61,690 nt of DNA, taken from the NCBI GenBank assembly GCA_947088345.1, contig CAMUGE010000011.1, positions 1-61,690 of the forward strand. Reading direction: 5' to 3'. The notes under the pieces are model-generated. The model made no database searches. It was not told where the DNA came from and worked only from the letters and a program-made list of their open reading frames with translations. A program made the translations under genes and the position numbers. Positions within the stretch are counted from its first letter, which is position 1. Every line of letters begins with the position of its first letter. Positions 1-61,690 of the stretch are shown one piece after another. Source of the stretch: an uncultured Roseburia sp. GTDB taxonomy: Bacteria; Bacillota; Clostridia; Lachnospirales; Lachnospiraceae.

Positions 1-285
1 CCTGGCTAAAGTATAGCAGGCTTTTGGAGGAATTTCCAAAAGCCTAATTGAAGAACCATAAAAAAGAAGAGTTTAGATTATAAAATTTTTCTAAAATCAC
101 TGCTTTCAAATCGTTTCTTTCGATCATTGGCGTTATTGCTGCAAAAGGCTATCTCAATATTTCTGTTTCGACTGATAAAGTTGCAGGCGTGTTGGACAAT
201 CCATGCGGCGCTTTCCTGTCGTAAGAAAATCGTATGATTTTTATCATGATATTCTAAGAAATTCAAAAGAAAATATAAAAGTATA
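1..285. other. Leading region without a recognisable gene
   Basis: I see no supportable gene here. Positions 18-28 and 35-45 form a perfect 11-bp inverted repeat (AGGCTTTTGGA / TCCAAAAGCCT, 6-nt loop) without a following T-run, so it is a palindrome rather than a clear terminator. A 62-codon minus-strand frame at 266-78 resembles no family I know and has no convincing ribosome binding site. The plus-strand terminator just downstream suggests a transcript enters from the left of the window. Confidence 0.4.
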
Positions 286-337
286 AAATGCCTTGTTTTG
301 TTAAAATGTGTTTTGTTAACAGAACAGGGTATTTTTT
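286..337 (+). terminator. Rho-independent terminator upstream of the vanG-like gene
   Basis: Positions 286-297 pair with 323-334 over 12 bp with two G-T wobbles, followed at once by a run of T (332-337). It would end a transcript arriving from the left and insulate the structured element and vanG-like gene that follow. Confidence 0.6.
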
Positions 338-348
338 GTAATAGTCTA

Positions 349-486
349 GTGTGAGAAGAACTTTTAAAGCTCGCAGCAGATCCTGCTTCGCTGAGAAGTT
401 CTAAGTCTCACACCAGAGAATCTCCAAAAACAGGGGATTCTCCGCGCAGATTTAAGTCGCGGCAGAGCCGCGACATGGGAGTTAGC
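349..486 (+). repeat. Structured three-hairpin element, copy A
   Basis: Stem I pairs 349-363 with 396-413 (8 + 7 bp, interrupted by the unpaired bases AAG at 403-405) and encloses a small hairpin at 375-387. Hairpin II pairs 416-425 with 433-442. Hairpin III pairs 456-463 with 467-474 (GTCGCGGC/GCCGCGAC). A tail ATGGGAGTTAGCG follows at 475-487. Two related copies lie at 44806-44963 and 45013-45152, with different bases in the stems but the same pairing. No protein is implied. It could be a structured RNA leader or a small palindromic mobile repeat; the sequence does not decide. Confidence 0.8.
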
Positions 487-567
487 GTAGAAGAAACCCC
501 TGGTCTGCGTTTTCAATATTATAATAAAAGAGACGCACTGACAGTTTGCGTCAGAAATGAGGAAGAG

Positions 568-1638
568 ATGGCGAAGAAAAACATTCTGGTGGTTTTTGGG
601 GGGATTTCCCCGGAGTACAGCGTTTCGTTGGAATCGGCATATGCAGTGATCAAAAATCTGGACGGTGAAAAGTATCACATTGTGCCGGCCGGTATCTCAA
701 AACAGGGAACATGGTATTATTTTACCGGGGATATCGAAAAAATCAGAGAGGATACCTGGTGTAATAAGGCGGATTGTGTTCCGGCCGTATTATCGCCGGA
801 TCGAAGCGAACATAAACTGCTGCTATTTGAAAACGGACAGGTTGGCGGCATTCCGGTTGATCTTGTCTTTCCTGTGCTGCACGGAAAAGGCGGCGAGGAC
901 GGTACGGTGCAGGGACTTGCCGAGCTTGCGGGTATTCCGCTGGTTGGATGCGGCGTACTTGCCTCGGCGCTCTGTATGGATAAGGATCGTGCCCACAAAC
1001 TGGCGCATCTGTCAGGCGTCCGCGTGCCGAAAGCGCTTGTGCTTACGGACAGAAAGAAGAGCGGGAGAGCGGCGGTTTTTGCGGAGAGTATAGGATATCC
1101 CGTTTTTGTAAAACCGGTGAGGGCAGGATCTTCTTTCGGAATTTCCAGAGTCTGTACAGAGGAACAGTTGTCTTTTGCCGTAGCCCTGGCATTTTCCTAT
1201 GACGACCAGGTCATTGTGGAGGAAGAAATTACAGGATTTGAAGTCGGCTGCGCCGTGCTGGGCAATCGTGAACTTCTCGTCGGGGAAGTGGACGAGATTG
1301 AGCTGTCGGGAGGTTTTTTTGATTATACGGAAAAATATACGCTGAAAACATCAGCAATCCATGTGCCTGCCAGGATTGATCGGCAGATGGCGGTCGAGAT
1401 TCAGCTTTGTGCAAAAAAGATATATCGGGCGCTTGGATGCAGCGGTTTTGCACGGGTTGATTTCTTTTTGACGCCAGAGGGGGAGATTGTGTTTAATGAG
1501 GTGAACACGATACCCGGCTTTACCGAGCACAGTCGTTATCCTGCGATGATGCAGGCAGCCGGATATACGTTCGGGGAAATTTTAGAAAAACTTACGGCGC
1601 AGGCGTTGGAGGAGGGGCTGAATGCAGGAAAAAAATAG
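568..1638 (+). CDS. vanG: VanG-type D-alanine--D-serine ligase
   Basis: ATP-grasp ligase joining D-alanine to D-serine (or D-alanine) in the cytoplasm to make the dipeptide end of the peptidoglycan precursor. The 356-residue protein has the N-terminal VFGGISPEYSVSLES motif, the omega-loop segment FFDYTEKYTLKTS that I associate with VanG/VanC-type D-Ser ligases rather than the D-Lac type, and the C-terminal metal-binding stretch FNEVNTIPGFTEHSRYP. I start at 568 because GAGGAAG lies just upstream and the conserved protein begins there; the frame stays open back to 475, but that part falls in the structured repeat. The end overlaps the racemase gene by 17 nt, so they are translationally coupled. 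No vanXY, vanR or vanS gene is adjacent, so it may be a cryptic or non-resistance pair. D-Ser specificity is inferred by resemblance. Confidence 0.85.
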   Translation: MAKKNILVVFGGISPEYSVSLESAYAVIKNLDGEKYHIVPAGISKQGTWYYFTGDIEKIREDTWCNKADCVPAVLSPDRSEHKLLLFENGQVGGIPVDLVFPVLHGKGGEDGTVQGLAELAGIPLVGCGVLASALCMDKDRAHKLAHLSGVRVPKALVLTDRKKSGRAAVFAESIGYPVFVKPVRAGSSFGISRVCTEEQLSFAVALAFSYDDQVIVEEEITGFEVGCAVLGNRELLVGEVDEIELSGGFFDYTEKYTLKTSAIHVPARIDRQMAVEIQLCAKKIYRALGCSGFARVDFFLTPEGEIVFNEVNTIPGFTEHSRYPAMMQAAGYTFGEILEKLTAQALEEGLNAGKK

Positions 1639-3820
1639 ATATGCCGGGATAGACGCTTTTCGCATTCCGGCTGCGATTCTTGTTGTGGCGATTCATACTT
1701 CTCCGTTTGCTGTTTTTAGTGATTCGGCGGATTTTTTTCTCACAAGGGTGCTTGCGCGTATTGCGGTTCCGTTCTTTTTTATGATTACGGGTCAGTTTGT
1801 GCTGTCAGATTATCTGACCGAAACATGGGAACCGTTTGTCAAAATCGGAAAATATCTGAAAAAAATGTTGGTTTTCTATGGTATTTCGATTCTTTTGTAT
1901 CTTCCGATTGGCATTTATGCGGGACATTATAAGAATCTGACAATTCCCCTGCTTTTTAAGATGATTGTTTTTGACGGTACATTTTATCATTTGTGGTATT
2001 TTCCGGCATGCATGGTCGGTATATTGCTGCTTTGTCTGTTAAAGCGATTTTTTACGATCCGGGGGATGTATGCAGCGGCGGGGCTATTGTATGCGGCGGG
2101 TTTATTCGGCGACAGTTACTATGGGCTGGCAGAGAAAATTCCGGCAGCTGCTTCGATTTATGAGGCGGGATTTTCCATCTGGTCGTATACGAGGAACGGT
2201 TTGTTTATGGCGCCTGTCTTTTTTCTGTGCGGTGTTTATGCCGGACGCTGTAAATCCTGCATTGGCAGCAAAAAAGTACGCAAAAAAAGATTTTGCGCCT
2301 GTTTATGTTTTGCGGTATCGTTTCTTCTGATGACAGCGGAGGCGTTTACGCTGCGCTATTTTGATATGCAGCGCCATGACAGTATGTATGCGCTGCTGAT
2401 CCCGGTTGTAATATTTTTTTATCAGATGCTGCTGTTGGGGCCATGCCGGAAAGAAAAGGATTCCTGGATGGAGCGTACGGTTTCGCTAGTGATATATATT
2501 ATCCATCCGGCCATCATTGTTGCGCTGCGGCTTGCCGCGAAAGTAAGCGGATTTTCTGCGCCGGCAGAAAACAGCCTTGTCCAGTTTGCGCTGACTGCCG
2601 TTTTATCGTATGCGGCCGCGTATGTGATTGCAGTTATATTGCGCCGTATCAGACAGAGCAGAGAACGGAAAAAACAGGAAATGTTAAAGAGCAGAACATG
2701 GGTGGAGATTGATTCGGATGCGCTCGGCAATAATGTTAAGTTTATCCGTAATATTTTGCCGGAGAATTGTAAACTGATGCCTGCGGTAAAGGCGAATGCT
2801 TACGGACATGGCGATGTTAAGATTGCATCCTGTTTGCGCCGTATGGGAGTCGACGCGTTCTGTGTGGCATGTGTCAATGAGGGGGTAAGGCTGCGCCGCG
2901 CCGGAATTGGCGGCGAGATACTTGTTTTGGGTTATACGCATCCTGTACAGTTTGATTTGCTGCGCAGGTATTGTCTGTCGCAGACAGTAGTTGATTCTGC
3001 ATATGCGAAACAGCTGCAGCTATATGGAAAGAAACTTCATGTGCATATCGGTATTGATACCGGAATGCACCGTCTTGGGGAGCGATGGGAAAATACCGAG
3101 GAGATTCTTCAGATCTTTCGAATTAAAAATCTGATCGTGGACGGCATTTATACGCACCTGTCCGCAGATGAGGAAAAAGGGGAAGCCAATCGTCAGTTTA
3201 CGATGAGCCAGGCTGCACATTTTTCCATGGTGTTGGACGAGTTGAAAGAACATGGGATTCGACAGCCCAAAGTCCATATGCAGGCCAGCTACGGCGTCTT
3301 CAATTACCCTGCTCTTTGCGGCGATTATGCAAGAGTCGGGATTGCGCTTTATGGTGTCTTAAGCACAGGAGAGGATACTGCAGAGTGGAGAGAAGCGTTA
3401 AAGCCGGTTCTTTCGCTAAAGACAAGGGTAGCGTCGGTCAGAGAAATTTATGCGGGAGAGACGGCCGGATATGGATTTTCTTTTACTGCAAAGCGCACGA
3501 TGAAAATTGCGGCTCTTTCCATTGGCTATGCTGACGGCTTTCCGCGCATGCTCTCAAACGGAAAAGGAGCTGTCTTAATCCGCGGCAGTATTGCTCCTGT
3601 GGTCGGAATGGTATGCATGGATCAGACGCTTGTCGATGTGACAGAAATCGCGGATGTCTGCACCGGGGATGTTGCTGTTGTAATCGGAATTTCTCAGGAA
3701 AAGGAAATTTCTGTCTGCGATCTGGCACAACGTTTGGGCACGATCACAAATGAGATTTTAAGCCGTATCGGCGAACGGGCCGAACGAGTTACAATAAATG
3801 GCTTCAGGTGCAGAAATTGA
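1622..3820 (+). CDS. vanT: VanT-type membrane-bound serine/alanine racemase
   Basis: Two-domain protein of 732 residues that would supply D-serine to the ligase. Residues about 1-345 form an acyltransferase-3-like membrane domain with roughly ten hydrophobic segments (opening YAGIDAFRIPAAILVVAIHT); in VanT this part is thought to bring in L-serine. From about residue 354 it is a fold III PLP-dependent alanine racemase: AVKANAYGHG holds the PLP lysine (Lys390), and IGYADGFPR and GMVCMDQTLVDVT are family motifs. The ATG at 1622 lies inside the ligase gene and is preceded by GGAGGAGGGG. The racemase domain alone could also make D-Ala, so the preferred amino acid is inferred from the partner gene. 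Confidence 0.88.
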   Translation: MQEKNRYAGIDAFRIPAAILVVAIHTSPFAVFSDSADFFLTRVLARIAVPFFFMITGQFVLSDYLTETWEPFVKIGKYLKKMLVFYGISILLYLPIGIYAGHYKNLTIPLLFKMIVFDGTFYHLWYFPACMVGILLLCLLKRFFTIRGMYAAAGLLYAAGLFGDSYYGLAEKIPAAASIYEAGFSIWSYTRNGLFMAPVFFLCGVYAGRCKSCIGSKKVRKKRFCACLCFAVSFLLMTAEAFTLRYFDMQRHDSMYALLIPVVIFFYQMLLLGPCRKEKDSWMERTVSLVIYIIHPAIIVALRLAAKVSGFSAPAENSLVQFALTAVLSYAAAYVIAVILRRIRQSRERKKQEMLKSRTWVEIDSDALGNNVKFIRNILPENCKLMPAVKANAYGHGDVKIASCLRRMGVDAFCVACVNEGVRLRRAGIGGEILVLGYTHPVQFDLLRRYCLSQTVVDSAYAKQLQLYGKKLHVHIGIDTGMHRLGERWENTEEILQIFRIKNLIVDGIYTHLSADEEKGEANRQFTMSQAAHFSMVLDELKEHGIRQPKVHMQASYGVFNYPALCGDYARVGIALYGVLSTGEDTAEWREALKPVLSLKTRVASVREIYAGETAGYGFSFTAKRTMKIAALSIGYADGFPRMLSNGKGAVLIRGSIAPVVGMVCMDQTLVDVTEIADVCTGDVAVVIGISQEKEISVCDLAQRLGTITNEILSRIGERAERVTINGFRCRN

Positions 3821-3913
3821 CAACTGCAAAGGAGTGTGCCATAATAAATAAAATAATGCTTTGGTCAAAAGGAATTTTGATCCAGGCAGCATACAATTGG
3901 TTTATAAATTATC

Positions 3914-3933
3914 CTGTGACCATCAGGTCACAG
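3914..3933. promoter_or_regulatory. Palindromic operator candidate before the molybdenum cofactor operon
   Basis: CTGTGACC (3914-3921), four bases, then GGTCACAG (3926-3933): a perfect 8-bp dyad 27 nt upstream of the methyltransferase start and just after an A+T-rich stretch that could hold a -10 box (TTATAAATTAT). The spacing does not match the CRP or FNR consensus. The binding protein is unknown. Confidence 0.4.
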
Positions 3934-3959
3934 TGACGATACGGGAAAGGGGAGAGAAC

Positions 3960-4544
3960 ATGTCGTTTATTGTACAGTATCTGCTGCATCCAAGGAGTGT
4001 GGGCGCTGTAAAACCGAGTTCAAAGCATCTGGCGAAAAAGATGGTGGAGGATGTGAATTTCGTTAAAGCAAGATGTATTACGGAGCTTGGCGCCGGGACC
4101 GGCGTATTTACGGAAGAGGTGGTAAAGGCAAAACGTGATGAAACCGTTTATCTGGTTTTTGAGATCAACGATGCGTTTTACTGCACATTAAATGATAAAT
4201 ATGGCTCCATTCCGAACGTGCATATCATACACGATTCCGCAGAAAAGATGGCGTCCTATCTTGCAAAATACGGCTTTTCGCGCTCCGACTATATTTTGTC
4301 CGGCCTGCCGTTTGCCAGTCTGCCCAAAAAGACATCCGACCATATTTTAAGAGAATGCCGCAGATGCCTGACGACCGGAGGTTCTTTTATTACATTTCAG
4401 TATACCAAATTAAAACTGTCGCTGTTTAAACAATATTTTGCAAAGATTTCTCTGAAAAAAGAGAACAGGAATGTCCCGCCGGCTTACATTATGAACTGCA
4501 GGAACGGACGGAGAAAGAAAAATGGAACGCCTGACACACTTTGA
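3960..4544 (+). CDS. SAM-dependent methyltransferase, phospholipid/rRNA methylase-like
   Basis: Class I methyltransferase of 194 residues. ELGAGTGVFTEEV (motif I, SAM binding) and the acidic end of strand 2 (VFEIND) are clear. The N-terminal region HPRSVGAVKPSSKHLAKKM is shared by phospholipid N-methyltransferase (PmtA)-like and KsgA/Erm-like proteins. The substrate cannot be told. I start at 3960 because GGGGAGAG stands just before it; the longer open frame from 3861 would read through the palindrome. The last 23 nt overlap moaC, which suggests one transcript, though methyltransferases of this kind have no known part in molybdopterin synthesis. Confidence 0.72.
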   Translation: MSFIVQYLLHPRSVGAVKPSSKHLAKKMVEDVNFVKARCITELGAGTGVFTEEVVKAKRDETVYLVFEINDAFYCTLNDKYGSIPNVHIIHDSAEKMASYLAKYGFSRSDYILSGLPFASLPKKTSDHILRECRRCLTTGGSFITFQYTKLKLSLFKQYFAKISLKKENRNVPPAYIMNCRNGRRKKNGTPDTL

Positions 4545-5004
4545 TGAAAACGGGAATGCCGTTATGGTAGACGTCCGCCAAAAGGAGGATACTTACAGAG
4601 TTGCAAAAGCGGAGGGGACAATCCGCTTAAATAACGAAGCTTTCCTTGCAGTCGGGCGTCATACAGTAAAAAAGGGAGATGTGCTTTCCGTCGCAAGGAT
4701 TGCCGGGATTATGGCGGCAAAAAAAAATGCGCAGCTGATCCCCCTTTGTCACAATATTGTGCTTTCCAATTGTGCAGTTGATTTTGAGACGGACGAAAAG
4801 ACATGTTGTATCCGCGCGGTCTGTACTGTCTCCTGTACAGGAAAAACGGGAGTAGAGATGGAAGCGCTTACAGGAGTAAGCGTAGCGCTTTTGACAATTT
4901 ACGATATGTGCAAATCCATAGACCGTTCTATGGAGATTATAAAGATACGTCTTCTGGAAAAAGACGGCGGAAAAAGCGGCAGGTATTTGTATGAAGCAGA
5001 TTGA
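4522..5004 (+). CDS. moaC: Cyclic pyranopterin monophosphate synthase MoaC
   Basis: Second step of molybdopterin synthesis: converts the MoaA product (3',8-cyclo-dihydro-GTP) into cyclic pyranopterin monophosphate. The 160-residue length fits the family. Recognisable blocks are MVDVRQKEDTYRVAKAEG at the start, LIPLCHNI in the middle and GVEMEALTGVSVALLTIYDM, all of which contribute to the active site. It overlaps the methyltransferase by 23 nt and the moeA-like gene by 14 nt, so it sits in the middle of a tightly coupled operon with moaA. moaB/mogA, moaD and moaE are not in this window and must be elsewhere if the pathway is complete. Confidence 0.95.
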   Translation: MERLTHFDENGNAVMVDVRQKEDTYRVAKAEGTIRLNNEAFLAVGRHTVKKGDVLSVARIAGIMAAKKNAQLIPLCHNIVLSNCAVDFETDEKTCCIRAVCTVSCTGKTGVEMEALTGVSVALLTIYDMCKSIDRSMEIIKIRLLEKDGGKSGRYLYEAD

Positions 5005-6025
5005 GACAAAAAATGCAGTCGGCCACATTTTGTGCCATGATGTAACGCAGATTATCCGGGGCGTGACAAAGGACGCTGTGTTCCGAAAAGGCCATATGAT
5101 TACAGAAGAAGATATCCCCGTACTTCTTCGTATGGGAAAGGATCACATCTACGTATGGGAAAACGACAGTACGCTGCTTCACGAAAATGACGCAGCGAAT
5201 CAGTTATATGATCTGTGTAAAAATGAGCATATTTATCATGGAGAGGTAAAAGAGGGAAAAATAGAAGCGTTTGCGGACTGTGACGGGTTGTTTCGATTAG
5301 ACAGACAGAAGCTTTTGCACATCAACTCGTTCGGGGAAATCATGATTGCAGCAAGGCACGGGAACACGCCGGTCAGAAAAGGGGATAAGCTTGCGGGGAT
5401 GCGTATTATTCCGCTGCTGATAAAAAAAGAAAAAATGGAGCAGGCAAAAGCAGTCTGCGGCGGGGAGCCGATTTTTGCGGTCAAACCGTATTTAAAGAAA
5501 AAAGCGGCGGTGATTGCAACCGGAAATGAGATATATTATAACCGGATAACCGATACGTTTACACCGGTTGTGCTGGATAAACTAAAAGAGTTTGGAGCCG
5601 AAATTATATTTCAAAAAGTATTTGACGATAATCCGCAAAAAATAACAGCGGGCATTCTTACAGCGATAGAGCGGGGAGCGCAGCTTGTTGTGTGTACCGG
5701 CGGTATGAGCGTCGACCCTGATGACAGAACGCCTCTTGCCATCAGGAATACAGGGGCGGATCTTGTTACCTACGGAGCGCCCGTGCTGCCGGGAGCAATG
5801 TTTTTGCTCTCTTATTTTCGTGCGAAAGATCGGATCGTTCCGATTATGGGTCTGCCGGGATGCGTCATGTACGCAAAGCGCACAGTTTTTGATCTGGCGC
5901 TGCCCAGAATTATGGCGGACGATCCGATTACGGCAGAAGAAATTGCGCTGCTCGGAGAGGGCGGTTTGTGCTTATCCTGCGAAGTCTGCCGTTTTCCGGA
6001 CTGCGGATTTGGAAAAGGCTGGTGA
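4991..6025 (+). CDS. MoeA/MogA-like molybdopterin-binding protein
   Basis: Molybdopterin-binding protein of 344 residues, expected to help insert or activate molybdenum. The MoCF-binding fold is visible in the second half: AVIATGNEIY, then VVCTGGMSVDPDDRTP and the loop MGLPGCVMYAKRTVFD. The N-terminal half is shorter and unlike canonical MoeA (about 400 residues), and the protein ends in the cysteine-bearing tail CEVCRFPDCGFGKGW. Proteins of this type accompany XdhC-type maturation genes in Clostridia that use molybdenum hydroxylases. Starts inside moaC (14-nt overlap) and stops 1 nt before moaA. I avoid the symbol moeA because the domain layout is not standard. Confidence 0.8.
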   Translation: MKQIETKNAVGHILCHDVTQIIRGVTKDAVFRKGHMITEEDIPVLLRMGKDHIYVWENDSTLLHENDAANQLYDLCKNEHIYHGEVKEGKIEAFADCDGLFRLDRQKLLHINSFGEIMIAARHGNTPVRKGDKLAGMRIIPLLIKKEKMEQAKAVCGGEPIFAVKPYLKKKAAVIATGNEIYYNRITDTFTPVVLDKLKEFGAEIIFQKVFDDNPQKITAGILTAIERGAQLVVCTGGMSVDPDDRTPLAIRNTGADLVTYGAPVLPGAMFLLSYFRAKDRIVPIMGLPGCVMYAKRTVFDLALPRIMADDPITAEEIALLGEGGLCLSCEVCRFPDCGFGKGW

Positions 6026-6026
6026 C

Positions 6027-7055
6027 ATGAAAGACCGCTATGGAAGAACGATAAATTATATGAGAATCTCCGTCGCCAGAGACTGTAATCTAAGCTGCAG
6101 ATACTGTATGCCGCCGGGAGAGCAGCGCGAGGTTTCCGGAAAGCTTTTATCTGATTCTGAAATACTGCGCGTGGCAAAAGCTGCTGCAGAGCTTGGGATT
6201 ACGCGGTTTAAACTGACCGGGGGAGAGCCGCTGATGCGTCCGGGGATTGTACGGCTTGCCGCGGCAATCAGGGCGTTTCCTGACACGGAGGCCGTCACAG
6301 TTACAACAAACGGCGTGCTGCTTGCCAAATTAGCAAAAGATTTAAAAAAAGCAGGCGTAGACGCGGTAAACGTCAGCCTGGATACGCTCGATCCCTCTTA
6401 TTTTCAATGGCTGACCGGACATGACGCGTTGGAGAGAGTGATAGAAGGGATAGAAGCTGCGCAGGCGGCGGGCCTATTTGTCAAATTAAATGCAGTCCAG
6501 GGGCGTCAGGCGGACGGAAGAGAGCTGATTTGTTTTGCGCAGCGGAGAGGACTGATCATTCGGTTTATTGAGATGATGCCTGTCGGATACGGAAAAAATT
6601 TTGTTTCGGAGGAAAAGGCGGATTTGTTTTCTTTTCTGCGGCAGCATTATGGAAAGGCGGAGCGCATAGATAAGAGAGAGTGGACGGGGGGCGCCGCCGG
6701 GGCGGCGGATGCGCTGCCTGCTTTTCGTTTTGGGGCCGGTCTCTGTTTTGGAGCAGGACCGGCCGAGTACTACAGGTTTGAAAAGCTGCGTTGTCCGGTC
6801 GGGCTGATACGTGCAGTAACTCATCAGTTTTGCAGTACCTGTAACCGGATTCGGCTGACCGGGGAGGGACGGCTGAAACTTTGTCTTTCCTATCAGGACG
6901 GCGTCGATTTGCGGCCGGATTTGGAGCGCGGCGTCGGAGACGGAGAGTTAATTGAGATGATGGAACAGGCGATCTTCATGAAACCGAGACGGCATTGCTT
7001 TATGGAGCCGGAAAAGATGACGGAACAGGGGGCTATGATTTCAATTGGAGGTTAG
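6027..7055 (+). CDS. moaA: GTP 3',8-cyclase MoaA
   Basis: Radical SAM enzyme that rearranges GTP in the first step of molybdopterin synthesis. CNLSCRYC near the N-terminus holds the SAM-binding [4Fe-4S] cysteines (CxxxCxxC); FCSTCNRIRLT followed by KLC holds the second cluster (Cx2Cx13C), which is diagnostic for MoaA. KLTGGEPLMRPG is the GGEP motif. Length 342 is normal. The ATG at 6027 follows the previous stop by 1 nt; the frame is open much further upstream but only as an overlap with the moeA-like gene. The usual C-terminal double glycine is present (SIGG). Last pathway gene before the MOSC-XdhC fusion. Confidence 0.95.
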   Translation: MKDRYGRTINYMRISVARDCNLSCRYCMPPGEQREVSGKLLSDSEILRVAKAAAELGITRFKLTGGEPLMRPGIVRLAAAIRAFPDTEAVTVTTNGVLLAKLAKDLKKAGVDAVNVSLDTLDPSYFQWLTGHDALERVIEGIEAAQAAGLFVKLNAVQGRQADGRELICFAQRRGLIIRFIEMMPVGYGKNFVSEEKADLFSFLRQHYGKAERIDKREWTGGAAGAADALPAFRFGAGLCFGAGPAEYYRFEKLRCPVGLIRAVTHQFCSTCNRIRLTGEGRLKLCLSYQDGVDLRPDLERGVGDGELIEMMEQAIFMKPRRHCFMEPEKMTEQGAMISIGG

Positions 7056-7085
7056 CTTCAATACAGGCGCGAACGGAGGTTAGCA

Positions 7086-8537
7086 GTGGGAACAGTGAAA
7101 GCAATCTGTATCAGTGAGAAGAGAGGTACCCGGAAGAAACGGGTGGAGCAGGCGGAATTTGTTGAGAGCTGGGGCATCAGAGGGGATGCGCATGCAGGGA
7201 ACTGGCACAGGCAGGTCAGTCTGTTGTCTTTTGAAAAAATACAGCAATTTCGGGAACGCGGAGCGGATGTTGATTATGGGGCGTTTGGTGAAAATCTGGT
7301 GATAGAGGGTTATGACTTTGCACGTCTGCCGCTCGGAACCAGAGTTTTGTGCAATGAAGTGCTGCTTGAAATCACGCAGATCGGAAAAGAGTGTCACAGC
7401 CACTGTGAAATTTATAAAAAGATGGGTGAATGCATTATGCCGTCAGAGGGCGTATTTGCAGTTGTTTTAAAAGGCGGACGAATTGCGGAAGGGGAGACGG
7501 CAGTGTGCATTCCGGCAAATCTTTTCCGGACGATTGCAGGTCGTGCAGCGGATGCGGACTGTATTCTTGCGACTGTTACGGATGGGGAAAATCCGGGTGA
7601 ACAGGCGCTTTGGATTGACGGGATCTTACGCTGGAACAGCGCTTCTGACGCTTTTTTTTCGAAACACGCCAGGCGGTTTCTTGACGCAGGCAAAAGCGAT
7701 CTGCTTTCGATTGAGGGCCGCAGTGTTTTCTGTGAAAAAATCGGCGGCAGGAAAAATCTGGTTGTCTGCGGTGCGGGACATGTATCTGTACCAATCATCG
7801 CTACAGGAAAACGTCTTGGTTTTTTTGTTACGGCGATTGACGATCGGGAAGCGTTTGCACAGACAGCAGAAAGAGCCGGTGCGGACGAGGTGTACTGCGA
7901 ATCATTTGCGACTGCAGTGGAGCGGGTGAGCGGAAGCCGCGACACATATTTTGTGATTGTGACAAGAGGGCATCAGTATGATATCGAGTGTCTGCGTATT
8001 GCTTTAAAAAAGGCGCACGCCTATATCGGGATGATGGGCAGCAGAAAGCGTGCAAAAGCCGTAAAAGAGCAATTGCGCGCAGAGGGTGTGCCGGAGAAAC
8101 TGTTAGAGCAGATTCACGCGCCAATCGGGATAGCAATCGGGGCAGAGTCGCCGGAGGAAATTGCCATATCGGTGATGGCCCAGATTATTCAGACGAAGAA
8201 CAGCGAAAAGAGAATCGGAACTTATGATGCCAGGCTTATGGATTATCTGACCAAAGAAAAAGGAGCCGGGAAAGCGATGGCGCTCTGTACGATCGTGGAA
8301 AAACACGGATCTGCGCCGCGGGAAGTCGGTACAAAAATGCTTGTCTTAGAAGACGGCAGTCTTATCGGAACGATTGGAGGGGGGACGGCGGAGCATAAAA
8401 TCCGTGAAGAAGCGCTTGCTATGCTGCGAGAGGGCAAAACATTCTGTCAAAAGAAACTGGAACTGACAGCAGGCGATGCAGCAGGACAGGGGATGGTCTG
8501 CGGCGGATCGATCGTTGTAATTCTGCAAAAAATGTAA
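7086..8537 (+). CDS. MOSC domain - XdhC/CoxI fusion protein
   Basis: Multidomain protein of 483 residues, probably for maturing a molybdenum hydroxylase (xanthine-dehydrogenase type). Residues about 1-147 are a MOSC domain (molybdenum sulfurase C-terminal fold) with the cysteine-bearing KECHSHCEIY. Residues about 150-220 look like a worn XdhC_CoxI domain that has lost its motifs. About 224-375 is the XdhC Rossmann domain (VVCGAGHVSVPII, VTRGHQYD, GMMGSRKRA). About 390-483 is an intact XdhC_CoxI domain (HGSAPREVGTKM, IGTIGGGTAEHKI). XdhC normally runs CoxI then Rossmann, so the good copy is in the reverse position. GTG start at 7086 behind CGGAGGT. The hydroxylase itself is not in the window. 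Confidence 0.85.
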   Translation: MGTVKAICISEKRGTRKKRVEQAEFVESWGIRGDAHAGNWHRQVSLLSFEKIQQFRERGADVDYGAFGENLVIEGYDFARLPLGTRVLCNEVLLEITQIGKECHSHCEIYKKMGECIMPSEGVFAVVLKGGRIAEGETAVCIPANLFRTIAGRAADADCILATVTDGENPGEQALWIDGILRWNSASDAFFSKHARRFLDAGKSDLLSIEGRSVFCEKIGGRKNLVVCGAGHVSVPIIATGKRLGFFVTAIDDREAFAQTAERAGADEVYCESFATAVERVSGSRDTYFVIVTRGHQYDIECLRIALKKAHAYIGMMGSRKRAKAVKEQLRAEGVPEKLLEQIHAPIGIAIGAESPEEIAISVMAQIIQTKNSEKRIGTYDARLMDYLTKEKGAGKAMALCTIVEKHGSAPREVGTKMLVLEDGSLIGTIGGGTAEHKIREEALAMLREGKTFCQKKLELTAGDAAGQGMVCGGSIVVILQKM

Positions 8538-8599
8538 TTATGGATACGAGTTATCATTGTGACAAAACAAAAAGAGATAGAAAACGGAGGGAACAAATT

Positions 8600-9208
8600 A
8601 TGGGATCTGTCAAAGATAAATTGCATACCGGAGAATTATATCTGCCGCAGGATCAGGAACTGATGGCCGAACAGTTAAAATTACAGGATCGTCTGTATGA
8701 ATACAATCTGTTAAAACCGTCTCAGACAAAAGCGCGGGAGGCAATGCTGCATGATATTCTTGCAGAATGCGGGGAAGGCTGTTATGTCGAGGCCCCGTTT
8801 TATGCAAATTTTGGCGGCAGCCATGTGCATTTTGGAAATTATGTCTATGCGAATTACCATTTGACGATGGTAGACGATACGCATATCTATGTGGGCGATT
8901 ATACGATGTTCGGCCCGAATGTAACGATTGCTTCTGCGGCTCACCCGATTGATCCAAAGCTTCGGGAGGAGTTATATCAGTATAACAAGCCGGTTCGTAT
9001 CGGAAGAAACTGTTGGATTGGAGCCGGAGTGATTGTGGTTCCGGGAGTTACGATCGGAGATAATACTGTGATTGGAGCCGGCAGCGTGGTCACAAAAGAT
9101 ATACCGGCAAATGTTGTGGCGGTCGGCAATCCGTGCCGGGTGCTTCGTGAAATTGGAGAAGAAGACACTGAAAAATGGGCAAAGGCAATCGAAACCATAC
9201 AAAAATAA
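8600..9208 (+). CDS. Maltose/galactoside O-acetyltransferase family protein
   Basis: Cytoplasmic acetyl-CoA-dependent sugar O-acetyltransferase of the Maa/LacA family, 202 residues. The N-terminal helical maltose-acetyltransferase segment is followed by a left-handed beta-helix of hexapeptide repeats (IGRNCWIGAGVIVVPGVTIGDNTVIGAGSVVTKDIP is typical, here quoted by its core IGAGVIVVPGVTIGDN). ASAAHPID supplies the catalytic histidine. I start at 8600, where CGGAGGGAAC precedes the ATG; the open frame extends to 8540 without a ribosome binding site. Stands alone, followed by a terminator. The actual sugar acceptor is unknown. Confidence 0.9.
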   Translation: MGSVKDKLHTGELYLPQDQELMAEQLKLQDRLYEYNLLKPSQTKAREAMLHDILAECGEGCYVEAPFYANFGGSHVHFGNYVYANYHLTMVDDTHIYVGDYTMFGPNVTIASAAHPIDPKLREELYQYNKPVRIGRNCWIGAGVIVVPGVTIGDNTVIGAGSVVTKDIPANVVAVGNPCRVLREIGEEDTEKWAKAIETIQK

Positions 9209-9218
9209 CGAATGAAAA

Positions 9219-9255
9219 AGGAATGGCCGATCGTTTTAAGACCATTCTTTTTTGT
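9219..9255 (+). terminator. Terminator after the acetyltransferase gene
   Basis: GGAATGG (9220-9226) and CCATTC (9242-9247) form a short stem followed by six or more T. Position and T-run fit a rho-independent terminator. Confidence 0.65.
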
Positions 9256-9320
9256 TAAGCAGTTTTAATTTGTTTTATAAAAGCGTGTTAAAATTTTGCC
9301 AAAGTGGGATAATAGGAACA

Positions 9321-10859
9321 ATGGAAACGAAATCAAGTGAAGAAAATCACATCTATATCGCAATCGACCTGAAATCTTTCTACGCCTCGGTGGAATGCGT
9401 AGAGCGTCAGTTGGACCCGCTGTCAACAAATCTGGTTGTTGCGGATGTTGGCCGGACAGAAAAAACAATCTGTCTCGCCGTTTCACCATCCTTAAAAGCT
9501 TATGGAATTTCAGGGCGTGCCAGGCTGTTTGAGGTAATACAGAGAGTAAAAGAGGTTAACAGGGAGAGGAAAAACCTTGCGCCGGGAAAGCAATTTGTCA
9601 GCGCCTCCTATGATGCCGGGGAGCTTTTGCTGCATCCGGAATTTTCGGTTTCTTATGTGATTGCCCCGCCGCGTATGGCTTTTTATATTGAATACAGTAC
9701 GAAGATTTACGATATTTATTTAAAATATATTGCGCCGGAGGATATGCATGTCTATTCGATCGACGAGGTTTTTTTGGATGTCACGCACTATCTGAATATT
9801 TACCGTATGGAGCCAAAGGAGCTCGCCTCGCAGATAATCGGAGATGTTTTAACGGAAACAGGAATCACGGCAACAGCGGGAATTGGGACAAACTTGTATC
9901 TGTGCAAAGTTGCGATGGATATTCTGGCAAAGCACGCTCCCCCCGACTCGAACGGAGTGCGTATCGCACAGCTGGACGAGATGAGCTATCGAAAGTTACT
10001 CTGGGACCATAAGCCGCTCACCGATTTCTGGAGGGTCGGCCGCGGCTACCAGAAAAAACTGCATGAGGCGGGGATTTTTACCATGGGCGATATCGCAAGA
10101 TGTTCTCTTGGGGGGCCCGGCGATTATCGAAATGAGGAAATGTTATACCGTATGTTTGGAATTAATGCCGAACTGTTGATTGATCATGCATGGGGATTTG
10201 AGCCGGTTACAATAGACCTGATCAGGGCCTATAAGCCGCAGAGCAGCAGTCTGTGTTCGGGGCAGGTTCTTCCGTGTCCCTATGATTTTGAAAAGGCAAA
10301 ACTGGTGGTACGCGAGATGGTCGAAATGCTCTCGCTTGATCTGGTGGAAAAGAAAATGGTGACAGACCAGATGGTATTAACGATTGGATATGACAGAGAG
10401 AATTTATCTCCGTCAGAGCAAAAAAATAATTACTGTGGAGAGGTTACGGTTGACCGTTACGGAAGAAAAGTGCCGAAACATGCGCATGGTTCGGTGAATC
10501 TGGAACGAAAGACTTCTTCCTCCCGTGTGATTACGGAAGCCATAATCGGACTTTATGATCGTATTGTAAGCGAGAGCCTGTGGATTCGTCGTATTACGGT
10601 GACGGCAAACCATGTTGTGAGCGAATCGCTGCAGAGTGAGCAGACATTTGAGCAGCTGGATTTGTTTACTGATTATCAGGCAGTTGAAAAAAAACGGCGG
10701 GAAGAGGGGGCAAGGCTCGCCAAAGAGCGGAAACTCCAGGAGGCCATGCTTACGGTGAAAAAGAAGTTCGGAAAAAACGCGATACTAAAGGGAATGAACC
10801 TGCAGGAGGGCGCTACGGCGATCAAACGCAATGATCAGATCGGAGGGCATCAGGCGTGA
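9321..10859 (+). CDS. Y-family DNA polymerase (DinB/UmuC type)
   Basis: Translesion DNA polymerase of 512 residues. YIAIDLKSFYASVECVER carries the first catalytic aspartate with the steric-gate region, and YSIDEVFLDV carries the second acidic pair; TAGIGTNLYLCKVAMD and the helix-hairpin-helix segment DFWRVGRGYQKKLHEAG follow, then the little-finger domain. It resembles the clostridial UmuC/ImpB-like group that travels with a YolD-like gene, as here (4-nt overlap downstream). I start at 9321; the frame is open from 9252 but enters the terminator. I looked for a LexA-type GAAC-N4-GTTC box upstream and saw none. Confidence 0.9.
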   Translation: METKSSEENHIYIAIDLKSFYASVECVERQLDPLSTNLVVADVGRTEKTICLAVSPSLKAYGISGRARLFEVIQRVKEVNRERKNLAPGKQFVSASYDAGELLLHPEFSVSYVIAPPRMAFYIEYSTKIYDIYLKYIAPEDMHVYSIDEVFLDVTHYLNIYRMEPKELASQIIGDVLTETGITATAGIGTNLYLCKVAMDILAKHAPPDSNGVRIAQLDEMSYRKLLWDHKPLTDFWRVGRGYQKKLHEAGIFTMGDIARCSLGGPGDYRNEEMLYRMFGINAELLIDHAWGFEPVTIDLIRAYKPQSSSLCSGQVLPCPYDFEKAKLVVREMVEMLSLDLVEKKMVTDQMVLTIGYDRENLSPSEQKNNYCGEVTVDRYGRKVPKHAHGSVNLERKTSSSRVITEAIIGLYDRIVSESLWIRRITVTANHVVSESLQSEQTFEQLDLFTDYQAVEKKRREEGARLAKERKLQEAMLTVKKKFGKNAILKGMNLQEGATAIKRNDQIGGHQA

Positions 10860-11314
10860 ATGAAAAAGAGACTCATAAATATGACGATATCATCGGTCTG
10901 CCGCATCACGTGTCAAAGTCTCACCCCAGAATGGCTCTGTCAGACCGCGCGGCGCAGTTTTCACCGTTTGCAGCTCTGACCGGACACGAAGAAGCTATCA
11001 AAGAGACGGAGCGGTTAACCGAGCAATTTCGACAGCCGGACGAGGAGGCGAATGATCAGATGGATGGCTGCCTGCATGCCATAATGGAACAGATCGCACA
11101 GACGCCAAAGATAGAGGCGGTCTATTTTAAACCGGATGACAGAAAGAGCGGCGGCAGTTATCTTACCTGCTGTGGCCGTGTAAAAAAAGTCGACCTGTAT
11201 GACAGGAAGCTTGTTTTTCTTGACGGTACGCAGATACCGCTTGCGATGCTGGTTTCATTGGAGTTTTGCAGAGAAGGGATAGAATATTATGGAGGGTATG
11301 CAGAAAATGAATAA
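10856..11314 (+). CDS. YolD-like protein
   Basis: Small acidic protein of 152 residues matching the YolD-like family, seen next to Y-family polymerases in Firmicutes and thought to act as a UmuD-like partner. The family signature is near the N-terminus: HHVSKSHPRMALSDRAAQFSPFAAL. The GTG start at 10856 overlaps the polymerase stop (GTGA), so synthesis is probably coupled. The C-terminal half looks like a small beta-rich domain (VKKVDLYDRKLVFLDGTQIP). Confidence 0.88.
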   Translation: MNEKETHKYDDIIGLPHHVSKSHPRMALSDRAAQFSPFAALTGHEEAIKETERLTEQFRQPDEEANDQMDGCLHAIMEQIAQTPKIEAVYFKPDDRKSGGSYLTCCGRVKKVDLYDRKLVFLDGTQIPLAMLVSLEFCREGIEYYGGYAENE

Positions 11315-11495
11315 TGCCGGAATCATGAAAACCGCTATGGGTGAATTTAGCGATATACAGGAATATATGGCGCTGGCCAAAAAAGAAAATGCAAAAGAAA
11401 CGTATGCCAAACTGAAAAAGAAATATCTTTTTTTGAAAGCGCTGCTTCACAATCTGGACGTAAATCTGGCGGATATTGATGAGATTAAGGAATAG
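11289..11495 (+). CDS. Small protein, third gene of the polymerase operon
   Basis: Unrecognised 68-residue, charged, probably all-helical protein (FSDIQEYMALAKKENAKETYAKLKKKYLFLKALLHNLDVNLADIDEI). It overlaps the end of the YolD-like gene by 26 nt. The start is uncertain: 11289 has AGAAGGGA upstream, while 11307 has GGAGGG at 11291-11296. The open frame, codon use and coupling to the polymerase/YolD pair support a real gene; I cannot assign a function. Confidence 0.6.
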   Translation: MEGMQKMNNAGIMKTAMGEFSDIQEYMALAKKENAKETYAKLKKKYLFLKALLHNLDVNLADIDEIKE

Positions 11496-11573
11496 GCGCT
11501 GGTATAAAATTTACAGATGAAAAACAGCAGTGGGAAACAGACAGGCTGATACAGGAGATCCGGAGGGGTTACA

Positions 11574-12002
11574 GTGGAACATATATTGATTATTGAAGAC
11601 GAAAGAGATGTAAACAGACTGCTTGCGCAGACTTTAAAAGAGGGCGGTTATAAGACGACGTCCGCATATGATGGAATGGAAGGACTTCGTATGGCTGAAA
11701 ACGGAGCGTTTGACCTGATTATGCTTGATCTGATGCTTCCGTATTTTAGCGGAGACGAGGTGCTTCGCCGGCTGCGGGAAAAGAGCAATGTTCCCGTGAT
11801 TATGATTTCTGCCAGAGATATGGTGCGCACAAAGACAGATCTTTTAACACTGGGAGCCGTCGATTATATCACAAAGCCGTTTGATCTGGGCGAAGTGCTG
11901 GCAAGAGTCGTTTCCAATTTAAGACGGTGTAAAAAAGAAGAATCGCGAAAGCAGCTTACATATGGAAATCTTGTGCTGGACAAAGTTTTTTGTTTTTCCT
12001 GA
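11574..12002 (+). pseudogene. Truncated OmpR-type response regulator
   Basis: The receiver domain is complete: acidic pocket IIEDERD, phospho-acceptor aspartate in LIMLDLMLP, and lysine in YITKPFDLGEV. The frame then reads LTYGNLVLDKVFCFS and stops at 142 residues, exactly where the linker should lead into the winged-helix DNA-binding domain (usual length about 225). GTG start at 11574 behind CGGAGGGG. With no output domain it cannot act as a transcription factor, though it could still take phosphate from the kinase encoded at 12370. It is the first of three linked genes, two of them broken. Confidence 0.85.
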
Positions 12003-12109
12003 CAATTACCAAACATTTGCCAGTTGTATTTTTTATCGTAATCAGTGACGCGTCAATTGAGGGTAACAAAACAAACAAATATCTGACAAAATGACAGGAG
12101 GGTTACGAT

Positions 12110-12373
12110 ATGGAAAATGTTATTCTGGAGACCAGGAACCTTTCCAGGCGTTATAAAACGCAGCAGGCGATACGTAAGGTAAACCTGCAGCTAAAACGTG
12201 GAAGGATCTACGGACTGATCGGGAAAAACGGGGCGGGAAAGACGACGCTGATGCGAATGGTCGCCGGTCTTGGATTTCCGACAGAGGGGGAAATTTTTCT
12301 GTTTGGTCTGGTTTGGACGGCCGTCATCTGTGGAATCGGGCTGTGGAATTTTAAGAAAACGGAATTAAAATGA
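12110..12373 (+). pseudogene. ABC ATPase fused in frame to the tail of an ABC permease (internal deletion)
   Basis: The first about 63 residues are the N-terminus of a drug/lantibiotic-type ABC ATPase, with Walker A GKNGAGKTTL and GFPTEGEIFLFG. The sequence then changes abruptly to LVWTAVICGIGLWNFKKTELK, a hydrophobic segment and charged tail typical of the C-terminus of an ABC permease. The simplest reading is one in-frame deletion that removed the rest of the ATPase, the gap and most of the permease. The 87-residue product lacks the signature motif and Walker B and cannot be an active transporter. A good ribosome binding site (GGAGGG) remains. The ATGA overlap with the kinase gene downstream is preserved. 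Confidence 0.82.
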
Positions 12374-13305
12374 GAAATGATATGGCGATTGCATTGGTGA
12401 TAGTAAGTATTTTATGCGTCCTGCTTTTCCTGCGGCTTTTGCTTCTAAAGCGTCAGTTGTTCCGTATACGGCGTCAGCAGGAACGAAGAGCGGAAGAAAA
12501 GGCGGAAAATCTGATTTATCTGGAAGTGCGGGAAAGAAATTTAAATGAGCTGACGCGTCTGTTAAATATGACAATAAAGAGGGAAAGTGCGCTGCGCGCC
12601 AAACAGGAATTGAAAGAGCGGGAGTTCCAAGGCCTGATTACCAATATTTCACATGATTTAAGAACCCCGCTGACCGTGATGAAAGGGTATCTGCAGCTTC
12701 TTTCTCGCAGCCCTCTGCAGGAAGACGCAAAAGAATATTTAGCAGTCTGCTTTCGCCATACCGAAGAGCTCGAGGGACGTATCCGACAGTTCTTCGAATA
12801 TTCTTATTATAGCGCTCAGGATGAGGAGATATTGTGTTCACTTCTAAATATTTCCAATCTTGTGACAGAAGTGATGACAGATTTTATTCCGGTCTTTGAG
12901 GAACATGCGCTCACGATGAATCTGGCGCAGGATACCAACCAAAAAGCATGGGGAAATGAAGAACTGATAAAACGAATGATACAGAATTTGATGAAGAACT
13001 GTGTTCAATACGCGGTCGGCGAAGTTGCGGTTGTGATTGCAAGAGAGCAAAAGCAATTTTCAGAAAGTAATCAGGGAGGCAGAATTGTAGTCTCGGTTCA
13101 AAATCGGGTCAGGGAAGGCGTGAAATTTGACGAATCGCACGTCTTTTCCCGCTTTTATGCAGGCAGCCCTGCAAGCGGCCGCTCGACAGGGCTGGGGCTT
13201 TCCATAGTAAAACTTCTTGCCGAGAAGATGGGCGGGGAAGTCTTTGCTGAGAAAAAAGGCGAATACTTTACAGTCGGCTTTTTTCTTCCGGGAGCGCCGG
13301 AATAA
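12370..13305 (+). CDS. Sensor histidine kinase of a decayed ABC-linked two-component system
   Basis: Membrane histidine kinase of 311 residues. One hydrophobic segment (residues about 5-25) leads into a coiled region and then HisKA (NISHDLRTPLTVMKGYLQLL, phospho-accepting His) and HATPase (N-box QNLMKNCVQYA, G-box GRSTGLGLSIVK). There is almost no extracellular sensor domain, which fits kinases that sense through a partner ABC transporter of the bacitracin/lantibiotic type. That transporter is deleted and the cognate regulator lacks its DNA-binding domain, so the kinase seems orphaned. All its own motifs look intact. Confidence 0.85.
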   Translation: MRNDMAIALVIVSILCVLLFLRLLLLKRQLFRIRRQQERRAEEKAENLIYLEVRERNLNELTRLLNMTIKRESALRAKQELKEREFQGLITNISHDLRTPLTVMKGYLQLLSRSPLQEDAKEYLAVCFRHTEELEGRIRQFFEYSYYSAQDEEILCSLLNISNLVTEVMTDFIPVFEEHALTMNLAQDTNQKAWGNEELIKRMIQNLMKNCVQYAVGEVAVVIAREQKQFSESNQGGRIVVSVQNRVREGVKFDESHVFSRFYAGSPASGRSTGLGLSIVKLLAEKMGGEVFAEKKGEYFTVGFFLPGAPE

Positions 13306-13340
13306 AGTCTGACCGGGCTCACGGAAAGACGTTGGCTTTT

Positions 13341-16300
13341 TTATTTATTATTTGCCTGCAGGTTTTTGTTTGCCTGCAAGTTTTTACCTGCAGTGGATAA
13401 CATCAGTTTAATCCGGTTTAACTGGTTTACTTCGCTCGCTCCCGGATCATAATCAATCGCGACGATATTTGAGTTTGGATAGCGGTGGCGCAGTTCCTTG
13501 ATGACGCCTTTTCCAACCACATGGTTTGGCAGGCAGGCAAACGGCTGTGTACATACAATATTTGGTGTGCCGTTCTCAATCAGCTCCAGCATTTCGCCGG
13601 TTAAAAACCATCCCTCTCCCGTCTGGTTTCCTTCGGATACAATGTCCCGTGCGGCGTCGGCAAGATTGTCGATATGTGCAGGGACGTCAAAATGTCTGCT
13701 CTTTTTAAACTCTTCTTTTGCGGTGCGCCGCAGCCATTCCAGAAATGCGATTCCCATGCGTCCAAACCGTTTTGATTTTTTGCTCATGCCAAGTGCATCG
13801 GCACGAAAGCCGGTGTTGTAGAAGCAGTAGAGAAGAAAATCAGTCAGGTCGGGCACTACGGCCTCTGCGCCTTCCGATTCCAGCAGTTCCACCAGATGAT
13901 TATTTGCAGCCGGGTGAAACTTAACCAGAATCTCTCCGACAATGCCGACGCGCGGTTTTTGTACGCTGACGCGCGGCAGATTGTCAAAATCCCGTATAAT
14001 ATCGCGGCAGAGCTTTTTGTATTTTTTATGCGAGAGTGTTTTAGGCTGTGTGATAAAGCGGACAACTTCTTTTTTCCATTTTTTATGCAGCGCATCGGCC
14101 GAACCTGCGACGGCTTCATAGGGGCGCGTCGCATAGAGGCAGCGCATAAAGATATCGCCGAATACAAGGGCGTAAAGCCCGTGCTGCAAAAGCGGGAGCG
14201 TCAGCTTAAAGCCGGGATTTGACTCAAGACCGCTTAAGTTAATGGAGATCACGGGCACATCCGGATATCCGGCTTTCTCGAGAGCGCGTCGGATAAAGCC
14301 CACGTAATTGGAAGCGCGGCAGCCTCCCCCGGTCTGCGACATCAGGATTGCGGTTTTTGACATATCGTACTCGCCGGACATTACGGCTGCCATCATCTGA
14401 CCGACCACAATCAGCGACGGATAGCAGGCGTCGTTATTGACAAAGCGCAGTCCGGCGTCCACACTGGTGCGTGCCGAAACATCGGGTATCACAAGGCGGT
14501 AACCCGCTGCTTTAAATGCCGGTTCCAACAATTCAAAATGGATCGGAGACATCTGAGGGCAGAGTATCGTATAATTTTTGCGCATTTCTTCCGTAAAAAC
14601 AACACGGCGATAGGAGCTTGGCACAACAGTGCGTTTTGACTGTTTTTTCTCACGGACGCGTATGGCCGAGATCAGTGAACGGATTCTTATTCTTGCCGCG
14701 CCCAGATTGTTTACTTCGTCAATCTTTAAGCAGGTGTAGATTTTGCCGGAATCCGATAAAATATCGTTGACCGCGTCCGTAGTAACCGCGTCTAAACCGC
14801 ATCCGAATGAATTGAGCTGGATCAGATCCAAATCGTCTCTTGTCTTGACAAAATTTGCGGCAGCATACAGGCGGGAATGGTACATCCACTGATCCATTAC
14901 AATCAGCGGCCGCTCCACTTCGTGCAGATGCGAAACGGAATCTTCGGTCAGCACGGCAATGCCGTAGGAATTAATCAGTTCGGGTATGCCGTGGTTGATC
15001 TCCGGGTCTGTGTGGTAGGGGCGTCCCGCAAGTACAATACCGCGCATATTATGCTCCTCTATATATGCAAGGACTTCTTCCCCTTTTTTCTGCACTTCCA
15101 TGCGGACGGCGGCAAGTTCCTTGTATCCCTCCGAGACAGCGTCGCGCACTGCGGATTCCGGGATTCCAAATTCCTCGCCGCAAAATGTTTTTACAAGCTG
15201 CATAGACAGCGCGTCTTCGCTTGCAAACGACATAAACGGGTTGTAGAACCTGACCTGCCCGGACGTGATCTCGTCCACATTATTTTTGATGTTTTCTGCA
15301 TAGGAGGTGACAATCGGGCAGTTGTAGTGGTTGTTGGAATCCGGAAATTCATCTCTTTCATATGGGATACACGGATAAAAGATAAAATCAACATTCTGAT
15401 GAATCAGCCAGTTAATATGTCCGTGCGCCAGTTTAGCCGGGTAGCACTCCGATTCGCTTGGGATTGAATCAATTCCAAGCTCGTATATTTTTCGGGTTGA
15501 CTGCGGCGAGAGTACAACGCGAAAACCGAGTTTTTCAAAGAAAACAGCCCAAAACGGGTAATTTTCATACATATTCAGCACGCGCGGGATACCGACAGTT
15601 CCGCGCATGGCCAGATCTGCGGATAATGGTTTGTAGTCAAACAGACGTTTATTTTTATATTCAAACAGATTGGGTATATTTTCTTTATTTTTTTCTTTGC
15701 CAAGGCCGCGCTCACAGCGGTTTCCTGTAATATATCTGCGGTTTCCGGAAAAACGGTTGATGGTCAGCAGACAATGGTTGGTGCAGCTCTGGCATCTTGT
15801 CAGTTTTGTGTCAAAGGTTAGTTCGTTGATTGCCTCAATCGAGAGCATTGTTGTCTTAGCGCCGCTCTCATAGCGTTCGCGGGCAATCAGCGCTGCGCCG
15901 AAAGCGCCCATGATACCGGCGATATTTGGCCTTACGCATTCCAGACCCGATATTTTCTCAAAACTGCGCAGTACGGCGTCATTGTAAAAAGTACCGCCCT
16001 GAACTACAATATTTTTTCCAAGGTCGCCGGGATTCGAAAGCTTTATCACTTTAAACAGAGCGTTCTTGATGACGGAGTAGGCAAGGCCCGACGAGATATC
16101 GGCAACGCTTGCGCCTTCTTTTTGGGCCTGTTTTACTTTTGAGTTCATAAATACGGTACAGCGGGTTCCAAGATCAATCGGATTTTTTGCGAAGAGAGCT
16201 TCTTTTGCAAAATCTTCGACCGAATAGTTTAACGATTTTGCAAATGTTTCAATGAAAGACCCGCAGCCTGACGAGCAGGCTTCATTCAGCTGGACGCTGT

Positions 16301-17615
16301 CTACCGTCTGATTTTTTATTTTGATGCATTTCATGTCCTGTCCGCCGATATCGAGAATACAGTCGACCTTTGGATTGAAAAAGGCGGCGGCATAGTAATG
16401 CGCAACTGTCTCAACCTCGCCATCGTCAAGCATCAGCGCGGCTTTTAAGAGCGCTTCGCCGTAGCCGGTGGAGCAGGAACGTACAATCGAGGCGTCTTTT
16501 GGCAAAAGAGAATAGATTTCTTTGATGGAACGTATCGCCGTGGACAGAGGGCTGCCGTTATTGCTGCTGTAAAACGAGTAGAGCAGCGAGCCGTCTTCTC
16601 CGACAAGGGCGATTTTTGTCGTAGTGGAACCGGCGTCAATTCCAAGAAAGCAGTTGCCCCGGTACGAGGCGAGATCTGCAGCTTTCACATTGTGTCCGTT
16701 GTGGCGTGTTGTAAATGCGTCATATGTTTTCTGATCTGTAAATAGCGGTTCCATACGCGCAACTTCAAATTCCATCCGGATATCGGACGATAGTTTTTGT
16801 ACCAGCTCTTTTAACGTAATCACGGAATCTTCCTTATAATTGAGCGCAGAACCGATCGCTGCGAACAAATGTGAATTTTCCGGCAATATGGCATGTTCGT
16901 CGTCCAGATGCAGAGTGCGGATGAATGCGGCACGCAATTCGGACAGGAAATGCAGCGGGCCGCCCAGAAAAGCGACATGTCCGCGAATCGGTTTGCCGCA
17001 GGCAAGACCGCTGATTGTCTGGTTGACAACAGCCTGAAAAATGGAGGCGGAAAGGTCCTCTCTGGTAGCCCCTTCGTTGATTAACGGCTGGATGTCTGTT
17101 TTGGCAAACACGCCGCAGCGCGCGGCGATTGGGTAAATTGCCTTGAACTCTTTTGCATATTCATTTAATCCGGTGGCGTCTGTCTGGATCAGCGAGGCCA
17201 TCTGGTCGATAAACGAGCCGGTTCCGCCCGCGCAGATTCCGTTCATGCGCTGTTCCACATTTGTGCCTTCAAAGTAAATTATTTTTGCATCCTCCCCGCC
17301 GAGTTCGATTGCAACGTCTGTCTGCGGCGCATTGTGGCGCAGTGCAGTCGAGACGGAGATCACTTCCTGTACAAACGGGATATTGAGATGGTTTGCAAGC
17401 GTAAGCCCGCCGGACCCTGTAATCATGGGCGCTGCAGTCAGATCGCCCAGTTTATCAAACGCTTTTTGGATCAGAGAAGATAATGTTTCCCGGATATTGG
17501 CAAAATGTCTCTCATAGTCTGAAAATAAAAGATTGTCGTGTTCGTCGAGGACAGCGACTTTTACCGTGGTCGAGCCGATATCGATCCCTAATTTATGAAG
17601 TATATTTTTTTTCAT
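13341..17615 (-). CDS. Giant 2-hydroxyacyl-CoA dehydratase activase (BadF/BcrA x2, DUF2229, HgdB-like)
   Basis: Fused protein of 1424 residues. Two ASKHA activase domains open with [17 protein letters not shown] (about 10) and [16 protein letters not shown] (about 330); each has a cluster cysteine ([12 protein letters not shown] and [12 protein letters not shown]). A DUF2229 region follows ([18 protein letters not shown]), then a region like the dehydratase subunit HgdB ([17 protein letters not shown]). Single activases fire one electron into 2-hydroxyacyl-CoA dehydratases using ATP; what these fusions act on is not settled. Start at 17615 behind GGAGG on the minus strand. The C-terminus has a short tandem repeat ([12 protein letters not shown]). 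No separate dehydratase genes lie nearby. Confidence 0.88.
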
Positions 17616-17804
17616 GAGAATCCTCCATAGCAGTATGTTCACAAATCTGCTGTTTTTACCTGCAGAATGTAAGTGTTTCTACCTATTATAATAAGAATAA
17701 TTCATATGGCGCGAACAATGTACATTATACGACAGGATTTGTCAAAAGACAATGTGTAAAAGCAGGAAAAATATAAAGTTTTTATGAAGAGCACGGGGCA
17801 GCGA

Positions 17805-17833
17805 TTGACAAAAACAACATGTACCGATATACT
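17805..17833 (+). promoter_or_regulatory. Sigma-A type promoter of the rhomboid-like gene
   Basis: TTGACA (17805-17810), 17-bp spacer, TATACT (17828-17833). Both boxes are near consensus and lie about 60 nt before the start at 17894. Confidence 0.75.
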
Positions 17834-17893
17834 TTATGAGTAATAGCCAAAAAAAATTAACAGGAAATAAAATTTCGGAAATGAGGTTGGCGG

Positions 17894-18754
17894 ATGAACT
17901 GGCTGAATAAAATGGAACGCAAAATAGGAAAATATGCGATACCCAATCTGATCATTTGGCTGATTGGAGCTTATATGGTCGGATTTGTACTCAATGGGGC
18001 AGCTCCCGGAGTTTTAAATTACCTGACATTAAGTCCGTATCATATTCTGCATGGACAGGTCTGGCGGCTCGTGTCATGGATTTTTATGCCTACCGATACC
18101 AACCTGATTTTTTTATTGATTATGGCGCTTTTTTATTATCAGCTCGGCATGACATTAGAGCGAACCTGGGGGACGTTTCGCTTTAACGTTTATATTTTTG
18201 GCGGATTGATTTTTACCGTAATCGGAGCATTTCTGTTATATTTTATTATGCTTTTCATAAGCGGGAGAGGATTTGCCGCAGAACTGTCCACTGCAATTGC
18301 ATGGGGGATGAGTACAAACTATATTAATATGAGTATTTTTCTTGCATTTGCCGTGATGTATCCTGACATGCAGGTCATGCTTTATTTTATTATTCCAATT
18401 AAGATGAAGTGGATGGCGCTTGTGTACGGCGCAATTACGCTCTATAGCTTTATTGTCAGCGGATGGGCGGGCAGAATTGCAATTTTTATGTCTCTGCTCA
18501 ATTTTATTATTTTCTTCCTCTCCACAAGAAATCTGAGCCGTTATACGCCGCATGAGATTCACCGCAGACAGCGGTTTAAGGCGCAGATGCGAACGCCGCG
18601 GTCAGGCAGCGTCACAAAGCATAAATGTGCGGTCTGTGGCAGGACCGAGCTTGACGATCCAAATCTTGAGTTCCGGTTCTGCTCAAAGTGTGAGGGCAAT
18701 TATGAGTACTGCAACGACCATTTATTTACGCATACCCATATCAGGCGAAGCTAA
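17894..18754 (+). CDS. Rhomboid-like membrane protein with C-terminal zinc ribbon, probably not a protease
   Basis: Membrane protein of 286 residues with about six hydrophobic segments and the rhomboid/Derlin layout (LSPYHILHGQVWRLVSWIFMP before TM2, then a cluster of hydrophobic helices). The position where active rhomboids have the serine motif GxSG reads WGMSTNYINMS, and I see no paired histidine in the last membrane segment, so I infer a pseudo-protease of the Derlin kind. Residues about 235-280 are soluble and carry two CxxC pairs (CAVCG, CSKCEG) plus Cys/His (CNDHLFTHTHIRR), probably a zinc-binding domain. Monocistronic with its own promoter and a terminator downstream. Confidence 0.72.
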   Translation: MNWLNKMERKIGKYAIPNLIIWLIGAYMVGFVLNGAAPGVLNYLTLSPYHILHGQVWRLVSWIFMPTDTNLIFLLIMALFYYQLGMTLERTWGTFRFNVYIFGGLIFTVIGAFLLYFIMLFISGRGFAAELSTAIAWGMSTNYINMSIFLAFAVMYPDMQVMLYFIIPIKMKWMALVYGAITLYSFIVSGWAGRIAIFMSLLNFIIFFLSTRNLSRYTPHEIHRRQRFKAQMRTPRSGSVTKHKCAVCGRTELDDPNLEFRFCSKCEGNYEYCNDHLFTHTHIRRS

Positions 18755-18888
18755 GGAATCCTGGTTTCATCATCCGGTCCCCGGCGCCTGCGGCGGATAA
18801 ACACCGATATGCAGAGGTATTTGCCGCTTGTGGTGAAAAACCGGTGCGGAAAACGCCTGCTTATACGTTTTGGAAATGAACATGCGAA

Positions 18889-18932
18889 TAAAAAATCCAA
18901 ATTCTGGGAAATCCGGAAATTGGATTTTTTTT
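18889..18932 (+). terminator. Terminator after the rhomboid-like gene
   Basis: An A-rich left arm ending in ATCCAAATT (about 18894-18904) pairs with AAATTGGATTTT (about 18917-18928), followed by a T-run. It may work in both directions. Confidence 0.7.
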
Positions 18933-18956
18933 ATATCAGCGTTTTTTCGCATAACA

Positions 18957-18974
18957 ATGTCAAAAACATGACAT
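18957..18974. promoter_or_regulatory. Palindrome in the promoter region of the DUF1540 gene
   Basis: ATGTCA (18957-18962), 6 bases, TGACAT (18969-18974): a perfect dyad overlapping the place where a promoter for the gene at 19014 should be. Operator candidate; binding protein unknown. Confidence 0.35.
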
Positions 18975-19013
18975 AATAAAAAAGCAATCAGAATCGAAAG
19001 GAGGACTTTTACT

Positions 19014-19343
19014 ATGACTTCATTAAGCTGTTCGGCTGTTACCTGTATGTATAACAAGGACAGATACTGCTGTAAAGGCGACATTCATGTGGAAGGGCAG
19101 AGCGCAAAGAAAATGGAGGATACCTGCTGCGGCAGTTTTAAGGAGCGCGGGGAATCCATGAGTAATTCAGTGGGAAGCGCAAGCAGCAAAATTGACGTAT
19201 CCTGCGATGCATGCAGTTGTGTGCACAACGACAACAGGAAATGCAGCGCTGACCGCATCGGGATCACAGGGCCGAATGCCTGCAAATGTTCTGAAACAGA
19301 ATGCCATACGTTTGAATGCAGATGCGGCTGCAGGGGAATTTAA
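19014..19343 (+). CDS. DUF1540 protein with two cysteine-rich repeats
   Basis: Small protein of 109 residues built from two DUF1540 units. The first is CSAVTCMYNKDRYCCKGDI...CCGSF, the second CDACSCVHNDNRKCSADRIGITGPNACKCSETEC; both have the family's CxxxxCxxN/HxxxxCxA/K pattern, and the protein holds about 18 cysteines. Probably metal-binding; the biological role of DUF1540 is not known. Strong ribosome binding site GGAGG at about 19000. Between a rhomboid-like and a phospholipase-like gene, with no obvious functional link. Confidence 0.88.
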   Translation: MTSLSCSAVTCMYNKDRYCCKGDIHVEGQSAKKMEDTCCGSFKERGESMSNSVGSASSKIDVSCDACSCVHNDNRKCSADRIGITGPNACKCSETECHTFECRCGCRGI

Positions 19344-19450
19344 CAGCCGCTGTCTGGCCATGGCTGTATTGAAAAAGCTAATACAAATCTTTGGACAGGG
19401 AAACCGCTTTGGCGGACAACGTTCCCTGTCTTTACATAGAAAGGATTGAA

Positions 19451-20035
19451 ATGAGAAAGAAATCACATATTTCGCTGGCCCGTTATCTGGTCAGAAGTCT
19501 GAACGATGAAGAACTGAACAAACATAAGTTTTCCTTTTATCTGGGAAGCGTACTGCCTGATATCAAGCCGTCTTTTTTTTATAAACGGCATGAGATAGAA
19601 AAGACGTTTCCCCTTGTACAAAAACGGATCGGAAAGATGTATGAGCGTGGAGAACGTGGGAAAAAGAGAGATTTTCGTTTTTTTGTCAACCTTGGGCAGA
19701 TCAGTCACTATCTTGCCGATTATTTTACGTTCCCTCATAACAAAATTTATGACGGGGGGTTTCGCGGTCATTGCTCCTATGAGGAAAAACTCAAAAAAGA
19801 CCTGCGCAGTTATCTGAGAGAAAAAGGGAGCAAAGAGAACGGAGTAAAGGGGCAGCAATTTAAAAGCGTCAGGGCGCTGTGCAATTATATTGCCGGCGCA
19901 CATCAGGCGTATATCGGCAGAAAACATGACGTTGAAGATGATATTCGTCATATTGTGGAGGTAAATCACAGGGCGCTTGGCGGCATGATGCGTCTGTTTG
20001 GAAACCAGACGGGATCGAAAAAGAAAAGAAATTGA
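19451..20035 (+). CDS. Zinc-dependent phospholipase C family protein
   Basis: Protein of 194 residues matching the zinc-dependent phospholipase C/S1-P1 nuclease-like family found in Lachnospiraceae. Likely zinc ligands are in KSHISLARYL, LGSVLPDIKPS, QISHYLADYFTFPHN (HxxxD) and HCSYEEKL (H and E). There is no signal peptide, unlike secreted clostridial alpha-toxins, so it is probably intracellular. The open frame begins at 19391, but the ATG at 19451 follows AAAGGATTG and starts the conserved part. Last gene before the mraZ promoter region. Confidence 0.78.
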   Translation: MRKKSHISLARYLVRSLNDEELNKHKFSFYLGSVLPDIKPSFFYKRHEIEKTFPLVQKRIGKMYERGERGKKRDFRFFVNLGQISHYLADYFTFPHNKIYDGGFRGHCSYEEKLKKDLRSYLREKGSKENGVKGQQFKSVRALCNYIAGAHQAYIGRKHDVEDDIRHIVEVNHRALGGMMRLFGNQTGSKKKRN

Positions 20036-20084
20036 ATATAATCAGCTTGCAATTTTTTCCAAAGTGGGGTAAGATAAGGCTACC

Positions 20085-20131
20085 GAGTGGAGGAAAAGGG
20101 TGTGAAAGTGGTGTGAAATGGAATAAAGTGG
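20085..20131 (+). promoter_or_regulatory. MraZ-box-like direct repeats upstream of mraZ
   Basis: Purine-rich GTGG/AAAGTG hexamers recur with close to 10-bp period: GAGTGG 20085, AAAGGG 20095, AAAGTG 20105, GAAATG 20115, AAAGTG 20125; a further AAAGTG is at 20061. Known MraZ operators are short direct repeats of this type on one face of the helix, upstream of mraZ itself, so autoregulation of the division cluster is inferred. Confidence 0.65.
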
Positions 20132-20208
20132 TGGATAAGTTTATAACTTAGTGGATAACTGTATATTTCACACAAAATTTTCCACATTTTAAGGCAGGTG
20201 TTTGTATT

Positions 20209-20643
20209 ATGTTTATGGGAGAATACAATCACACAGTGGATGCGAAAGGCAGGCTGATAGTTCCGTCCAAATTCAGGGAGCAGTTGGGAGAGGAATTTGT
20301 GGTTACAAAGGGGCTGGATGGATGCTTATTTGTGTACACAAACTTAGAATGGCAGAATATGGAAGAAAAGTTTAAAAACATACCTATGACTTCAAAAGAT
20401 GCAAGAAAATTCTCCCGTTTTTTCTTTGCAGGAGCGGCAGGCGTAGAAATAGACAAACAGGGGAGGATTCTTCTTCCGCCGAATCTGCGCGAATATGCCA
20501 GCATACAAAAGGATGTGGTTTTGGCCGGTGTCTTAAACCGGATTGAGATCTGGGATAAGGACAGATGGCTTGAAAATACTTATGACGATGATGAAATGGA
20601 TGAGATCGCAGAGCATATGGCAGATTTGGGCTTCAGTATCTAG
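20209..20643 (+). CDS. mraZ: Transcriptional regulator MraZ
   Basis: First gene of the division and cell wall cluster, 144 residues. Two AbrB-like swapped-hairpin repeats are evident, each with its DxxGR motif: [17 protein letters not shown] and [17 protein letters not shown]. MraZ forms rings that bind direct repeats upstream of its own operon and modulates division gene expression. The ATG at 20209 follows AAGGCAGGTG; a second in-frame ATG two codons on (20215) is less likely. Twelve nt separate it from rsmH. Confidence 0.96.
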
Positions 20644-20654
20644 GAGGGATGTCA

Positions 20655-21602
20655 ATGGACTTTGTACATAAATCCGTACTTTTGGAGGAAGCAGTATCGA
20701 ATCTGAATATACGTCCTGACGGGATCTATATTGACGGCACGCTTGGCGGTGGCGGTCATTCCTCGGAAATTGCAAAGCGCTTAACGGGCGGCAGGCTGAT
20801 TGGAATCGATCAGGATGCGGACGCCATAAAAGCGGCCGGGGAGCGTCTTGCTGTTTATGGCGGCCGTGTGACTATCAGAAGAAACAACTATGCTAATATG
20901 AAAGAAGAAGCAGAGCAGCTTGGGATATGTTCGGTGGATGGGATTCTGCTTGATCTTGGAGTATCCTCGTTCCAGCTGGATACGGCAGAGCGTGGATTTA
21001 CCTACCGCAATCCAAATGCCCCGCTTGATATGCGAATGGATGACCGTATGGAAATGACGGCAGCCGATATTGTCAATCGTTACACTGAAACGGACTTATA
21101 CCGTGTCATACGTGATTATGGGGAGGATAAATTCGCAAAAAACATAGCAAAACATATTGTACTGGCAAGAGAGAGGACGCCGATTCAGACGGCGGGGGAA
21201 CTTACAGAGATTATACGGGCATCCATACCGATGAAAGTACAGCAGAGTGGGGGACATCCGGCAAAGCGCACGTTTCAGGCGCTGCGCATTGAGTTAAACC
21301 GAGAGCTCTCCGTACTGGAAGATGCGATTGATACGATGATCGGAATGTTAAACTCCGGCGGAAGACTCTGTATTATTACCTTTCACTCGCTGGAGGATCG
21401 CATTGTGAAGCTGAAATTTAAAACGAATGAAAATCCCTGTACCTGTCCGGCCGATTTTCCGGTGTGCGTATGTAAAAATAAGTCAAAGGGCAGAGTTGTG
21501 ACAAGAAAGCCGATTTTGCCAAAAGAGGACGAGCTTTTGGCAAATCCCCGCTCAAAGAGTGCAAAACTTCGCGTTTTTGAACGGATTTGCGGCGAAGATT
21601 GA
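20655..21602 (+). CDS. rsmH: 16S rRNA m4C1402 methyltransferase RsmH (MraW)
   Basis: Methylates N4 of C1402 in 16S rRNA. The 315-residue protein has the family hallmarks: [10 protein letters not shown] at the start, [17 protein letters not shown] (SAM binding), [28 protein letters not shown], and [12 protein letters not shown] near the end. Two in-frame ATGs compete; 20655 sits 6 nt after AGGAGGG and gives the usual N-terminus, so I prefer it to 20649. It lies between mraZ and ftsL, its normal place. Confidence 0.96.
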
Positions 21603-21624
21603 CGGCATAAATAGGAGGCATAAT

Positions 21625-22110
21625 ATGAGCACGCAAAAAAAGCGTAATTTTTATGTAGACGGAAATACGGTTCGCAGATTCAGCGCAGAACCGGATTACC
21701 GTGAGATACAAAAAGAGAGGGAACGGCGCACAAAGGAAGAGGAAGAGCGCAGAAAGAGGCGCCTTGCAAGGCACAACCGTGAGCGCGAGCTTCGGATGAG
21801 CAGAAGATATGTGATGTTCCTTATGATGGCGGTCGGCGTGTTCGGTGTTTTTGCAGCTGCCTATATCTATATTCAGTCAAATATAGCCGCGCATATGAGA
21901 GATATTTCCAGACTGGAAAATCAGATTAAAGACTTAAAGGCCGATAATGACGAGGCGTTAAAACGAATCAATATGTCGGTTGACTTAGACGCGGTAAAAA
22001 ACAGTGCGATCAATGAACTTGGAATGTCCTATGCGAGAGAGTCGCAGATAATTTACTACACAGTGGAAAACGACGATTATATGAATCAGTATGGCGAGAT
22101 TCCTGAATAG
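21625..22110 (+). CDS. ftsL: FtsL-like cell division protein
   Basis: Bitopic membrane protein of 161 residues. A long, highly charged cytoplasmic N-terminus (RRTKEEEERRKRRLARHNRERE) precedes one membrane helix (YVMFLMMAVGVFGVFAAAYIYI) and a short extracellular coiled coil with heptads (ISRLENQIKDLKADNDEALKRI). Sequence identity in FtsL is always weak; the call rests on topology and position between rsmH and the PBP gene. It would bind FtsQ/DivIB and DivIC and help activate septal synthesis. Start at 21625 behind AGGAGG; the frame opens at 21559 within rsmH. Confidence 0.85.
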   Translation: MSTQKKRNFYVDGNTVRRFSAEPDYREIQKERERRTKEEEERRKRRLARHNRERELRMSRRYVMFLMMAVGVFGVFAAAYIYIQSNIAAHMRDISRLENQIKDLKADNDEALKRINMSVDLDAVKNSAINELGMSYARESQIIYYTVENDDYMNQYGEIPE

Positions 22111-22127
22111 AAACAGAGGTAGTTTGA

Positions 22128-24293
22128 TTGGCGACGCGAAGAAAAAGAAGAAAATTACAGTTAAAGTTTTTAAAGCGGATGCAAAAGAAGCTGGTCGTCA
22201 TGTTTGTGGTCGTATCGTTGATGCTGATCGGACTAGTTGCGAGATTAATGTATATTGAGCATACCAGCGGAGAAAAATATGTAAAGATTGTACTGGCACA
22301 GCAGGGGTATGACAGCCAGACAATTCCCTACCAGCGAGGAGATATTGTGGATGCAAAAGGGACGATCTTTGCTACCAGTATCGCTGTCTACAATGTAATT
22401 CTCGACTGTTCGGTTATGACAAGCGACGACAAATATATCGACCCTACGATCTCTGCGCTCTGCACCTGTTTTCCGGATCTGGACAGAAATGAACTGTACA
22501 GTTATGCAAGAGAGCAGGAGGAGAGCAAATATATTATTTTAAAGAAAAAAATATCCTATGAGGAAATTCAGCCGTTTATCAGTTTGCAGGAGGAGGAAAA
22601 CGAGGACGGAGAACTGATCAATCCCAATATCAAAGGCGTCTGGTTTGAAAAAGAATATCAGCGGGAATACCCGCTCGGCTCGCTTGCAAGCGCGGTGGTC
22701 GGATTTACCACGACAGGAAATGTGGGTATTAACGGCCTTGAAAATTTTTACAATGACAGGTTAAACGGGCTTGACGGCAGACAGTACGGCTATTTAAATA
22801 ACGACAATGATTTTGAAAAGACGATCAAGCCGGCCATAAACGGAAATACGCTTGTTACAACAATTGACGCCAATATACAGACGGTTGTCGAGAAAAAAAT
22901 AGCGGAGTTTAACGAGGCGTACAGGGGAGCGTTTCGTACCGGCGACGATGGCGCTACGCATATTGGAGTACTGCTGATGGACCCGAATAACGGAGACGTT
23001 CTTGCAATGGCAAATTATCCGAACTATGATCTTAGCAATCCGAGGGATCTCTCGGCATACTATACGAGTGAACAGCTGGACGCAATGGAGGATGATGTAA
23101 AGCTTGACCTGCTGAATAAACTCTGGCAGAATTTCTGTACCACATATACATTTGAACCGGGATCGACAGCAAAGACTTTTACAATTGCGACAGGACTTGA
23201 GACGGGGGTGATGTCTGGCAGCGAGACATATTACTGCGACGGATTCGAGATGATGCCGGGCTATTCCAAGCCGATCCGCTGTGTCAGCCGCAGCGGACAT
23301 GGAATGGAGACAATCGCAGAGTCATTGATGAATTCCTGCAACGATGCGTTGATGCAGATGTCGTATGTGATCGGAGCAGAGGATTTTACAAGATACCAGC
23401 AGATTTTTGGATTCGGTCAAAAGACAAATATTGATTTACCGGGCGAAGCGCGGACAGATACGTTGATCTATACGCTGGAAAACATGACAAAGATTGACCT
23501 TGCTACTAATTCATTCGGTCAGAATTATAATACGACAATGATTCAGCTTGCAACTGCATTTTGTTCGCTTGTCAACGACGGTACGCTTTACCAGCCGCAT
23601 GTGGTAAAACGTATTGTAGATGAAAAGGGCAATACAATTGAGAATATTACGCCCACTGTACTACGTCAGACCGTTTCAAAAGCAACAGGAGATAAACTGA
23701 AAAGTTATATGCAGGATACGGTAGCGCTTGGCACCGGTAATACCGCAAAAGTAGACGGCTATTCTATGGGCGGCAAAACAGGTACGGCGCAGAAGAGAGG
23801 GCGTGACGGCGTCAATTACGTTGTTTCATTTATCGGCTTTGCTCCGGTGGAGGAGCCGAAGCTTGTGATCTATTGCGTAGTGGACGAGCCGAACGCAGAA
23901 GAACAGTACCACAGTACGTTTGCGCAAAATATTGCGCGGGAGATTTTGGAGGAAGTGCTTCCTTATTTAAATATCTATCGCGATGAGGAGGCAACAGGGT
24001 TGCACGCCGGTTGGGATATCAAGGGAGAGGAGTCTGGTCAGCAGGCTCTGACAGACATTGTCAACGGCGATGATACACAGGAAAACGGTCCGATCGAGGG
24101 AGAACTCGATGTGCCGGATACCGGTGACCGGCTCGAAGGAAACCGGCATGACGATTCCGCAGAGGCGGACGAAAACGGTGTTTCGATACCGGATGACGGT
24201 AATGCACCGGAGCCGGGAGGAGATACGCCGCCGGATGACGGGGAAGCAGGCGGGGATACGCCGCCGCAGGAGGGCGGCAATACACCGGAATAA
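22128..24293 (+). CDS. Penicillin-binding protein 2 (FtsI/PbpB class B transpeptidase)
   Basis: Class B PBP of 721 residues, the likely septal transpeptidase. One N-terminal membrane helix (LVVMFVVVSLMLIGLVARL), a dimerisation domain, then the transpeptidase domain with the active-site serine in EPGSTAKTF (SxxK), SCN in MNSCNDALMQ and KTG in GGKTGTAQ. The last 75 or so residues are an acidic, Pro/Gly-rich tail (DDGNAPEPGGDTPPDDGEAG) rather than PASTA domains. TTG start at 22128, 17 nt after ftsL, behind AGAGGT. A terminator-like hairpin separates it from a second PBP gene. Confidence 0.92.
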   Translation: MATRRKRRKLQLKFLKRMQKKLVVMFVVVSLMLIGLVARLMYIEHTSGEKYVKIVLAQQGYDSQTIPYQRGDIVDAKGTIFATSIAVYNVILDCSVMTSDDKYIDPTISALCTCFPDLDRNELYSYAREQEESKYIILKKKISYEEIQPFISLQEEENEDGELINPNIKGVWFEKEYQREYPLGSLASAVVGFTTTGNVGINGLENFYNDRLNGLDGRQYGYLNNDNDFEKTIKPAINGNTLVTTIDANIQTVVEKKIAEFNEAYRGAFRTGDDGATHIGVLLMDPNNGDVLAMANYPNYDLSNPRDLSAYYTSEQLDAMEDDVKLDLLNKLWQNFCTTYTFEPGSTAKTFTIATGLETGVMSGSETYYCDGFEMMPGYSKPIRCVSRSGHGMETIAESLMNSCNDALMQMSYVIGAEDFTRYQQIFGFGQKTNIDLPGEARTDTLIYTLENMTKIDLATNSFGQNYNTTMIQLATAFCSLVNDGTLYQPHVVKRIVDEKGNTIENITPTVLRQTVSKATGDKLKSYMQDTVALGTGNTAKVDGYSMGGKTGTAQKRGRDGVNYVVSFIGFAPVEEPKLVIYCVVDEPNAEEQYHSTFAQNIAREILEEVLPYLNIYRDEEATGLHAGWDIKGEESGQQALTDIVNGDDTQENGPIEGELDVPDTGDRLEGNRHDDSAEADENGVSIPDDGNAPEPGGDTPPDDGEAGGDTPPQEGGNTPE

Positions 24294-24302
24294 ACATATG
24301 TA

Positions 24303-24362
24303 TAACCTCGCAGAAGTTTGAATAAGATTTTAAGAATAAGAAAACTTTTGCGGGGTTTTTTA
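24303..24362 (+). terminator. Terminator-like hairpin abutting the next start codon
   Basis: CCTCGCAGAAGTTT (from 24306) pairs imperfectly with AAACTTTTGCGGGG (ending about 24354), followed by TTTTTT. The next gene starts at 24364, only about 2 nt after the T-run, so the hairpin's 3' arm also covers the place where its ribosome binding site should be. It could attenuate the downstream two thirds of the cluster. Confidence 0.6.
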
Positions 24363-24363
24363 T

Positions 24364-26100
24364 ATGGAAAAGGAACAAAAGGAGCTTCCATTTTATCGGA
24401 ATAAGACGATGCACCGGAAAAAAATATGGATTTTTTTTCTGGCCGTGTTTTTTATGATGACGTTTCTGATCGGAAGACTTGTCTATCTGATGGTTTTCTG
24501 CTCCGTCTATTATGGGCAGAAAGCGGAAGATCTGCATGAAAGGGAACGCGATATCAAGGCGGCGCGCGGACGTATCCTGGATGCAAATGGCGTGGTGTTG
24601 GCTACAAATAAATCCGTCTGTACGATTTCCGTGATCCACAGCCAGATTACAGACCCCGAGGCAGTCATCCATGCGCTTACAAAAGAGCTGGAATTGTCAG
24701 AGGAAAAGGTGCGAAAGCGTGTCGAAAAGGTCAGTTCCATAGAACGGATCAAGACAAATGTCGACAAAGAAGTCGGAGACAGGATACGTGCCTACGGACT
24801 TTCCGGTATTAAAGTAGACGAGGATTATAAGCGCTATTATCCATATGATACGCTTGCGTCAAAGGTGCTTGGATTTACCGGTGCGGACAATCAGGGAATT
24901 GTCGGGCTGGAAGTCAAATACGATGATTTTTTAAAGGGAGAAAACGGCAAGATACTTACATTGACCGATGCGCGTGGTGTCGAGATTGAAAATGCGGGTG
25001 AGACGCGGCTGGAGCCTGTTAACGGATATGACCTGTGTCTCTCGCTTGACTACAATATCCAGAAGTATTGTGAACAGGCCGCAGAGAAAGCATATATCAG
25101 GAAAGAAGCCGACAGTGTCTCCGTAATTGTGATGAATCCGAAAAACGGCGAAATTATGGCTATGGTAAACTATCCGGAGTTTAACTTAAACCAGCCGTTT
25201 CTGCTGAATATGGAATCGGACGCTACCGGAGACGAAAAACAGACATTATTGAATCAGATGTGGAGGAATCAATGTATCAGTGATACGTATGAGCCGGGTT
25301 CCACCTTTAAAATTATAACAGCGAGCGCAGCGCTTGAAAAAGGCGTTGTATCGCTGACCGATCAGTTTTACTGTCCGGGCTATAAGCTCGTGGAGGACCG
25401 GCGGATACGCTGCGCGCGAGTGACGGGACATGGTGCGGAAACGTTTGAGACAGGTATTATGAATTCGTGCAATCCTGTTTTTATCGAATTGGGAGAGCGC
25501 ATCGGAACAGACGATTTCTTTGCATATTTCAAACAGTTTGGACTTTTACAGAAGACAAATATAGATCTGCCGGGTGAGGCGGCCACCATTATGCATAAGC
25601 AGGAAAATGTGGGGCCTGTTGAACTTGCAACGATTTCGTTTGGGCAGTCATTCCAGATCACGCCGGTGCAGCTGGTAACCACCGTTTCTTCTATTATAAA
25701 CGGGGGCGTTCGTGTTACGCCGCACTTTGGCGTTTCGGTAAAAGATACTGACGGGAATTTAATCAAAGAATTTACTTACGAGACGACGGAAGGAATCTGT
25801 ACCTCAGAAACATCAGAGAAAATGCGCTATCTGCTTCAGCGCGTGGTGGACGACGGAGGCGGCAAAAATGCAAAAATAGAAGGGTATGCAATCGGCGGCA
25901 AGACAGCTACTTCGCAGACGCTGCCTCGAAGCGAGCACCGCTATATCTCTTCCTTTTTAGGCTTCGCACCAGCAGACGATCCAAAGGTGCTCGCCATAGC
26001 CATTATCAACAATCCTTCCGGCGTATACTATGGCGGAACGATCGCCGCCCCTGTGGTAAAAGAAATTATGGAAAACATCCTGCCATATCTTGATAATTGA
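24364..26100 (+). CDS. Penicillin-binding protein, SpoVD/FtsI-like
   Basis: Second class B PBP in the cluster, 578 residues: N-terminal membrane helix (WIFFLAVFFMMTFLIGRLVY), dimerisation domain, transpeptidase domain with EPGSTFKII (SxxK) and NSCNPVF (SxN). The third motif reads GGKTATSQ, that is KTA in place of the usual KTG. The missing C-terminal PASTA region and the tandem arrangement match the SpoVD/PbpB pair of spore formers, so a role in spore cortex is likely but not proven. The start lies directly behind a terminator-like hairpin and lacks a normal ribosome binding site; an internal ATG at 24409 would still leave the membrane helix intact. Confidence 0.88.
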   Translation: MEKEQKELPFYRNKTMHRKKIWIFFLAVFFMMTFLIGRLVYLMVFCSVYYGQKAEDLHERERDIKAARGRILDANGVVLATNKSVCTISVIHSQITDPEAVIHALTKELELSEEKVRKRVEKVSSIERIKTNVDKEVGDRIRAYGLSGIKVDEDYKRYYPYDTLASKVLGFTGADNQGIVGLEVKYDDFLKGENGKILTLTDARGVEIENAGETRLEPVNGYDLCLSLDYNIQKYCEQAAEKAYIRKEADSVSVIVMNPKNGEIMAMVNYPEFNLNQPFLLNMESDATGDEKQTLLNQMWRNQCISDTYEPGSTFKIITASAALEKGVVSLTDQFYCPGYKLVEDRRIRCARVTGHGAETFETGIMNSCNPVFIELGERIGTDDFFAYFKQFGLLQKTNIDLPGEAATIMHKQENVGPVELATISFGQSFQITPVQLVTTVSSIINGGVRVTPHFGVSVKDTDGNLIKEFTYETTEGICTSETSEKMRYLLQRVVDDGGGKNAKIEGYAIGGKTATSQTLPRSEHRYISSFLGFAPADDPKVLAIAIINNPSGVYYGGTIAAPVVKEIMENILPYLDN

Positions 26101-26164
26101 AGTAAAATACTTTATACTGGATAAATTATAGAAGATTTAGAGAAAATACATGAGGTGTTCGGTT

Positions 26165-27118
26165 ATGAATTTTAAAGTTTTGATCCCGGTAATACTTTCT
26201 TTTGCATTTAGCGCGCTGCTTGGGCCGATTGTTATTCCGTTTCTGCGCAGATTAAAAGTCGGCCAGACAGAGAGGGAGGAACTGAAATCCCATCTGAAAA
26301 AGACCGGAACGCCGACCATGGGAGGAATTATCATATTAGCGGCGATTGTACTGACATCGCTGTTTTACATCAAAGATTATCCGAATATCATACCGATCCT
26401 GTTTATGACAGTTGGATTTGGCGTGATCGGTTTTTTGGATGACTATTTAAAGGTTGTGCTGCACCGCAGTGACGGGCTTTTGGCGTGGCAGAAAATGTTG
26501 CTGCAGCTTGTGATTGCAACGGTGTATGCCGTATACATGACAGTATATTCGGATGTATCGCTCACAATGCTGATACCGTTTTCCGGAGGCAAATATCTTG
26601 ATATCGGATTTTTGGCGATCCCTGTCTTATATATTGCAATTATTGGTACGGTAAACGGAACAAATTTTACGGACGGACTAGACGGCCTTGCATCCAGTGT
26701 CACAATTATGGTTGCAACTTTTTTCTCTGTTGTCGCAGTCGGTTCAAATGCCGGGATTGAACCGATTACCTGCGCAGTAGTGGGGGCGCTGCTTGGCTTT
26801 CTTTTGTTTAATGTTTATCCGGCAAGCGTATTTATGGGGGATACAGGATCGCTTGCGCTGGGTGGTTTTGTCGTTTCGGCTGCATATGCGATGCAGATGC
26901 CGCTGTTTATCCTGATTGTGGGGCTTATTTATCTGGTAGAGGTGCTATCCGTTATGATTCAGGTGACCTATTTTAAAAGAACGGGCGGTAAACGAATTTT
27001 CCGAATGGCGCCGATTCATCATCATTTTGAGCTGGGCGGATGGTCGGAGACACGAGTGGTTGCAGTTTTTTCTATTACAACGGCGCTTCTTTGCATGATT
27101 GCGCTGCTTGCATTGTAA
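26165..27118 (+). CDS. mraY: Phospho-N-acetylmuramoyl-pentapeptide transferase MraY
   Basis: Integral membrane enzyme that joins UDP-MurNAc-pentapeptide to undecaprenyl phosphate, giving lipid I. The 317-residue protein has about ten membrane segments and the family motifs TMGGI, FLDDYLKV, NFTDGLDGLA (catalytic aspartates), GDTGSLALGG and APIHHHFELGGWSE. I start at 26165, 7 nt after GAGGTG; 26150 is the other ATG in frame. Its substrate would carry D-Ala-D-Ser if the ligase at 568 is active. Confidence 0.96.
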   Translation: MNFKVLIPVILSFAFSALLGPIVIPFLRRLKVGQTEREELKSHLKKTGTPTMGGIIILAAIVLTSLFYIKDYPNIIPILFMTVGFGVIGFLDDYLKVVLHRSDGLLAWQKMLLQLVIATVYAVYMTVYSDVSLTMLIPFSGGKYLDIGFLAIPVLYIAIIGTVNGTNFTDGLDGLASSVTIMVATFFSVVAVGSNAGIEPITCAVVGALLGFLLFNVYPASVFMGDTGSLALGGFVVSAAYAMQMPLFILIVGLIYLVEVLSVMIQVTYFKRTGGKRIFRMAPIHHHFELGGWSETRVVAVFSITTALLCMIALLAL

Positions 27119-27154
27119 ATATGATATTCTATGGAACAGAAAGGGTGGCTGCAT

Positions 27155-28522
27155 ATGGAGTTTACTGGAAGAAAAGGATTGGTGGCAGGTTCCGGTGTCA
27201 GCGGAATTGCCGCCGCAAAGCTTTTGCGTCAAAAGGAAATTGAATTTGTACTGTTTGACGCAAATAAGGAGCTTGATCTGGATGCGCTGCGTGCGCGTGC
27301 GCCTGTTTTTGCAAATACAGATGTGATATTGGGAGAGCTGACGGACGCCGATCTTGCCGAAATTGACTTTGCAGTGGTAAGTCCCGGTATCCCGACGGAT
27401 TCGGATGCAATAAATGTGATACGCGGCAACCAGATTCCGATCATCGGAGAGATTGAACTGGCGTTTCTGTTTTCGAAAGGTAAAATAGCCGCGATTACCG
27501 GTACAAACGGAAAGACAACAACAACGGCTCTGACGGGTGAGTTATTAAAAAGCTGTTTTTATGATGTGAAAGTAGTTGGTAATATCGGGATTCCGTATAC
27601 TTCAGTCGCAGCGCAGACAACGGACGATACGCTTATTGTGGCGGAGATCAGCAGCTTTCAGCTTGAAACGATACAGGATTTTGCGCCGGATGTCTCGGCC
27701 ATTTTAAATATTACACCCGATCATTTAGACCGGCACAAAACAATGGAATGTTACATAAAAACAAAAGAGAGCATTACAAAGAATCAGAAGCCGGACAGCG
27801 TATGCGTTTTAAATTACGAGGATGAGGCGCTGCGGGAATTTGGCGATTTTGCAGGGATAAAGGTTCTCTATTTCAGCAGCCGGCGTGTATTGGAGCAGGG
27901 ACTTTATCTGGACGGAAATGAGATATGCTATGCAGACGGGAATAGCATTCACACGATCATCCATACGGATGAGTTAAATATTTTGGGTGTGCATAATTAC
28001 GAAAATGTTATGGCAGCGTCGGCGATCGCGATCAGCTTTGGAGTTCCGGTGGAAAAAATTACCGAAGTTTTAAAACATTTTAAGGCTGTGGAACATAGAA
28101 TAGAATATGTGGCAGAGAGGAACGGCGTGAAATATTACAACGATTCCAAAGGAACAAATCCGGATGCCGCTATCAAAGGGATTCAGGCGATGAACCGTCC
28201 GACCTATCTGATTGGAGGGGGCTACGATAAACAGGCAGGATACGATGAGTGGATCGAGAGTTTTGACGGAAAAGTAAAGCAGCTGCTTTTGATCGGACAG
28301 ACAAAAGAAAAAATTGCACAAAGCGCCAGAGCGCATGGTTTTAACGATATTGTATTCTGTGACAGCTTAAAAGAAGCGGTGGAACTTGCAGGCGCCAATG
28401 CGTCGGAGGGCGACGCAGTCTTACTCTCTCCTGCCTGTGCAAGCTGGGGAATGTTTAAAAATTATGAAGAGCGCGGGCGCATGTTCAAGGAATATGTTTT
28501 CGGGCAGCAAAAAAAAGAGTAG
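27155..28522 (+). CDS. murD: UDP-N-acetylmuramoyl-L-alanine--D-glutamate ligase MurD
   Basis: Cytoplasmic Mur ligase adding D-glutamate to UDP-MurNAc-L-Ala. 455 residues: N-terminal UDP-binding Rossmann domain (GLVAGSGVSGIAAAKLL), central ATPase with GTNGKTTTTALTGELL, and ISSFQLETI, ILNITPDHLDRH and NDSKGTNPDAAIKGI in order. The start at 27155 follows AAAGGGTGG; an upstream ATG (27131) has no site. Between mraY and ftsW as usual. Confidence 0.96.
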   Translation: MEFTGRKGLVAGSGVSGIAAAKLLRQKEIEFVLFDANKELDLDALRARAPVFANTDVILGELTDADLAEIDFAVVSPGIPTDSDAINVIRGNQIPIIGEIELAFLFSKGKIAAITGTNGKTTTTALTGELLKSCFYDVKVVGNIGIPYTSVAAQTTDDTLIVAEISSFQLETIQDFAPDVSAILNITPDHLDRHKTMECYIKTKESITKNQKPDSVCVLNYEDEALREFGDFAGIKVLYFSSRRVLEQGLYLDGNEICYADGNSIHTIIHTDELNILGVHNYENVMAASAIAISFGVPVEKITEVLKHFKAVEHRIEYVAERNGVKYYNDSKGTNPDAAIKGIQAMNRPTYLIGGGYDKQAGYDEWIESFDGKVKQLLLIGQTKEKIAQSARAHGFNDIVFCDSLKEAVELAGANASEGDAVLLSPACASWGMFKNYEERGRMFKEYVFGQQKKE

Positions 28523-28537
28523 TGACCGGAGGTATGA

Positions 28538-29656
28538 ATGGCTCAAAGACGGAAAAAAGAAAAAAGGCAGAAAACAATCCGTTATTTTGACTATAGCCTG
28601 TTGTTTCTTGTTATTTTCCTGCTTTGTTTCGGACTGATCATGCTCTACAGCACAAGTTCCTATTATGGAACGATCCGGTTCGGAAGCGCAGCTTACTATG
28701 TGAAAAAGCAGCTGTTCGCAACGGCGCTTGGCGTTGTTGTAATGTTAGTGATTGCGATGATACCTTATCGTTTCTGGATGAAAGTAAGCGGTATCGCGTA
28801 TCTTGCCGCGCTGTCCTTATGTGTGGCCGTTATATTCATCGGAAGAGAGTCGAAAGGGCAGGCAAGATGGCTGAATATTGCAGGTCAGTCGTTTCAGCCT
28901 TCAGAATTTGCAAAACTTGCAGTCATTATATTTTTTGCGTTTGTAATCTATAAGACATCGAAGCAGTTGAAGAATTTTAAAAATCTGATCAAAGTGGGGA
29001 TGATTGTACTGCCCATCTTTGCGGTGGTTGCCTACAATAACTTAAGTACCGCGATTATTATATTCGGCATTGCAGTCTGTATGATGTTTGTAGCGAGTCC
29101 GAAATATTCGCATTTTCTAATTGTAGGAATTGCGGGCGTTGCATTTGGCGCGGTATTTCTGATGCTTGCAAGCTATCGTATGGAGCGTATTCAGATCTGG
29201 CTGGATCCGGAACGGTTTGACAAAGGCTACCAGACGCTGCAGGGGTTGTATGCGATCGGTTCCGGCGGCCTGTTTGGGAAAGGACTGGGCGAGAGTATGC
29301 AAAAGCTGGGGTTTATCCCGGAAGCGCAAAATGATATGATCTTTTCCGTGATCTGTGAAGAGCTCGGCTTGTTTGGGGCAGTATGTCTGATTTTATTATA
29401 TCTGCTTTTAATTTGGAGGTTTATGATCATAGCAAACAATGCGCCGGATCTGTATGGGGCTTTGATCGTGGTTGGTATTATGGCGCATATTTCCATTCAG
29501 GTTGTCTTAAACATCGCCGTTGTAACAAATACGATCCCCAATACAGGTATCTCGCTACCGTTCGTCAGTTACGGAGGCACGTCCATCCTGTTTTTGCTGG
29601 CGGAGATGGGGCTTGCGCTCTCCGTGTCGCGGGGCATTAAATTTGAGGTTGAGTAA
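28538..29656 (+). CDS. ftsW: FtsW/RodA/SpoVE family glycosyltransferase
   Basis: SEDS-family peptidoglycan polymerase of 372 residues with about ten membrane helices. Motifs: FGLIMLYSTSS in the first helix, QPSEFAKLAVIIF (with the functional Asp/Glu region), GQARWLNI, and near the end NTIPNTGISLPFVSYGGTSIL. The gene stands where B. subtilis has spoVE, so it could serve spore cortex synthesis, vegetative division, or both. Contrary to the common layout, murG does not follow. Confidence 0.92.
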   Translation: MAQRRKKEKRQKTIRYFDYSLLFLVIFLLCFGLIMLYSTSSYYGTIRFGSAAYYVKKQLFATALGVVVMLVIAMIPYRFWMKVSGIAYLAALSLCVAVIFIGRESKGQARWLNIAGQSFQPSEFAKLAVIIFFAFVIYKTSKQLKNFKNLIKVGMIVLPIFAVVAYNNLSTAIIIFGIAVCMMFVASPKYSHFLIVGIAGVAFGAVFLMLASYRMERIQIWLDPERFDKGYQTLQGLYAIGSGGLFGKGLGESMQKLGFIPEAQNDMIFSVICEELGLFGAVCLILLYLLLIWRFMIIANNAPDLYGALIVVGIMAHISIQVVLNIAVVTNTIPNTGISLPFVSYGGTSILFLLAEMGLALSVSRGIKFEVE

Positions 29657-29658
29657 GT

Positions 29659-30402
29659 ATGGGAATAAGGCGTAAGAAAAGGAGAAAACACAGAAGATAT
29701 GGACTGACAGTATTTCTGACAGTACTGCTGCTTGGCGTTCTGTCCGTGTTTGTAATAATTAAGGTATTTACCGTGGATCAGGTTATTGTGGAGGGGAACG
29801 AACTGTACTCCTCAGGGCAGATTGAAGAAATTGTGTTAAATGACAAATATGCATGGAATTCTCTTTATGTGTATTTGAAATATAAGTTAAAAGGGGTCGG
29901 GGATATCCCGTTTGTCGACGACATGGAGATCTCGCTGGATGACCCGCATACAATCCGTATTCATGTCTATGAAAAAGGAATCCTGGGAAGTTTTTATATC
30001 GACAGTATTGGCCAGTATGCATATTTTGACAAGGACGGGTTTGTGGTGGAGACTTCACCGGATGTGATCCAAAATGTTCCAAAGATCACAGGCATCACAT
30101 GCAGGGAAGTCGTACTGTATGAAAAGCTTCCGCTGGAAGAAGAATATCTATTGGCAGGGCTTTTGGAGCTGACGCAGACGCTGAATAAATACGGCATTCT
30201 GCCGCGCGAAGTGCATTTTGCATCCGGGGAGAAACCGGAGCTTGGCTATGGGGAAATAAAAGTAGTGGTCGGTACCATGGATTACCTTTCACAGAAGATT
30301 GTAAGGTTATCTAATATCCTGCCGCAGCTGGAAGGAAAACAGGGGACGCTTCATCTTGAAAATTGGACGCCGGAGACGACAGACATCTATTTTTCAAAAT
30401 GA
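29659..30402 (+). CDS. ftsQ: Cell division protein FtsQ/DivIB
   Basis: Bitopic division protein, 247 residues. A basic N-terminus (RRKKRRKHRRYG) and one membrane helix (LTVFLTVLLLGVLSVFVIIKVF) are followed by a POTRA domain (VDQVIVEGNELYSSGQIEEI) and the beta domain. Begins 2 nt after ftsW, with the ribosome binding site inside the ftsW end. Its partners would be the FtsL-like protein at 21625 and a DivIC elsewhere. Confidence 0.9.
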   Translation: MGIRRKKRRKHRRYGLTVFLTVLLLGVLSVFVIIKVFTVDQVIVEGNELYSSGQIEEIVLNDKYAWNSLYVYLKYKLKGVGDIPFVDDMEISLDDPHTIRIHVYEKGILGSFYIDSIGQYAYFDKDGFVVETSPDVIQNVPKITGITCREVVLYEKLPLEEEYLLAGLLELTQTLNKYGILPREVHFASGEKPELGYGEIKVVVGTMDYLSQKIVRLSNILPQLEGKQGTLHLENWTPETTDIYFSK

Positions 30403-30426
30403 AATATAAAAAAAACAAAAAACGTA

Positions 30427-30455
30427 TTGATTAATTGCCTAAAAAATTATATGAT
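30427..30455 (+). promoter_or_regulatory. Promoter of ftsZ
   Basis: TTGATT (30427-30432), 17-bp spacer, TATGAT (30450-30455), about 95 nt before the ftsZ start. It gives ftsZ transcription independent of the long operon upstream. Confidence 0.65.
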
Positions 30456-30549
30456 AGAGTATATGAGCTTAATGATGGAGTAGTTTACTCCCTGTTTTGG
30501 TTAATACACAGGATAGTAATTTGTGGCATAGAATAAAGGAGGAATTACC

Positions 30550-31767
30550 TTGTTAGAAATCATGAATACGGAGATAGAAGATGCGGCTAAGATCATCGTC
30601 CTCGGTGTCGGGGGAGCTGGTAATAATGCTGTAAATAGAATGGTTGGGGAAAATATAGGCGGTGTGGAGTTTGTTGGGATTAATACCGATAAACAGGCGC
30701 TTTCCCTGTGTAAAGCGCCTACACTGATTCAAATAGGAGAAAAACTGACAAAAGGACTCGGGGCAGGCGCGCAGCCTGAAATCGGTCAAAAAGCAGCGGA
30801 GGAAAGTATAGAGGAACTGTCGGATGCCGTGCAGGGCGCCGATATGGTATTTGTTACCTGCGGTATGGGCGGCGGTACGGGTACAGGCGCGGCGCCTGTT
30901 GTCGCAAGACTTGCGAAAGAACAGGGTATACTGACGGTAGGAGTGGTGACAAAGCCGTTTAAATTTGAAGGGAAGCAGCGTATGGTAAATGCGCTTTCCG
31001 GTATTGAGCGATTAAAAGAGAGTGTGGATACGTTGATTGTAATTCCAAACGATAAACTGCTTGAGATTGTGGACAGGCGTACCTCCATGCAGGAGGCATT
31101 AAAAAAGGCCGATGAAGTGTTACAGCAGGCAGTCCAGGGAATTACAGACCTGATAAATGTGCCTGCTCTGATCAACCTTGATTTTGCCGATGTATGTACG
31201 GTTATGCGTGACAAGGGACTTGCGCATATTGGAATCGGAAGCGCAAGAGGAGAGGATAAGGCGAGCGAGGCAGTCAGGCTTGCGGTTGCGAGTCCGCTGC
31301 TTGAGACAACGATCGACGGCGCTACGCATGTTATTGTTAATCTTTCCGGTAACATTTCACTGATGGATACCGCAGACGCGACTACATACGTACAGGAGTT
31401 TGTCGGTGAGAATGCGAATATTATCCTGGGAGCAAAAGACGATGCAACAATGGACGACGAGGTAGTCGTAACTGTAATTGCAACTGGCTTAGAGTCGCCG
31501 GAAATGCAGACTGCGGCGGCGACCGCAGGAAAGAAGCCGTATTACGGCGGCGGAATGGTAAGGCCGCAGGGAGAGCGTCAGGGCAGTTCACTTGGCGGAT
31601 TTTCCGGTTTACAGGCAGATTCTCATCTGCAGCGCGGCAGCGGCGGAGCTCCGCTTCGGGGTGTTCCGAATCAGGGACAGCCGCTCCAGAGAAGGAAACC
31701 GCAGGAGAGTACGGTGCAGCCGATTGATATTAAAATACCGGATTTCTTAAAGAATACACGAAAGTAA
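30550..31767 (+). CDS. ftsZ: Cell division protein FtsZ
   Basis: Tubulin-like GTPase forming the Z ring, 405 residues. [13 protein letters not shown], the tubulin signature [13 protein letters not shown] and the T7 loop region NLDFADV are all present. A Gly/Gln-rich linker (about 335-390) leads to the C-terminal peptide [14 protein letters not shown] that binds partners such as SepF or FtsA. I choose the TTG at 30550, since AAAGGAGG lies at ideal spacing; the ATG four codons later is too far. No ftsA precedes it, so SepF is the likelier membrane anchor in this organism. Confidence 0.97.
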
Positions 31768-31791
31768 AAAGGAGCGTCAGCTCCTTTTTTT
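31766..31791 (+). terminator. Terminator after ftsZ
   Basis: AAAAAGGAGC (31766-31775), 4-nt loop, GCTCCTTTTTTT (31780-31791). A compact, strong rho-independent terminator. Confidence 0.85.
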
Positions 31792-31856
31792 GTCGATAAA
31801 ATACTGAAGAACTCGCTGTGGTTTCGACAGGATCTGCAAAATGTACATATTATAAT
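31791..31856 (+). promoter_or_regulatory. spoIIG-type promoter with Spo0A boxes
   Basis: TGTCGAT (31791-31797) and, inverted, TTCGACA (31823-31829, reverse complement TGTCGAA) match the Spo0A box. TATAAT lies at 31851-31856, and TTCGAC as a -35 would be 22 bp away. The B. subtilis spoIIG promoter is known for this abnormal spacing and for Spo0A sites over the -35. Control by Spo0A~P is inferred. Confidence 0.65.
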
Positions 31857-31927
31857 GGGAATATCTGGTATGAAATCAGTCTGCTGAAATTTTTTATGTT
31901 GGAAATAAGAAAAAGAGGTGAGGCACA

Positions 31928-32704
31928 ATCTATATATTTTATGCAGATGTATTTTTGTTTCAGAATTTCCTGATGGATTTTCTGGCGCTGCTATTTGTAA
32001 ATTACTATCTGAGGCGTCAGAAAAAGCGGACGCATCTGCTTTTTGTATCCTTTTTGTTTTCGGCGCTTGCACTCATCGTTCTGATTTGGATGGGAAATAC
32101 ATGGTCCTATATGCTGGCGGCGCATTTTGTGCTGAATACTGCAATGGTAATTTGGGCATTCGGTTATCACGGAAAGAAATATTTTCTGGAAAACTGGGCT
32201 TTTTCTTATTTTGCGGTGATTTTGTCAGGAGGAATCTTTCAGTGGCTGGTGTCGCTGTCCATACCTTTTTTGGGGTTTGTGGGGATGGCGGCCGCGACAG
32301 CGCTTTTGGGATCAGCAGTCCTTGCCCTGTTAAAAATGAGAAAGCGCAGAGGGAGTCATATTTATCCGGCTAAACTTACAGTAAACGGGCGCTCATTTTG
32401 CGTACAGGCGTACTGGGACAGCGGCAATCAGCTGTTTGATCCCTATACGGGCAAAAGTGTCCATATACTGTCTGACGAAAAGCTTTACGGGATTATCAAA
32501 AAGGAGGATATGCTGTTCCGCTATGTCCCGTTTTCCTCTCTGGGGGAAGAAAACGGCCTGATCAAAGTGATAAATGTAGATGAATTACTGATATTCGATG
32601 AAAGTGAAGTAGTACGTTTAGAGTCTGCTGCAGTCGGCGTTGCAAACGGCGTCCTGTTTGCAGAGAAAGAATATGAACTGATTCTTCATGCATCTGTGTT
32701 TTGA
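31928..32704 (+). CDS. spoIIGA: Sigma-E processing peptidase SpoIIGA (apparent ATC start)
   Basis: Membrane aspartic protease that cuts pro-sigma-E in the mother cell. About five N-terminal membrane helices (YIFYADVFLFQNFLMDFLALLF onward), then a soluble domain with the catalytic motif QAYWDSGNQLFDP. The family normally opens with a Met a few residues before Y-x-D-V; here the frame has a TGA at 31919 and the first suitable codon is ATC at 31928, 7 nt after AGAGGTG. The first standard start in frame is TTG 31955, which would cut off half of the first helix. I therefore give 31928 as a probable rare start or a point mutation. Next gene is sigE, as expected. Confidence 0.85.
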   Translation: MYIFYADVFLFQNFLMDFLALLFVNYYLRRQKKRTHLLFVSFLFSALALIVLIWMGNTWSYMLAAHFVLNTAMVIWAFGYHGKKYFLENWAFSYFAVILSGGIFQWLVSLSIPFLGFVGMAAATALLGSAVLALLKMRKRRGSHIYPAKLTVNGRSFCVQAYWDSGNQLFDPYTGKSVHILSDEKLYGIIKKEDMLFRYVPFSSLGEENGLIKVINVDELLIFDESEVVRLESAAVGVANGVLFAEKEYELILHASVF

Positions 32705-32736
32705 TTTGGCATGGAGATGGAAAGGCGTGGTGATTT

Positions 32737-33480
32737 ATGTACATAAAACTTATTTTGCCGGAGTACCGGATTAAAAAATTTCTGCTTGGCATCAGGCGGA
32801 TTGTAAGACAAAAGGAAAACGAGGTTCATTATATTGGAGGAACAGAAGTTCTGCCGCCGCCGCTTGGCGCAGAGGAAGAAGCGAAATGCCTGCATGAATT
32901 GTTGGAGGGAAAGACGAAAGAGGCGAGAAAAAAACTGATTGAGCACAATTTAAGGCTGGTTGTATACATAGCGAAAAAGTTTGATAATACGGGAGTTGGT
33001 GTGGAAGATTTAATCTCGATTGGAACAATAGGGCTGATAAAATCAATTAACACGTTTAATCCCGGAAAAAATATTAAACTCGCAACTTACGCCTCCAGAT
33101 GTATTGAAAATGAAATCCTGATGTATTTAAGGCGCAACAACAAGACAAAGCTGGAGGTTTCAATTGACGAGCCGCTGAATGTGGACTGGGACGGTAACGA
33201 ACTTCTTCTTTCGGATATACTTGGCACCGACGAGGATGTCATCTATCATGATATGGAGACGGATGCAGAGCGAAAACTGCTGATGCATGCGATCAATACG
33301 CTGTCCGGCCGGGAGCGTATGATTATCGAACTGCGGTTTGGCTTGAATACATTAAACGGCGAGGAGAAGACGCAGAAAGAGGTTGCCGATATGCTGGGGA
33401 TTTCCCAGTCTTATATTTCAAGACTCGAGAAGAAAATCATGATTCGTCTGAAGAAAGAGATTGTTCGCTTTGATAATTAG
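32737..33480 (+). CDS. sigE: RNA polymerase sigma-E factor, pro-form
   Basis: Mother-cell sporulation sigma factor, 247 residues. The amphipathic pro-sequence ([20 protein letters not shown]) is followed by the processing region [15 protein letters not shown], which matches B. subtilis except that its first tyrosine is His here. Region 2 ([44 protein letters not shown]) and region 4 ([29 protein letters not shown]) are complete. Follows spoIIGA by 32 nt. Controls the early mother-cell regulon. Confidence 0.97.
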
Positions 33481-33540
33481 GAAAATTTTTACAGTTTCCA
33501 CAGTTTGCAGTACCATTCATAAATCCTTTTGACATTCGCT

Positions 33541-33578
33541 GTCCGGCCGGGATTTGCCCGCTCCGGAATCATTTTTTT
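33541..33578 (+). terminator. Terminator after sigE
   Basis: TCCGG (33542-33546) pairs with CCGGA (33663-independent local arm at 33563-33567), with an inner CGGG/CCCG stem, then ATTTTTTT. A second perfect hairpin (11 bp with one wobble, 33581-33605, GTGCAG/CTGCAC core) follows directly. Confidence 0.75.
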
Positions 33579-33657
33579 ACGGTCTGTGCAGAGACTGCAC
33601 AGGCCTGTATGACAGTAAAAATGTTACACAAAGTTTTGCATGAATCAGAAAAAAAGA

Positions 33658-33686
33658 TTGTATCATATGACCAGAAATAGTATAAT
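33658..33686 (+). promoter_or_regulatory. Promoter of the beta-CASP nuclease gene
   Basis: TTGTAT (33658-33663), 17-bp spacer, TATAAT (33681-33686), about 73 nt before the start at 33759. Confidence 0.7.
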
Positions 33687-33758
33687 ATGACTAGATTACA
33701 GTGGGAGTGTAAGACTTGTCGATTTTTGGGCATGTATGCGCTCCGAAAGGGGATTTGT

Positions 33759-35372
33759 ATGATACTGGAGTTTTTAGGCGCTGCGCATGAGGTCACAGGG
33801 AGCTGTCATTATCTTTCATTTGGAGAAAAGAATATCCTGATCGACTGTGGAATGGAACAGGGACCGGATCTTTATGTTAACCAGGAGATACCTGTCAATG
33901 CTTCCGAAATTGATTATGTGTTTATCACACATGCACATATCGACCATTCCGGACTGCTTCCGCTTCTGTACAGTCACGGTTTCAGAGGGCGCGTGTTTGC
34001 CACAGAAGCAACCTGCCAGCTCTGTAATATTATGTTAAAGGACAGCGCGCATATTCAGATGTTTGAAGCCGAATGGCGAAACCGGAAAGCAAAGCGCGCC
34101 GGCACAGAAAAAGTGGCGCCCCTTTATGATATGAACGATGCGATGGGGGTATTAAAACATTTTGAGGCCTGTGATTACGACGCGGTTGTATCTGTTTGCG
34201 ACGGTTTAAAAGTACGTTTTGTGGATGCAGGACATCTGCTCGGTTCGTCCTCAATCGAAATTTGGATAACCGAGGAATGCGATGGAGAAAAAAAAGAAAT
34301 AAAAATTGTCTTTTCCGGAGATATCGGTCCCGGAAACCGGCCTCTGATAAAAGATCCTGCATATATCAGCGGAGCCGATTATGTTGTAATGGAATCTACT
34401 TACGGCGACAGGCTGCATAAAGCGACTACAGATTTTGCAGCGCTGCTTGCCGATTTGTTAAAAGACACGTTTCGTCGGGGAGGGAACCTGGTGATTCCGG
34501 CTTTTTCAGTTGGACGTACACAGGAGATGCTGTTTTTCTTAAGGCGTATTAAGACAGAGCAGCTGGCGCCGGAACTTGGAAATTTTCTCGTCTATGTAGA
34601 CAGTCCGCTTGCAATTGAGGCAACTTCTATATTCAATAAGAATGTACAGGATTGTTTTAAAGAGGAGGCTGTTGCGCTGGTAAACAGCGGCATAAATCCG
34701 ATTTCGTTTCCTGGCCTTAGAATGTCAATCACAAGCGACGAATCCAAAATGATTAATTTTGATGACAGTCCGAAAGTCATTATCTCGGCCTCCGGTATGT
34801 GCGAGGCAGGGCGTATCCGCCATCATTTGAAGCATAACTTGTGGCGAAAAGATTCTACCATCTTATTTGTCGGATTTCAGGTGCCGGGGACGTTGGGAAA
34901 TGCTCTGTTAAACGGAGTGAAAGAAGTACGGTTGTTTGGAGAGACTATTGACGTGCAGGCCCGTATCGCAAATCTCCCGGGAATCAGCGGCCATGCTGAT
35001 ATGGATCAGCTTACCAGCTGGATCGGCGCGTTTACCGAACAAAAGCCAAAGAAAGTGTTTGTCGTACACGGACAGGATAAAGTGACAGAGGAATTTGCCG
35101 CGCATATTGAGTCAAAGCTTGGAGTTTCGGCATATGCGCCGTATTCCGGCGATGCGTTTGATCTTGTTACCGGGGAATGCGTGCGTGAGGGCTCAAGACT
35201 GCATGCACAGAAAAAAGCGAAAGCAAGCCGGGCATCCGGCATATTTACAAGGCTGCTTGCTGCCGGAAGCCGGTTGATGGCGGTTATCAAACGCAGCGAG
35301 GGAATGCCGAACAAGGAACTCGGCCGTTTTGCAGATCAGATCAACGATCTTTGCAACAAATGGGAGAAATAA
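33759..35372 (+). CDS. Metallo-beta-lactamase/beta-CASP RNase-like protein
   Basis: Protein of 537 residues in the CPSF73-like beta-CASP family (MBL-fold RNA metallo-hydrolase). Zinc motif THAHIDHSG (HxHxDH), VDAGHLLGSSSIE, and FSGDIGPGNRPL in the MBL part; the beta-CASP part has VIPAFSVGRTQEML and IISASGMCEAGRIRHHL; the last MBL histidines are in ISGHADMDQL and VFVVHGQ. Such enzymes cut or trim RNA, but the target is unknown. Start at 33759 behind GAAAGGGGA. It lies between sigE and sigG, which are neighbours in Bacillus; about 80 C-terminal residues beyond the fold are basic. Confidence 0.87.
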   Translation: MILEFLGAAHEVTGSCHYLSFGEKNILIDCGMEQGPDLYVNQEIPVNASEIDYVFITHAHIDHSGLLPLLYSHGFRGRVFATEATCQLCNIMLKDSAHIQMFEAEWRNRKAKRAGTEKVAPLYDMNDAMGVLKHFEACDYDAVVSVCDGLKVRFVDAGHLLGSSSIEIWITEECDGEKKEIKIVFSGDIGPGNRPLIKDPAYISGADYVVMESTYGDRLHKATTDFAALLADLLKDTFRRGGNLVIPAFSVGRTQEMLFFLRRIKTEQLAPELGNFLVYVDSPLAIEATSIFNKNVQDCFKEEAVALVNSGINPISFPGLRMSITSDESKMINFDDSPKVIISASGMCEAGRIRHHLKHNLWRKDSTILFVGFQVPGTLGNALLNGVKEVRLFGETIDVQARIANLPGISGHADMDQLTSWIGAFTEQKPKKVFVVHGQDKVTEEFAAHIESKLGVSAYAPYSGDAFDLVTGECVREGSRLHAQKKAKASRASGIFTRLLAAGSRLMAVIKRSEGMPNKELGRFADQINDLCNKWEK

Positions 35373-35387
35373 CGGCAGAACTTACTT

Positions 35388-36167
35388 TCAGGAGGAGAGG
35401 TAGTGACGGATGGATTTTAGCGCAGATTTTTCAAGGCGGCTGACCTGCGCCTGCGAGATATGAATTTCTTCTGCGACTTCCATCTGTGTCTTCCCCTCAA
35501 AAAAGCGTAGCTTTAAAATATAATTTTCGCGTTCATTCAAATGATCCATGGCATCGTTTAGCGAGAGTTCTTCAATCCAGTGTTCCTCATGGTTTTTTTT
35601 ATCACCGATCTGGTCCATGACATAGAGCGTATCACCGCCGTCGTTGTAAACCGGGTCATAAAGACTGACCGGACTTTGGATGGCCTCCAGGGCAAAGATA
35701 ATTTCCTCCGGTGTGAGGTCGGCTGCTTTTGCAATTTCTTCTATCGTAGGTTCTTTTGTGCTTGTCTTTGAGAGCAGTTCCCGTGTGTGGATCGCCTTAT
35801 ATGCGGTGTCGCGCAGCGAACGGCTTACGCGGATGGAATTGTTGTCGCGCAGGTAGCGCCGTATTTCCCCTATAATCATGGGAACGGCATAGGTGGAAAA
35901 TTTTACGCCGATGGTTGGATCGAAATTATCAATGGATTTGATCAGACCGATGCAGCCGATCTGAAACAGATCGTCTACATTTTCATGATTGCCGGAAAAT
36001 CGTTTGATAACGCTTAGGACAAGCCGCAGATTTCCTTTGATATACGTTTCGCGGGCGCTTTGGTCGCCCTGTTTGATACGTGCAAAGAGAGAGGCTTTTT
36101 CTTCCTCCTTTAAGATCGGGAGTTTTGCGGTATTGACACCACAGATTTCTACTTTGTATGAAGCCAT
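35388..36167 (-). CDS. sigG: RNA polymerase sigma-G factor
   Basis: Late forespore sigma factor, 259 residues. Opens with the typical YKVEICGVNTAKLPIL; region 2 GNLRLVLSVIKRF, DDLFQIGCIGLIKSIDNFD and MIIGEIRRYLRDNN; region 4 LNERENYILKLRFFEGKTQMEVAEEI followed by ISQAQVSRLEKSAL. The ATG at 36167 follows CCGGAGGAAATTC. In Bacillus it sits in line behind sigE, but here it is on the opposite strand, convergent with the beta-CASP gene, so it cannot be read from the spoIIG promoter. Confidence 0.96.
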   Translation of the reverse strand: MASYKVEICGVNTAKLPILKEEEKASLFARIKQGDQSARETYIKGNLRLVLSVIKRFSGNHENVDDLFQIGCIGLIKSIDNFDPTIGVKFSTYAVPMIIGEIRRYLRDNNSIRVSRSLRDTAYKAIHTRELLSKTSTKEPTIEEIAKAADLTPEEIIFALEAIQSPVSLYDPVYNDGGDTLYVMDQIGDKKNHEEHWIEELSLNDAMDHLNERENYILKLRFFEGKTQMEVAEEIHISQAQVSRLEKSALKSIRHYLSS

Positions 36168-36208
36168 GATGAATTTCCTCCGGTTCGTTTTAGAGTTCTT
36201 CCTTAAAT

Positions 36209-36240
36209 TAAGGATGCTTCATTTCAACAGATTTTATACA
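36209..36240 (-). promoter_or_regulatory. Possible sigma-F/G promoter of sigG
   Basis: On the minus strand TGTATA (36240-36235), 18 bp, then CATCCTTA (36216-36209), close to the forespore pattern TGHATA-N17/18-CATACTA. It is about 40 nt before the sigG start. Autoregulation of sigG is known in Bacillus; the assignment here is tentative. Confidence 0.4.
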
Positions 36241-36295
36241 GATGAGACAGATTTTATGGAACATGGAATTTACCATTGGAGGCAGAGGACGAACA

Positions 36296-36589
36296 ATGAA
36301 AGATTTGATTGATCAGAGAAACGATAAAGAAAAGATAAGGAGCAGCATTATAAAAAGCTGGAATGTAAATTATCAGAATATGAACCCGCATAAGGTCAGT
36401 TCGCAGCCAAAAGAAGAAGATACGGGCAAAAAGAAAAAAAGGGATTATTTATATAACGAAAAGACCGGTTCCTATTCCGGCACGTATGGACAGGGGGAAG
36501 TGGACGGTGTAAACAGGGGTCAGATCGACCGGATACTGCATGAAAAGACAGAAGAGCTGCGCCAACTCATCGAGCATGGGGGAAATTAA
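36296..36589 (+). CDS. Hypothetical hydrophilic protein
   Basis: I do not recognise this 97-residue protein. It is very polar, has no membrane segment, and contains a KKKKRDYLYNEKTGSYSGTYG stretch and a helical C-terminus (IDRILHEKTEELRQLIEHG). The start at 36296 follows GGAGGCAGAGGAC; the frame opens at 36242 but without a site. It runs divergently from sigG and might share its sporulation timing, but nothing proves that. Confidence 0.6.
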   Translation: MKDLIDQRNDKEKIRSSIIKSWNVNYQNMNPHKVSSQPKEEDTGKKKKRDYLYNEKTGSYSGTYGQGEVDGVNRGQIDRILHEKTEELRQLIEHGGN

Positions 36590-36629
36590 GCATTGCATTT
36601 TTCTCCTTTGTGTGATAAAGTTTAAACGT

Positions 36630-36672
36630 CGTGTGTTCGAGACCTTCCACACGTAAAACAAAACTAAAGGAG
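36630..36672 (+). ncRNA. Probable preQ1 riboswitch upstream of queT
   Basis: CGTGTG (36630-36635) pairs with CACACG (36648-36653) around a 12-nt loop that contains CCTT. An A-rich tail (TAAAACAAAACTA) leads to AAGG of the ribosome binding site (36667-36670), which can pair with the loop CCTT, giving an H-type pseudoknot. Size, the A-rich tail and sequestration of the ribosome binding site match the preQ1-I class, and the gene that follows is the queuosine precursor transporter. preQ1 would then lower translation of queT. Confidence 0.65.
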
Positions 36673-36680
36673 AAGAAAAG

Positions 36681-37211
36681 ATGAGGAACAAAAAAGTATT
36701 GTTTATTGTGCAGGCGGCGATGGTCGCCGCAATCTATGTAGTGGTAACGATGTTTGTCAGTGTGTTTCAACTGGCATCCGGAGCGATTCAGGTACGCTTG
36801 TCCGAGGCTCTTACCGTTTTGCCGTATTTTACGCCGGCAGCAGTCCCCGGACTTGCAGTCGGCTGCCTGCTTGCAAATTTTCTGACGGGGGCGGCTCTGC
36901 CCGATGTAATTTTCGGAAGCCTTGCAACGCTTCTCGGAGCAGTTGGAACATATCTTTTACGAAGACATAAGCGTTTGTGTACGCTGCCCCCTGTTGCGGC
37001 AAATGTTCTGATCATACCGTTTGTGCTGCGCTATGCTTATGGACTGGTAATAGAGTATCATGGAGCGGATGTTTCCATTCCGTTTTATATGCTGACGGTA
37101 GGTGCGGGTGAGATAATCTGCTGCTGTATTTTAGGCACAATACTGATTAATGCGCTTGCAAAAGTAAGAAATGTAATTTTTGTATCACAGGAAAAGAAAA
37201 AAGCGGTTTAG
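36681..37211 (+). CDS. queT: QueT family queuosine precursor transporter (ECF S component)
   Basis: Membrane protein of 176 residues with about five hydrophobic helices. The N-terminal helix MVAAIYVVVTMFVS and the conserved region GAIQVRLSEALTVLPYFTPAAVPGLAVGCLLAN identify the QueT family. It would work with the shared ECF ATPases and T protein encoded elsewhere to import preQ1 or a related precursor for tRNA modification. Start behind AAGGAGAAG; a likely riboswitch covers that site. nadA follows with 29 nt between. Confidence 0.9.
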   Translation: MRNKKVLFIVQAAMVAAIYVVVTMFVSVFQLASGAIQVRLSEALTVLPYFTPAAVPGLAVGCLLANFLTGAALPDVIFGSLATLLGAVGTYLLRRHKRLCTLPPVAANVLIIPFVLRYAYGLVIEYHGADVSIPFYMLTVGAGEIICCCILGTILINALAKVRNVIFVSQEKKKAV

Positions 37212-37240
37212 CGCCGGAATGCCGGAGGGAGAATCACGTT

Positions 37241-38152
37241 ATGGATAAGGAAATCAGGAAAACGATTGCCAGGTTAAAAGAAGAAAAAGATGCTGTTATT
37301 CTCGCACATTATTATGTGGATGATCTGGTGCAGGAGATTGCCGATTATGTCGGTGATTCTTATTATCTGGCAGAACTTGCAACGAGAGTGCCGCAGAAAA
37401 CAATTTTGTTCTGCGGCGTATCGTTTATGGGGGAGAGCGCGAAACTTTTGAATGAGGATAAAACTGTTGTGATGGCGGATGCAGATGCGGACTGCCCGAT
37501 GGCGCATATGGCTGAAGTTTCGCGTATTCGTGAGGTGCGGGAGCAATATCCGGATGTGGCGGTTGTATGTTATGTCAATTCGACAGCCCGGATTAAGGCG
37601 GAATCGGATGTCTGCGTTACGTCCTCCAATGCCGTGCGCATTGTATCAAAACTTCCGAACCCGGATATTTTTTTCATTCCGGACGAAAACCTCGGGCGCT
37701 ATGTCGCCGGACAGCTTCCGGAAAAGCGCTTTATCTTTAATGACGGTTTTTGTCATGTTCATAGAGAAATTGCGGCAGGAGATCTTATATCAGCAAAAGA
37801 ATTACATCCGGATGCGCTTGTGTTAACCCATCCGGAGTGTACGCAAGAAGTGCTTGCATTATCGGATTTTATCGGTAGTACATCGCAGATAATAGATTTT
37901 GCAACGCAGTCAGATCACAATGAATTTCTGGTCTGCACGGAAAACGGGATTTTTTATGAACTTTGTCAGAAAAACCCCGGTAAGAAATTTTATCCGGTCA
38001 GCCAGCATCAGTGCTGTCCGAATATGAAGCGCATCCGGGTAGAGAGTGTGCTGCGTGCGCTGGAAACCTTGGAGCCGGCCGTTTCGCTTGACTGTGAGTT
38101 GAGCGAAAAAGCAAGGCTGCCGCTTAAGCGGATGTTGGAACTTGCAAAATAA
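37241..38152 (+). CDS. nadA: Quinolinate synthase NadA
   Basis: [4Fe-4S] enzyme condensing iminoaspartate with dihydroxyacetone phosphate to quinolinate in NAD synthesis. 303 residues, the short bacterial form. HYYVDDLVQEIADYVGDSYYLA holds the substrate-binding His/Tyr/Asp, and the cluster cysteines are in FCGVSFMGE, THPECTQEV and HQCCPNMK. GRYVAGQL is also conserved. Usually sits with nadB and nadC; here neither is adjacent and it follows queT on the same strand. Confidence 0.95.
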   Translation: MDKEIRKTIARLKEEKDAVILAHYYVDDLVQEIADYVGDSYYLAELATRVPQKTILFCGVSFMGESAKLLNEDKTVVMADADADCPMAHMAEVSRIREVREQYPDVAVVCYVNSTARIKAESDVCVTSSNAVRIVSKLPNPDIFFIPDENLGRYVAGQLPEKRFIFNDGFCHVHREIAAGDLISAKELHPDALVLTHPECTQEVLALSDFIGSTSQIIDFATQSDHNEFLVCTENGIFYELCQKNPGKKFYPVSQHQCCPNMKRIRVESVLRALETLEPAVSLDCELSEKARLPLKRMLELAK

Positions 38153-38167
38153 TTGGAGGAAGCTGTT

Positions 38168-38626
38168 TTGAAAAAACAGGAAGAATTGTTTCGTGAACTT
38201 GGTGAAATGATAAAGGAGACAAAAGAGAAAAAGATCCATTGGACCGTTGAGGTGTTGACTTCAGAGACCAACCCTGTCAGTGAGAAGCCGGTTGAGGAGG
38301 AAAACGGGATCAAATGGATTGTGGACGAGTGTTATATTTCCTTTTACTGTAAATACAGAGAGAAAGAATTTTGTATGATCACGTATGAGATGTTAAAGAA
38401 CACAAGCGATAACAGGAGGACGCATACCATTAATATGGTGTTTTTGCCGCCGGTATCGCTGCGTCTGTTTGATCTTCATACCCTGATGCCGTACAGTGTT
38501 GAGACGTCTGCTATACTGCTTGACCAGATTCATAAGCTCTGGGTTCTGCTTCTTGAGATGTACAAACAGAATCCGGAAAGTGTAATGCTTCAGGTTTCGG
38601 AGGGCAAGATGGTGATTGAAGCGTAG
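38168..38626 (+). CDS. Hypothetical protein downstream of nadA
   Basis: Unrecognised protein of 152 residues, apparently cytoplasmic: an N-terminal helix (KKQEELFRELGEMIKETKEKK), a beta-rich middle (WIVDECYISFYCKYREKEFCMITYEM) and a helical end. No catalytic motif stands out. TTG at 38168 is preferred, 9 nt after TTGGAGGA; the first in-frame TTG (38153) lies within that site. Read from the nadA transcript, with a terminator 70 nt beyond its end. Confidence 0.6.
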   Translation: MKKQEELFRELGEMIKETKEKKIHWTVEVLTSETNPVSEKPVEEENGIKWIVDECYISFYCKYREKEFCMITYEMLKNTSDNRRTHTINMVFLPPVSLRLFDLHTLMPYSVETSAILLDQIHKLWVLLLEMYKQNPESVMLQVSEGKMVIEA

Positions 38627-38695
38627 AAAAATACTCCGTCATCTTGCTGCAGGGTATTTGATTTTCACATAAAGGGATGAAAATAAAATCGTAAT

Positions 38696-38739
38696 TAAAA
38701 ATCGCCAGTTCGGGCAGAAGCCGGTTCTGGCGATTTTTT
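38696..38739. terminator. Terminator after the nadA transcript (possibly bidirectional)
   Basis: AAAAATCGCCAG (38697-38708) and CTGGCGATTTTTT (38727-38739) pair perfectly over 12 bp. Runs of A on the left and T on the right allow termination in both directions, which suits the convergent gene at 38870-39475. Confidence 0.85.
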
Positions 38740-38869
38740 GTGTGGATGCGCACTGCGCGAAAATGGATGTTGAAGCAGCAATCTGAAACGAATGCGCGCT
38801 GCTTTTTTGGTGCATTTTTCGGGATATGTGAATCCAATTGAAATACGACGGCATGTGCCCGGCGTGATT

Positions 38870-39475
38870 TTAAGTGCGGGATTCTTTGCCGGTCGTATTG
38901 TTCATCCAGACACGTATTTCTGTAATGTTGCACAGGATCGGGAGCAGCAGCGCAGCAATTATGATCCCGGAGACACCCTGTACGGCATTAAAAGGAATGC
39001 CTGTTGCTGAAGATACTATCCCTGCGGCCAGAGAGGCCTTTGTAAACGAGCCGCTGCCGAAAGCAGCAAGCGATGCCTCATACAGAAAATAACCAAGTAC
39101 CATAATTGCTTCCCCGACAATACCGCCGATGATTACACCGGCAAATCGGTTTACGGATGAAGAAATTTTGGCCGTTCTGCGAGCAGTACGGCGAAACAAT
39201 AATCCGGCGCTTGCGGCAGTCAGCGCTTTGATCAGAAATGTGGCCGGCGCCCATGAGACATAGCCCGAAAAAATATCGGAGAACATAGAGCCGATTCCTG
39301 CTGACAGTGCGCCTGCACCGGGGCCCAATATAATACCGCACAGGAGTACAAAGCCGTCCCCCAGATGAATATAGCCGAACGTTGGGGTAGGGATTTTGAT
39401 AATCATGGTTGCAATACATGTCATTGCCGTAAGCAAAGCGGCAATGACTAATTTTTTTATTTTTTGGTCTGTCAT
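38870..39475 (-). CDS. ECF transporter S component, substrate unknown
   Basis: Substrate-binding membrane subunit of an energy-coupling factor transporter, 201 residues with about six helices. IPTPTFGYIHLGDGFVLLCGIILGPG and GSMFSDIFSGYVSWAPATFLIKALTA are typical of vitamin-type S components related to the PdxU/HmpT/ThiW group. Both TM1 (LVIAALLTAMTCIATM) and its alanine-rich face fit docking to the T protein. Two ATGs are possible; the one at 39475 has AAAGG at workable distance. I saw no riboswitch upstream that would name the vitamin. Confidence 0.82.
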   Translation of the reverse strand: MTDQKIKKLVIAALLTAMTCIATMIIKIPTPTFGYIHLGDGFVLLCGIILGPGAGALSAGIGSMFSDIFSGYVSWAPATFLIKALTAASAGLLFRRTARRTAKISSSVNRFAGVIIGGIVGEAIMVLGYFLYEASLAAFGSGSFTKASLAAGIVSSATGIPFNAVQGVSGIIIAALLLPILCNITEIRVWMNNTTGKESRT

Positions 39476-39601
39476 AATGTCTGTCATCCTTTCGTTTTTT
39501 TGTGATCACAAGTTGTATTCAATATAACACAAAATGGACTGTATGAAATGACCAGTTATAGAATAATTGACCAGACCAGTTGATTGGAGAACAGCGTTTT
39601 G

Positions 39602-40630
39602 CTATTCGATTACTCCAAGAGAAAATGTCTCCAGAGGGCCAGGAGCCGCAGTGGAAGTGCGAAGCATGGTATTTGAATGAAATTCTCTGCAATAGACATA
39701 TCTGCCGGTAATATTGATATCTTTATAATTTCCCTCCGCAACCACAATATAGTCGGAACCGGATGTCGTCATCCGGCAGAGCGCCGCGTCATCCCCGTTT
39801 CTCTGGAAATAGATATAACTCCCGTAAACGTTAAAACAGTCGATGCGGTCGTCGCAGAGCGTCTTTTTTTCACCGGTCGCAACATTGACGCTGGCAAGTT
39901 TGTAATTGTCGTCACAGTCCAGAAAATAGATGACGTTTCCGTTTTCGGTAGGAACAGGCATCCAGCAGTTGCCCTGATAGACGCATTCTCTGGAGTTATT
40001 GGCCGTATTTAAACGCCAGATATTGTGGTCGCCGGACAGGCCGTTATAGTAGATATACTGTCCGCTGACGCCGCAGGTGTAATAGGGAGTTTTGTCGATC
40101 TGTTCTTTCTCATTGCGGTCAATCTTTACGCGGTAGAGTGTAGTTGCCTCGGACTTGTCATAGTGCAGATAATAGACATAGTCGCCAACCAGGGCCGCAT
40201 ACATGCATGGCACGTCGTCTAAAGTTACAGAGGAGCGTTTACTTCCGTCACGGTTAACGCGCAGGAGGACATTGCTTGAGAAATTTAAAAAGGAAAATGC
40301 CTCTCCGGTGTTTCTTTCATTGTTGCAGACATAGTAAATATAGTTTTTGTCTGCGTTAATATAGGTGGCCGTGTCGTCAGTCAGTTTTTTTAGTTCGGAA
40401 CCGTCCTGGTTCATGGAGTACAGTTTATAACTGTCCGAGGGATTGGCGAAAAAAATTTTGTCGCCGCTTTCACAGATCAGGCCCGTATTGTAGAGGTTTC
40501 CGGGAAGATTGCCGTTGACGTAGGAGTTGTTAAAAATTGTCTGGCCTGATCGGTAATTTAACAGGAACAGTACGCCGATCAGGATGGCAATACAGAAAAT
40601 AATTGCGGCAGTGATTAGTTTTTGTTTCAT
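39602..40630 (-). CDS. DUF5050 membrane-anchored beta-propeller protein
   Basis: 342 residues: an uncleaved N-terminal membrane anchor (LITAAIIFCIAILIGVLFLL) and then a secreted domain of repeated four-strand blades with the pattern xYYxxxxDxxxLYRVxxDG (for example DKIFFANPSDSYKLYSMNQDGSELKKL and YIYYNGLSGDHNIWRLN). This is the DUF5050/low-density-lipoprotein-receptor-like propeller common in Lachnospiraceae. Probably binds a ligand or protein at the cell surface; function is not known. Divergent from pheA. Confidence 0.82.
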   Translation of the reverse strand: MKQKLITAAIIFCIAILIGVLFLLNYRSGQTIFNNSYVNGNLPGNLYNTGLICESGDKIFFANPSDSYKLYSMNQDGSELKKLTDDTATYINADKNYIYYVCNNERNTGEAFSFLNFSSNVLLRVNRDGSKRSSVTLDDVPCMYAALVGDYVYYLHYDKSEATTLYRVKIDRNEKEQIDKTPYYTCGVSGQYIYYNGLSGDHNIWRLNTANNSRECVYQGNCWMPVPTENGNVIYFLDCDDNYKLASVNVATGEKKTLCDDRIDCFNVYGSYIYFQRNGDDAALCRMTTSGSDYIVVAEGNYKDINITGRYVYCREFHSNTMLRTSTAAPGPLETFSLGVIE

Positions 40631-40694
40631 AGGAAATTCCCCCTGTTAGTCTGAATGTATTTCTTAAATTAATTATACATTATTTCGTTATTCT

Positions 40695-40715
40695 ATAGCA
40701 AGTGATTCTTGCTAT
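40695..40715. promoter_or_regulatory. Palindrome between the DUF5050 gene and pheA
   Basis: ATAGCAAG (40695-40702), 5 bases, CTTGCTAT (40708-40715): a perfect 8-bp dyad in the divergent intergenic region, about 77 nt before pheA and 65 nt before the DUF5050 gene. Operator candidate for either gene. Confidence 0.4.
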
Positions 40716-40791
40716 TAATTCGTGAATGTAATAATATGAAAGGTAGGAGGAAAATCATATAAGGAAACAGCGAAAGGAAGAGGAGATTGAA

Positions 40792-41946
40792 GTGAGGGGA
40801 TTAAACGAACTGCGTGAAGAGATTGATGTGATTGATGAGCGCATAGTGGAATTGTACCGCAGGCGTATGGAAATTACGGCGGAAGTCGCTGAATATAAGA
40901 TACAGAACAACAGGCAGGTATTTGATCGGGAGAGAGAGCTTGCCAAACTGGAAAAACTTTCGGCAATGGATGACAGGCCGTTTCACAAACGGGGGATCTG
41001 CGAGCTGTTTGAACAGATTATGGCGATCAGCAGAAAACGGCAGTATCAAATGATGTCTGAAAACGGCGGGATGGAAAAACCGGATTTTCATGAGGTGGAT
41101 CGTCTTGATGATACAGGCGCACGTATCGTGTTTCAGGGCACGGAAGGGGCTTATGCACAGCTTGCGATGCGGGAGTATTTTGGAGAGAATGCCGCAAACA
41201 GCTATCATGTCGATACATGGCGCGATGCGATGGAAGCGATTCAAAACGGCGAGGCGGATTATGCGGTACTTCCGATTGAAAATTCCTCGGCCGGAATTGT
41301 ATCCGAAAACTACGATCTGCTCGTAGAATATGACAACTGTATTGTAGGGGAACAGATTATCAAAATAAACCATGCGCTGCTTGGTCTGCCGCAGGCGCAA
41401 TTATCTGATATCGAGGAAGTCTACTCGCATCCGCAGGCTCTGATGCAGTGCAGCAGATATCTGGAAACACAACGCAGCTGGCAGCGCTGCAGCTTGAAAA
41501 ATACGGCGGTTGCGGCGCAAAAAGTCAGGGATGAGGGCGATGTGAAAAAAGCTGCGATCGCGAGTGTCCTGACGGCGGAAATCTATGGCTTAAACGTGTT
41601 AAAAGAAGAGATTCAGAATAACAGGGAAAATGCGACACGCTTTATTATCGTGGCAAAAGATCATATTTTCACAAAGAACGCGAATAAGATCAGCATTACG
41701 TTTGAGGTCGAGCATAAAAGCGGATCGCTTTACCATATGCTGTCACATTTTATTTTTAACGGGATCAATATGGATCATATTGAATCGAGGCCTGTACAGA
41801 GCAAAAACTGGGAATACCGGTTTTTTGTCGATCTGGAAGGCAATTTAAATGATCCTGCCGTATTAAATGCATTATGCGGTCTGCGCGAAGAGGCGATCAG
41901 CGTAAAAATATTAGGAAACTATCAGACGGGAGGGATTGTACAGTGA
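40792..41946 (+). CDS. pheA: Bifunctional chorismate mutase/prephenate dehydratase PheA
   Basis: Makes phenylpyruvate from chorismate. 384 residues: residues about 1-85 are an AroQ chorismate mutase (LNELREEIDVIDERIVELYRRR, KIQNNRQVFDRERE), about 110-285 the prephenate dehydratase (FQGTEGAYAQLAM, VLPIENSSAGIVSENYDLL, ENATRFIIV), and about 295-375 an ACT domain (SITFEVEHKSGSLYHML, NMDHIESRP) for feedback by phenylalanine. GTG start at 40792 behind AGGAG. Its stop overlaps the next start (GTGA), so it is coupled to the DUF815 gene. Confidence 0.95.
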   Translation: MRGLNELREEIDVIDERIVELYRRRMEITAEVAEYKIQNNRQVFDRERELAKLEKLSAMDDRPFHKRGICELFEQIMAISRKRQYQMMSENGGMEKPDFHEVDRLDDTGARIVFQGTEGAYAQLAMREYFGENAANSYHVDTWRDAMEAIQNGEADYAVLPIENSSAGIVSENYDLLVEYDNCIVGEQIIKINHALLGLPQAQLSDIEEVYSHPQALMQCSRYLETQRSWQRCSLKNTAVAAQKVRDEGDVKKAAIASVLTAEIYGLNVLKEEIQNNRENATRFIIVAKDHIFTKNANKISITFEVEHKSGSLYHMLSHFIFNGINMDHIESRPVQSKNWEYRFFVDLEGNLNDPAVLNALCGLREEAISVKILGNYQTGGIVQ

Positions 41947-43253
41947 AGAGTATCAATAATCTTATTTTGTATCGGGATTTTGAGGATGACAGACTGTTAT
42001 TTCATATGGCCTGGATTATCGAGCATTATCGGGATGAGGACAAAGACAGCAGTGATATAGAGGCGCTTTTTTACAATTGCTTAAATGGATTGATTGAGCT
42101 TGCCGAAAGTCATGGGTTCTCCGGAAACCTCTGGCATAATTTTCTGACTTATCTGATGGTGAACCACGAAAATGCTTACAGCCGGGCCTGCGAAATACGC
42201 GGTGATGTGGACGGTGCGATCAATGCGATTGCTACACATGATTTTGCCGTTCTGAAAGCGTATTTTAATTATGATTTAAGGGAGATTGGAGCGTATTTTG
42301 AGGTAGACTGTATGGACGCTATTTTAAATTACAGCGGAAACAGGGAGGGAAAGAAATATTTTAACCAGCGGATACGCGACCGTATTCAACAACTCTGCAG
42401 TCATCTTGAGCGGTCGAGGGGCACTGTTACGTTCAAGGCCGCTGTAACCGAATTTTACAAAGATTTCGGGGTGGGAAAACTGGGGCTTCACAAGGCGTTT
42501 CGCGTGCTGCATAAAGAGGACGGAGCGGAGATTATACCGGTTACAAATATTGCGCATGTGAAGCTTGACGACCTGGTCGGTTACGAGGCGGCAAAAAAGA
42601 AGCTCACAGACAATACGGAAGCATTTATAAACGGCAGGGAGGCAAATAACTGTCTGCTCTACGGAGACGCGGGCACAGGCAAATCCACAAGCATCAAGGC
42701 GATTGCCAATCAGTATTTTGACAGAGGGCTGCGCCTGATTGAAATTTATAAGCATCAGTTTTGCGACCTGCACGACGTGATTGCGCAGATCAAAAACCGT
42801 AATTATAAATTTATCCTGTATCTGGATGATTTGTCTTTTGAAGAGTTTGAGACGGAGTACAAATATTTAAAAGCAGTGATTGAGGGAGGACTTGAGAAAA
42901 AACCGGAAAATGTGATGATCTATGCGACATCCAACCGGCGCCATCTGATACGCGAGACATTCCGGGATAAGGAGGAAATACGGGAAGATATGCACACGTC
43001 CGATACCGTGCAGGAAAAGCTGTCGCTCTATGCCAGGTTTGGCGTAACGATCTATTTCGGCGCTCCGGATAAAAAGGAGTTTGAGACAATTGTAACTTCG
43101 CTTGCGGCCAAAAATCAAATACGAATGGACGAAAAAGAACTGCTTTTGGAGGCAAATAAATGGGAACTGCAGCATGGCGGACGCTCGGGACGTACGGCAC
43201 AGCAGTTTATTGACTATCTGTTGGGAGTAAAAGCCGTGCAGACGGCAGAGTGA
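41943..43253 (+). CDS. DUF815 AAA-type ATPase
   Basis: 436-residue ATPase of the DUF815 family. Walker A is NCLLYGDAGTGKSTSIKAIA (about 235), Walker B KFILYLDDLSF, then MIYATSNRRHLIRETF (sensor 1 region). The N-terminal 190 residues are helical and specific to the family. I start at GTG 41943, 8 nt after GGGAGGG and overlapping the pheA stop; the open frame reaches 41874 inside pheA. The 10-nt gap to the Ppx-like gene suggests a joint transcript. The cellular role of DUF815 proteins is not known to me. Confidence 0.85.
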   Translation: MKSINNLILYRDFEDDRLLFHMAWIIEHYRDEDKDSSDIEALFYNCLNGLIELAESHGFSGNLWHNFLTYLMVNHENAYSRACEIRGDVDGAINAIATHDFAVLKAYFNYDLREIGAYFEVDCMDAILNYSGNREGKKYFNQRIRDRIQQLCSHLERSRGTVTFKAAVTEFYKDFGVGKLGLHKAFRVLHKEDGAEIIPVTNIAHVKLDDLVGYEAAKKKLTDNTEAFINGREANNCLLYGDAGTGKSTSIKAIANQYFDRGLRLIEIYKHQFCDLHDVIAQIKNRNYKFILYLDDLSFEEFETEYKYLKAVIEGGLEKKPENVMIYATSNRRHLIRETFRDKEEIREDMHTSDTVQEKLSLYARFGVTIYFGAPDKKEFETIVTSLAAKNQIRMDEKELLLEANKWELQHGGRSGRTAQQFIDYLLGVKAVQTAE

Positions 43254-43263
43254 GGGATGATAT

Positions 43264-44796
43264 ATGGCGGTTTATACATTTGCGGCAATCTATATCGGAT
43301 CATATGAGGTGAGTTTGAAAATTTTCGAGCTTTCTTTGAAAAAGAAGATGAGAGAAATCGATTATGTCAGAAGCAGGATTGAGCTGGGCAGGGATGCATA
43401 TTCCAAGGGAAGCATCGGATATGAGCTGGTTGAGGCGCTGTGTGATACACTTGCAGAATTTACAGGGATCATGAAAGCGTATCGCGTTGACAGCTATGAG
43501 GCCTGTGCGTCGGCAGCGCTGCGCGATGCCGGAAACGAGCTCTTTATTTTAGATCAGATCCGCATTCGTACAGGACTCAACGTAAATGTGCTCAGCAATT
43601 CCGAGCATCGTTTTATCAGCTACAGGGCGCTTGCCGCGCGCGACGGGTTTGAGGAGCTGATACAAAAGAGGACGGCTGTTATTGATATCGGAGGCGGCGG
43701 CCTGCAGCTGACGCTGTTTGACAATGGAAGCGCAGTGACGACAGAGTATATGGCGATTGGTACGATGCGTCTTAGAAATCAGCTGGCGGACAAGAGCGCT
43801 AATCTGGAACAGTATGAACTTCAGATGGAGGAAATGGTCAACAAGGAACTGGATGTGTTCTGTGCAATGTTTTTGGAGGGGAAAAAAATTCCCCGGCTGA
43901 TCTTTGTCGGCGACTATATCATGGAGGTCGCAAGAAAAGTCGAAAAAAAGCATGACAATAAGATGGTGGGCGCCGAAAAATTTATTGGCTATCTGGACAA
44001 GATACGGAAAAAATCAATTGAGATGATTTCCTCGGAACTTAGCATTCCTAATGAAAGCGATCCGCTTGTCGTACCATATATGATTATTTTTGAATGTATG
44101 GCGAAAAAAATGGGAGCGGAGGAAATCTGGGCGCCGGGTGTGGGAATCAGCGACGGTATTGCCTGCGGATTTGCACTGAAAAATCATATTTTTAAACTGG
44201 ATCATGATTTTGACGCGGATATTCTCTCGGCTGCACGCTGTATGGCGGCAAGGTATATGAGTTATTCCCCGCATATTGATGCGCTCTGCGCCATGTCTAC
44301 ACTGATTTTCGACACGATGAAAAAGGTTCACGGCCTTTCGTCCCGTGAGCGTCTTCTGCTGCAGGTCGCCGCAATTTTGCATGACTGCGGCAAATATATC
44401 AGCATTGCAAATGCGCCGTTATGTGCATACCATATTATTATGTCGTCGGAGATTATCGGACTTTTGCACCATGAACGTGAGATCGTTGCAAACACGGTGC
44501 TCTATAATACGCATCCGGTTCCGGCTTATCAGGAACTGTCAGGTGAGCTTGATCAGGAAAGTTATCTTATTGTGGCAAAGCTTGCGGCTATTCTTCGCGT
44601 TTCCAATGCGATGGACAGGAGTCACAAGCAGAAATTTAAGAAAGTAAAAGCCGTAATCCGTGGCAGGGAGCTTGTCATTACGATTGAGACGGAAGATGAC
44701 ATTACGCTGGAAAAGACATTGTTTGACGTAAAGACGGCTTATTTTGAGAGTGTATTCAGTATTAAACCTGTGATCAAAAGAAAACGTATTGTTTGA
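43264..44796 (+). CDS. Ppx/GppA-like phosphatase with HD domain
   Basis: 510 residues: two ASKHA-type domains of the exopolyphosphatase/pppGpp phosphatase family (about 1-300) and a C-terminal HD domain (AAILHDCGKYISIAN, about 375). The second phosphate loop is intact (VIDIGGGGLQLTLFDNG). The first reads FAAIYIGSYEVSLKI, where Ppx/GppA proteins normally have AIDxGSNS; the aspartate is replaced by tyrosine, so catalysis may differ. It is followed by polyphosphate kinase, which supports polyphosphate as the substrate, separated by the hairpin array. Confidence 0.85.
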   Translation: MAVYTFAAIYIGSYEVSLKIFELSLKKKMREIDYVRSRIELGRDAYSKGSIGYELVEALCDTLAEFTGIMKAYRVDSYEACASAALRDAGNELFILDQIRIRTGLNVNVLSNSEHRFISYRALAARDGFEELIQKRTAVIDIGGGGLQLTLFDNGSAVTTEYMAIGTMRLRNQLADKSANLEQYELQMEEMVNKELDVFCAMFLEGKKIPRLIFVGDYIMEVARKVEKKHDNKMVGAEKFIGYLDKIRKKSIEMISSELSIPNESDPLVVPYMIIFECMAKKMGAEEIWAPGVGISDGIACGFALKNHIFKLDHDFDADILSAARCMAARYMSYSPHIDALCAMSTLIFDTMKKVHGLSSRERLLLQVAAILHDCGKYISIANAPLCAYHIIMSSEIIGLLHHEREIVANTVLYNTHPVPAYQELSGELDQESYLIVAKLAAILRVSNAMDRSHKQKFKKVKAVIRGRELVITIETEDDITLEKTLFDVKTAYFESVFSIKPVIKRKRIV

Positions 44797-44805
44797 CGGA
44801 AGATA

Positions 44806-44963
44806 GTGTGAGAAGAACTTCTAAAGATCGCAGCAGATCCGCTAACGCGAAACAGGTTCGCGCGCTAAGAAGTTCTAAGTCTCACACCAGAGAATCCCCT
44901 GTTTTTGGGGATTCTCCGCGCAGATTTGAGTCGCGGCTCTGCCGCGACATGGAGGTTAGCGTG
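44806..44963 (+). repeat. Structured three-hairpin element, copy B
   Basis: Stem I: 44806-44822 with 44868-44887, 17 bp plus the unpaired AAG at 44877-44879; inside it CGCGAA (44846-44851) pairs with TTCGCG (44857-44862). Hairpin II: 44890-44899 with 44907-44916, 10 bp perfect. Hairpin III: 44930-44937 with 44941-44948. Tail ATGGAGGTTAGCGTG at 44949-44963, which reads like a ribosome binding site with a GTG start followed by eight codons and a stop. Begins 10 nt after the Ppx-like gene. Confidence 0.85.
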
Positions 44964-45010
44964 AAATTAAAAATTTCACAATCCTGATTTGTATGCCCGC
45001 CAAAGCGGGC
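44961..45010 (+). repeat. Linker hairpins between copies B and C
   Basis: GTGAAATT/AATTTCAC (44961-44979, loop AAA) and GCCCGC/GCGGGC (44995-45000 with 45005-45010, loop CAAA). The second stands in the same place before an ATGGGAGTTAGCGTG tail as hairpin III does in the full copies, so this may be the remnant of another unit. Confidence 0.65.
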
Positions 45011-45012
45011 GT

Positions 45013-45152
45013 ATGGGAGTTAGCGTGAAAAGTACTTGTAAGGTTCATGCCAGAGTGCAAAACGCGAAACAGGTTCGCGCGCCAATAAGTACTAAGTATC
45101 ACGCCGAAAAACGCCAAAAACAGGCGTTTTTCACACGTGAACTTGTTCACGT
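45013..45152 (+). repeat. Structured three-hairpin element, copy C
   Basis: Tail ATGGGAGTTAGCGTG (45013-45027) merges into stem I: 45023-45037 with 45087-45104, one A-A mismatch, and again an unpaired AAG (45094-45096). Inner CGCGAA/TTCGCG at 45063-45079. Hairpin II: AAAAACGCC/GGCGTTTTT (45107-45131). Hairpin III: ACGTGAAC/GTTCACGT (45135-45152). The arms of II and III share no sequence with copies A and B, yet pair perfectly. Confidence 0.82.
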
Positions 45153-45165
45153 TGGCTATATTGTG

Positions 45166-45254
45166 CCGAGAACGTCACAAATTAGCCCTGATCCGACAGG
45201 AGAAGCTGCATTCGCAGATTTCTCTTGCGGTTCCTCGAACGTAAACGTTCTCGG
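45166..45254 (+). promoter_or_regulatory. Large hairpin in the ppk leader
   Basis: CCGAGAACGT (45166-45175) pairs with ACGTTCTCGG (45245-45254); inside it GAGAAGCTGC (45200-45209) pairs with GCAGATTTCTC (45214-45224, one small bulge). It ends 13 nt before the ppk start and 3 nt before its ribosome binding site, so it could affect translation of ppk. Confidence 0.65.
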
Positions 45255-45267
45255 AATGGAGAGTTTC

Positions 45268-47418
45268 ATGGACAAAAAAATTGATTTTGCAAATCCGCAA
45301 TTTTATGAGAACCGCGAACTCAGCTGGCTGAAGTTTAACGTAAGGGTTTTGAACGAGGCGAGAGATAAGAAGATTCCGCTTTTGGAACGTCTGAAATTTG
45401 TAAGCATTACTTCGTCCAACCTGGATGAATTTTTTATGGTTCGCGTTGCGTCGTTAAAAGATATGGTACATGCCGATTATAAAAAACCAGATATAGCGGG
45501 AATGACAGCGAGAGAACAGCTTGCCGCTATTAACAGCAATACAAGAGAGCTGGTAAATCAGCAGTATCAGACTTACAACCGGTCTCTGGCGCCGCTCTTA
45601 AATCAGAACGGCATCTATGTAATTGATGCTTATGAGAAGCTGGATGATCAGCAGGCGGAGTATGTTGACCGTTATTTTATGGAAAATGTGTATCCGGTGC
45701 TGACGCCGATGGCTGTGGATGCGTCAAGGCCGTTTCCGTTAATCCGCAATAAGACATTAAATATTGCGGCGCTTCTCTCGAGAAAGGAGACGGGAAATAA
45801 GGAGCTTGTAAAGAAAGGCAAAGACGCTCTGGAATTTGCCACAGTTCAGGTGCCGGGAGGTCTGCCTCGCCTTGTGTCAGTGCCGTCAGAGGAGGGAAGC
45901 CATACATTTATACTGTTGGAGCAGGTGATCGAAAAGAATATTGACAGATTGTTTTTAAATTATAATGTGCTTGGCGCTTATCCATATCGTATTATGCGCA
46001 ATGCAGATCTTTCAATTGATGAGGACGAGGCGGAAGACCTGTTAAAGGAAATCCAAAAACAGCTGAAAAAACGACAGTGGGGAGAGGTAATCCGTCTTGA
46101 AATTGAGGCAAACGCAAACAAAAAGCTGCTGCGCTTCCTGAAATCGGAGTTAAAAGTTGCCGAAGAAGATATTTATGAGATTCAGGGACCGATTGATTTT
46201 ACATTTCTGATGAAGATGTACGGCATGGAAGGGTATGACCATTTGCGCTACGAGCCGTACAAGCCGCAGCGCATCCCTAAAATCGAATCGAGTGACAATA
46301 TTTTTGAAACGATCAAAAGAGGCGATATTCTGCTGCATCATCCGTATCAGACATTTGAACCTGTCGTCGAGTTTATCCGCCAGGCGGCAAAGGACCCGGA
46401 TGTGCTTGCCATCAAGCAGACGCTCTACCGCGTCAGCGGTAATTCTCCGATTATTGCTTCCCTGGCGCAGGCGGCCGAGAACGGCAAGCAGGTATCGGTG
46501 CTGGTGGAGCTTAAGGCGAGATTTGACGAGGAGCATAATATTGTCTGGGCAAAGAAACTGGAGCAGGCAGGATGTCATGTCATCTATGGCCTTGTCGGAC
46601 TAAAGACGCACAGCAAGATTGCGCTGGTTGTAAGGAACGAGGAGGAGGGAATCCGCCGCTATGTACATCTGGGCACCGGAAATTATAATGATTCTACGGC
46701 GAAGCTTTATACGGACTGTGGAATTTTTACCTGCAATGAAGCGATTGGCGAAGACGCGACGGCAGTATTTAATATGTTAAGCGGATACTCCGAGCCGTTA
46801 TCGTGGAATGAACTGTCGTTGGCTCCGCTGTGGCTGCGCGCAAAGTTTATGCGTTTAATCGAGCGCGAGACAAAACACGCAAAGGCGGGCAAACCGGCAA
46901 AAATTGTTGCGAAGATGAATTCTCTCTGCGACGAGGGAATTATCGCCGCACTGTATGCGGCATCGGCGGCAGGCGTTCAAATTCAGCTGATTGTGCGCGG
47001 AATATGCTGTATCAAAGTCGGTATCCCGGGTGTCAGCGAGAATATTGAGGTGCGTTCGATTGTCGGAAATTTTTTGGAGCACAGCAGGATTTTCTATTTT
47101 GCAAACGACGGGCAGGAAGAAATCTATATGGGCAGCGCCGACTGGATGCCGCGCAATCTCGACAGGCGTGTGGAAATTCTTTTTCCGGTACTAAATGAGG
47201 AGATCAGGAAAGAGGTAAAACATATTCTGGATGTGGAGCTTTTGGACAACACGAAAGCGAATATTCTCTGCCCGGACGGGAATTACGAAAAAGTTGACAA
47301 GCGGGGAAAGCTGCTGGTCAATTCTCAGATGCAGTTTTGCAAAGAGGCGACCGAAGCAGCTCCAAAGCAGGAACATATTTATAAGGAGAGAGTGTTTGTG
47401 CCGGCGGAACCGGTATAG
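45268..47418 (+). CDS. ppk1: Polyphosphate kinase Ppk1
   Basis: Reversibly makes polyphosphate from ATP, 716 residues, normal length. N domain: NRELSWLKFNVRVLNEA, SNLDEFFMVRVASLKD. Head and catalytic domains: DILLHHPYQTFEPVVEF, IKQTLYRVSGNSPII, VLVELKARFDEEHNI; the autophosphorylated histidine is in LKTHSKIALVVR; YVHLGTGNYND and the second HxK-type region NFLEHSRIFYF follow. I choose the ATG at 45268 behind GGAGAG. The frame stays open to 44989, but only through the repeat array, so that extension is not coding. Forms a pair with the Ppx-like gene. Confidence 0.95.
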   Translation: MDKKIDFANPQFYENRELSWLKFNVRVLNEARDKKIPLLERLKFVSITSSNLDEFFMVRVASLKDMVHADYKKPDIAGMTAREQLAAINSNTRELVNQQYQTYNRSLAPLLNQNGIYVIDAYEKLDDQQAEYVDRYFMENVYPVLTPMAVDASRPFPLIRNKTLNIAALLSRKETGNKELVKKGKDALEFATVQVPGGLPRLVSVPSEEGSHTFILLEQVIEKNIDRLFLNYNVLGAYPYRIMRNADLSIDEDEAEDLLKEIQKQLKKRQWGEVIRLEIEANANKKLLRFLKSELKVAEEDIYEIQGPIDFTFLMKMYGMEGYDHLRYEPYKPQRIPKIESSDNIFETIKRGDILLHHPYQTFEPVVEFIRQAAKDPDVLAIKQTLYRVSGNSPIIASLAQAAENGKQVSVLVELKARFDEEHNIVWAKKLEQAGCHVIYGLVGLKTHSKIALVVRNEEEGIRRYVHLGTGNYNDSTAKLYTDCGIFTCNEAIGEDATAVFNMLSGYSEPLSWNELSLAPLWLRAKFMRLIERETKHAKAGKPAKIVAKMNSLCDEGIIAALYAASAAGVQIQLIVRGICCIKVGIPGVSENIEVRSIVGNFLEHSRIFYFANDGQEEIYMGSADWMPRNLDRRVEILFPVLNEEIRKEVKHILDVELLDNTKANILCPDGNYEKVDKRGKLLVNSQMQFCKEATEAAPKQEHIYKERVFVPAEPV

Positions 47419-47464
47419 GAGTCAAAGATGGAACAGGTCTGAGAGATTGTCCGATGAAAGACGC

Positions 47465-47609
47465 CTGTGCCGGCGTCGCCGATTTAGAAAAAACAGATCC
47501 AGCCATGGAAAAGTGCGAGAGACAGAGTAAATAGATAAGATTTCCATGGCTGTCTCTCTCACAGCCTGTGTTTTGGGAAAAGAAACTGTTTTTGGGATTG
47601 CCGGCACAG
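47465..47609. other. Nested inverted-repeat region after ppk
   Basis: Outer stem CTGTGCCGGC/GCCGGCACAG (47465-47474 with 47600-47609), then AAAAACAG/CTGTTTTT (47489-47496 with 47586-47593). Inside lie two interleaved pairs: AGCCATGGAAA/TTTCCATGGCT (47501-47511 with 47541-47551) and GAGAGACAG/CTGTCTCTC (47517-47525 with 47550-47558). The order A-B-A'-B' allows a pseudoknot or two alternative folds. No gene is evident in this stretch. Confidence 0.6.
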
Positions 47610-47627
47610 AGAAAATCAAAAAATCTT

Positions 47628-47900
47628 TTACTTTAGTTCCGGTACGTCTGATTCCAATCTTCTGACTTTGATGCTTAACATTTCAAGTTCGCTGCCGGGT
47701 TTCATGGCGTTATGCAGATTTCTGGACAGATCAAGATGTCCCACGCAGCACGCTGAATATTAACACGGAGTTCGTTGTCGATAATCATATCCATTTTTAA
47801 AATTTTGGTCTTGACTAGGTCCATTTCAGATTTTAAGTCAGTAACGTCAGATTTTAATTGAGTCATATCGGATTTTATATGGCGTAAAAAATTTAAAATT
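47628..47900 (-). pseudogene. Frameshifted coiled-coil hypothetical gene
   Basis: On the minus strand a frame gives TQLKSDVTDLKSEMDLVKTKILKMDMIIDNELRVNIQ from about 47866, then leaves the expected path. Shifting frame by one base within GCTGCGTGG (near 47740) continues GHLDLSRNLHNAMKPGSELEMLSIKVRRLESDVPELK and stops at 47628. The two halves together match a small coiled-coil protein common in Lachnospiraceae (pattern IAEGHLDLSRNLHEA). There is no good start codon upstream either. A gene in decay, function unknown. Confidence 0.7.
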
Positions 47901-48013
47901 AAATGCAGTTTTTTATTTTCAGTTATTATTTCTGTCGCCTTTTGTAAGTGGGTATACCATATTATGAAAGAAAAGTATAGAGAAATAACAAAAAAACAGT
48001 AAAATATAACATT

Positions 48014-48904
48014 TTATTTGGCTTGATTTGATTTGTTTTTGGCTGTCATATAATCTTTTAGACTGTCAAGTACGGAATAGGGGAGGTACATATGTCCTTT
48101 TCCGACGCCAAGTCGAATGTCAGGCTTATTTGTTCCGTGGAAATCGGAACCGCCGCTGATGAGAAGATTGTTTTCTATGGCCATTTTTTTGACCAGCTGT
48201 TCGTCAGCAGTCGAATAGGTGGAATAGACAGCTTCTATTGCGGCAAGACCTGCCGCTTTCAGTTCGCAGATGAGCCGGTTTAAGTCGGCGGGCGCTAAAT
48301 GATAGAGCAGCGGATGGGCTAATACGGAGATTCCTCCTGCGCGTCCGATCAGTTCTGCGGCCTGGGCGGGGGAGATTTTAAAGCGACCGACATAGCAGGG
48401 GCATCCGTCGCCGATATATCGGTCAAATGCTTCTTTGATACTTTTAATACAGCCGTGGTTGTACAGAAAACGGGCAATATTAGCTCTCGTGATTACGCTG
48501 TCCGGATTTTCTGCCGTAAGCGCTTCCATTGTGATGGCAAATCCCTCCTGTTGCAGCCGTTTCACCATGATTTCGTTGCGCCTGTCGCGGCAGTCGCGAA
48601 ATTCTGCAGTTTTCTGCAGCAGTTCTTTGTTTTTGGTATCTATAAAAAGGCCGACAATATGGATTTCCTTTGTTTCTTTTTCGGAAACCTGATATTCTGT
48701 CGAGAGTTCAACTCCTGGAATCAGTTCAAGCTCCAGTTGTTTTGCGGCTTTCTGCGCTTTTTCGACACCAGATACTGTATCGTGGTCCGTCAGCGCAATT
48801 GCGCTAAGATGCGATTCTTTGGCAAGCGCAACTACTTCCTCCGGTGTAAAAGTGCCGTCGGATTCGGTAGAGTGTACATGAAGGTCAATCTTTCGGTTGT
48901 CCAT
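48014..48904 (-). CDS. PHP domain phosphoesterase (RNase AM/nucleoside bisphosphate phosphatase type)
   Basis: 296-residue protein of the PHP family related to YciV/RNase AM, which removes phosphate from 3',5'-nucleoside bisphosphates and trims short RNA. Metal-binding motifs: IDLHVHSTESDGTFTPEE, ALTDHDTVSGV, LIPGVELSTEY, GGISVLAHPLLYH, and SGGSDFHG near the end. Start at 48904 behind AAAGGAGATTAC. Monocistronic and divergent from fucO. Confidence 0.9.
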   Translation of the reverse strand: MDNRKIDLHVHSTESDGTFTPEEVVALAKESHLSAIALTDHDTVSGVEKAQKAAKQLELELIPGVELSTEYQVSEKETKEIHIVGLFIDTKNKELLQKTAEFRDCRDRRNEIMVKRLQQEGFAITMEALTAENPDSVITRANIARFLYNHGCIKSIKEAFDRYIGDGCPCYVGRFKISPAQAAELIGRAGGISVLAHPLLYHLAPADLNRLICELKAAGLAAIEAVYSTYSTADEQLVKKMAIENNLLISGGSDFHGTNKPDIRLGVGKGHMYLPYSVLDSLKDYMTAKNKSNQAK

Positions 48905-49096
48905 ATTTTGTAATCTCCTTTGGAATAATTCTGATTTGTTGAGTTCACATTTGGAATCTCATATCACAGCATTTCTCATTTTAAGCGTATTATACTCCCT
49001 GCGGACAGAATGGGCAAGCGCAAGATGCATTTCGTATCCGGATTGGCGCAACTGTTTTTACAACGTATCAGTGGGGAAGCAGAGAAAAGGGAATCC

Positions 49097-49125
49097 TTGC
49101 ATTTTGAGCAGGAAAAAGTTATACT
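49097..49125 (+). promoter_or_regulatory. Promoter of fucO
   Basis: TTGCAT (49097-49102), 17-bp spacer, TATACT (49120-49125), about 50 nt before the start at 49175. Confidence 0.7.
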
Positions 49126-49174
49126 GTTATAGCGTAGAACAGTAAATAATAATAGAACATGGAGGAACGTACAT

Positions 49175-50317
49175 ATGGTAAATCGTTTTGTATTGAATGG
49201 AATTTCTTATCACGGGGCAGGCGCGATCAAAGAGATCCCGGGAATTATCAAAAGCAAAGGCTTTCAGAAAGCATTTATCGCATCAGATCCGGATCTGGTA
49301 AAGCTGGGCGTTACGGCAAAAGTGACGGAATTACTGGATCAGGAGGGGCTTACATATGAAATTTATTCCGATATCAAGCCAAATCCGACCATTGAGAACG
49401 TACAGGCAGGGGTAGCCGCATACAGATCTTTTGGCGCGGATTATATGATCGCTATTGGCGGCGGTTCTTCGATGGACACCGCAAAAGCAATCGGAATTAT
49501 TATCAATAACCCGGAGTTTGAAGATGTGCGTTCACTTGAGGGCGTTGCGCCGACAAAAAATAAAACCGTATTTACGATCGCAGTTCCGACAACCGCGGGG
49601 ACGGCGGCAGAGGCGACTATTAATTATGTGATCACCGATGTGGAGAAGAAGAGAAAATTTGTATGTGTTGACGTCAACGATATTCCGGATGTAGCGATTG
49701 TAGATCCCGATATGATGGCAAGTATGCCCAAAAGTCTGACGGCGGCAACCGGAATGGACGCGCTGACTCATGCAATCGAAGGCTATACGACAAAAGCGGC
49801 ATGGAGACTTGCCGATTGTCTGAATCTGGAGGCAATCCGTCTGATTTCCGAAAACCTGCGCGGCGCGGTTTCCAATACGACAGAGGGACGGGAAGGAATG
49901 GCGCTTGGACAGTTTGTAACCGGAATGGCATTTTCCAATGTCGGACTTGGTATTGCACACTCTATGGCGCATACACTTGGTGCGGTTTATGACACACCGC
50001 ACGGTGTCGCATGTGCAATGATGCTTCCGATTGTTATGGAATACAACGCAGAGACGACTGGCGAAAAATTTAAGGATATCGCGGAGGCGATGGGGGTTGA
50101 TACGGCCGGCATGTCACAGGAGGAGTACCGCAGAGCGGCAGTGGATGCAGTGCGCAAACTTTCGACTGATGTAGGCATTCCGTCAAAGCTTGCAGAGTTA
50201 AAGGAAGAAGATCTTGATTTTCTTGCAGAGTCCGCATTTGCAGACGCCTGCTGCCCGGGAAATCCGAAAGATACCAGTGTAGCGGATTTAAAAGAATTAT
50301 TCCGTAAATTAATGTAG
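49175..50317 (+). CDS. fucO: Iron-dependent lactaldehyde reductase FucO
   Basis: Group III iron-containing alcohol dehydrogenase, 380 residues, very like E. coli FucO along its length (VRSLEGVAPT, PTTAGTAAEATINYVITDVEKKRKFVCVD, ATGMDALTHAIEGY, FSNVGLGIAHSMAHTLGA). GGGSSMDTAKAIG binds NAD; iron ligands are Asp and the histidines in HAIEGY-, HSMAHTLG- and TPHGVA-containing segments. It reduces lactaldehyde to 1,2-propanediol in fucose or rhamnose fermentation. Here it stands alone with its own promoter and terminator; other fucose genes are not in the window, so butanol- or propanediol-type use is also open. Confidence 0.9.
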   Translation: MVNRFVLNGISYHGAGAIKEIPGIIKSKGFQKAFIASDPDLVKLGVTAKVTELLDQEGLTYEIYSDIKPNPTIENVQAGVAAYRSFGADYMIAIGGGSSMDTAKAIGIIINNPEFEDVRSLEGVAPTKNKTVFTIAVPTTAGTAAEATINYVITDVEKKRKFVCVDVNDIPDVAIVDPDMMASMPKSLTAATGMDALTHAIEGYTTKAAWRLADCLNLEAIRLISENLRGAVSNTTEGREGMALGQFVTGMAFSNVGLGIAHSMAHTLGAVYDTPHGVACAMMLPIVMEYNAETTGEKFKDIAEAMGVDTAGMSQEEYRRAAVDAVRKLSTDVGIPSKLAELKEEDLDFLAESAFADACCPGNPKDTSVADLKELFRKLM

Positions 50318-50363
50318 AATCATTAATATTGCGCCATTGTTAATTGAGAGCAGGGTCCATAGA

Positions 50364-50404
50364 AATAGTCGTCCGGTTGTTTTGACTGTGACGACTATTT
50401 TTTC
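50364..50404 (+). terminator. Terminator after fucO
   Basis: AAATAGTCGTC (50364-50374) and GACGACTATTT (50391-50401) pair perfectly over 11 bp, followed by more T. Confidence 0.88.
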
Positions 50405-50446
50405 TCATATGACTAGGAAATAGCTTGCTGCGGTACAGGAAAGCAT

Positions 50447-50475
50447 ATGACATTTCTATCTATAGAAAATAATAT
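50447..50475 (+). promoter_or_regulatory. Promoter in front of a candidate small RNA
   Basis: ATGACA (50447-50452), 17-bp spacer, TAATAT (50470-50475). No reading frame follows; hairpin-rich sequence does. Confidence 0.5.
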
Positions 50476-50481
50476 GCGCAC

Positions 50482-50660
50482 CCATGTGAAAGGTAAAATG
50501 ACGCTAAGGCGGCCGCACTCGGCGCGATAAAGAGCCTTGGCCCCATGGGATTGAGGAAAGGCCAGCTGAGCTGGCCAGGCAGATGATGCAGACTTGTCTG
50601 CTTTGTGTTCTTATCAGATAAGACTTGTTCGGGCAGGAGCGCTTTCTGAAAGTAAATCCT
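50482..50660 (+). ncRNA. Candidate structured RNA of unknown class
   Basis: Gene-free, G+C-rich stretch behind a promoter. CCATG near the predicted start (about 50482) can pair with CATGGG (about 50543-50549); AAGGC (about 50506) with GCCTT (about 50535); then GGCCAGC/GCTGGCC, GCAGAC/GTCTGC (2-nt loop) and CTTATC/GATAAG hairpins in line. I compared it by eye with common riboswitches, 6S, SRP and RNase P RNA and found no match. The end is unclear, since no T-run follows. The tyrosine phosphatase gene on the other strand ends at 50677. Confidence 0.45.
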
Positions 50661-50676
50661 CTACATTATAGTAAGG

Positions 50677-51141
50677 TTATAAATTTGAATATTTTGTCTT
50701 CAGAAATTCGTAGAGGGCAGTGCAGCCTGCCGTGACATCTTCGTAAGTTTTATCGAAATCACCGGTAAACCACGGGTCGGCAACCGATGCCGATGATCCG
50801 GTAAATTCCAGTAGTTTATGAATTTTTTCGCATCTGTTTCCGCAAATTCGGATCATATTTCTGATATTTGCATCATCCATGCCGATCAGAAAATCGTAGT
50901 TATCATAGTCATTTTTTTTCATTTGTACTGCTCTGTGCGGAATAACCGGAATTTGCATCTGTCTTAATTTATTCACGGTGCCGTGATGCGGCGGATTGCC
51001 GATTTCCTCAGTGCTGGTGGCGGCGGATTCAATGACAAACTGATCAGTTTTGCCCTGCTGCTTGATCAGATGAGCCATAACGCTTTGAGCCATGGTGCTG
51101 CGGCAGATATTGCCGTGGCAGACGAATAATATTTTTATCAT
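50677..51141 (-). CDS. Low-molecular-weight protein tyrosine phosphatase
   Basis: 154 residues, the usual size. The active-site loop is CHGNICRS (Cx5R with Ser) at the N-terminus, and the general-acid aspartate is in VADPWFTGDFDKTYED near the end. Such enzymes dephosphorylate tyrosine on kinases of capsule synthesis or on arginine (McsB targets); the target cannot be told here. It is the last backbone gene before the integrase island: the boundary must lie between its upstream region and the integrase. Confidence 0.92.
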   Translation of the reverse strand: MIKILFVCHGNICRSTMAQSVMAHLIKQQGKTDQFVIESAATSTEEIGNPPHHGTVNKLRQMQIPVIPHRAVQMKKNDYDNYDFLIGMDDANIRNMIRICGNRCEKIHKLLEFTGSSASVADPWFTGDFDKTYEDVTAGCTALYEFLKTKYSNL

Positions 51142-51268
51142 ATCTTTTATATCCCTTCATAAGCCTTCAAACCTTGATTTTTCAAGCTTTCTGGCGCTTT
51201 TTTCATTTTTGGCTTTTTACCCTTAATCTGCGTAATTCGTTATAAATCTACGCAAATTTACGGGCAAA

Positions 51269-51303
51269 TGGTGTAGTAATTGGTGTAGTAGATTAGTGTA
51301 CTT
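51269..51303. repeat. Direct repeats next to the integrase gene (arm-site candidates)
   Basis: GGTGTAGTA occurs at about 51269 and again 12 bp later, followed by a partial copy GTGTAC. Tn916-family integrases bind short direct repeats inside the element ends with their N-terminal domain; position right after the 3' end of int fits such arm sites. The exact element end is not resolved, but probably lies between 51150 and 51260. Confidence 0.5.
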
Positions 51304-51304
51304 C

Positions 51305-52504
51305 TCAACCTGATTTTCTCTGTTTTCCATGCATATCCGCTTCTTTGAAGTCTAAGATTTTTGCCATCTGCTCCGCCGCACGGTCATAGCTGGCATGAGT
51401 GTAGACATTTAGCGTAACGCCTACATCGGAATGTCCCATTACATATTGCAAAGTCTTAATGTCCATTCCTGCATTTGCCATGTTGGTACAGAACGTATGC
51501 CGAAATACATGGGGCGTGATGTGTGGCAACGGTTTATTCGGATATAGCTTCTTATATTTCTTCATTGCCCACCGCATTTCGTTCTCGATATGTAATGCCA
51601 CTTTCGGGTGATTGTCTTTGTCAATCAGAAGAAAACCGCTGTAACCGTCTATGATTGCTTCTGTATTCAATTTCGAACGGTTGGCAAGGATATTCTTCAA
51701 GCTGTGATACACTTCCTCTGTCATCGGGATAAAACGGCATCCGCACTCTGTTTTTGTTTTTTCCACATAATATTTTCCGCCCCGTTCCCTGACAAGCTGC
51801 TTGTCAACACGGATTTTTCGATTTTGGAAATCAAGGTCATTTTTTGTCAAGCCACAAAATTCGCTGACACGCATTCCTGTTCCCAACAGCACGACAAATT
51901 CATCATAATACTTACAGTAGGTTTTATCCTCACGGATAAAACTCATCCAAAGTTTCTGCTGTTCCTCTGTCATGGCGATACGCTTCTGTGAATCGTTTGG
52001 CACAACATCAACCAGCTTAAAATCAAATGGATTCCTGCGGATAATGTCCTCATTATATGCCATCTGAAAAGCAGGCTTTACAACGCCCCTGACACTTGTA
52101 ATGGTACTGTATCCTTTTCCGTCATTATGCATCTTCATAATCCACTGTTGTGCATCCGATACCTTAATATCTCTTATCTGGCGGTAGCCGAAATCTTCTT
52201 TTTTAATCAGATTCAGCACAAAATTGTATCCGACTTTGGTATTGTAGCGTACACCCTGTTTCAAACTGATATAGCGTTCCAAGAGGGCAATAACGGTAAC
52301 TTCTCCAGCGGCATAATCAATTCCATCGTCAAGCTGCTTTTGGATTACCTTTTCCTTTTCCCGCAGTTCCTTCAAATCAGAAGAATAAATGGTCTGCCTC
52401 TTTCCGTGGATATCCGTATAGCGGTACTGATAAATCAGGTCTTTTCTCTGGCTCTCTCCTGTCTTTAAGACTCGTCCTTTATTGTCTTTTCGTTTCTCAG
52501 ACAT
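51305..52504 (-). CDS. int: Tn916-family tyrosine integrase
   Basis: Site-specific recombinase of 399 residues. The N-terminal arm-binding domain (DNKGRVLKTGESQRKDLIYQYRYTD) and core-binding domain resemble Tn916 Int; the catalytic domain has LLGTGMRVSEFCGL (first Arg), HITPHVFRHTFCTNMA (HxxR), GHSDVGVTLNVYTHAS (His and nucleophilic Tyr). I start at 52504 behind AAAGGAG; the longer frame to 52597 runs into the hairpin spacer. It would insert and excise the island together with the excisionase encoded upstream. Confidence 0.93.
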   Translation of the reverse strand: MSEKRKDNKGRVLKTGESQRKDLIYQYRYTDIHGKRQTIYSSDLKELREKEKVIQKQLDDGIDYAAGEVTVIALLERYISLKQGVRYNTKVGYNFVLNLIKKEDFGYRQIRDIKVSDAQQWIMKMHNDGKGYSTITSVRGVVKPAFQMAYNEDIIRRNPFDFKLVDVVPNDSQKRIAMTEEQQKLWMSFIREDKTYCKYYDEFVVLLGTGMRVSEFCGLTKNDLDFQNRKIRVDKQLVRERGGKYYVEKTKTECGCRFIPMTEEVYHSLKNILANRSKLNTEAIIDGYSGFLLIDKDNHPKVALHIENEMRWAMKKYKKLYPNKPLPHITPHVFRHTFCTNMANAGMDIKTLQYVMGHSDVGVTLNVYTHASYDRAAEQMAKILDFKEADMHGKQRKSG

Positions 52505-52549
52505 TTTCAAACTCCTTTCCGTGGTGGAAAGAGCCTTGATATGACGATA

Positions 52550-52672
52550 TGCAGCGAACGCAAAAATACAAGGGCAACAATGGCAGCTTGCTGTCATATT
52601 GTTGGCATTGTATTTTTATGTGAGTGCAACGACAGCGAGAAACATCGTTTCGAGCTGACGTTCGCTGCATTT
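52550..52672. repeat. 123-bp hairpin element between xis and int
   Basis: ATGCAGCGAACG (52550-52561) and CGTTCGCTGCAT (52661-52672) are perfect 12-bp inverted ends. Inside, AAAAATACAA/TTGTATTTTT, CAACAAT/ATTGTTG and GGCAGC/GCTGTC form one long nested hairpin, and a CGAGAAAC/GTTTCG hairpin follows. In Tn916 xis and int nearly touch; here 243 nt separate them. Structured regulatory RNA or a MITE-like insertion are both possible. Confidence 0.65.
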
Positions 52673-52747
52673 TCATTGTACCATATCAAAGCTGATTTTA
52701 CACCATAAGATTCATAAAAACTGCAAGAAACAAGATAATCTCCATTG

Positions 52748-52942
52748 TCAGATAGAATACTCCCTCTCGATATACTGTTCGAACAGGCGGCGTTTGATTA
52801 ACCTCTTATTGCCAACCCACAGGACAAACCGGCAGTTTTTCTCATTGGTAAGCTCACGCAGCTTATTTACACCAATCCCTGAATAAGCGGCGGCTTCTTC
52901 CAGACTTAGATTACTCTTTTCCCAAATCGGAACTTCCTTCAT
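52748..52942 (-). CDS. xis: Excisionase of the Tn916 type
   Basis: 64-residue winged-helix excisionase: VPIWEKSNLSLEEAAAYSGIGVNKLRELT, FVLWVGNKRLIKRRLFEQYIE, which matches the Tn916 Xis family pattern. It bends DNA at the element ends so that Int favours excision. Start at 52942 behind GGAAGGAGG. Reads toward int on the same strand. Confidence 0.9.
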   Translation of the reverse strand: MKEVPIWEKSNLSLEEAAAYSGIGVNKLRELTNEKNCRFVLWVGNKRLIKRRLFEQYIEREYSI

Positions 52943-52982
52943 TGACTTTCGCCTCCTTCCATAAATTCCTTCCTAAACGCAC

Positions 52983-53027
52983 AAAAAGGACAGCCCAGAC
53001 TTTTCCCATAAGTCTGTGACTGCCCTT
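52983..53027 (-). terminator. Terminator upstream of xis
   Basis: On the minus strand AAGGGCAG...CAGACTT pairs with AAGTCTG...CTGTCCTT, followed by TTTT. It would stop transcripts from the hsd side before they reach xis and int. Confidence 0.7.
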
Positions 53028-53357
53028 GCGCTGTGTTAATGAAAAATAATCAAAATCCCTTGAAAATACCTGCAAACAATCGGGAAGAATTGCAGGGTCA
53101 TATGCGAGATTTATGTATTCAGTTTTTAATACTCTTATTCTAAAGTCCTAAATTATAAGCTCTGTATTTGCAATGCTCATATATCGCTATCCTTGCGTTC
53201 AACCTCTTTATTATAGTAATTGGTAAAGGTGCAAAAAATCTTCCTATTTACAAAATTTTTTCAGAATTTTTTCGTCGGTACATGTCTCAACACCCTTATT
53301 TGCTTTGGGCGGTCTGTTTATGCAGGCTAAAACCTGTCTATATTCTATTTCAGGAAC

Positions 53358-53465
53358 AGCAAGCACTGCCTGTGTCATGACACAGAGCGTAATAGCAAGC
53401 ACTGCTTGCGTATATACGCAGAACAAAATAGCAAGCACTGTCTATGGACGTCCACAGACAGAATT
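53358..53465. repeat. Three tandem 36-bp units, each with a different palindrome
   Basis: AGCAAGCACTG recurs at 53358, 53394 and 53430, exactly 36 bp apart. Each is followed by a different 16-bp dyad ending in CAG: CTGTGTCATGACACAG, TTGCGTATATACGCAG, CTATGGACGTCCACAG (one mismatch). Weaker hairpins occur at one period before and after. Since 36 is 12 codons, short frames stay open on both strands, but I see no ribosome binding site or known protein. It is not a CRISPR: there are no spacers. Confidence 0.8.
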
Positions 53466-53771
53466 TCACAGATTTTCTTGTGGAATATCTGCGAAAATTG
53501 GCTTGCTCTGCCTACTAGGGAACAGATTCCCCTAACCCCTTTTTTATTCATATCCTTTCAGCAAAAAGCGTATCGCATTGAAAAATTTCTGTCCTCTACG
53601 ATACACTTTTTTTGTTTAAAAATACTTTTATACTACATTTTCCCATAACTTTGCTTCTCGCATTAAATATCCAAACGAGATGTACTTGAAATAAATATCA
53701 TCCCATTTTTATACTTTATAAAAGATACTGTATTATTCTCTGTCCGCACATGTTTGCAACTTTCTTATATA

Positions 53772-55571
53772 CTATGGAAGTTCTTTCAGACCAAGTTCTT
53801 TTAAGAATACATTATGCTTCTTTTTTGCCTCTTTTATTTCTTCTTCTATTTTTTCAAGTTCTTGTCTTACCTCCTCTATGTTTACGACCTCTTCTTCGGG
53901 TGCAGTACTAACATATCTGGAAATATTTAAATTATATCCATTTTTCTCTATTTCCTCCATTGAAATTCGGCGGGAATATTTTTTATCATCTTCTTTTCTA
54001 TATTGATATACATCAATTATCTTATCAATATGCTCAGGCAAAAGTATATTTTGACGCTTTCCCTTTTCAAAATATTCGCTTGCGTTAATAATTAATACAT
54101 CATCAAACTTTTTACACTTTTTCAATACCAATATACATACGGGTATCCCCGTAGAAAAAAATAAATTAGCCGGCAAACCTATAATTGCATCAATATTGCC
54201 ATCCTTTAAAAGTTTTGTTCTGATCTTCTCCTCAGCACCGCCCCGAAACAACACTCCGTGAGGTAAAATAATAGCCATTGTTCCGTCATCACTTAAAAAA
54301 TGAAATCCATGCAGTAAAAAAGCAAAATCAGCCGCAGATTTAGGTGCAAGTCCATAATTTTTAAACCTAAAATTCTCAGCCATTTCTTCTTTAGGCTGCC
54401 ATCTATAACTAAAAGGAGGATTGGCTACAACTGCCTCAAACTGTATTTTTTTCGCTGGATTCATTTCGTTCAAAATATTCCAGTCATTCAACAACGAATC
54501 GCCATGATGAATTTGAAACTCTGAATCTTTTACCCCATGAAGCAACAAATTCATTCTGGCAAGGTTATAAGTAGTAATATTTTTCTCCTGTCCATAGATC
54601 TGTCCAATACCGTTTAAGCCAAATTGTTTTCTAACATTAATTAACAGAGAACCTGAACCGCAAGCAAAATCAAGGACATTTTTCAGCTTACTTTTCTTTC
54701 CGCTACTCGGATCTTGACTATCAAGTGAAACAATCCGTGAGAGGATAGTGGAAACCTGTTGTGGCGTATAGAATTCTCCCGCTTTTTTCCCCGATCCGGC
54801 AGCAAATTGTCCAATCAAGTATTCGTAGGCATCACCCAAAAGATCTGTTTCATTTGGAAATTTAGAAAGCCCTTTTGCAATTTCAGTTATAATCGAGCAT
54901 AGCAATATATTTCGTTCATTATAATTTTTTCCAAGTTTATCAGAATCAAGGTTTACCTCTGAAAATAAACCACGAAATCTGCTTTCAAACGACTCATTCT
55001 CAATGTATTTAAACCCACTCTGTAAAGTTTTTAATAATTGACTATTTTGTGTCCTTGCCAATTCATATATATTACTCCACAAATATGCGGGTTTTATCAC
55101 ATAATGAATTTTACGACGCATTTGTTTCTCAAGCATATCAACTTGATCCAAATTACGAATATACCAAACTGCGAGAGGAATTACATTATAGCTATAGAGC
55201 ATCTTATTATTATCTTCCACAAAATTTTGTCTTGCTTTTTTAATTTTTTCTTGATCCTTTTCATCTTCTTGTAACCCTAATTTCTCTAGAGAAAGAGAAT
55301 TGCTGTATGTGATGATAACAGCTTTTAGTTCGTCAATATAGGCATCAAGATTGTCTTTGTTTTCTTTATTCTTTTTGATTTCGAGCTCACTTTTCTGATA
55401 ATCACTGCCCAATTCCTTTTTTACTGCCTCTTCATAATTATCAGATAAATAACGCAAAAAAAGGAAAGACAACATATAATCTCTAAAATCATCAGGGTTC
55501 ATTGCACCACGCAGTTTATCAGCAATCGACCATAATGTTGAGCCCAACTGTTTTTGCTGTGAATCATTCAT
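53772..55571 (-). CDS. hsdM: Type I restriction-modification system, methyltransferase subunit HsdM
   Basis: N6-adenine methyltransferase subunit, 599 residues. N-terminal HsdM_N helical domain (QQKQLGSTLWSIADKLRGAMNPDDFRDYML), then GEFYTPQQVSTIL, motif I VLDFACGSGSLLI and motif IV VVANPPFSYRW (NPPF). The C-terminal coiled coil (IEEVRQELEKIEEEIKEAKKK) would contact HsdS. Last gene of the operon, 12 nt after the ATPase gene. Usually hsdM precedes hsdS; here it is last. Confidence 0.94.
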   Translation of the reverse strand: MNDSQQKQLGSTLWSIADKLRGAMNPDDFRDYMLSFLFLRYLSDNYEEAVKKELGSDYQKSELEIKKNKENKDNLDAYIDELKAVIITYSNSLSLEKLGLQEDEKDQEKIKKARQNFVEDNNKMLYSYNVIPLAVWYIRNLDQVDMLEKQMRRKIHYVIKPAYLWSNIYELARTQNSQLLKTLQSGFKYIENESFESRFRGLFSEVNLDSDKLGKNYNERNILLCSIITEIAKGLSKFPNETDLLGDAYEYLIGQFAAGSGKKAGEFYTPQQVSTILSRIVSLDSQDPSSGKKSKLKNVLDFACGSGSLLINVRKQFGLNGIGQIYGQEKNITTYNLARMNLLLHGVKDSEFQIHHGDSLLNDWNILNEMNPAKKIQFEAVVANPPFSYRWQPKEEMAENFRFKNYGLAPKSAADFAFLLHGFHFLSDDGTMAIILPHGVLFRGGAEEKIRTKLLKDGNIDAIIGLPANLFFSTGIPVCILVLKKCKKFDDVLIINASEYFEKGKRQNILLPEHIDKIIDVYQYRKEDDKKYSRRISMEEIEKNGYNLNISRYVSTAPEEEVVNIEEVRQELEKIEEEIKEAKKKHNVFLKELGLKELP

Positions 55572-55583
55572 GATTTGCTACCT

Positions 55584-56708
55584 CTATCTTTCTGTAAACA
55601 GATCACCATTAAACTTATAATTTTCCATAAATCTGTTTAAAATATTTTTGAAAATTTCCTTATTATCCTCAACCATTTCGAGAGGATTAAATATTGAGTG
55701 ATTGCCATGACTTAGCAGATTTGTCATTCGTGCAAAAATCACATCATCCAATTCATCATCCTCCCGTTTTATACAGGCTGAAAAATCATCAAACCCGTGA
55801 AATGCTGCTGTTTTCTCAAGAATATTTCTTAAAATATTAAAATGATAAGTATAAATTTTCCCGTTATCCGCCACTTTTTTTAATTCCTTTAATAATGCTA
55901 CATGGTGAAAAAACGGTGTATCTCCAGTATTTTTTACTATGTATTTGTTTGTTTCTTTATCAAAGCTCAAAAAGCGACTCGCCGTGCTTTCTTTTCTTAA
56001 TTCATTATACATCACATTAAAAAACAGTGTGTGATGAGTTGAAATAACAGTCTTGACTCTACAATCTTTCAGTAATTCTGAAAGCTGACAAGCTAATGCC
56101 ACAACATTATTGTCATCCAGAGATGAAATCGGATCATCAATATAAATATATTTCACCCAATCATAAGATAAAGCTTCATCTTTTACCAGTTGAACAATAG
56201 CAAGAAAGAAACACCAAATAAATAGATTTTCTTCGCCGCGAGAAATTTTTATTCCGGTAACAATTTCCTCTCCAGTTCTGGTTTGTACTTTTCGTGAAAA
56301 GCTGACATATCCCTCATCGTAATAAATTGTAAAGTCAAAATCTACATGAATCTGCAAAAATCCCCGTATTCTTGTGTCCATTTCGAGATCTCTCAATCCG
56401 TCAAAAAAGCGAGAATTTGTATTGAAAAACAGGCGTCTGTCTGTATCTCCTTCTAAATCATTATCCCAAGAGAAAAGATCCTCGGTAAAGGCATTATAAT
56501 ATAATGTATCTCTTGTTCTTTCTTCACTGCTGGGAACTCTGCTCTTGCCTAAATTCTTAAATTCGACCGAAAGTCTTGTTTTTCCGGTTCCGTTATAGGC
56601 AAACAAAAGATAGTAATTTTTCGTATCTGTTGTGCCCCCAGTACCCAGCGTATCACGAATATTGCGTGCTAACCTTTTTAAATTTGCAAATCGTTTTATA
56701 CCACTCAT
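55584..56708 (-). CDS. PrrC-like anticodon nuclease embedded in the hsd operon
   Basis: 374 residues. N-terminal ABC-type ATPase: Walker A LLFAYNGTGKTRLS, signature region ISRGEENLFIW, Walker B YIYIDDPISSLDDNN, and a switch histidine in VISTHHTLF. The C-terminal domain has LRNILEKTA, an Arg and a Glu four apart, and a His 40 residues after the Arg (RMTNLLSHGNHS). E. coli PrrC uses Arg320, Glu324 and His356 to cut tRNA-Lys when phage disables the linked type I enzyme. The spacing and the place between hsdS and hsdM make the same role likely. Starts in a 4-nt overlap with hsdS (ATGA). Confidence 0.78.
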   Translation of the reverse strand: MSGIKRFANLKRLARNIRDTLGTGGTTDTKNYYLLFAYNGTGKTRLSVEFKNLGKSRVPSSEERTRDTLYYNAFTEDLFSWDNDLEGDTDRRLFFNTNSRFFDGLRDLEMDTRIRGFLQIHVDFDFTIYYDEGYVSFSRKVQTRTGEEIVTGIKISRGEENLFIWCFFLAIVQLVKDEALSYDWVKYIYIDDPISSLDDNNVVALACQLSELLKDCRVKTVISTHHTLFFNVMYNELRKESTASRFLSFDKETNKYIVKNTGDTPFFHHVALLKELKKVADNGKIYTYHFNILRNILEKTAAFHGFDDFSACIKREDDELDDVIFARMTNLLSHGNHSIFNPLEMVEDNKEIFKNILNRFMENYKFNGDLFTER

Positions 56709-57925
56709 ATATCTGCCTCCTCAAGAGAAGGAAACAATCCCTGCATTAATCCCTTTTTATGTGCTTTTAACTGTTCCACATTATTTAATTGCTCGGTAAT
56801 TATTATATCTACCTCTGACAAGCAGTCTGCAATTTTTTGTTGTTCACCAGAATTTCTATCTGGAAATTTAATAATAAATTCTTTCAATGTAGAATAATGT
56901 CGCTGATATCCATTGGAATTTAATGGAATATTTTCAAGACAATAATATGCAAATTTTTCATCCAAATTATAATTAGCCGACAAAATTTTAATTCCATCTG
57001 CACCTTGTGCAAATGGCTGTGACATGTATTTTAAAACACAGGTATGATCACCAAATATGATCAGAGGACGCCGATAAGGTACAATAGCTGTTTCATCATC
57101 CGTCCAGCCTGCAATATACTCTTGTGATTGATCTATAATTGGATACTTACCTGAGTTTTTATACTCAGATTTTACAATTTTTTTAGGTGGAGTAATGATG
57201 TCAAAACTATCTTCAACAGTACAAATTCCCCACTCTCCACACCCTCGAAACTCAGAAAATCTCCATTCTGGCAGAGTTTTCCCCTCAGCAGGAAACAGCT
57301 TTTGCATCAAACCTTTTTTGTATCTTTCTAGCACTTTCAGTTTTCTGCTTTCTGCGTCAATCAACTCATCAATAGAGAATAAACAATCAGCAATCTTTTT
57401 TTGTTCTTTGAAATCTGGCAACGCAAGCGGCATACTCCATAAATGTTTGGTATCAACACTTAAAGCTCCGTGTGCTCTTGCCCCCACCTCAATATATTTT
57501 CTCAGCCAATGTCCGTGATAGTTATTTTGAAAGAGATAATCAAAAAACAGAGGATATGATTCACTATCAGTAATCCTAAAGCAAGTAAAAATACTATTAG
57601 GAACAGCTGCTATATTATACTCTTCCAACATAGAAATATAGCCTTCCGGAAATTGTTTTGTTGCACTTTTATTATAGGCAAAATCATATTTTTTTATAGC
57701 AATATAATTTTTATAGGAATCACCAGCTATTTCTCTCCCAAACTTTTCTGCTTGTGGTACTAAACCAACCCCAGATGTCACACTCATAAGAGTGTATACA
57801 TTTTTTCCAACCTTTTCCTTTACGGCAGAAGCTATTTCTCCCAACTTCGTAATTTTCAATTTATTCCCAATATGTTCTGGAAACCTTAACTTCGGCACTA
57901 TTTCTTTTTTCTTATTCATACGCAT
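56705..57925 (-). CDS. hsdS: Type I restriction-modification system, specificity subunit HsdS
   Basis: 406 residues with two target recognition domains. Each is followed by a helical spacer of the same kind: EQKKIADCLFSIDELI...YKKGLMQKLFP after the first and EQQKIADCLSEVDIII...HKKGLMQGLFP after the second. The pair reads a bipartite DNA target and directs both HsdM and HsdR. The target sequence cannot be predicted here. Start is 57925 or 57919 (ATGCGTATG); it overlaps the hsdR end by 14 nt. No inverted second hsdS copy is visible, so phase switching is not indicated. Confidence 0.93.
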   Translation of the reverse strand: MRMNKKKEIVPKLRFPEHIGNKLKITKLGEIASAVKEKVGKNVYTLMSVTSGVGLVPQAEKFGREIAGDSYKNYIAIKKYDFAYNKSATKQFPEGYISMLEEYNIAAVPNSIFTCFRITDSESYPLFFDYLFQNNYHGHWLRKYIEVGARAHGALSVDTKHLWSMPLALPDFKEQKKIADCLFSIDELIDAESRKLKVLERYKKGLMQKLFPAEGKTLPEWRFSEFRGCGEWGICTVEDSFDIITPPKKIVKSEYKNSGKYPIIDQSQEYIAGWTDDETAIVPYRRPLIIFGDHTCVLKYMSQPFAQGADGIKILSANYNLDEKFAYYCLENIPLNSNGYQRHYSTLKEFIIKFPDRNSGEQQKIADCLSEVDIIITEQLNNVEQLKAHKKGLMQGLFPSLEEADI

Positions 57926-60917
57926 TCAATCCCACAATTTCACGACCATCTACCAATTTCTTTAACAATGGAATCAGGTCAGTCATCAAATCCAGTTCTT
58001 TTTGCGTTCTTTCTCTCCAGCTTAAGTCAAGCGGCATCAGAAGATCACTGAGCTTTTCTCCGTCAAAAATCATACGGTCAATGATTTCCTGAATAAATGT
58101 CTGCAAGCTTTGAATTTCAATGCCGTGTTTTTTTGCAATGGCATTGATTTCTTGATTGTTTTTCTGTTCCCTAAATTTCTGATACCCCGCTTTAATTTCC
58201 TTTTCATCCAAAGCCACACCAACTTGAAGCAAGTCAATATATTCGATAATATACTCTCTTTCATCAAGTAAATTGGAGGTAGCAGAAAGCATACCGATTA
58301 GCTGCTCTTTGCTCATCTTTTGCTTTTTCGGCTCGGACTGAGTATACTTCGCAATTAATGCCATGATATAGTCGTAGTCGATAATTGCAGATGAAAACAG
58401 AACAAACTCAAAATCGAACTGTTCAACTTCAGAGTTTTTATCCTCGTTCTCTTTTCCTTGCTCAGCTTTCAGCCTTTGTGCCACATCGATATAAGCACCA
58501 CGAAACGCACGCAAAGTATCTTCCGGCAACAATTCCTCGATTTTTTCCGCATCTTTTTCTTCAATTTCCGTATACTGATCCAACTGCGTTTTTAAACGCT
58601 GTACCTCCTTGAATTTATTGATAAATTCACATCTTGCGGCATCACCTTTCAGATTGATTACTTCCTCCGGCGTACACTCCAAACCCTGAGATTCCATAAA
58701 CTTTTCCAATTCACTTACTGCCTTATCCAATTTTTCAACAACCTTTGGCGCTGGATCAACAAGCCAGATTTCTTTTGCCCGTTCGCTGTTATTTTCACCG
58801 GAAAACAAGGCAATCGCTTTGTCTACTTCAGCTGACTGGTTTCTGAAATTAAGAATGTTACCATAAGGTTTTGTATCGTTTAAAACTCGATTTGTTCTGG
58901 AAAATGCCTGAATCAACCCATGATATTTTAAGTTTTTATCTACATACAAAGTGTTCAGATACTTAGAATCAAAACCTGTCAGCAGCATATCCACAACAAT
59001 AGTAATATCAATTTTATTTTTATGGGTATAATCCGCATTGCTATATTTCTGATCCTTAATCCTTTGCTGTATATCCTGATAATACCCATCAAAATTGTTA
59101 ATGTCATGACTGGTTCCATACTGTTTGTTATAGTCTTTGATAATACGCATCAACGCTTGTTTCTTTTTATCAGGTTCTTTTTTGTTATCTTCTTTTTCCT
59201 GTGGAAGATCCTCTTGAATTTGCTGAACATCCTTATTACCTTCCGCTGGCGGAGAAAATACACAAGCAATATTTAATGGCGTAAATTCACTGTTAACAGC
59301 ATCAATACAATTCTGTTGTGCTTCTTTGAACAGGCTGTAATATTCAATAGCGTCATTAATAGAGGCTGTTGCTAAAATAGCATTGTATCTTCTGTTGTTC
59401 GTTGCAGTATCATGTTTTGACAAAATAGTTTGTACCACAGCCTTTTTTTGTTGTTCCTCATTAATTCTTGAGGCATCTCTGTCATTTTCCGGCTTGAAGT
59501 AATCAATATGGAACCGCAACACATTTCTGTCATCAATGGCATGCGTAATCGTATATGCATGCAGCTCTTTCTCAAAAATATCCTTTGTAGTGGTATAAGA
59601 GCCGATAGTTCCATCAATTTGCTTGTAAGTTGCGTTTTCTTCAAAAATAGGGGTGCCTGTAAATCCAAACAATTGAGCCTTGGGGAAAAAATTTTTGATT
59701 GCTTTGTGGTTTTCTCCAAACTGCGAACGATGGCATTCATCAAAAATAATCGCAATTCTACTATCCTTCAAAGGTGCCAATCTCTCTTTGTACGTGAGTT
59801 CGCCTTTTTTCCTTTTTTCTTTACTTTGTTTGCTATCATCATCAAGTGCCAAACCCAATTTTTGAATAGTCGTTACAATGACCTTATCCCGATAGTCCTC
59901 CGAAACAAGTCTTTTTACCAAAGTTTCGGTATTGGTATTTTCTTCCACGCATCCCTCTTGGAATTTGTTGAACTCCTCTCTGGTCTGTCGATCAAGATCT
60001 TTTCTGTCCACAACAAAAAGGCATTTTGCTATATTGCGATTATCCTTTAACAAAGTAGATGTCTTAAAAGATGTGAGAGTTTTACCGCTTCCCGTCGTAT
60101 GCCAAATATAGCCATTGCCTCTGTTTTGCTCAATGCAATCCATGATGGCTTTAACCGCATAAATTTGATAGGGTCTCATAATCATCATTTTTTGTTCACT
60201 TGCCACTAAGACCATATATTTGTTAATTAGTTCACCCAAAGCACATTTACGCAACATAACCTCAGAAAAATCATGCAAATGGGTAATCTTTTTATTTTCT
60301 TTATCAGCAAATTGATATACCGGCAAAAATCGTTCATCCGCATCAAAGGCAAAATGTTCTTTGTTGTTATTGGCAAAATAATAGGTATTGCTTTCATTGC
60401 TGACGATAAAAAGCTGCATAAAACAGAGTAGGGAATTTGTAAACCCATTCCCCGGATCATTTTTATAATCAACAATCTGCTCCATTGCTCTTTTTGGTGT
60501 AATTTGCAACGACTTCAATTCAATTTGCACAATGGGAATACCATTGATAAGAATAATAACATCATATTTATGGTGACTATTTTCTGTGTTAATACGAAGC
60601 TGATTGATCACCTCATACTCATTTTTGCACCAATCATTCGTATTTACAAGAGTGTACTGTAGGGGTGTATCATCATCTCTTTTAAATGTGTTTGTTTCTC
60701 TCAAAATTTTTGCTGCTGAAAACACATCTGGCGTAATGATATTTTCTTTTAATCTTGCAAATTCAGAATCGCTTAATCGAACTCTATTGAGTTCCTGAAA
60801 ATGCTTTCTGAAATTCTCCTCCAAAGAAGCTTTATCTTTAATATCTTCCCGATATATATATTTCAGCTCTTTGAGTTTTTCAATAAAACCCAACTCAATT
60901 TGCTTCTCATTTTTCAT
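57912..60917 (-). CDS. hsdR: Type I restriction-modification system, restriction subunit HsdR
   Basis: Motor and nuclease subunit, 1001 residues. The N-terminal nuclease region has VIILINGIPIVQIELKS (ExK of the PD-ExK fold). Then the translocase: Walker A WHTTGSGKTLTSFK, DEAD-box-like IIFDECHRSQFG, FTGTPIF, and in the second RecA domain DMLLTGFDSKYLNTLYVDK and LIQAFSRTNRV. The C-terminal helical part contacts the methylase. First gene of the operon; I start at 60917, 8 nt after AAAGGTG, though the frame opens at 60992. Distinctly A+T-rich compared with the chromosome to the left. Confidence 0.94.
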   Translation of the reverse strand: MKNEKQIELGFIEKLKELKYIYREDIKDKASLEENFRKHFQELNRVRLSDSEFARLKENIITPDVFSAAKILRETNTFKRDDDTPLQYTLVNTNDWCKNEYEVINQLRINTENSHHKYDVIILINGIPIVQIELKSLQITPKRAMEQIVDYKNDPGNGFTNSLLCFMQLFIVSNESNTYYFANNNKEHFAFDADERFLPVYQFADKENKKITHLHDFSEVMLRKCALGELINKYMVLVASEQKMMIMRPYQIYAVKAIMDCIEQNRGNGYIWHTTGSGKTLTSFKTSTLLKDNRNIAKCLFVVDRKDLDRQTREEFNKFQEGCVEENTNTETLVKRLVSEDYRDKVIVTTIQKLGLALDDDSKQSKEKRKKGELTYKERLAPLKDSRIAIIFDECHRSQFGENHKAIKNFFPKAQLFGFTGTPIFEENATYKQIDGTIGSYTTTKDIFEKELHAYTITHAIDDRNVLRFHIDYFKPENDRDASRINEEQQKKAVVQTILSKHDTATNNRRYNAILATASINDAIEYYSLFKEAQQNCIDAVNSEFTPLNIACVFSPPAEGNKDVQQIQEDLPQEKEDNKKEPDKKKQALMRIIKDYNKQYGTSHDINNFDGYYQDIQQRIKDQKYSNADYTHKNKIDITIVVDMLLTGFDSKYLNTLYVDKNLKYHGLIQAFSRTNRVLNDTKPYGNILNFRNQSAEVDKAIALFSGENNSERAKEIWLVDPAPKVVEKLDKAVSELEKFMESQGLECTPEEVINLKGDAARCEFINKFKEVQRLKTQLDQYTEIEEKDAEKIEELLPEDTLRAFRGAYIDVAQRLKAEQGKENEDKNSEVEQFDFEFVLFSSAIIDYDYIMALIAKYTQSEPKKQKMSKEQLIGMLSATSNLLDEREYIIEYIDLLQVGVALDEKEIKAGYQKFREQKNNQEINAIAKKHGIEIQSLQTFIQEIIDRMIFDGEKLSDLLMPLDLSWRERTQKELDLMTDLIPLLKKLVDGREIVGLNAYE

Positions 60918-61369
60918 ATTGCAACACCTTTCATTCAAATATTTGATTCTAAGATTTATATCAATTCTTAATTCAAATTCTTCTTTTTGCAAAACTCTAT
61001 CAAAGCCTGCCTTGCAATCTAATTAGATTTTGATTTACTATTTTCTTATCGATTAAGCAAATCAAATTTCCAATACAATTCACCAACTAATCATTCCTGA
61101 AATATTTTCAATTCAAAGCAAATATTCTTAACAATTTCGGAAATCCTTACAAAACATTATCCCATATCCACTGCCACGCTAACACATTGACCTATTATAT
61201 CATAAACTTTCCCATAATTCCATCATATCGTCTTTCAAAAATGGTGTTAGCACAGTGATAATAAAAGCTGCTTCCCTGATTGCCCCTTTTATCAATAGTC
61301 GTGTTCCATATCTGCCAAAAATCACAAAAAAGTCCTTTCCCACCAATGATTTTCCTCACTCAATTATAA
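60918..61369. promoter_or_regulatory. hsd promoter region with flanking inverted repeat
   Basis: No gene in this 452-nt stretch. On the minus strand a TATAAT lies at 61199-61194. GCTAACAC (61178-61185) and GTGTTAGC (61244-61251) form a perfect 8-bp inverted repeat that brackets it, about 58 bp apart, suggesting an operator pair or loop controlling the hsd operon. I found no controller gene beside it. Confidence 0.4.
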
Positions 61370-61690
61370 CTACACCATATTACCCCGATTCTGCCCATTA
61401 TAGAAAAACCTTCTAACTTCCATAATCAAATCATTCGGATCATCTTCAATCACTACATAGTAAATAATATAATTATCCACATAAATACGATAATAAGAAT
61501 ATCTACGCTCCCGAACAGAATGATATGGTTCAAAAGATTCAGCCACTGGAAGCCGCTCCATAATAGCAGACTCTACCTTATCCAATAAATCATTTGCTGC
61601 TTTGGGATTCTTCAATTTTTCTGCAATATAGGTTACTTTTTCATCAAGATCCTCATAAAAAAGTGGCAGATAGCTCAATCTGTACTTTTT
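61370..61690 (-). CDS. RelE/ParE-family toxin, cut by the window edge
   Basis: Toxin of a type II toxin-antitoxin system. PLFYEDLDEKVTYIAEKLKNPKAANDLLDKVESAI is the helical start; RYSYYRIYVDNYIIYYVVIEDDPNDLIMEVRRFFYNGQNR is the beta-sheet core with the RelE/ParE pattern. The frame is open to the window end (K-Y-R-L-S-Y-L-P), so the true start, probably Met-Lys-Tyr, lies just outside; the TTG at 61678 is not the start. The antitoxin gene should be just beyond 61690. Whether it cuts mRNA or inhibits gyrase cannot be told. Confidence 0.85.
   Translation of the reverse strand, partial: KKYRLSYLPLFYEDLDEKVTYIAEKLKNPKAANDLLDKVESAIMERLPVAESFEPYHSVRERRYSYYRIYVDNYIIYYVVIEDDPNDLIMEVRRFFYNGQNRGNMV

Follow-up and report, generated by a model that had tools for sequence, protein, structure and literature searches.

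Tandem hairpin units between ppx and ppk of a Roseburia genome belong to a large, apparently undescribed family of Lachnospiraceae repeats that are probably mobile DNA

Several classes of small bacterial repeats are built on hairpins. The palindrome-associated elements derived from IS200/IS605 have hairpins near both ends, lie in one orientation and insert 3' of a short motif without target duplication. The attC sites are recombined as folded sites with unpaired bases on one arm, occur in tandem and include the core box GTTRRRY. The REP sequences are presented, in two reports, as small palindromes that follow a conserved tetranucleotide (mostly GTAG) and are bulged in E. coli, and as mostly intergenic repeats of many copies that form composite arrays (PMC8266576; PMC2817692). 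The BOX, RUP and SPRITE repeats are noted, in a further report, to cluster and insert into one another, with 3'-region insertion and effects on mRNA also described (PMC10969869).

The hairpin array between ppx and ppk of an uncultured Roseburia sp. is most readily explained as a set of small REP/MITE-like, non-autonomous mobile DNA elements that are moved in trans (probability about 0.72). The window, which is the whole 61,690-nt stretch analysed (contig CAMUGE010000011.1 of GCA_947088345.1), includes this array on the + strand at 44797-45267, between a Ppx/GppA-HD protein gene and a polyphosphate kinase gene (ppk). The original prediction, that these 471 nt are almost fully made of stems, is borne out: the stems are found, and the folding energy of the stretch is -195.5 kcal/mol, where shuffles average -134.2 (sd 6.9; z -8.9) and 0 of 100 are equal or better. 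The array starts with an old target or left flank (CGGAAGAT, 44797-44804) directly 3' of the ppx stop, where the sister species reads CGGAGGATTTTCATGG. Unit B follows with a stem I of head type 1 (44805-44888, AG + TGTGAGA/AGAACTTCT .. AGAAGTTCT-AAG-TCTCACA) that includes an inner hairpin (44846-44863), a hairpin II of the GAGAATCCCC allele (44890-44916), a hairpin III of the GTCGCGGC allele (44930-44948) and an SD-like tip (ATGGAGGTTAG, 44949-44959) that runs straight into the next unit. A short third module (about 44958-45021), composed of the stem CGTGAAATTAAAAATTTCACA, a linker, the hairpin GCCCGCCAAAGCGGGC and the tip ATGGGAGTT, separates B from unit C (45022-45132), which has a stem I of head type 2 (45024-45103) and a hairpin II of the GAAAAACGCC allele (45106-45132). 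The covariance model R1 matches unit B at 44804-44921 (71.6 bits) and unit C at 45021-45136 (67.8 bits). A second repeat type (45133-45263) completes the array, with a hairpin at about 45135-45152, large hairpins from 45154 and a tip in which GGAG (45258-45261) lies 6 nt 5' of the ppk ATG (45268). The further large hairpin originally noted at the ppk ribosome binding site is thus present (45154-45266), but it is the end of this second, dispersed repeat. The 3' portion of the array reads in frame into ppk and is open from a TTG (44989-47418, +, an 809-aa ORF), which is probably accidental. One further unit of the window (345-485, +, with the tip ATGGGAGTTAG at 475-485) lies just upstream of a D-Ala ligase-like gene; the region 475-3820 (+) encodes this ligase-like protein and then an acyltransferase plus alanine-racemase-like protein (Pfam), an arrangement similar to that of a vanG-type cluster.

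Copies B and C have an identity of 75% across 91 nt; common to both are an AAG bulge, a CGCGAA/TTCGCG hairpin and a ATGGNAGTTAGCGTG junction, as was originally reported of their shared architecture. The pattern of the inner hairpin is found twice in the window, where 0.01 would be expected. The junction motif, when up to 2 mismatches are allowed, is found 5 times in the whole window versus 5.65 expected and is not above chance; its exact matches in the window are both inside the array. The arms of hairpins II and III do differ between B and C, as first observed; these arms look unrelated because hairpins II and III come as alternative cassettes, which are found again in other copies. Hairpin II has one of the GAGAATCC.., GAGAAATGCC.. 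or GAAAAACGCC.. stems in 35 of 70 units of the own genome, and hairpin III has a GTYGCGGC.. or GATTCCGC.. allele in 35 of 70, counts that cover the named alleles and leave the remaining units unclassified. In copy B, the loops of both hairpins (44890-44948) run opposite to those of the other copies of their allele (1/18 for each), which may reflect strand switching or an assembly effect.

The core of the family is a bulged stem that encloses an inner hairpin, together with an adjoining hairpin. A typical unit is 100-145 nt in length with two or three hairpins: it starts with AG-YGTGA, has a stem of 8 bp, an AAG bulge, a further 9 bp and the inner hairpin, and continues into hairpin II, often with a third hairpin that ends in ATGGNGGTT(AG). 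The consensus of the 5' part is [T]AG-YGTGAGA-AGAACTTCT-AA-NNC-TC-NNNNN-AAAG-NNNNN-TTC-GNN-A-AGAAGTTCT-AAG-TCTCACR, and that of the 3' part is the adjoining hairpin II, often a GATTTGA-like linker, hairpin III and ATGGNGGTTAG. The extra CGCGAA/TTCGCG hairpin in the inner loop is found in the window copies and in many others of the own genome. In divergent genera, the stem and the adjoining hairpin are kept, often together with the CTAAG bulge, in largely different letters. Stop codons lie in three frames near the 5' end of the unit, and its tip is often SD-like. The units are stacked head to tail on one strand in the arrays that were read.

The hairpin repeats form a large family in many gut Lachnospiraceae that is apparently undescribed, as a full-text literature search, with most subscription papers and all preprints outside its scope, gave no recognisable description of it. 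Within the own genome, the 471-base query has 86 local matches (short opposite-strand palindrome matches included), and the terminal hairpin of the second repeat has 14 (the array copy included). A covariance model built from 65 heads yields at least 91 matches at E <=0.01 in about 3 Mb, with 150 of 885 candidates scored and the lowest-scoring matches weak. Tandem runs are among these copies, for example three copies spaced 134 bases on contig 21. The sister species (G032), of which 800 kb were searched, has 7 model matches at E <=0.001, including a weak one on the opposite strand that overlaps another. When one genome per genus is sampled, 17 of 250 genera of the family are matched, own genome included, with the weakest two (G576, G651) doubtful; in a phylum-wide sample, 1 of 398 genomes is matched, the window's own, and four others listed there are of the same family. 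As few candidates per genome were scored under strict filters (10 in the phylum scan and 16 in the family scan), these absences are soft and the copy numbers are minima. A search of 60 relatives with the DNA itself matches 6, own included, all of one genus. An exact 21-base pattern of the 3' arm matches at least 103 stretches of GTDB genomes and, among the matches listed, the record names are those of Lachnospiraceae, Roseburia, Parablautia muri, Blautia, Lachnoclostridium and Ruminococcus sp. MAGs. The family is confined to Lachnospiraceae as far as sampled. An origin from plasmids or phages was considered and set aside, with 0 matches of 44804-45154 in either by blastn; two pattern matches on viral contigs have no partner arm by eye and look like chance.

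Ordinary REP/BIME repeats, moved by a RAYT or by a Y1 transposase of the IS200/IS605 type whose gene happens to have escaped the draft assembly, would account for part of these observations. The TAG before a bulged palindrome, the high copy number and the modular arrays resemble REP sequences as portrayed in one report (PMC8266576); likewise, no terminal inverted repeats are seen and the target resembles the tip. By contrast, the own genome has 0 matches to Y1_Tnp (PF01797), and 9 of 14 further carriers likewise lack it, among them the records named as strains C-53 and 1xD42-87 (the other 5 have it), several carriers being incomplete draft MAGs, to which all mobiliser absences are subject; the units are also larger than REP sequences and stacked on one strand in the arrays read. 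This explanation is, thus, considered unlikely.

Other candidate enzymes fare no better as a common mobiliser: no mobilising enzyme was found, and Y1 transposase, IS110, integron integrase and reverse transcriptase are each rejected or unsupported in this role. IS110 (PF01548) is over the cut-off in 1 of 5 carriers, and the weak IS110 (DEDD) match of the own genome, below the cut-off, is the N-terminus of a 1433-aa BadF/BcrA-type ATPase with DUF2229 (13341-17642, -). Integron integrase (TIGR02249) is over the cut-off in 0 of 8 carriers and likewise in none of 14 control genomes, and the sub-cut-off matches found in all 8 carriers and all 14 controls are taken as ordinary tyrosine recombinases. 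Reverse transcriptase (PF00078), which a retroelement or a group II intron fragment would call for, is absent from the own genome, the sister and two others, and is present in 4 of 8 carriers. A tyrosine recombinase of 430 aa is also encoded in the window (51305-52597, -); its DNA-binding domain is of the Tn916 integrase type, and an integrative element may thus end nearby.

Filled and empty sites are exemplified by the sister species, in which Ppx is 97% identical and the ppx-ppk spacer (CGGAGGATTTTC) is 12 bases compared to 471 in the window. By eye, the 17 own arrays with both flanks mapped to the sister divide into 9 with an empty site, 7 shared (some decayed) and 1 unclear; the comparison draws on 40 stretches chosen regardless of the element and 18 loci of the sister, 17 of which were fetched for holding an element, such that the sampling favours 'shared'. 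The sister site that corresponds to window 345-485 is without the element. Conversely, a unit that is present only in the sister lies directly behind a stop codon, at a junction that is empty in the window (7047-7086, +): here, the TAG of GGAGGTTAG is the own stop of a 444-aa moaA-like gene, the next ORF (XdhC-like) starts with GTG at 7086, and the tip of the sister unit supplies a GGAGG 5' of the GTG. Six filled/empty pairs are clean (ppk, C21:5446, C4:51508, C1:62336, C16:47811 and C10:3706). The AG-YGTG of the element is lacking from three of the six empty sites (ppk, C21:5446 and C10:3706), and the other three already hold an AG-YGTG-like sequence (TAG/AAG + YGTGA) and may be loss scars. 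A different hairpin-rich spacer, perhaps of another repeat family, occupies 136 bases at one sister locus (L232) versus 12 at window 27119-27132.

Such sites bear on whether the units, instead of transposing, have spread mainly as old copies recombined or converted one another, and have been lost through deletions between TAGYGTG direct repeats. The hairpin cassettes common to several copies and the empty sites that retain TAGTGTGA are consistent with this route; however, the empty sites of ppk and C21:5446 have an intact ribosome binding site and no AGYGTGA, and recombination as the main route is regarded as doubtful.

In favour of elements moved in trans, the target resembles the tip. The empty sites, with the point of insertion marked as ^, read GGAGGAT^TTTC, GGAGGAT^TACG, AAGGAGAAAAG^CGTG, GGCGGTTAG^TGTG, GAGGGCGAGTAG^TGTG and GAGGAAGTA^AGTT, and resemble such tips as ATGGAGGTT, ATGGGGGTT and AATGGAG. 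The own array at C18:8089 and the window unit at 345 fit a Shine-Dalgarno (SD) target poorly. As regards target duplication, tip and target differ in several filled/empty pairs, and two copies of the second repeat type have GGAGAAT or GGAGGTTT on both sides. Heads were collected with fuzzy arm patterns (41 own and 102 other), the other-species loci having been fetched by the exact 21-base pattern, toward which their 3' arm is therefore biased. Among 101 heads of other species, tandem copies included, T (76), A (94) and G (93) prevail at -3 to -1, and position -4 is A in 50, T in 29, G in 13 and C in 9. The flank of other species has G at -8 in 0.54 of 79 compared to 0.20 at ORF ends and also prefers A at -5/-4 before the TAG, thus resembling the tip GGNGGTTAG. 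An SD 4-mer is found in 16 of 79 of these left flanks versus 13.5% (p = 0.06), a weak enrichment. Strict SD targeting as a family-wide rule is, thus, weakly supported, and is better described as a tendency.

The units are mostly oriented with their neighbours and often placed at stop codons. In other species, an upstream neighbour is called for 92 heads, of which 84 share its sense (8 are opposite), and 75 of 91 share that of the downstream neighbour; in the own genome, 27 of 34 are in the sense of the upstream neighbour and 7 are opposite. Eight heads (7 own and 1 other) are inside a mechanically called ORF. Among 70 first-of-array heads whose upstream gene runs in the same direction and for which a downstream gene is also called (ORF calls being mechanical), 50 have a stop codon within -20 to +8, compared to 21-24 expected if heads were spread evenly over the gap, and 7 of 10 heads between convergent genes are near a stop versus 0.9-1.8 expected. 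In 33 of the 50, the stop is within or across the first bases of the element (TAG 19, TGA 12 and TAA 2). This adjacency could arise from a TAG-containing target and selection against gene disruption. At the other end of the unit, a crude scan that also counts chance ATGG matches finds a tail-like ATGG motif in 92 of 143 heads, of which 30 have a start codon (ORF of at least 60 codons) 6-23 bases on, 26 run into the next unit and 36 do neither. Of the 14 copies of the second repeat type (L032-L045), 12 are seen by eye to have a GGAG 6-7 nt upstream of an ATG.

That the pairing is selected, as was claimed from the window copies, is supported by evidence that extends to divergent genera. In a 65-row seed alignment, 94.6% of cells are paired, with 198 two-sided changes versus 54 in shuffles; among 106 distinct copies aligned to the model, a set that overlaps with the seed, 96.1% are paired (365 versus 87); and among 35 rows drawn from 15 other genera, 92.6% are paired, 33 of 35 pairs are changed on both sides and two-sided changed cells number 288 versus 77, with the latter two alignments fitted to the model and the shuffle tests inflated by relatedness. 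Pairing falls to 34-51% when the partners are slid. The model-based alignments use 27 of 28 loci L293-L320 (without L305) and 99 of 103 loci L112-L214, the latter obtained with the exact 21-base pattern, and the 35-row set includes a few opposite-strand matches to units that it already contains.

Strong covariation alone is no proof of an RNA function. A hairpin that acts as RNA of one strand should have G-U outnumbering A-C. Instead, G-U accounts for about 1-4% of cells and A-C mismatches are about equal or commoner: G-U and A-C number 20 and 59 of 2274 cells in the seed (20 of the 59 A-C being from one pair), 31 and 72 of 3197 in the best 99 of 113 rows (93 distinct) of a further set, 21 and 18 of 902 in the best 28 of the 35 rows from other genera, and, in the own genome, 49 and 46 of 1511 in the best 48 of 68 rows or 75 and 60 of 1918 in the best 60, which include more weak rows. 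By contrast, 18 tRNAs from the fetched loci have 28 G-U (7%) and 0 A-C in 397 cells, an outcome that the ARAGORN scoring favours. For the outer stem alone, three sets disagree (G-U/A-C 2/13 of 1567, 7/2 of 452 and 9/4 of 781). The rarity of G-U and its balance with A-C point to DNA hairpins; selection would, thus, appear to act on both strands or on folded single-stranded DNA.

These pairs weigh against a structured cis-acting RNA, in which the units would be leader or intercistronic elements (attenuators, or processing or stability hairpins) that regulate genes such as ppk. The mostly sense orientation between co-directional genes, the strong covariation and the 7 of 17 sites common to the sister are compatible with an RNA; however, the ppx-ppk site of the sister has no array, 9 of the 17 comparable sites read as empty, and both strands fold about equally well (the complement of the 471 nt has a z of -9.7), and the pair types have no overall preference for the transcribed strand. 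A regulatory RNA role is, thus, quite improbable, and one specific to ppk is ruled out by the dispersed copies and the empty sister site. The original prediction knew of no named RNA family with this layout, and this remains so: among 4227 Rfam families, none matches the window above the gathering cut-off and none is convincing at E <=10 (best E 0.57, far below cut-off). The covariance-model and Rfam checks that it had proposed, now run, give matches across Lachnospiraceae and none in Rfam. Thus, its observation is confirmed and its interpretation is supported in part, as the implied RNA or ppk-leader reading is not supported, given the empty sister site, a unit found at dozens of sites in the genome and pairing with no overall strand preference.

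Integron-like attC or IS110-type non-autonomous elements are very unlikely, as the one-arm bulge, variable inner hairpin, insertion beside stop codons and tandem arrays with a repeated GTTAGYG junction are offset by attC boxes that go unmatched, by integron integrase over the cut-off in none of the 8 carriers (nor in any control) and by IS110 over the cut-off lacking from 4 of 5, with the weak own match being the BadF/DUF2229 protein.

Mobile, non-autonomous elements, therefore, remain the favoured reading of the array, with a mechanism of spread that is inferred. The hairpins, as folded single-stranded DNA, would be the substrates of a trans-acting recombinase that cuts 3' of a short motif similar to the 3' tip of the element itself. 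A unit would then come to lie between neighbouring genes, seemingly with no duplication of the target, and the downstream gene would keep a usable SD. At ppx-ppk, several modules would have been added since the sister species diverged, and the SD that now serves ppk is presumably the GGAG of the array tip. A more specific proposal, which is tentative, is of a Lachnospiraceae-specific single-stranded DNA mobile system with a non-Y1 enzyme, in which entry beside a stop codon or SD, stops in three frames and a tip that re-creates the SD would keep the units silent between genes and the operons translatable. The family allows a test of how small hairpin elements can spread when no transposase is recognised, and of the way in which insertion between a stop and a start codon is tolerated, and repeats at such density may shape operons in gut bacteria.

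Of the known systems, the family is closest to REP and MITE-like repeats, yet it departs from each in a tested feature, RAYT for the former and terminal inverted repeats for the latter. Like REP/BIME sequences associated with RAYT, the hairpin units are bulged palindromes that are intergenic, multicopy and arrayed; however, the carriers are often without a Y1/RAYT, and the 100-145-nt units have two or three hairpins and an SD-like tip. Unlike in BIMEs, own-genome matches within about 250 bases of one another are on one strand by eye and form no inverted pairs, and a further difference from REP sequences is that most units share the sense of their upstream gene. Similarly to the MITE-like ERIC, BOX, RUP and Correia repeats, the units are short, intergenic and dispersed, and these small units are polymorphic for insertion between related genomes; by contrast, their ends (AGYGTGA and ATGGNGGTT) are not complementary, no terminal inverted repeats are seen, no parental transposase is known and the target motif resembles the tip. 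The attC sites are alike in their one-arm unpaired bases, position after stop codons and tandem arrangement, but GTTAGYG agrees with GTTRRRY at 5 of 7 positions, a complementary box on the other arm is not seen by eye and no cassette genes are noted. The IS200/IS605-derived elements share with the hairpin units their end hairpins, single orientation and insertion at a motif, whereas the carriers of these units are often without a Y1 transposase.
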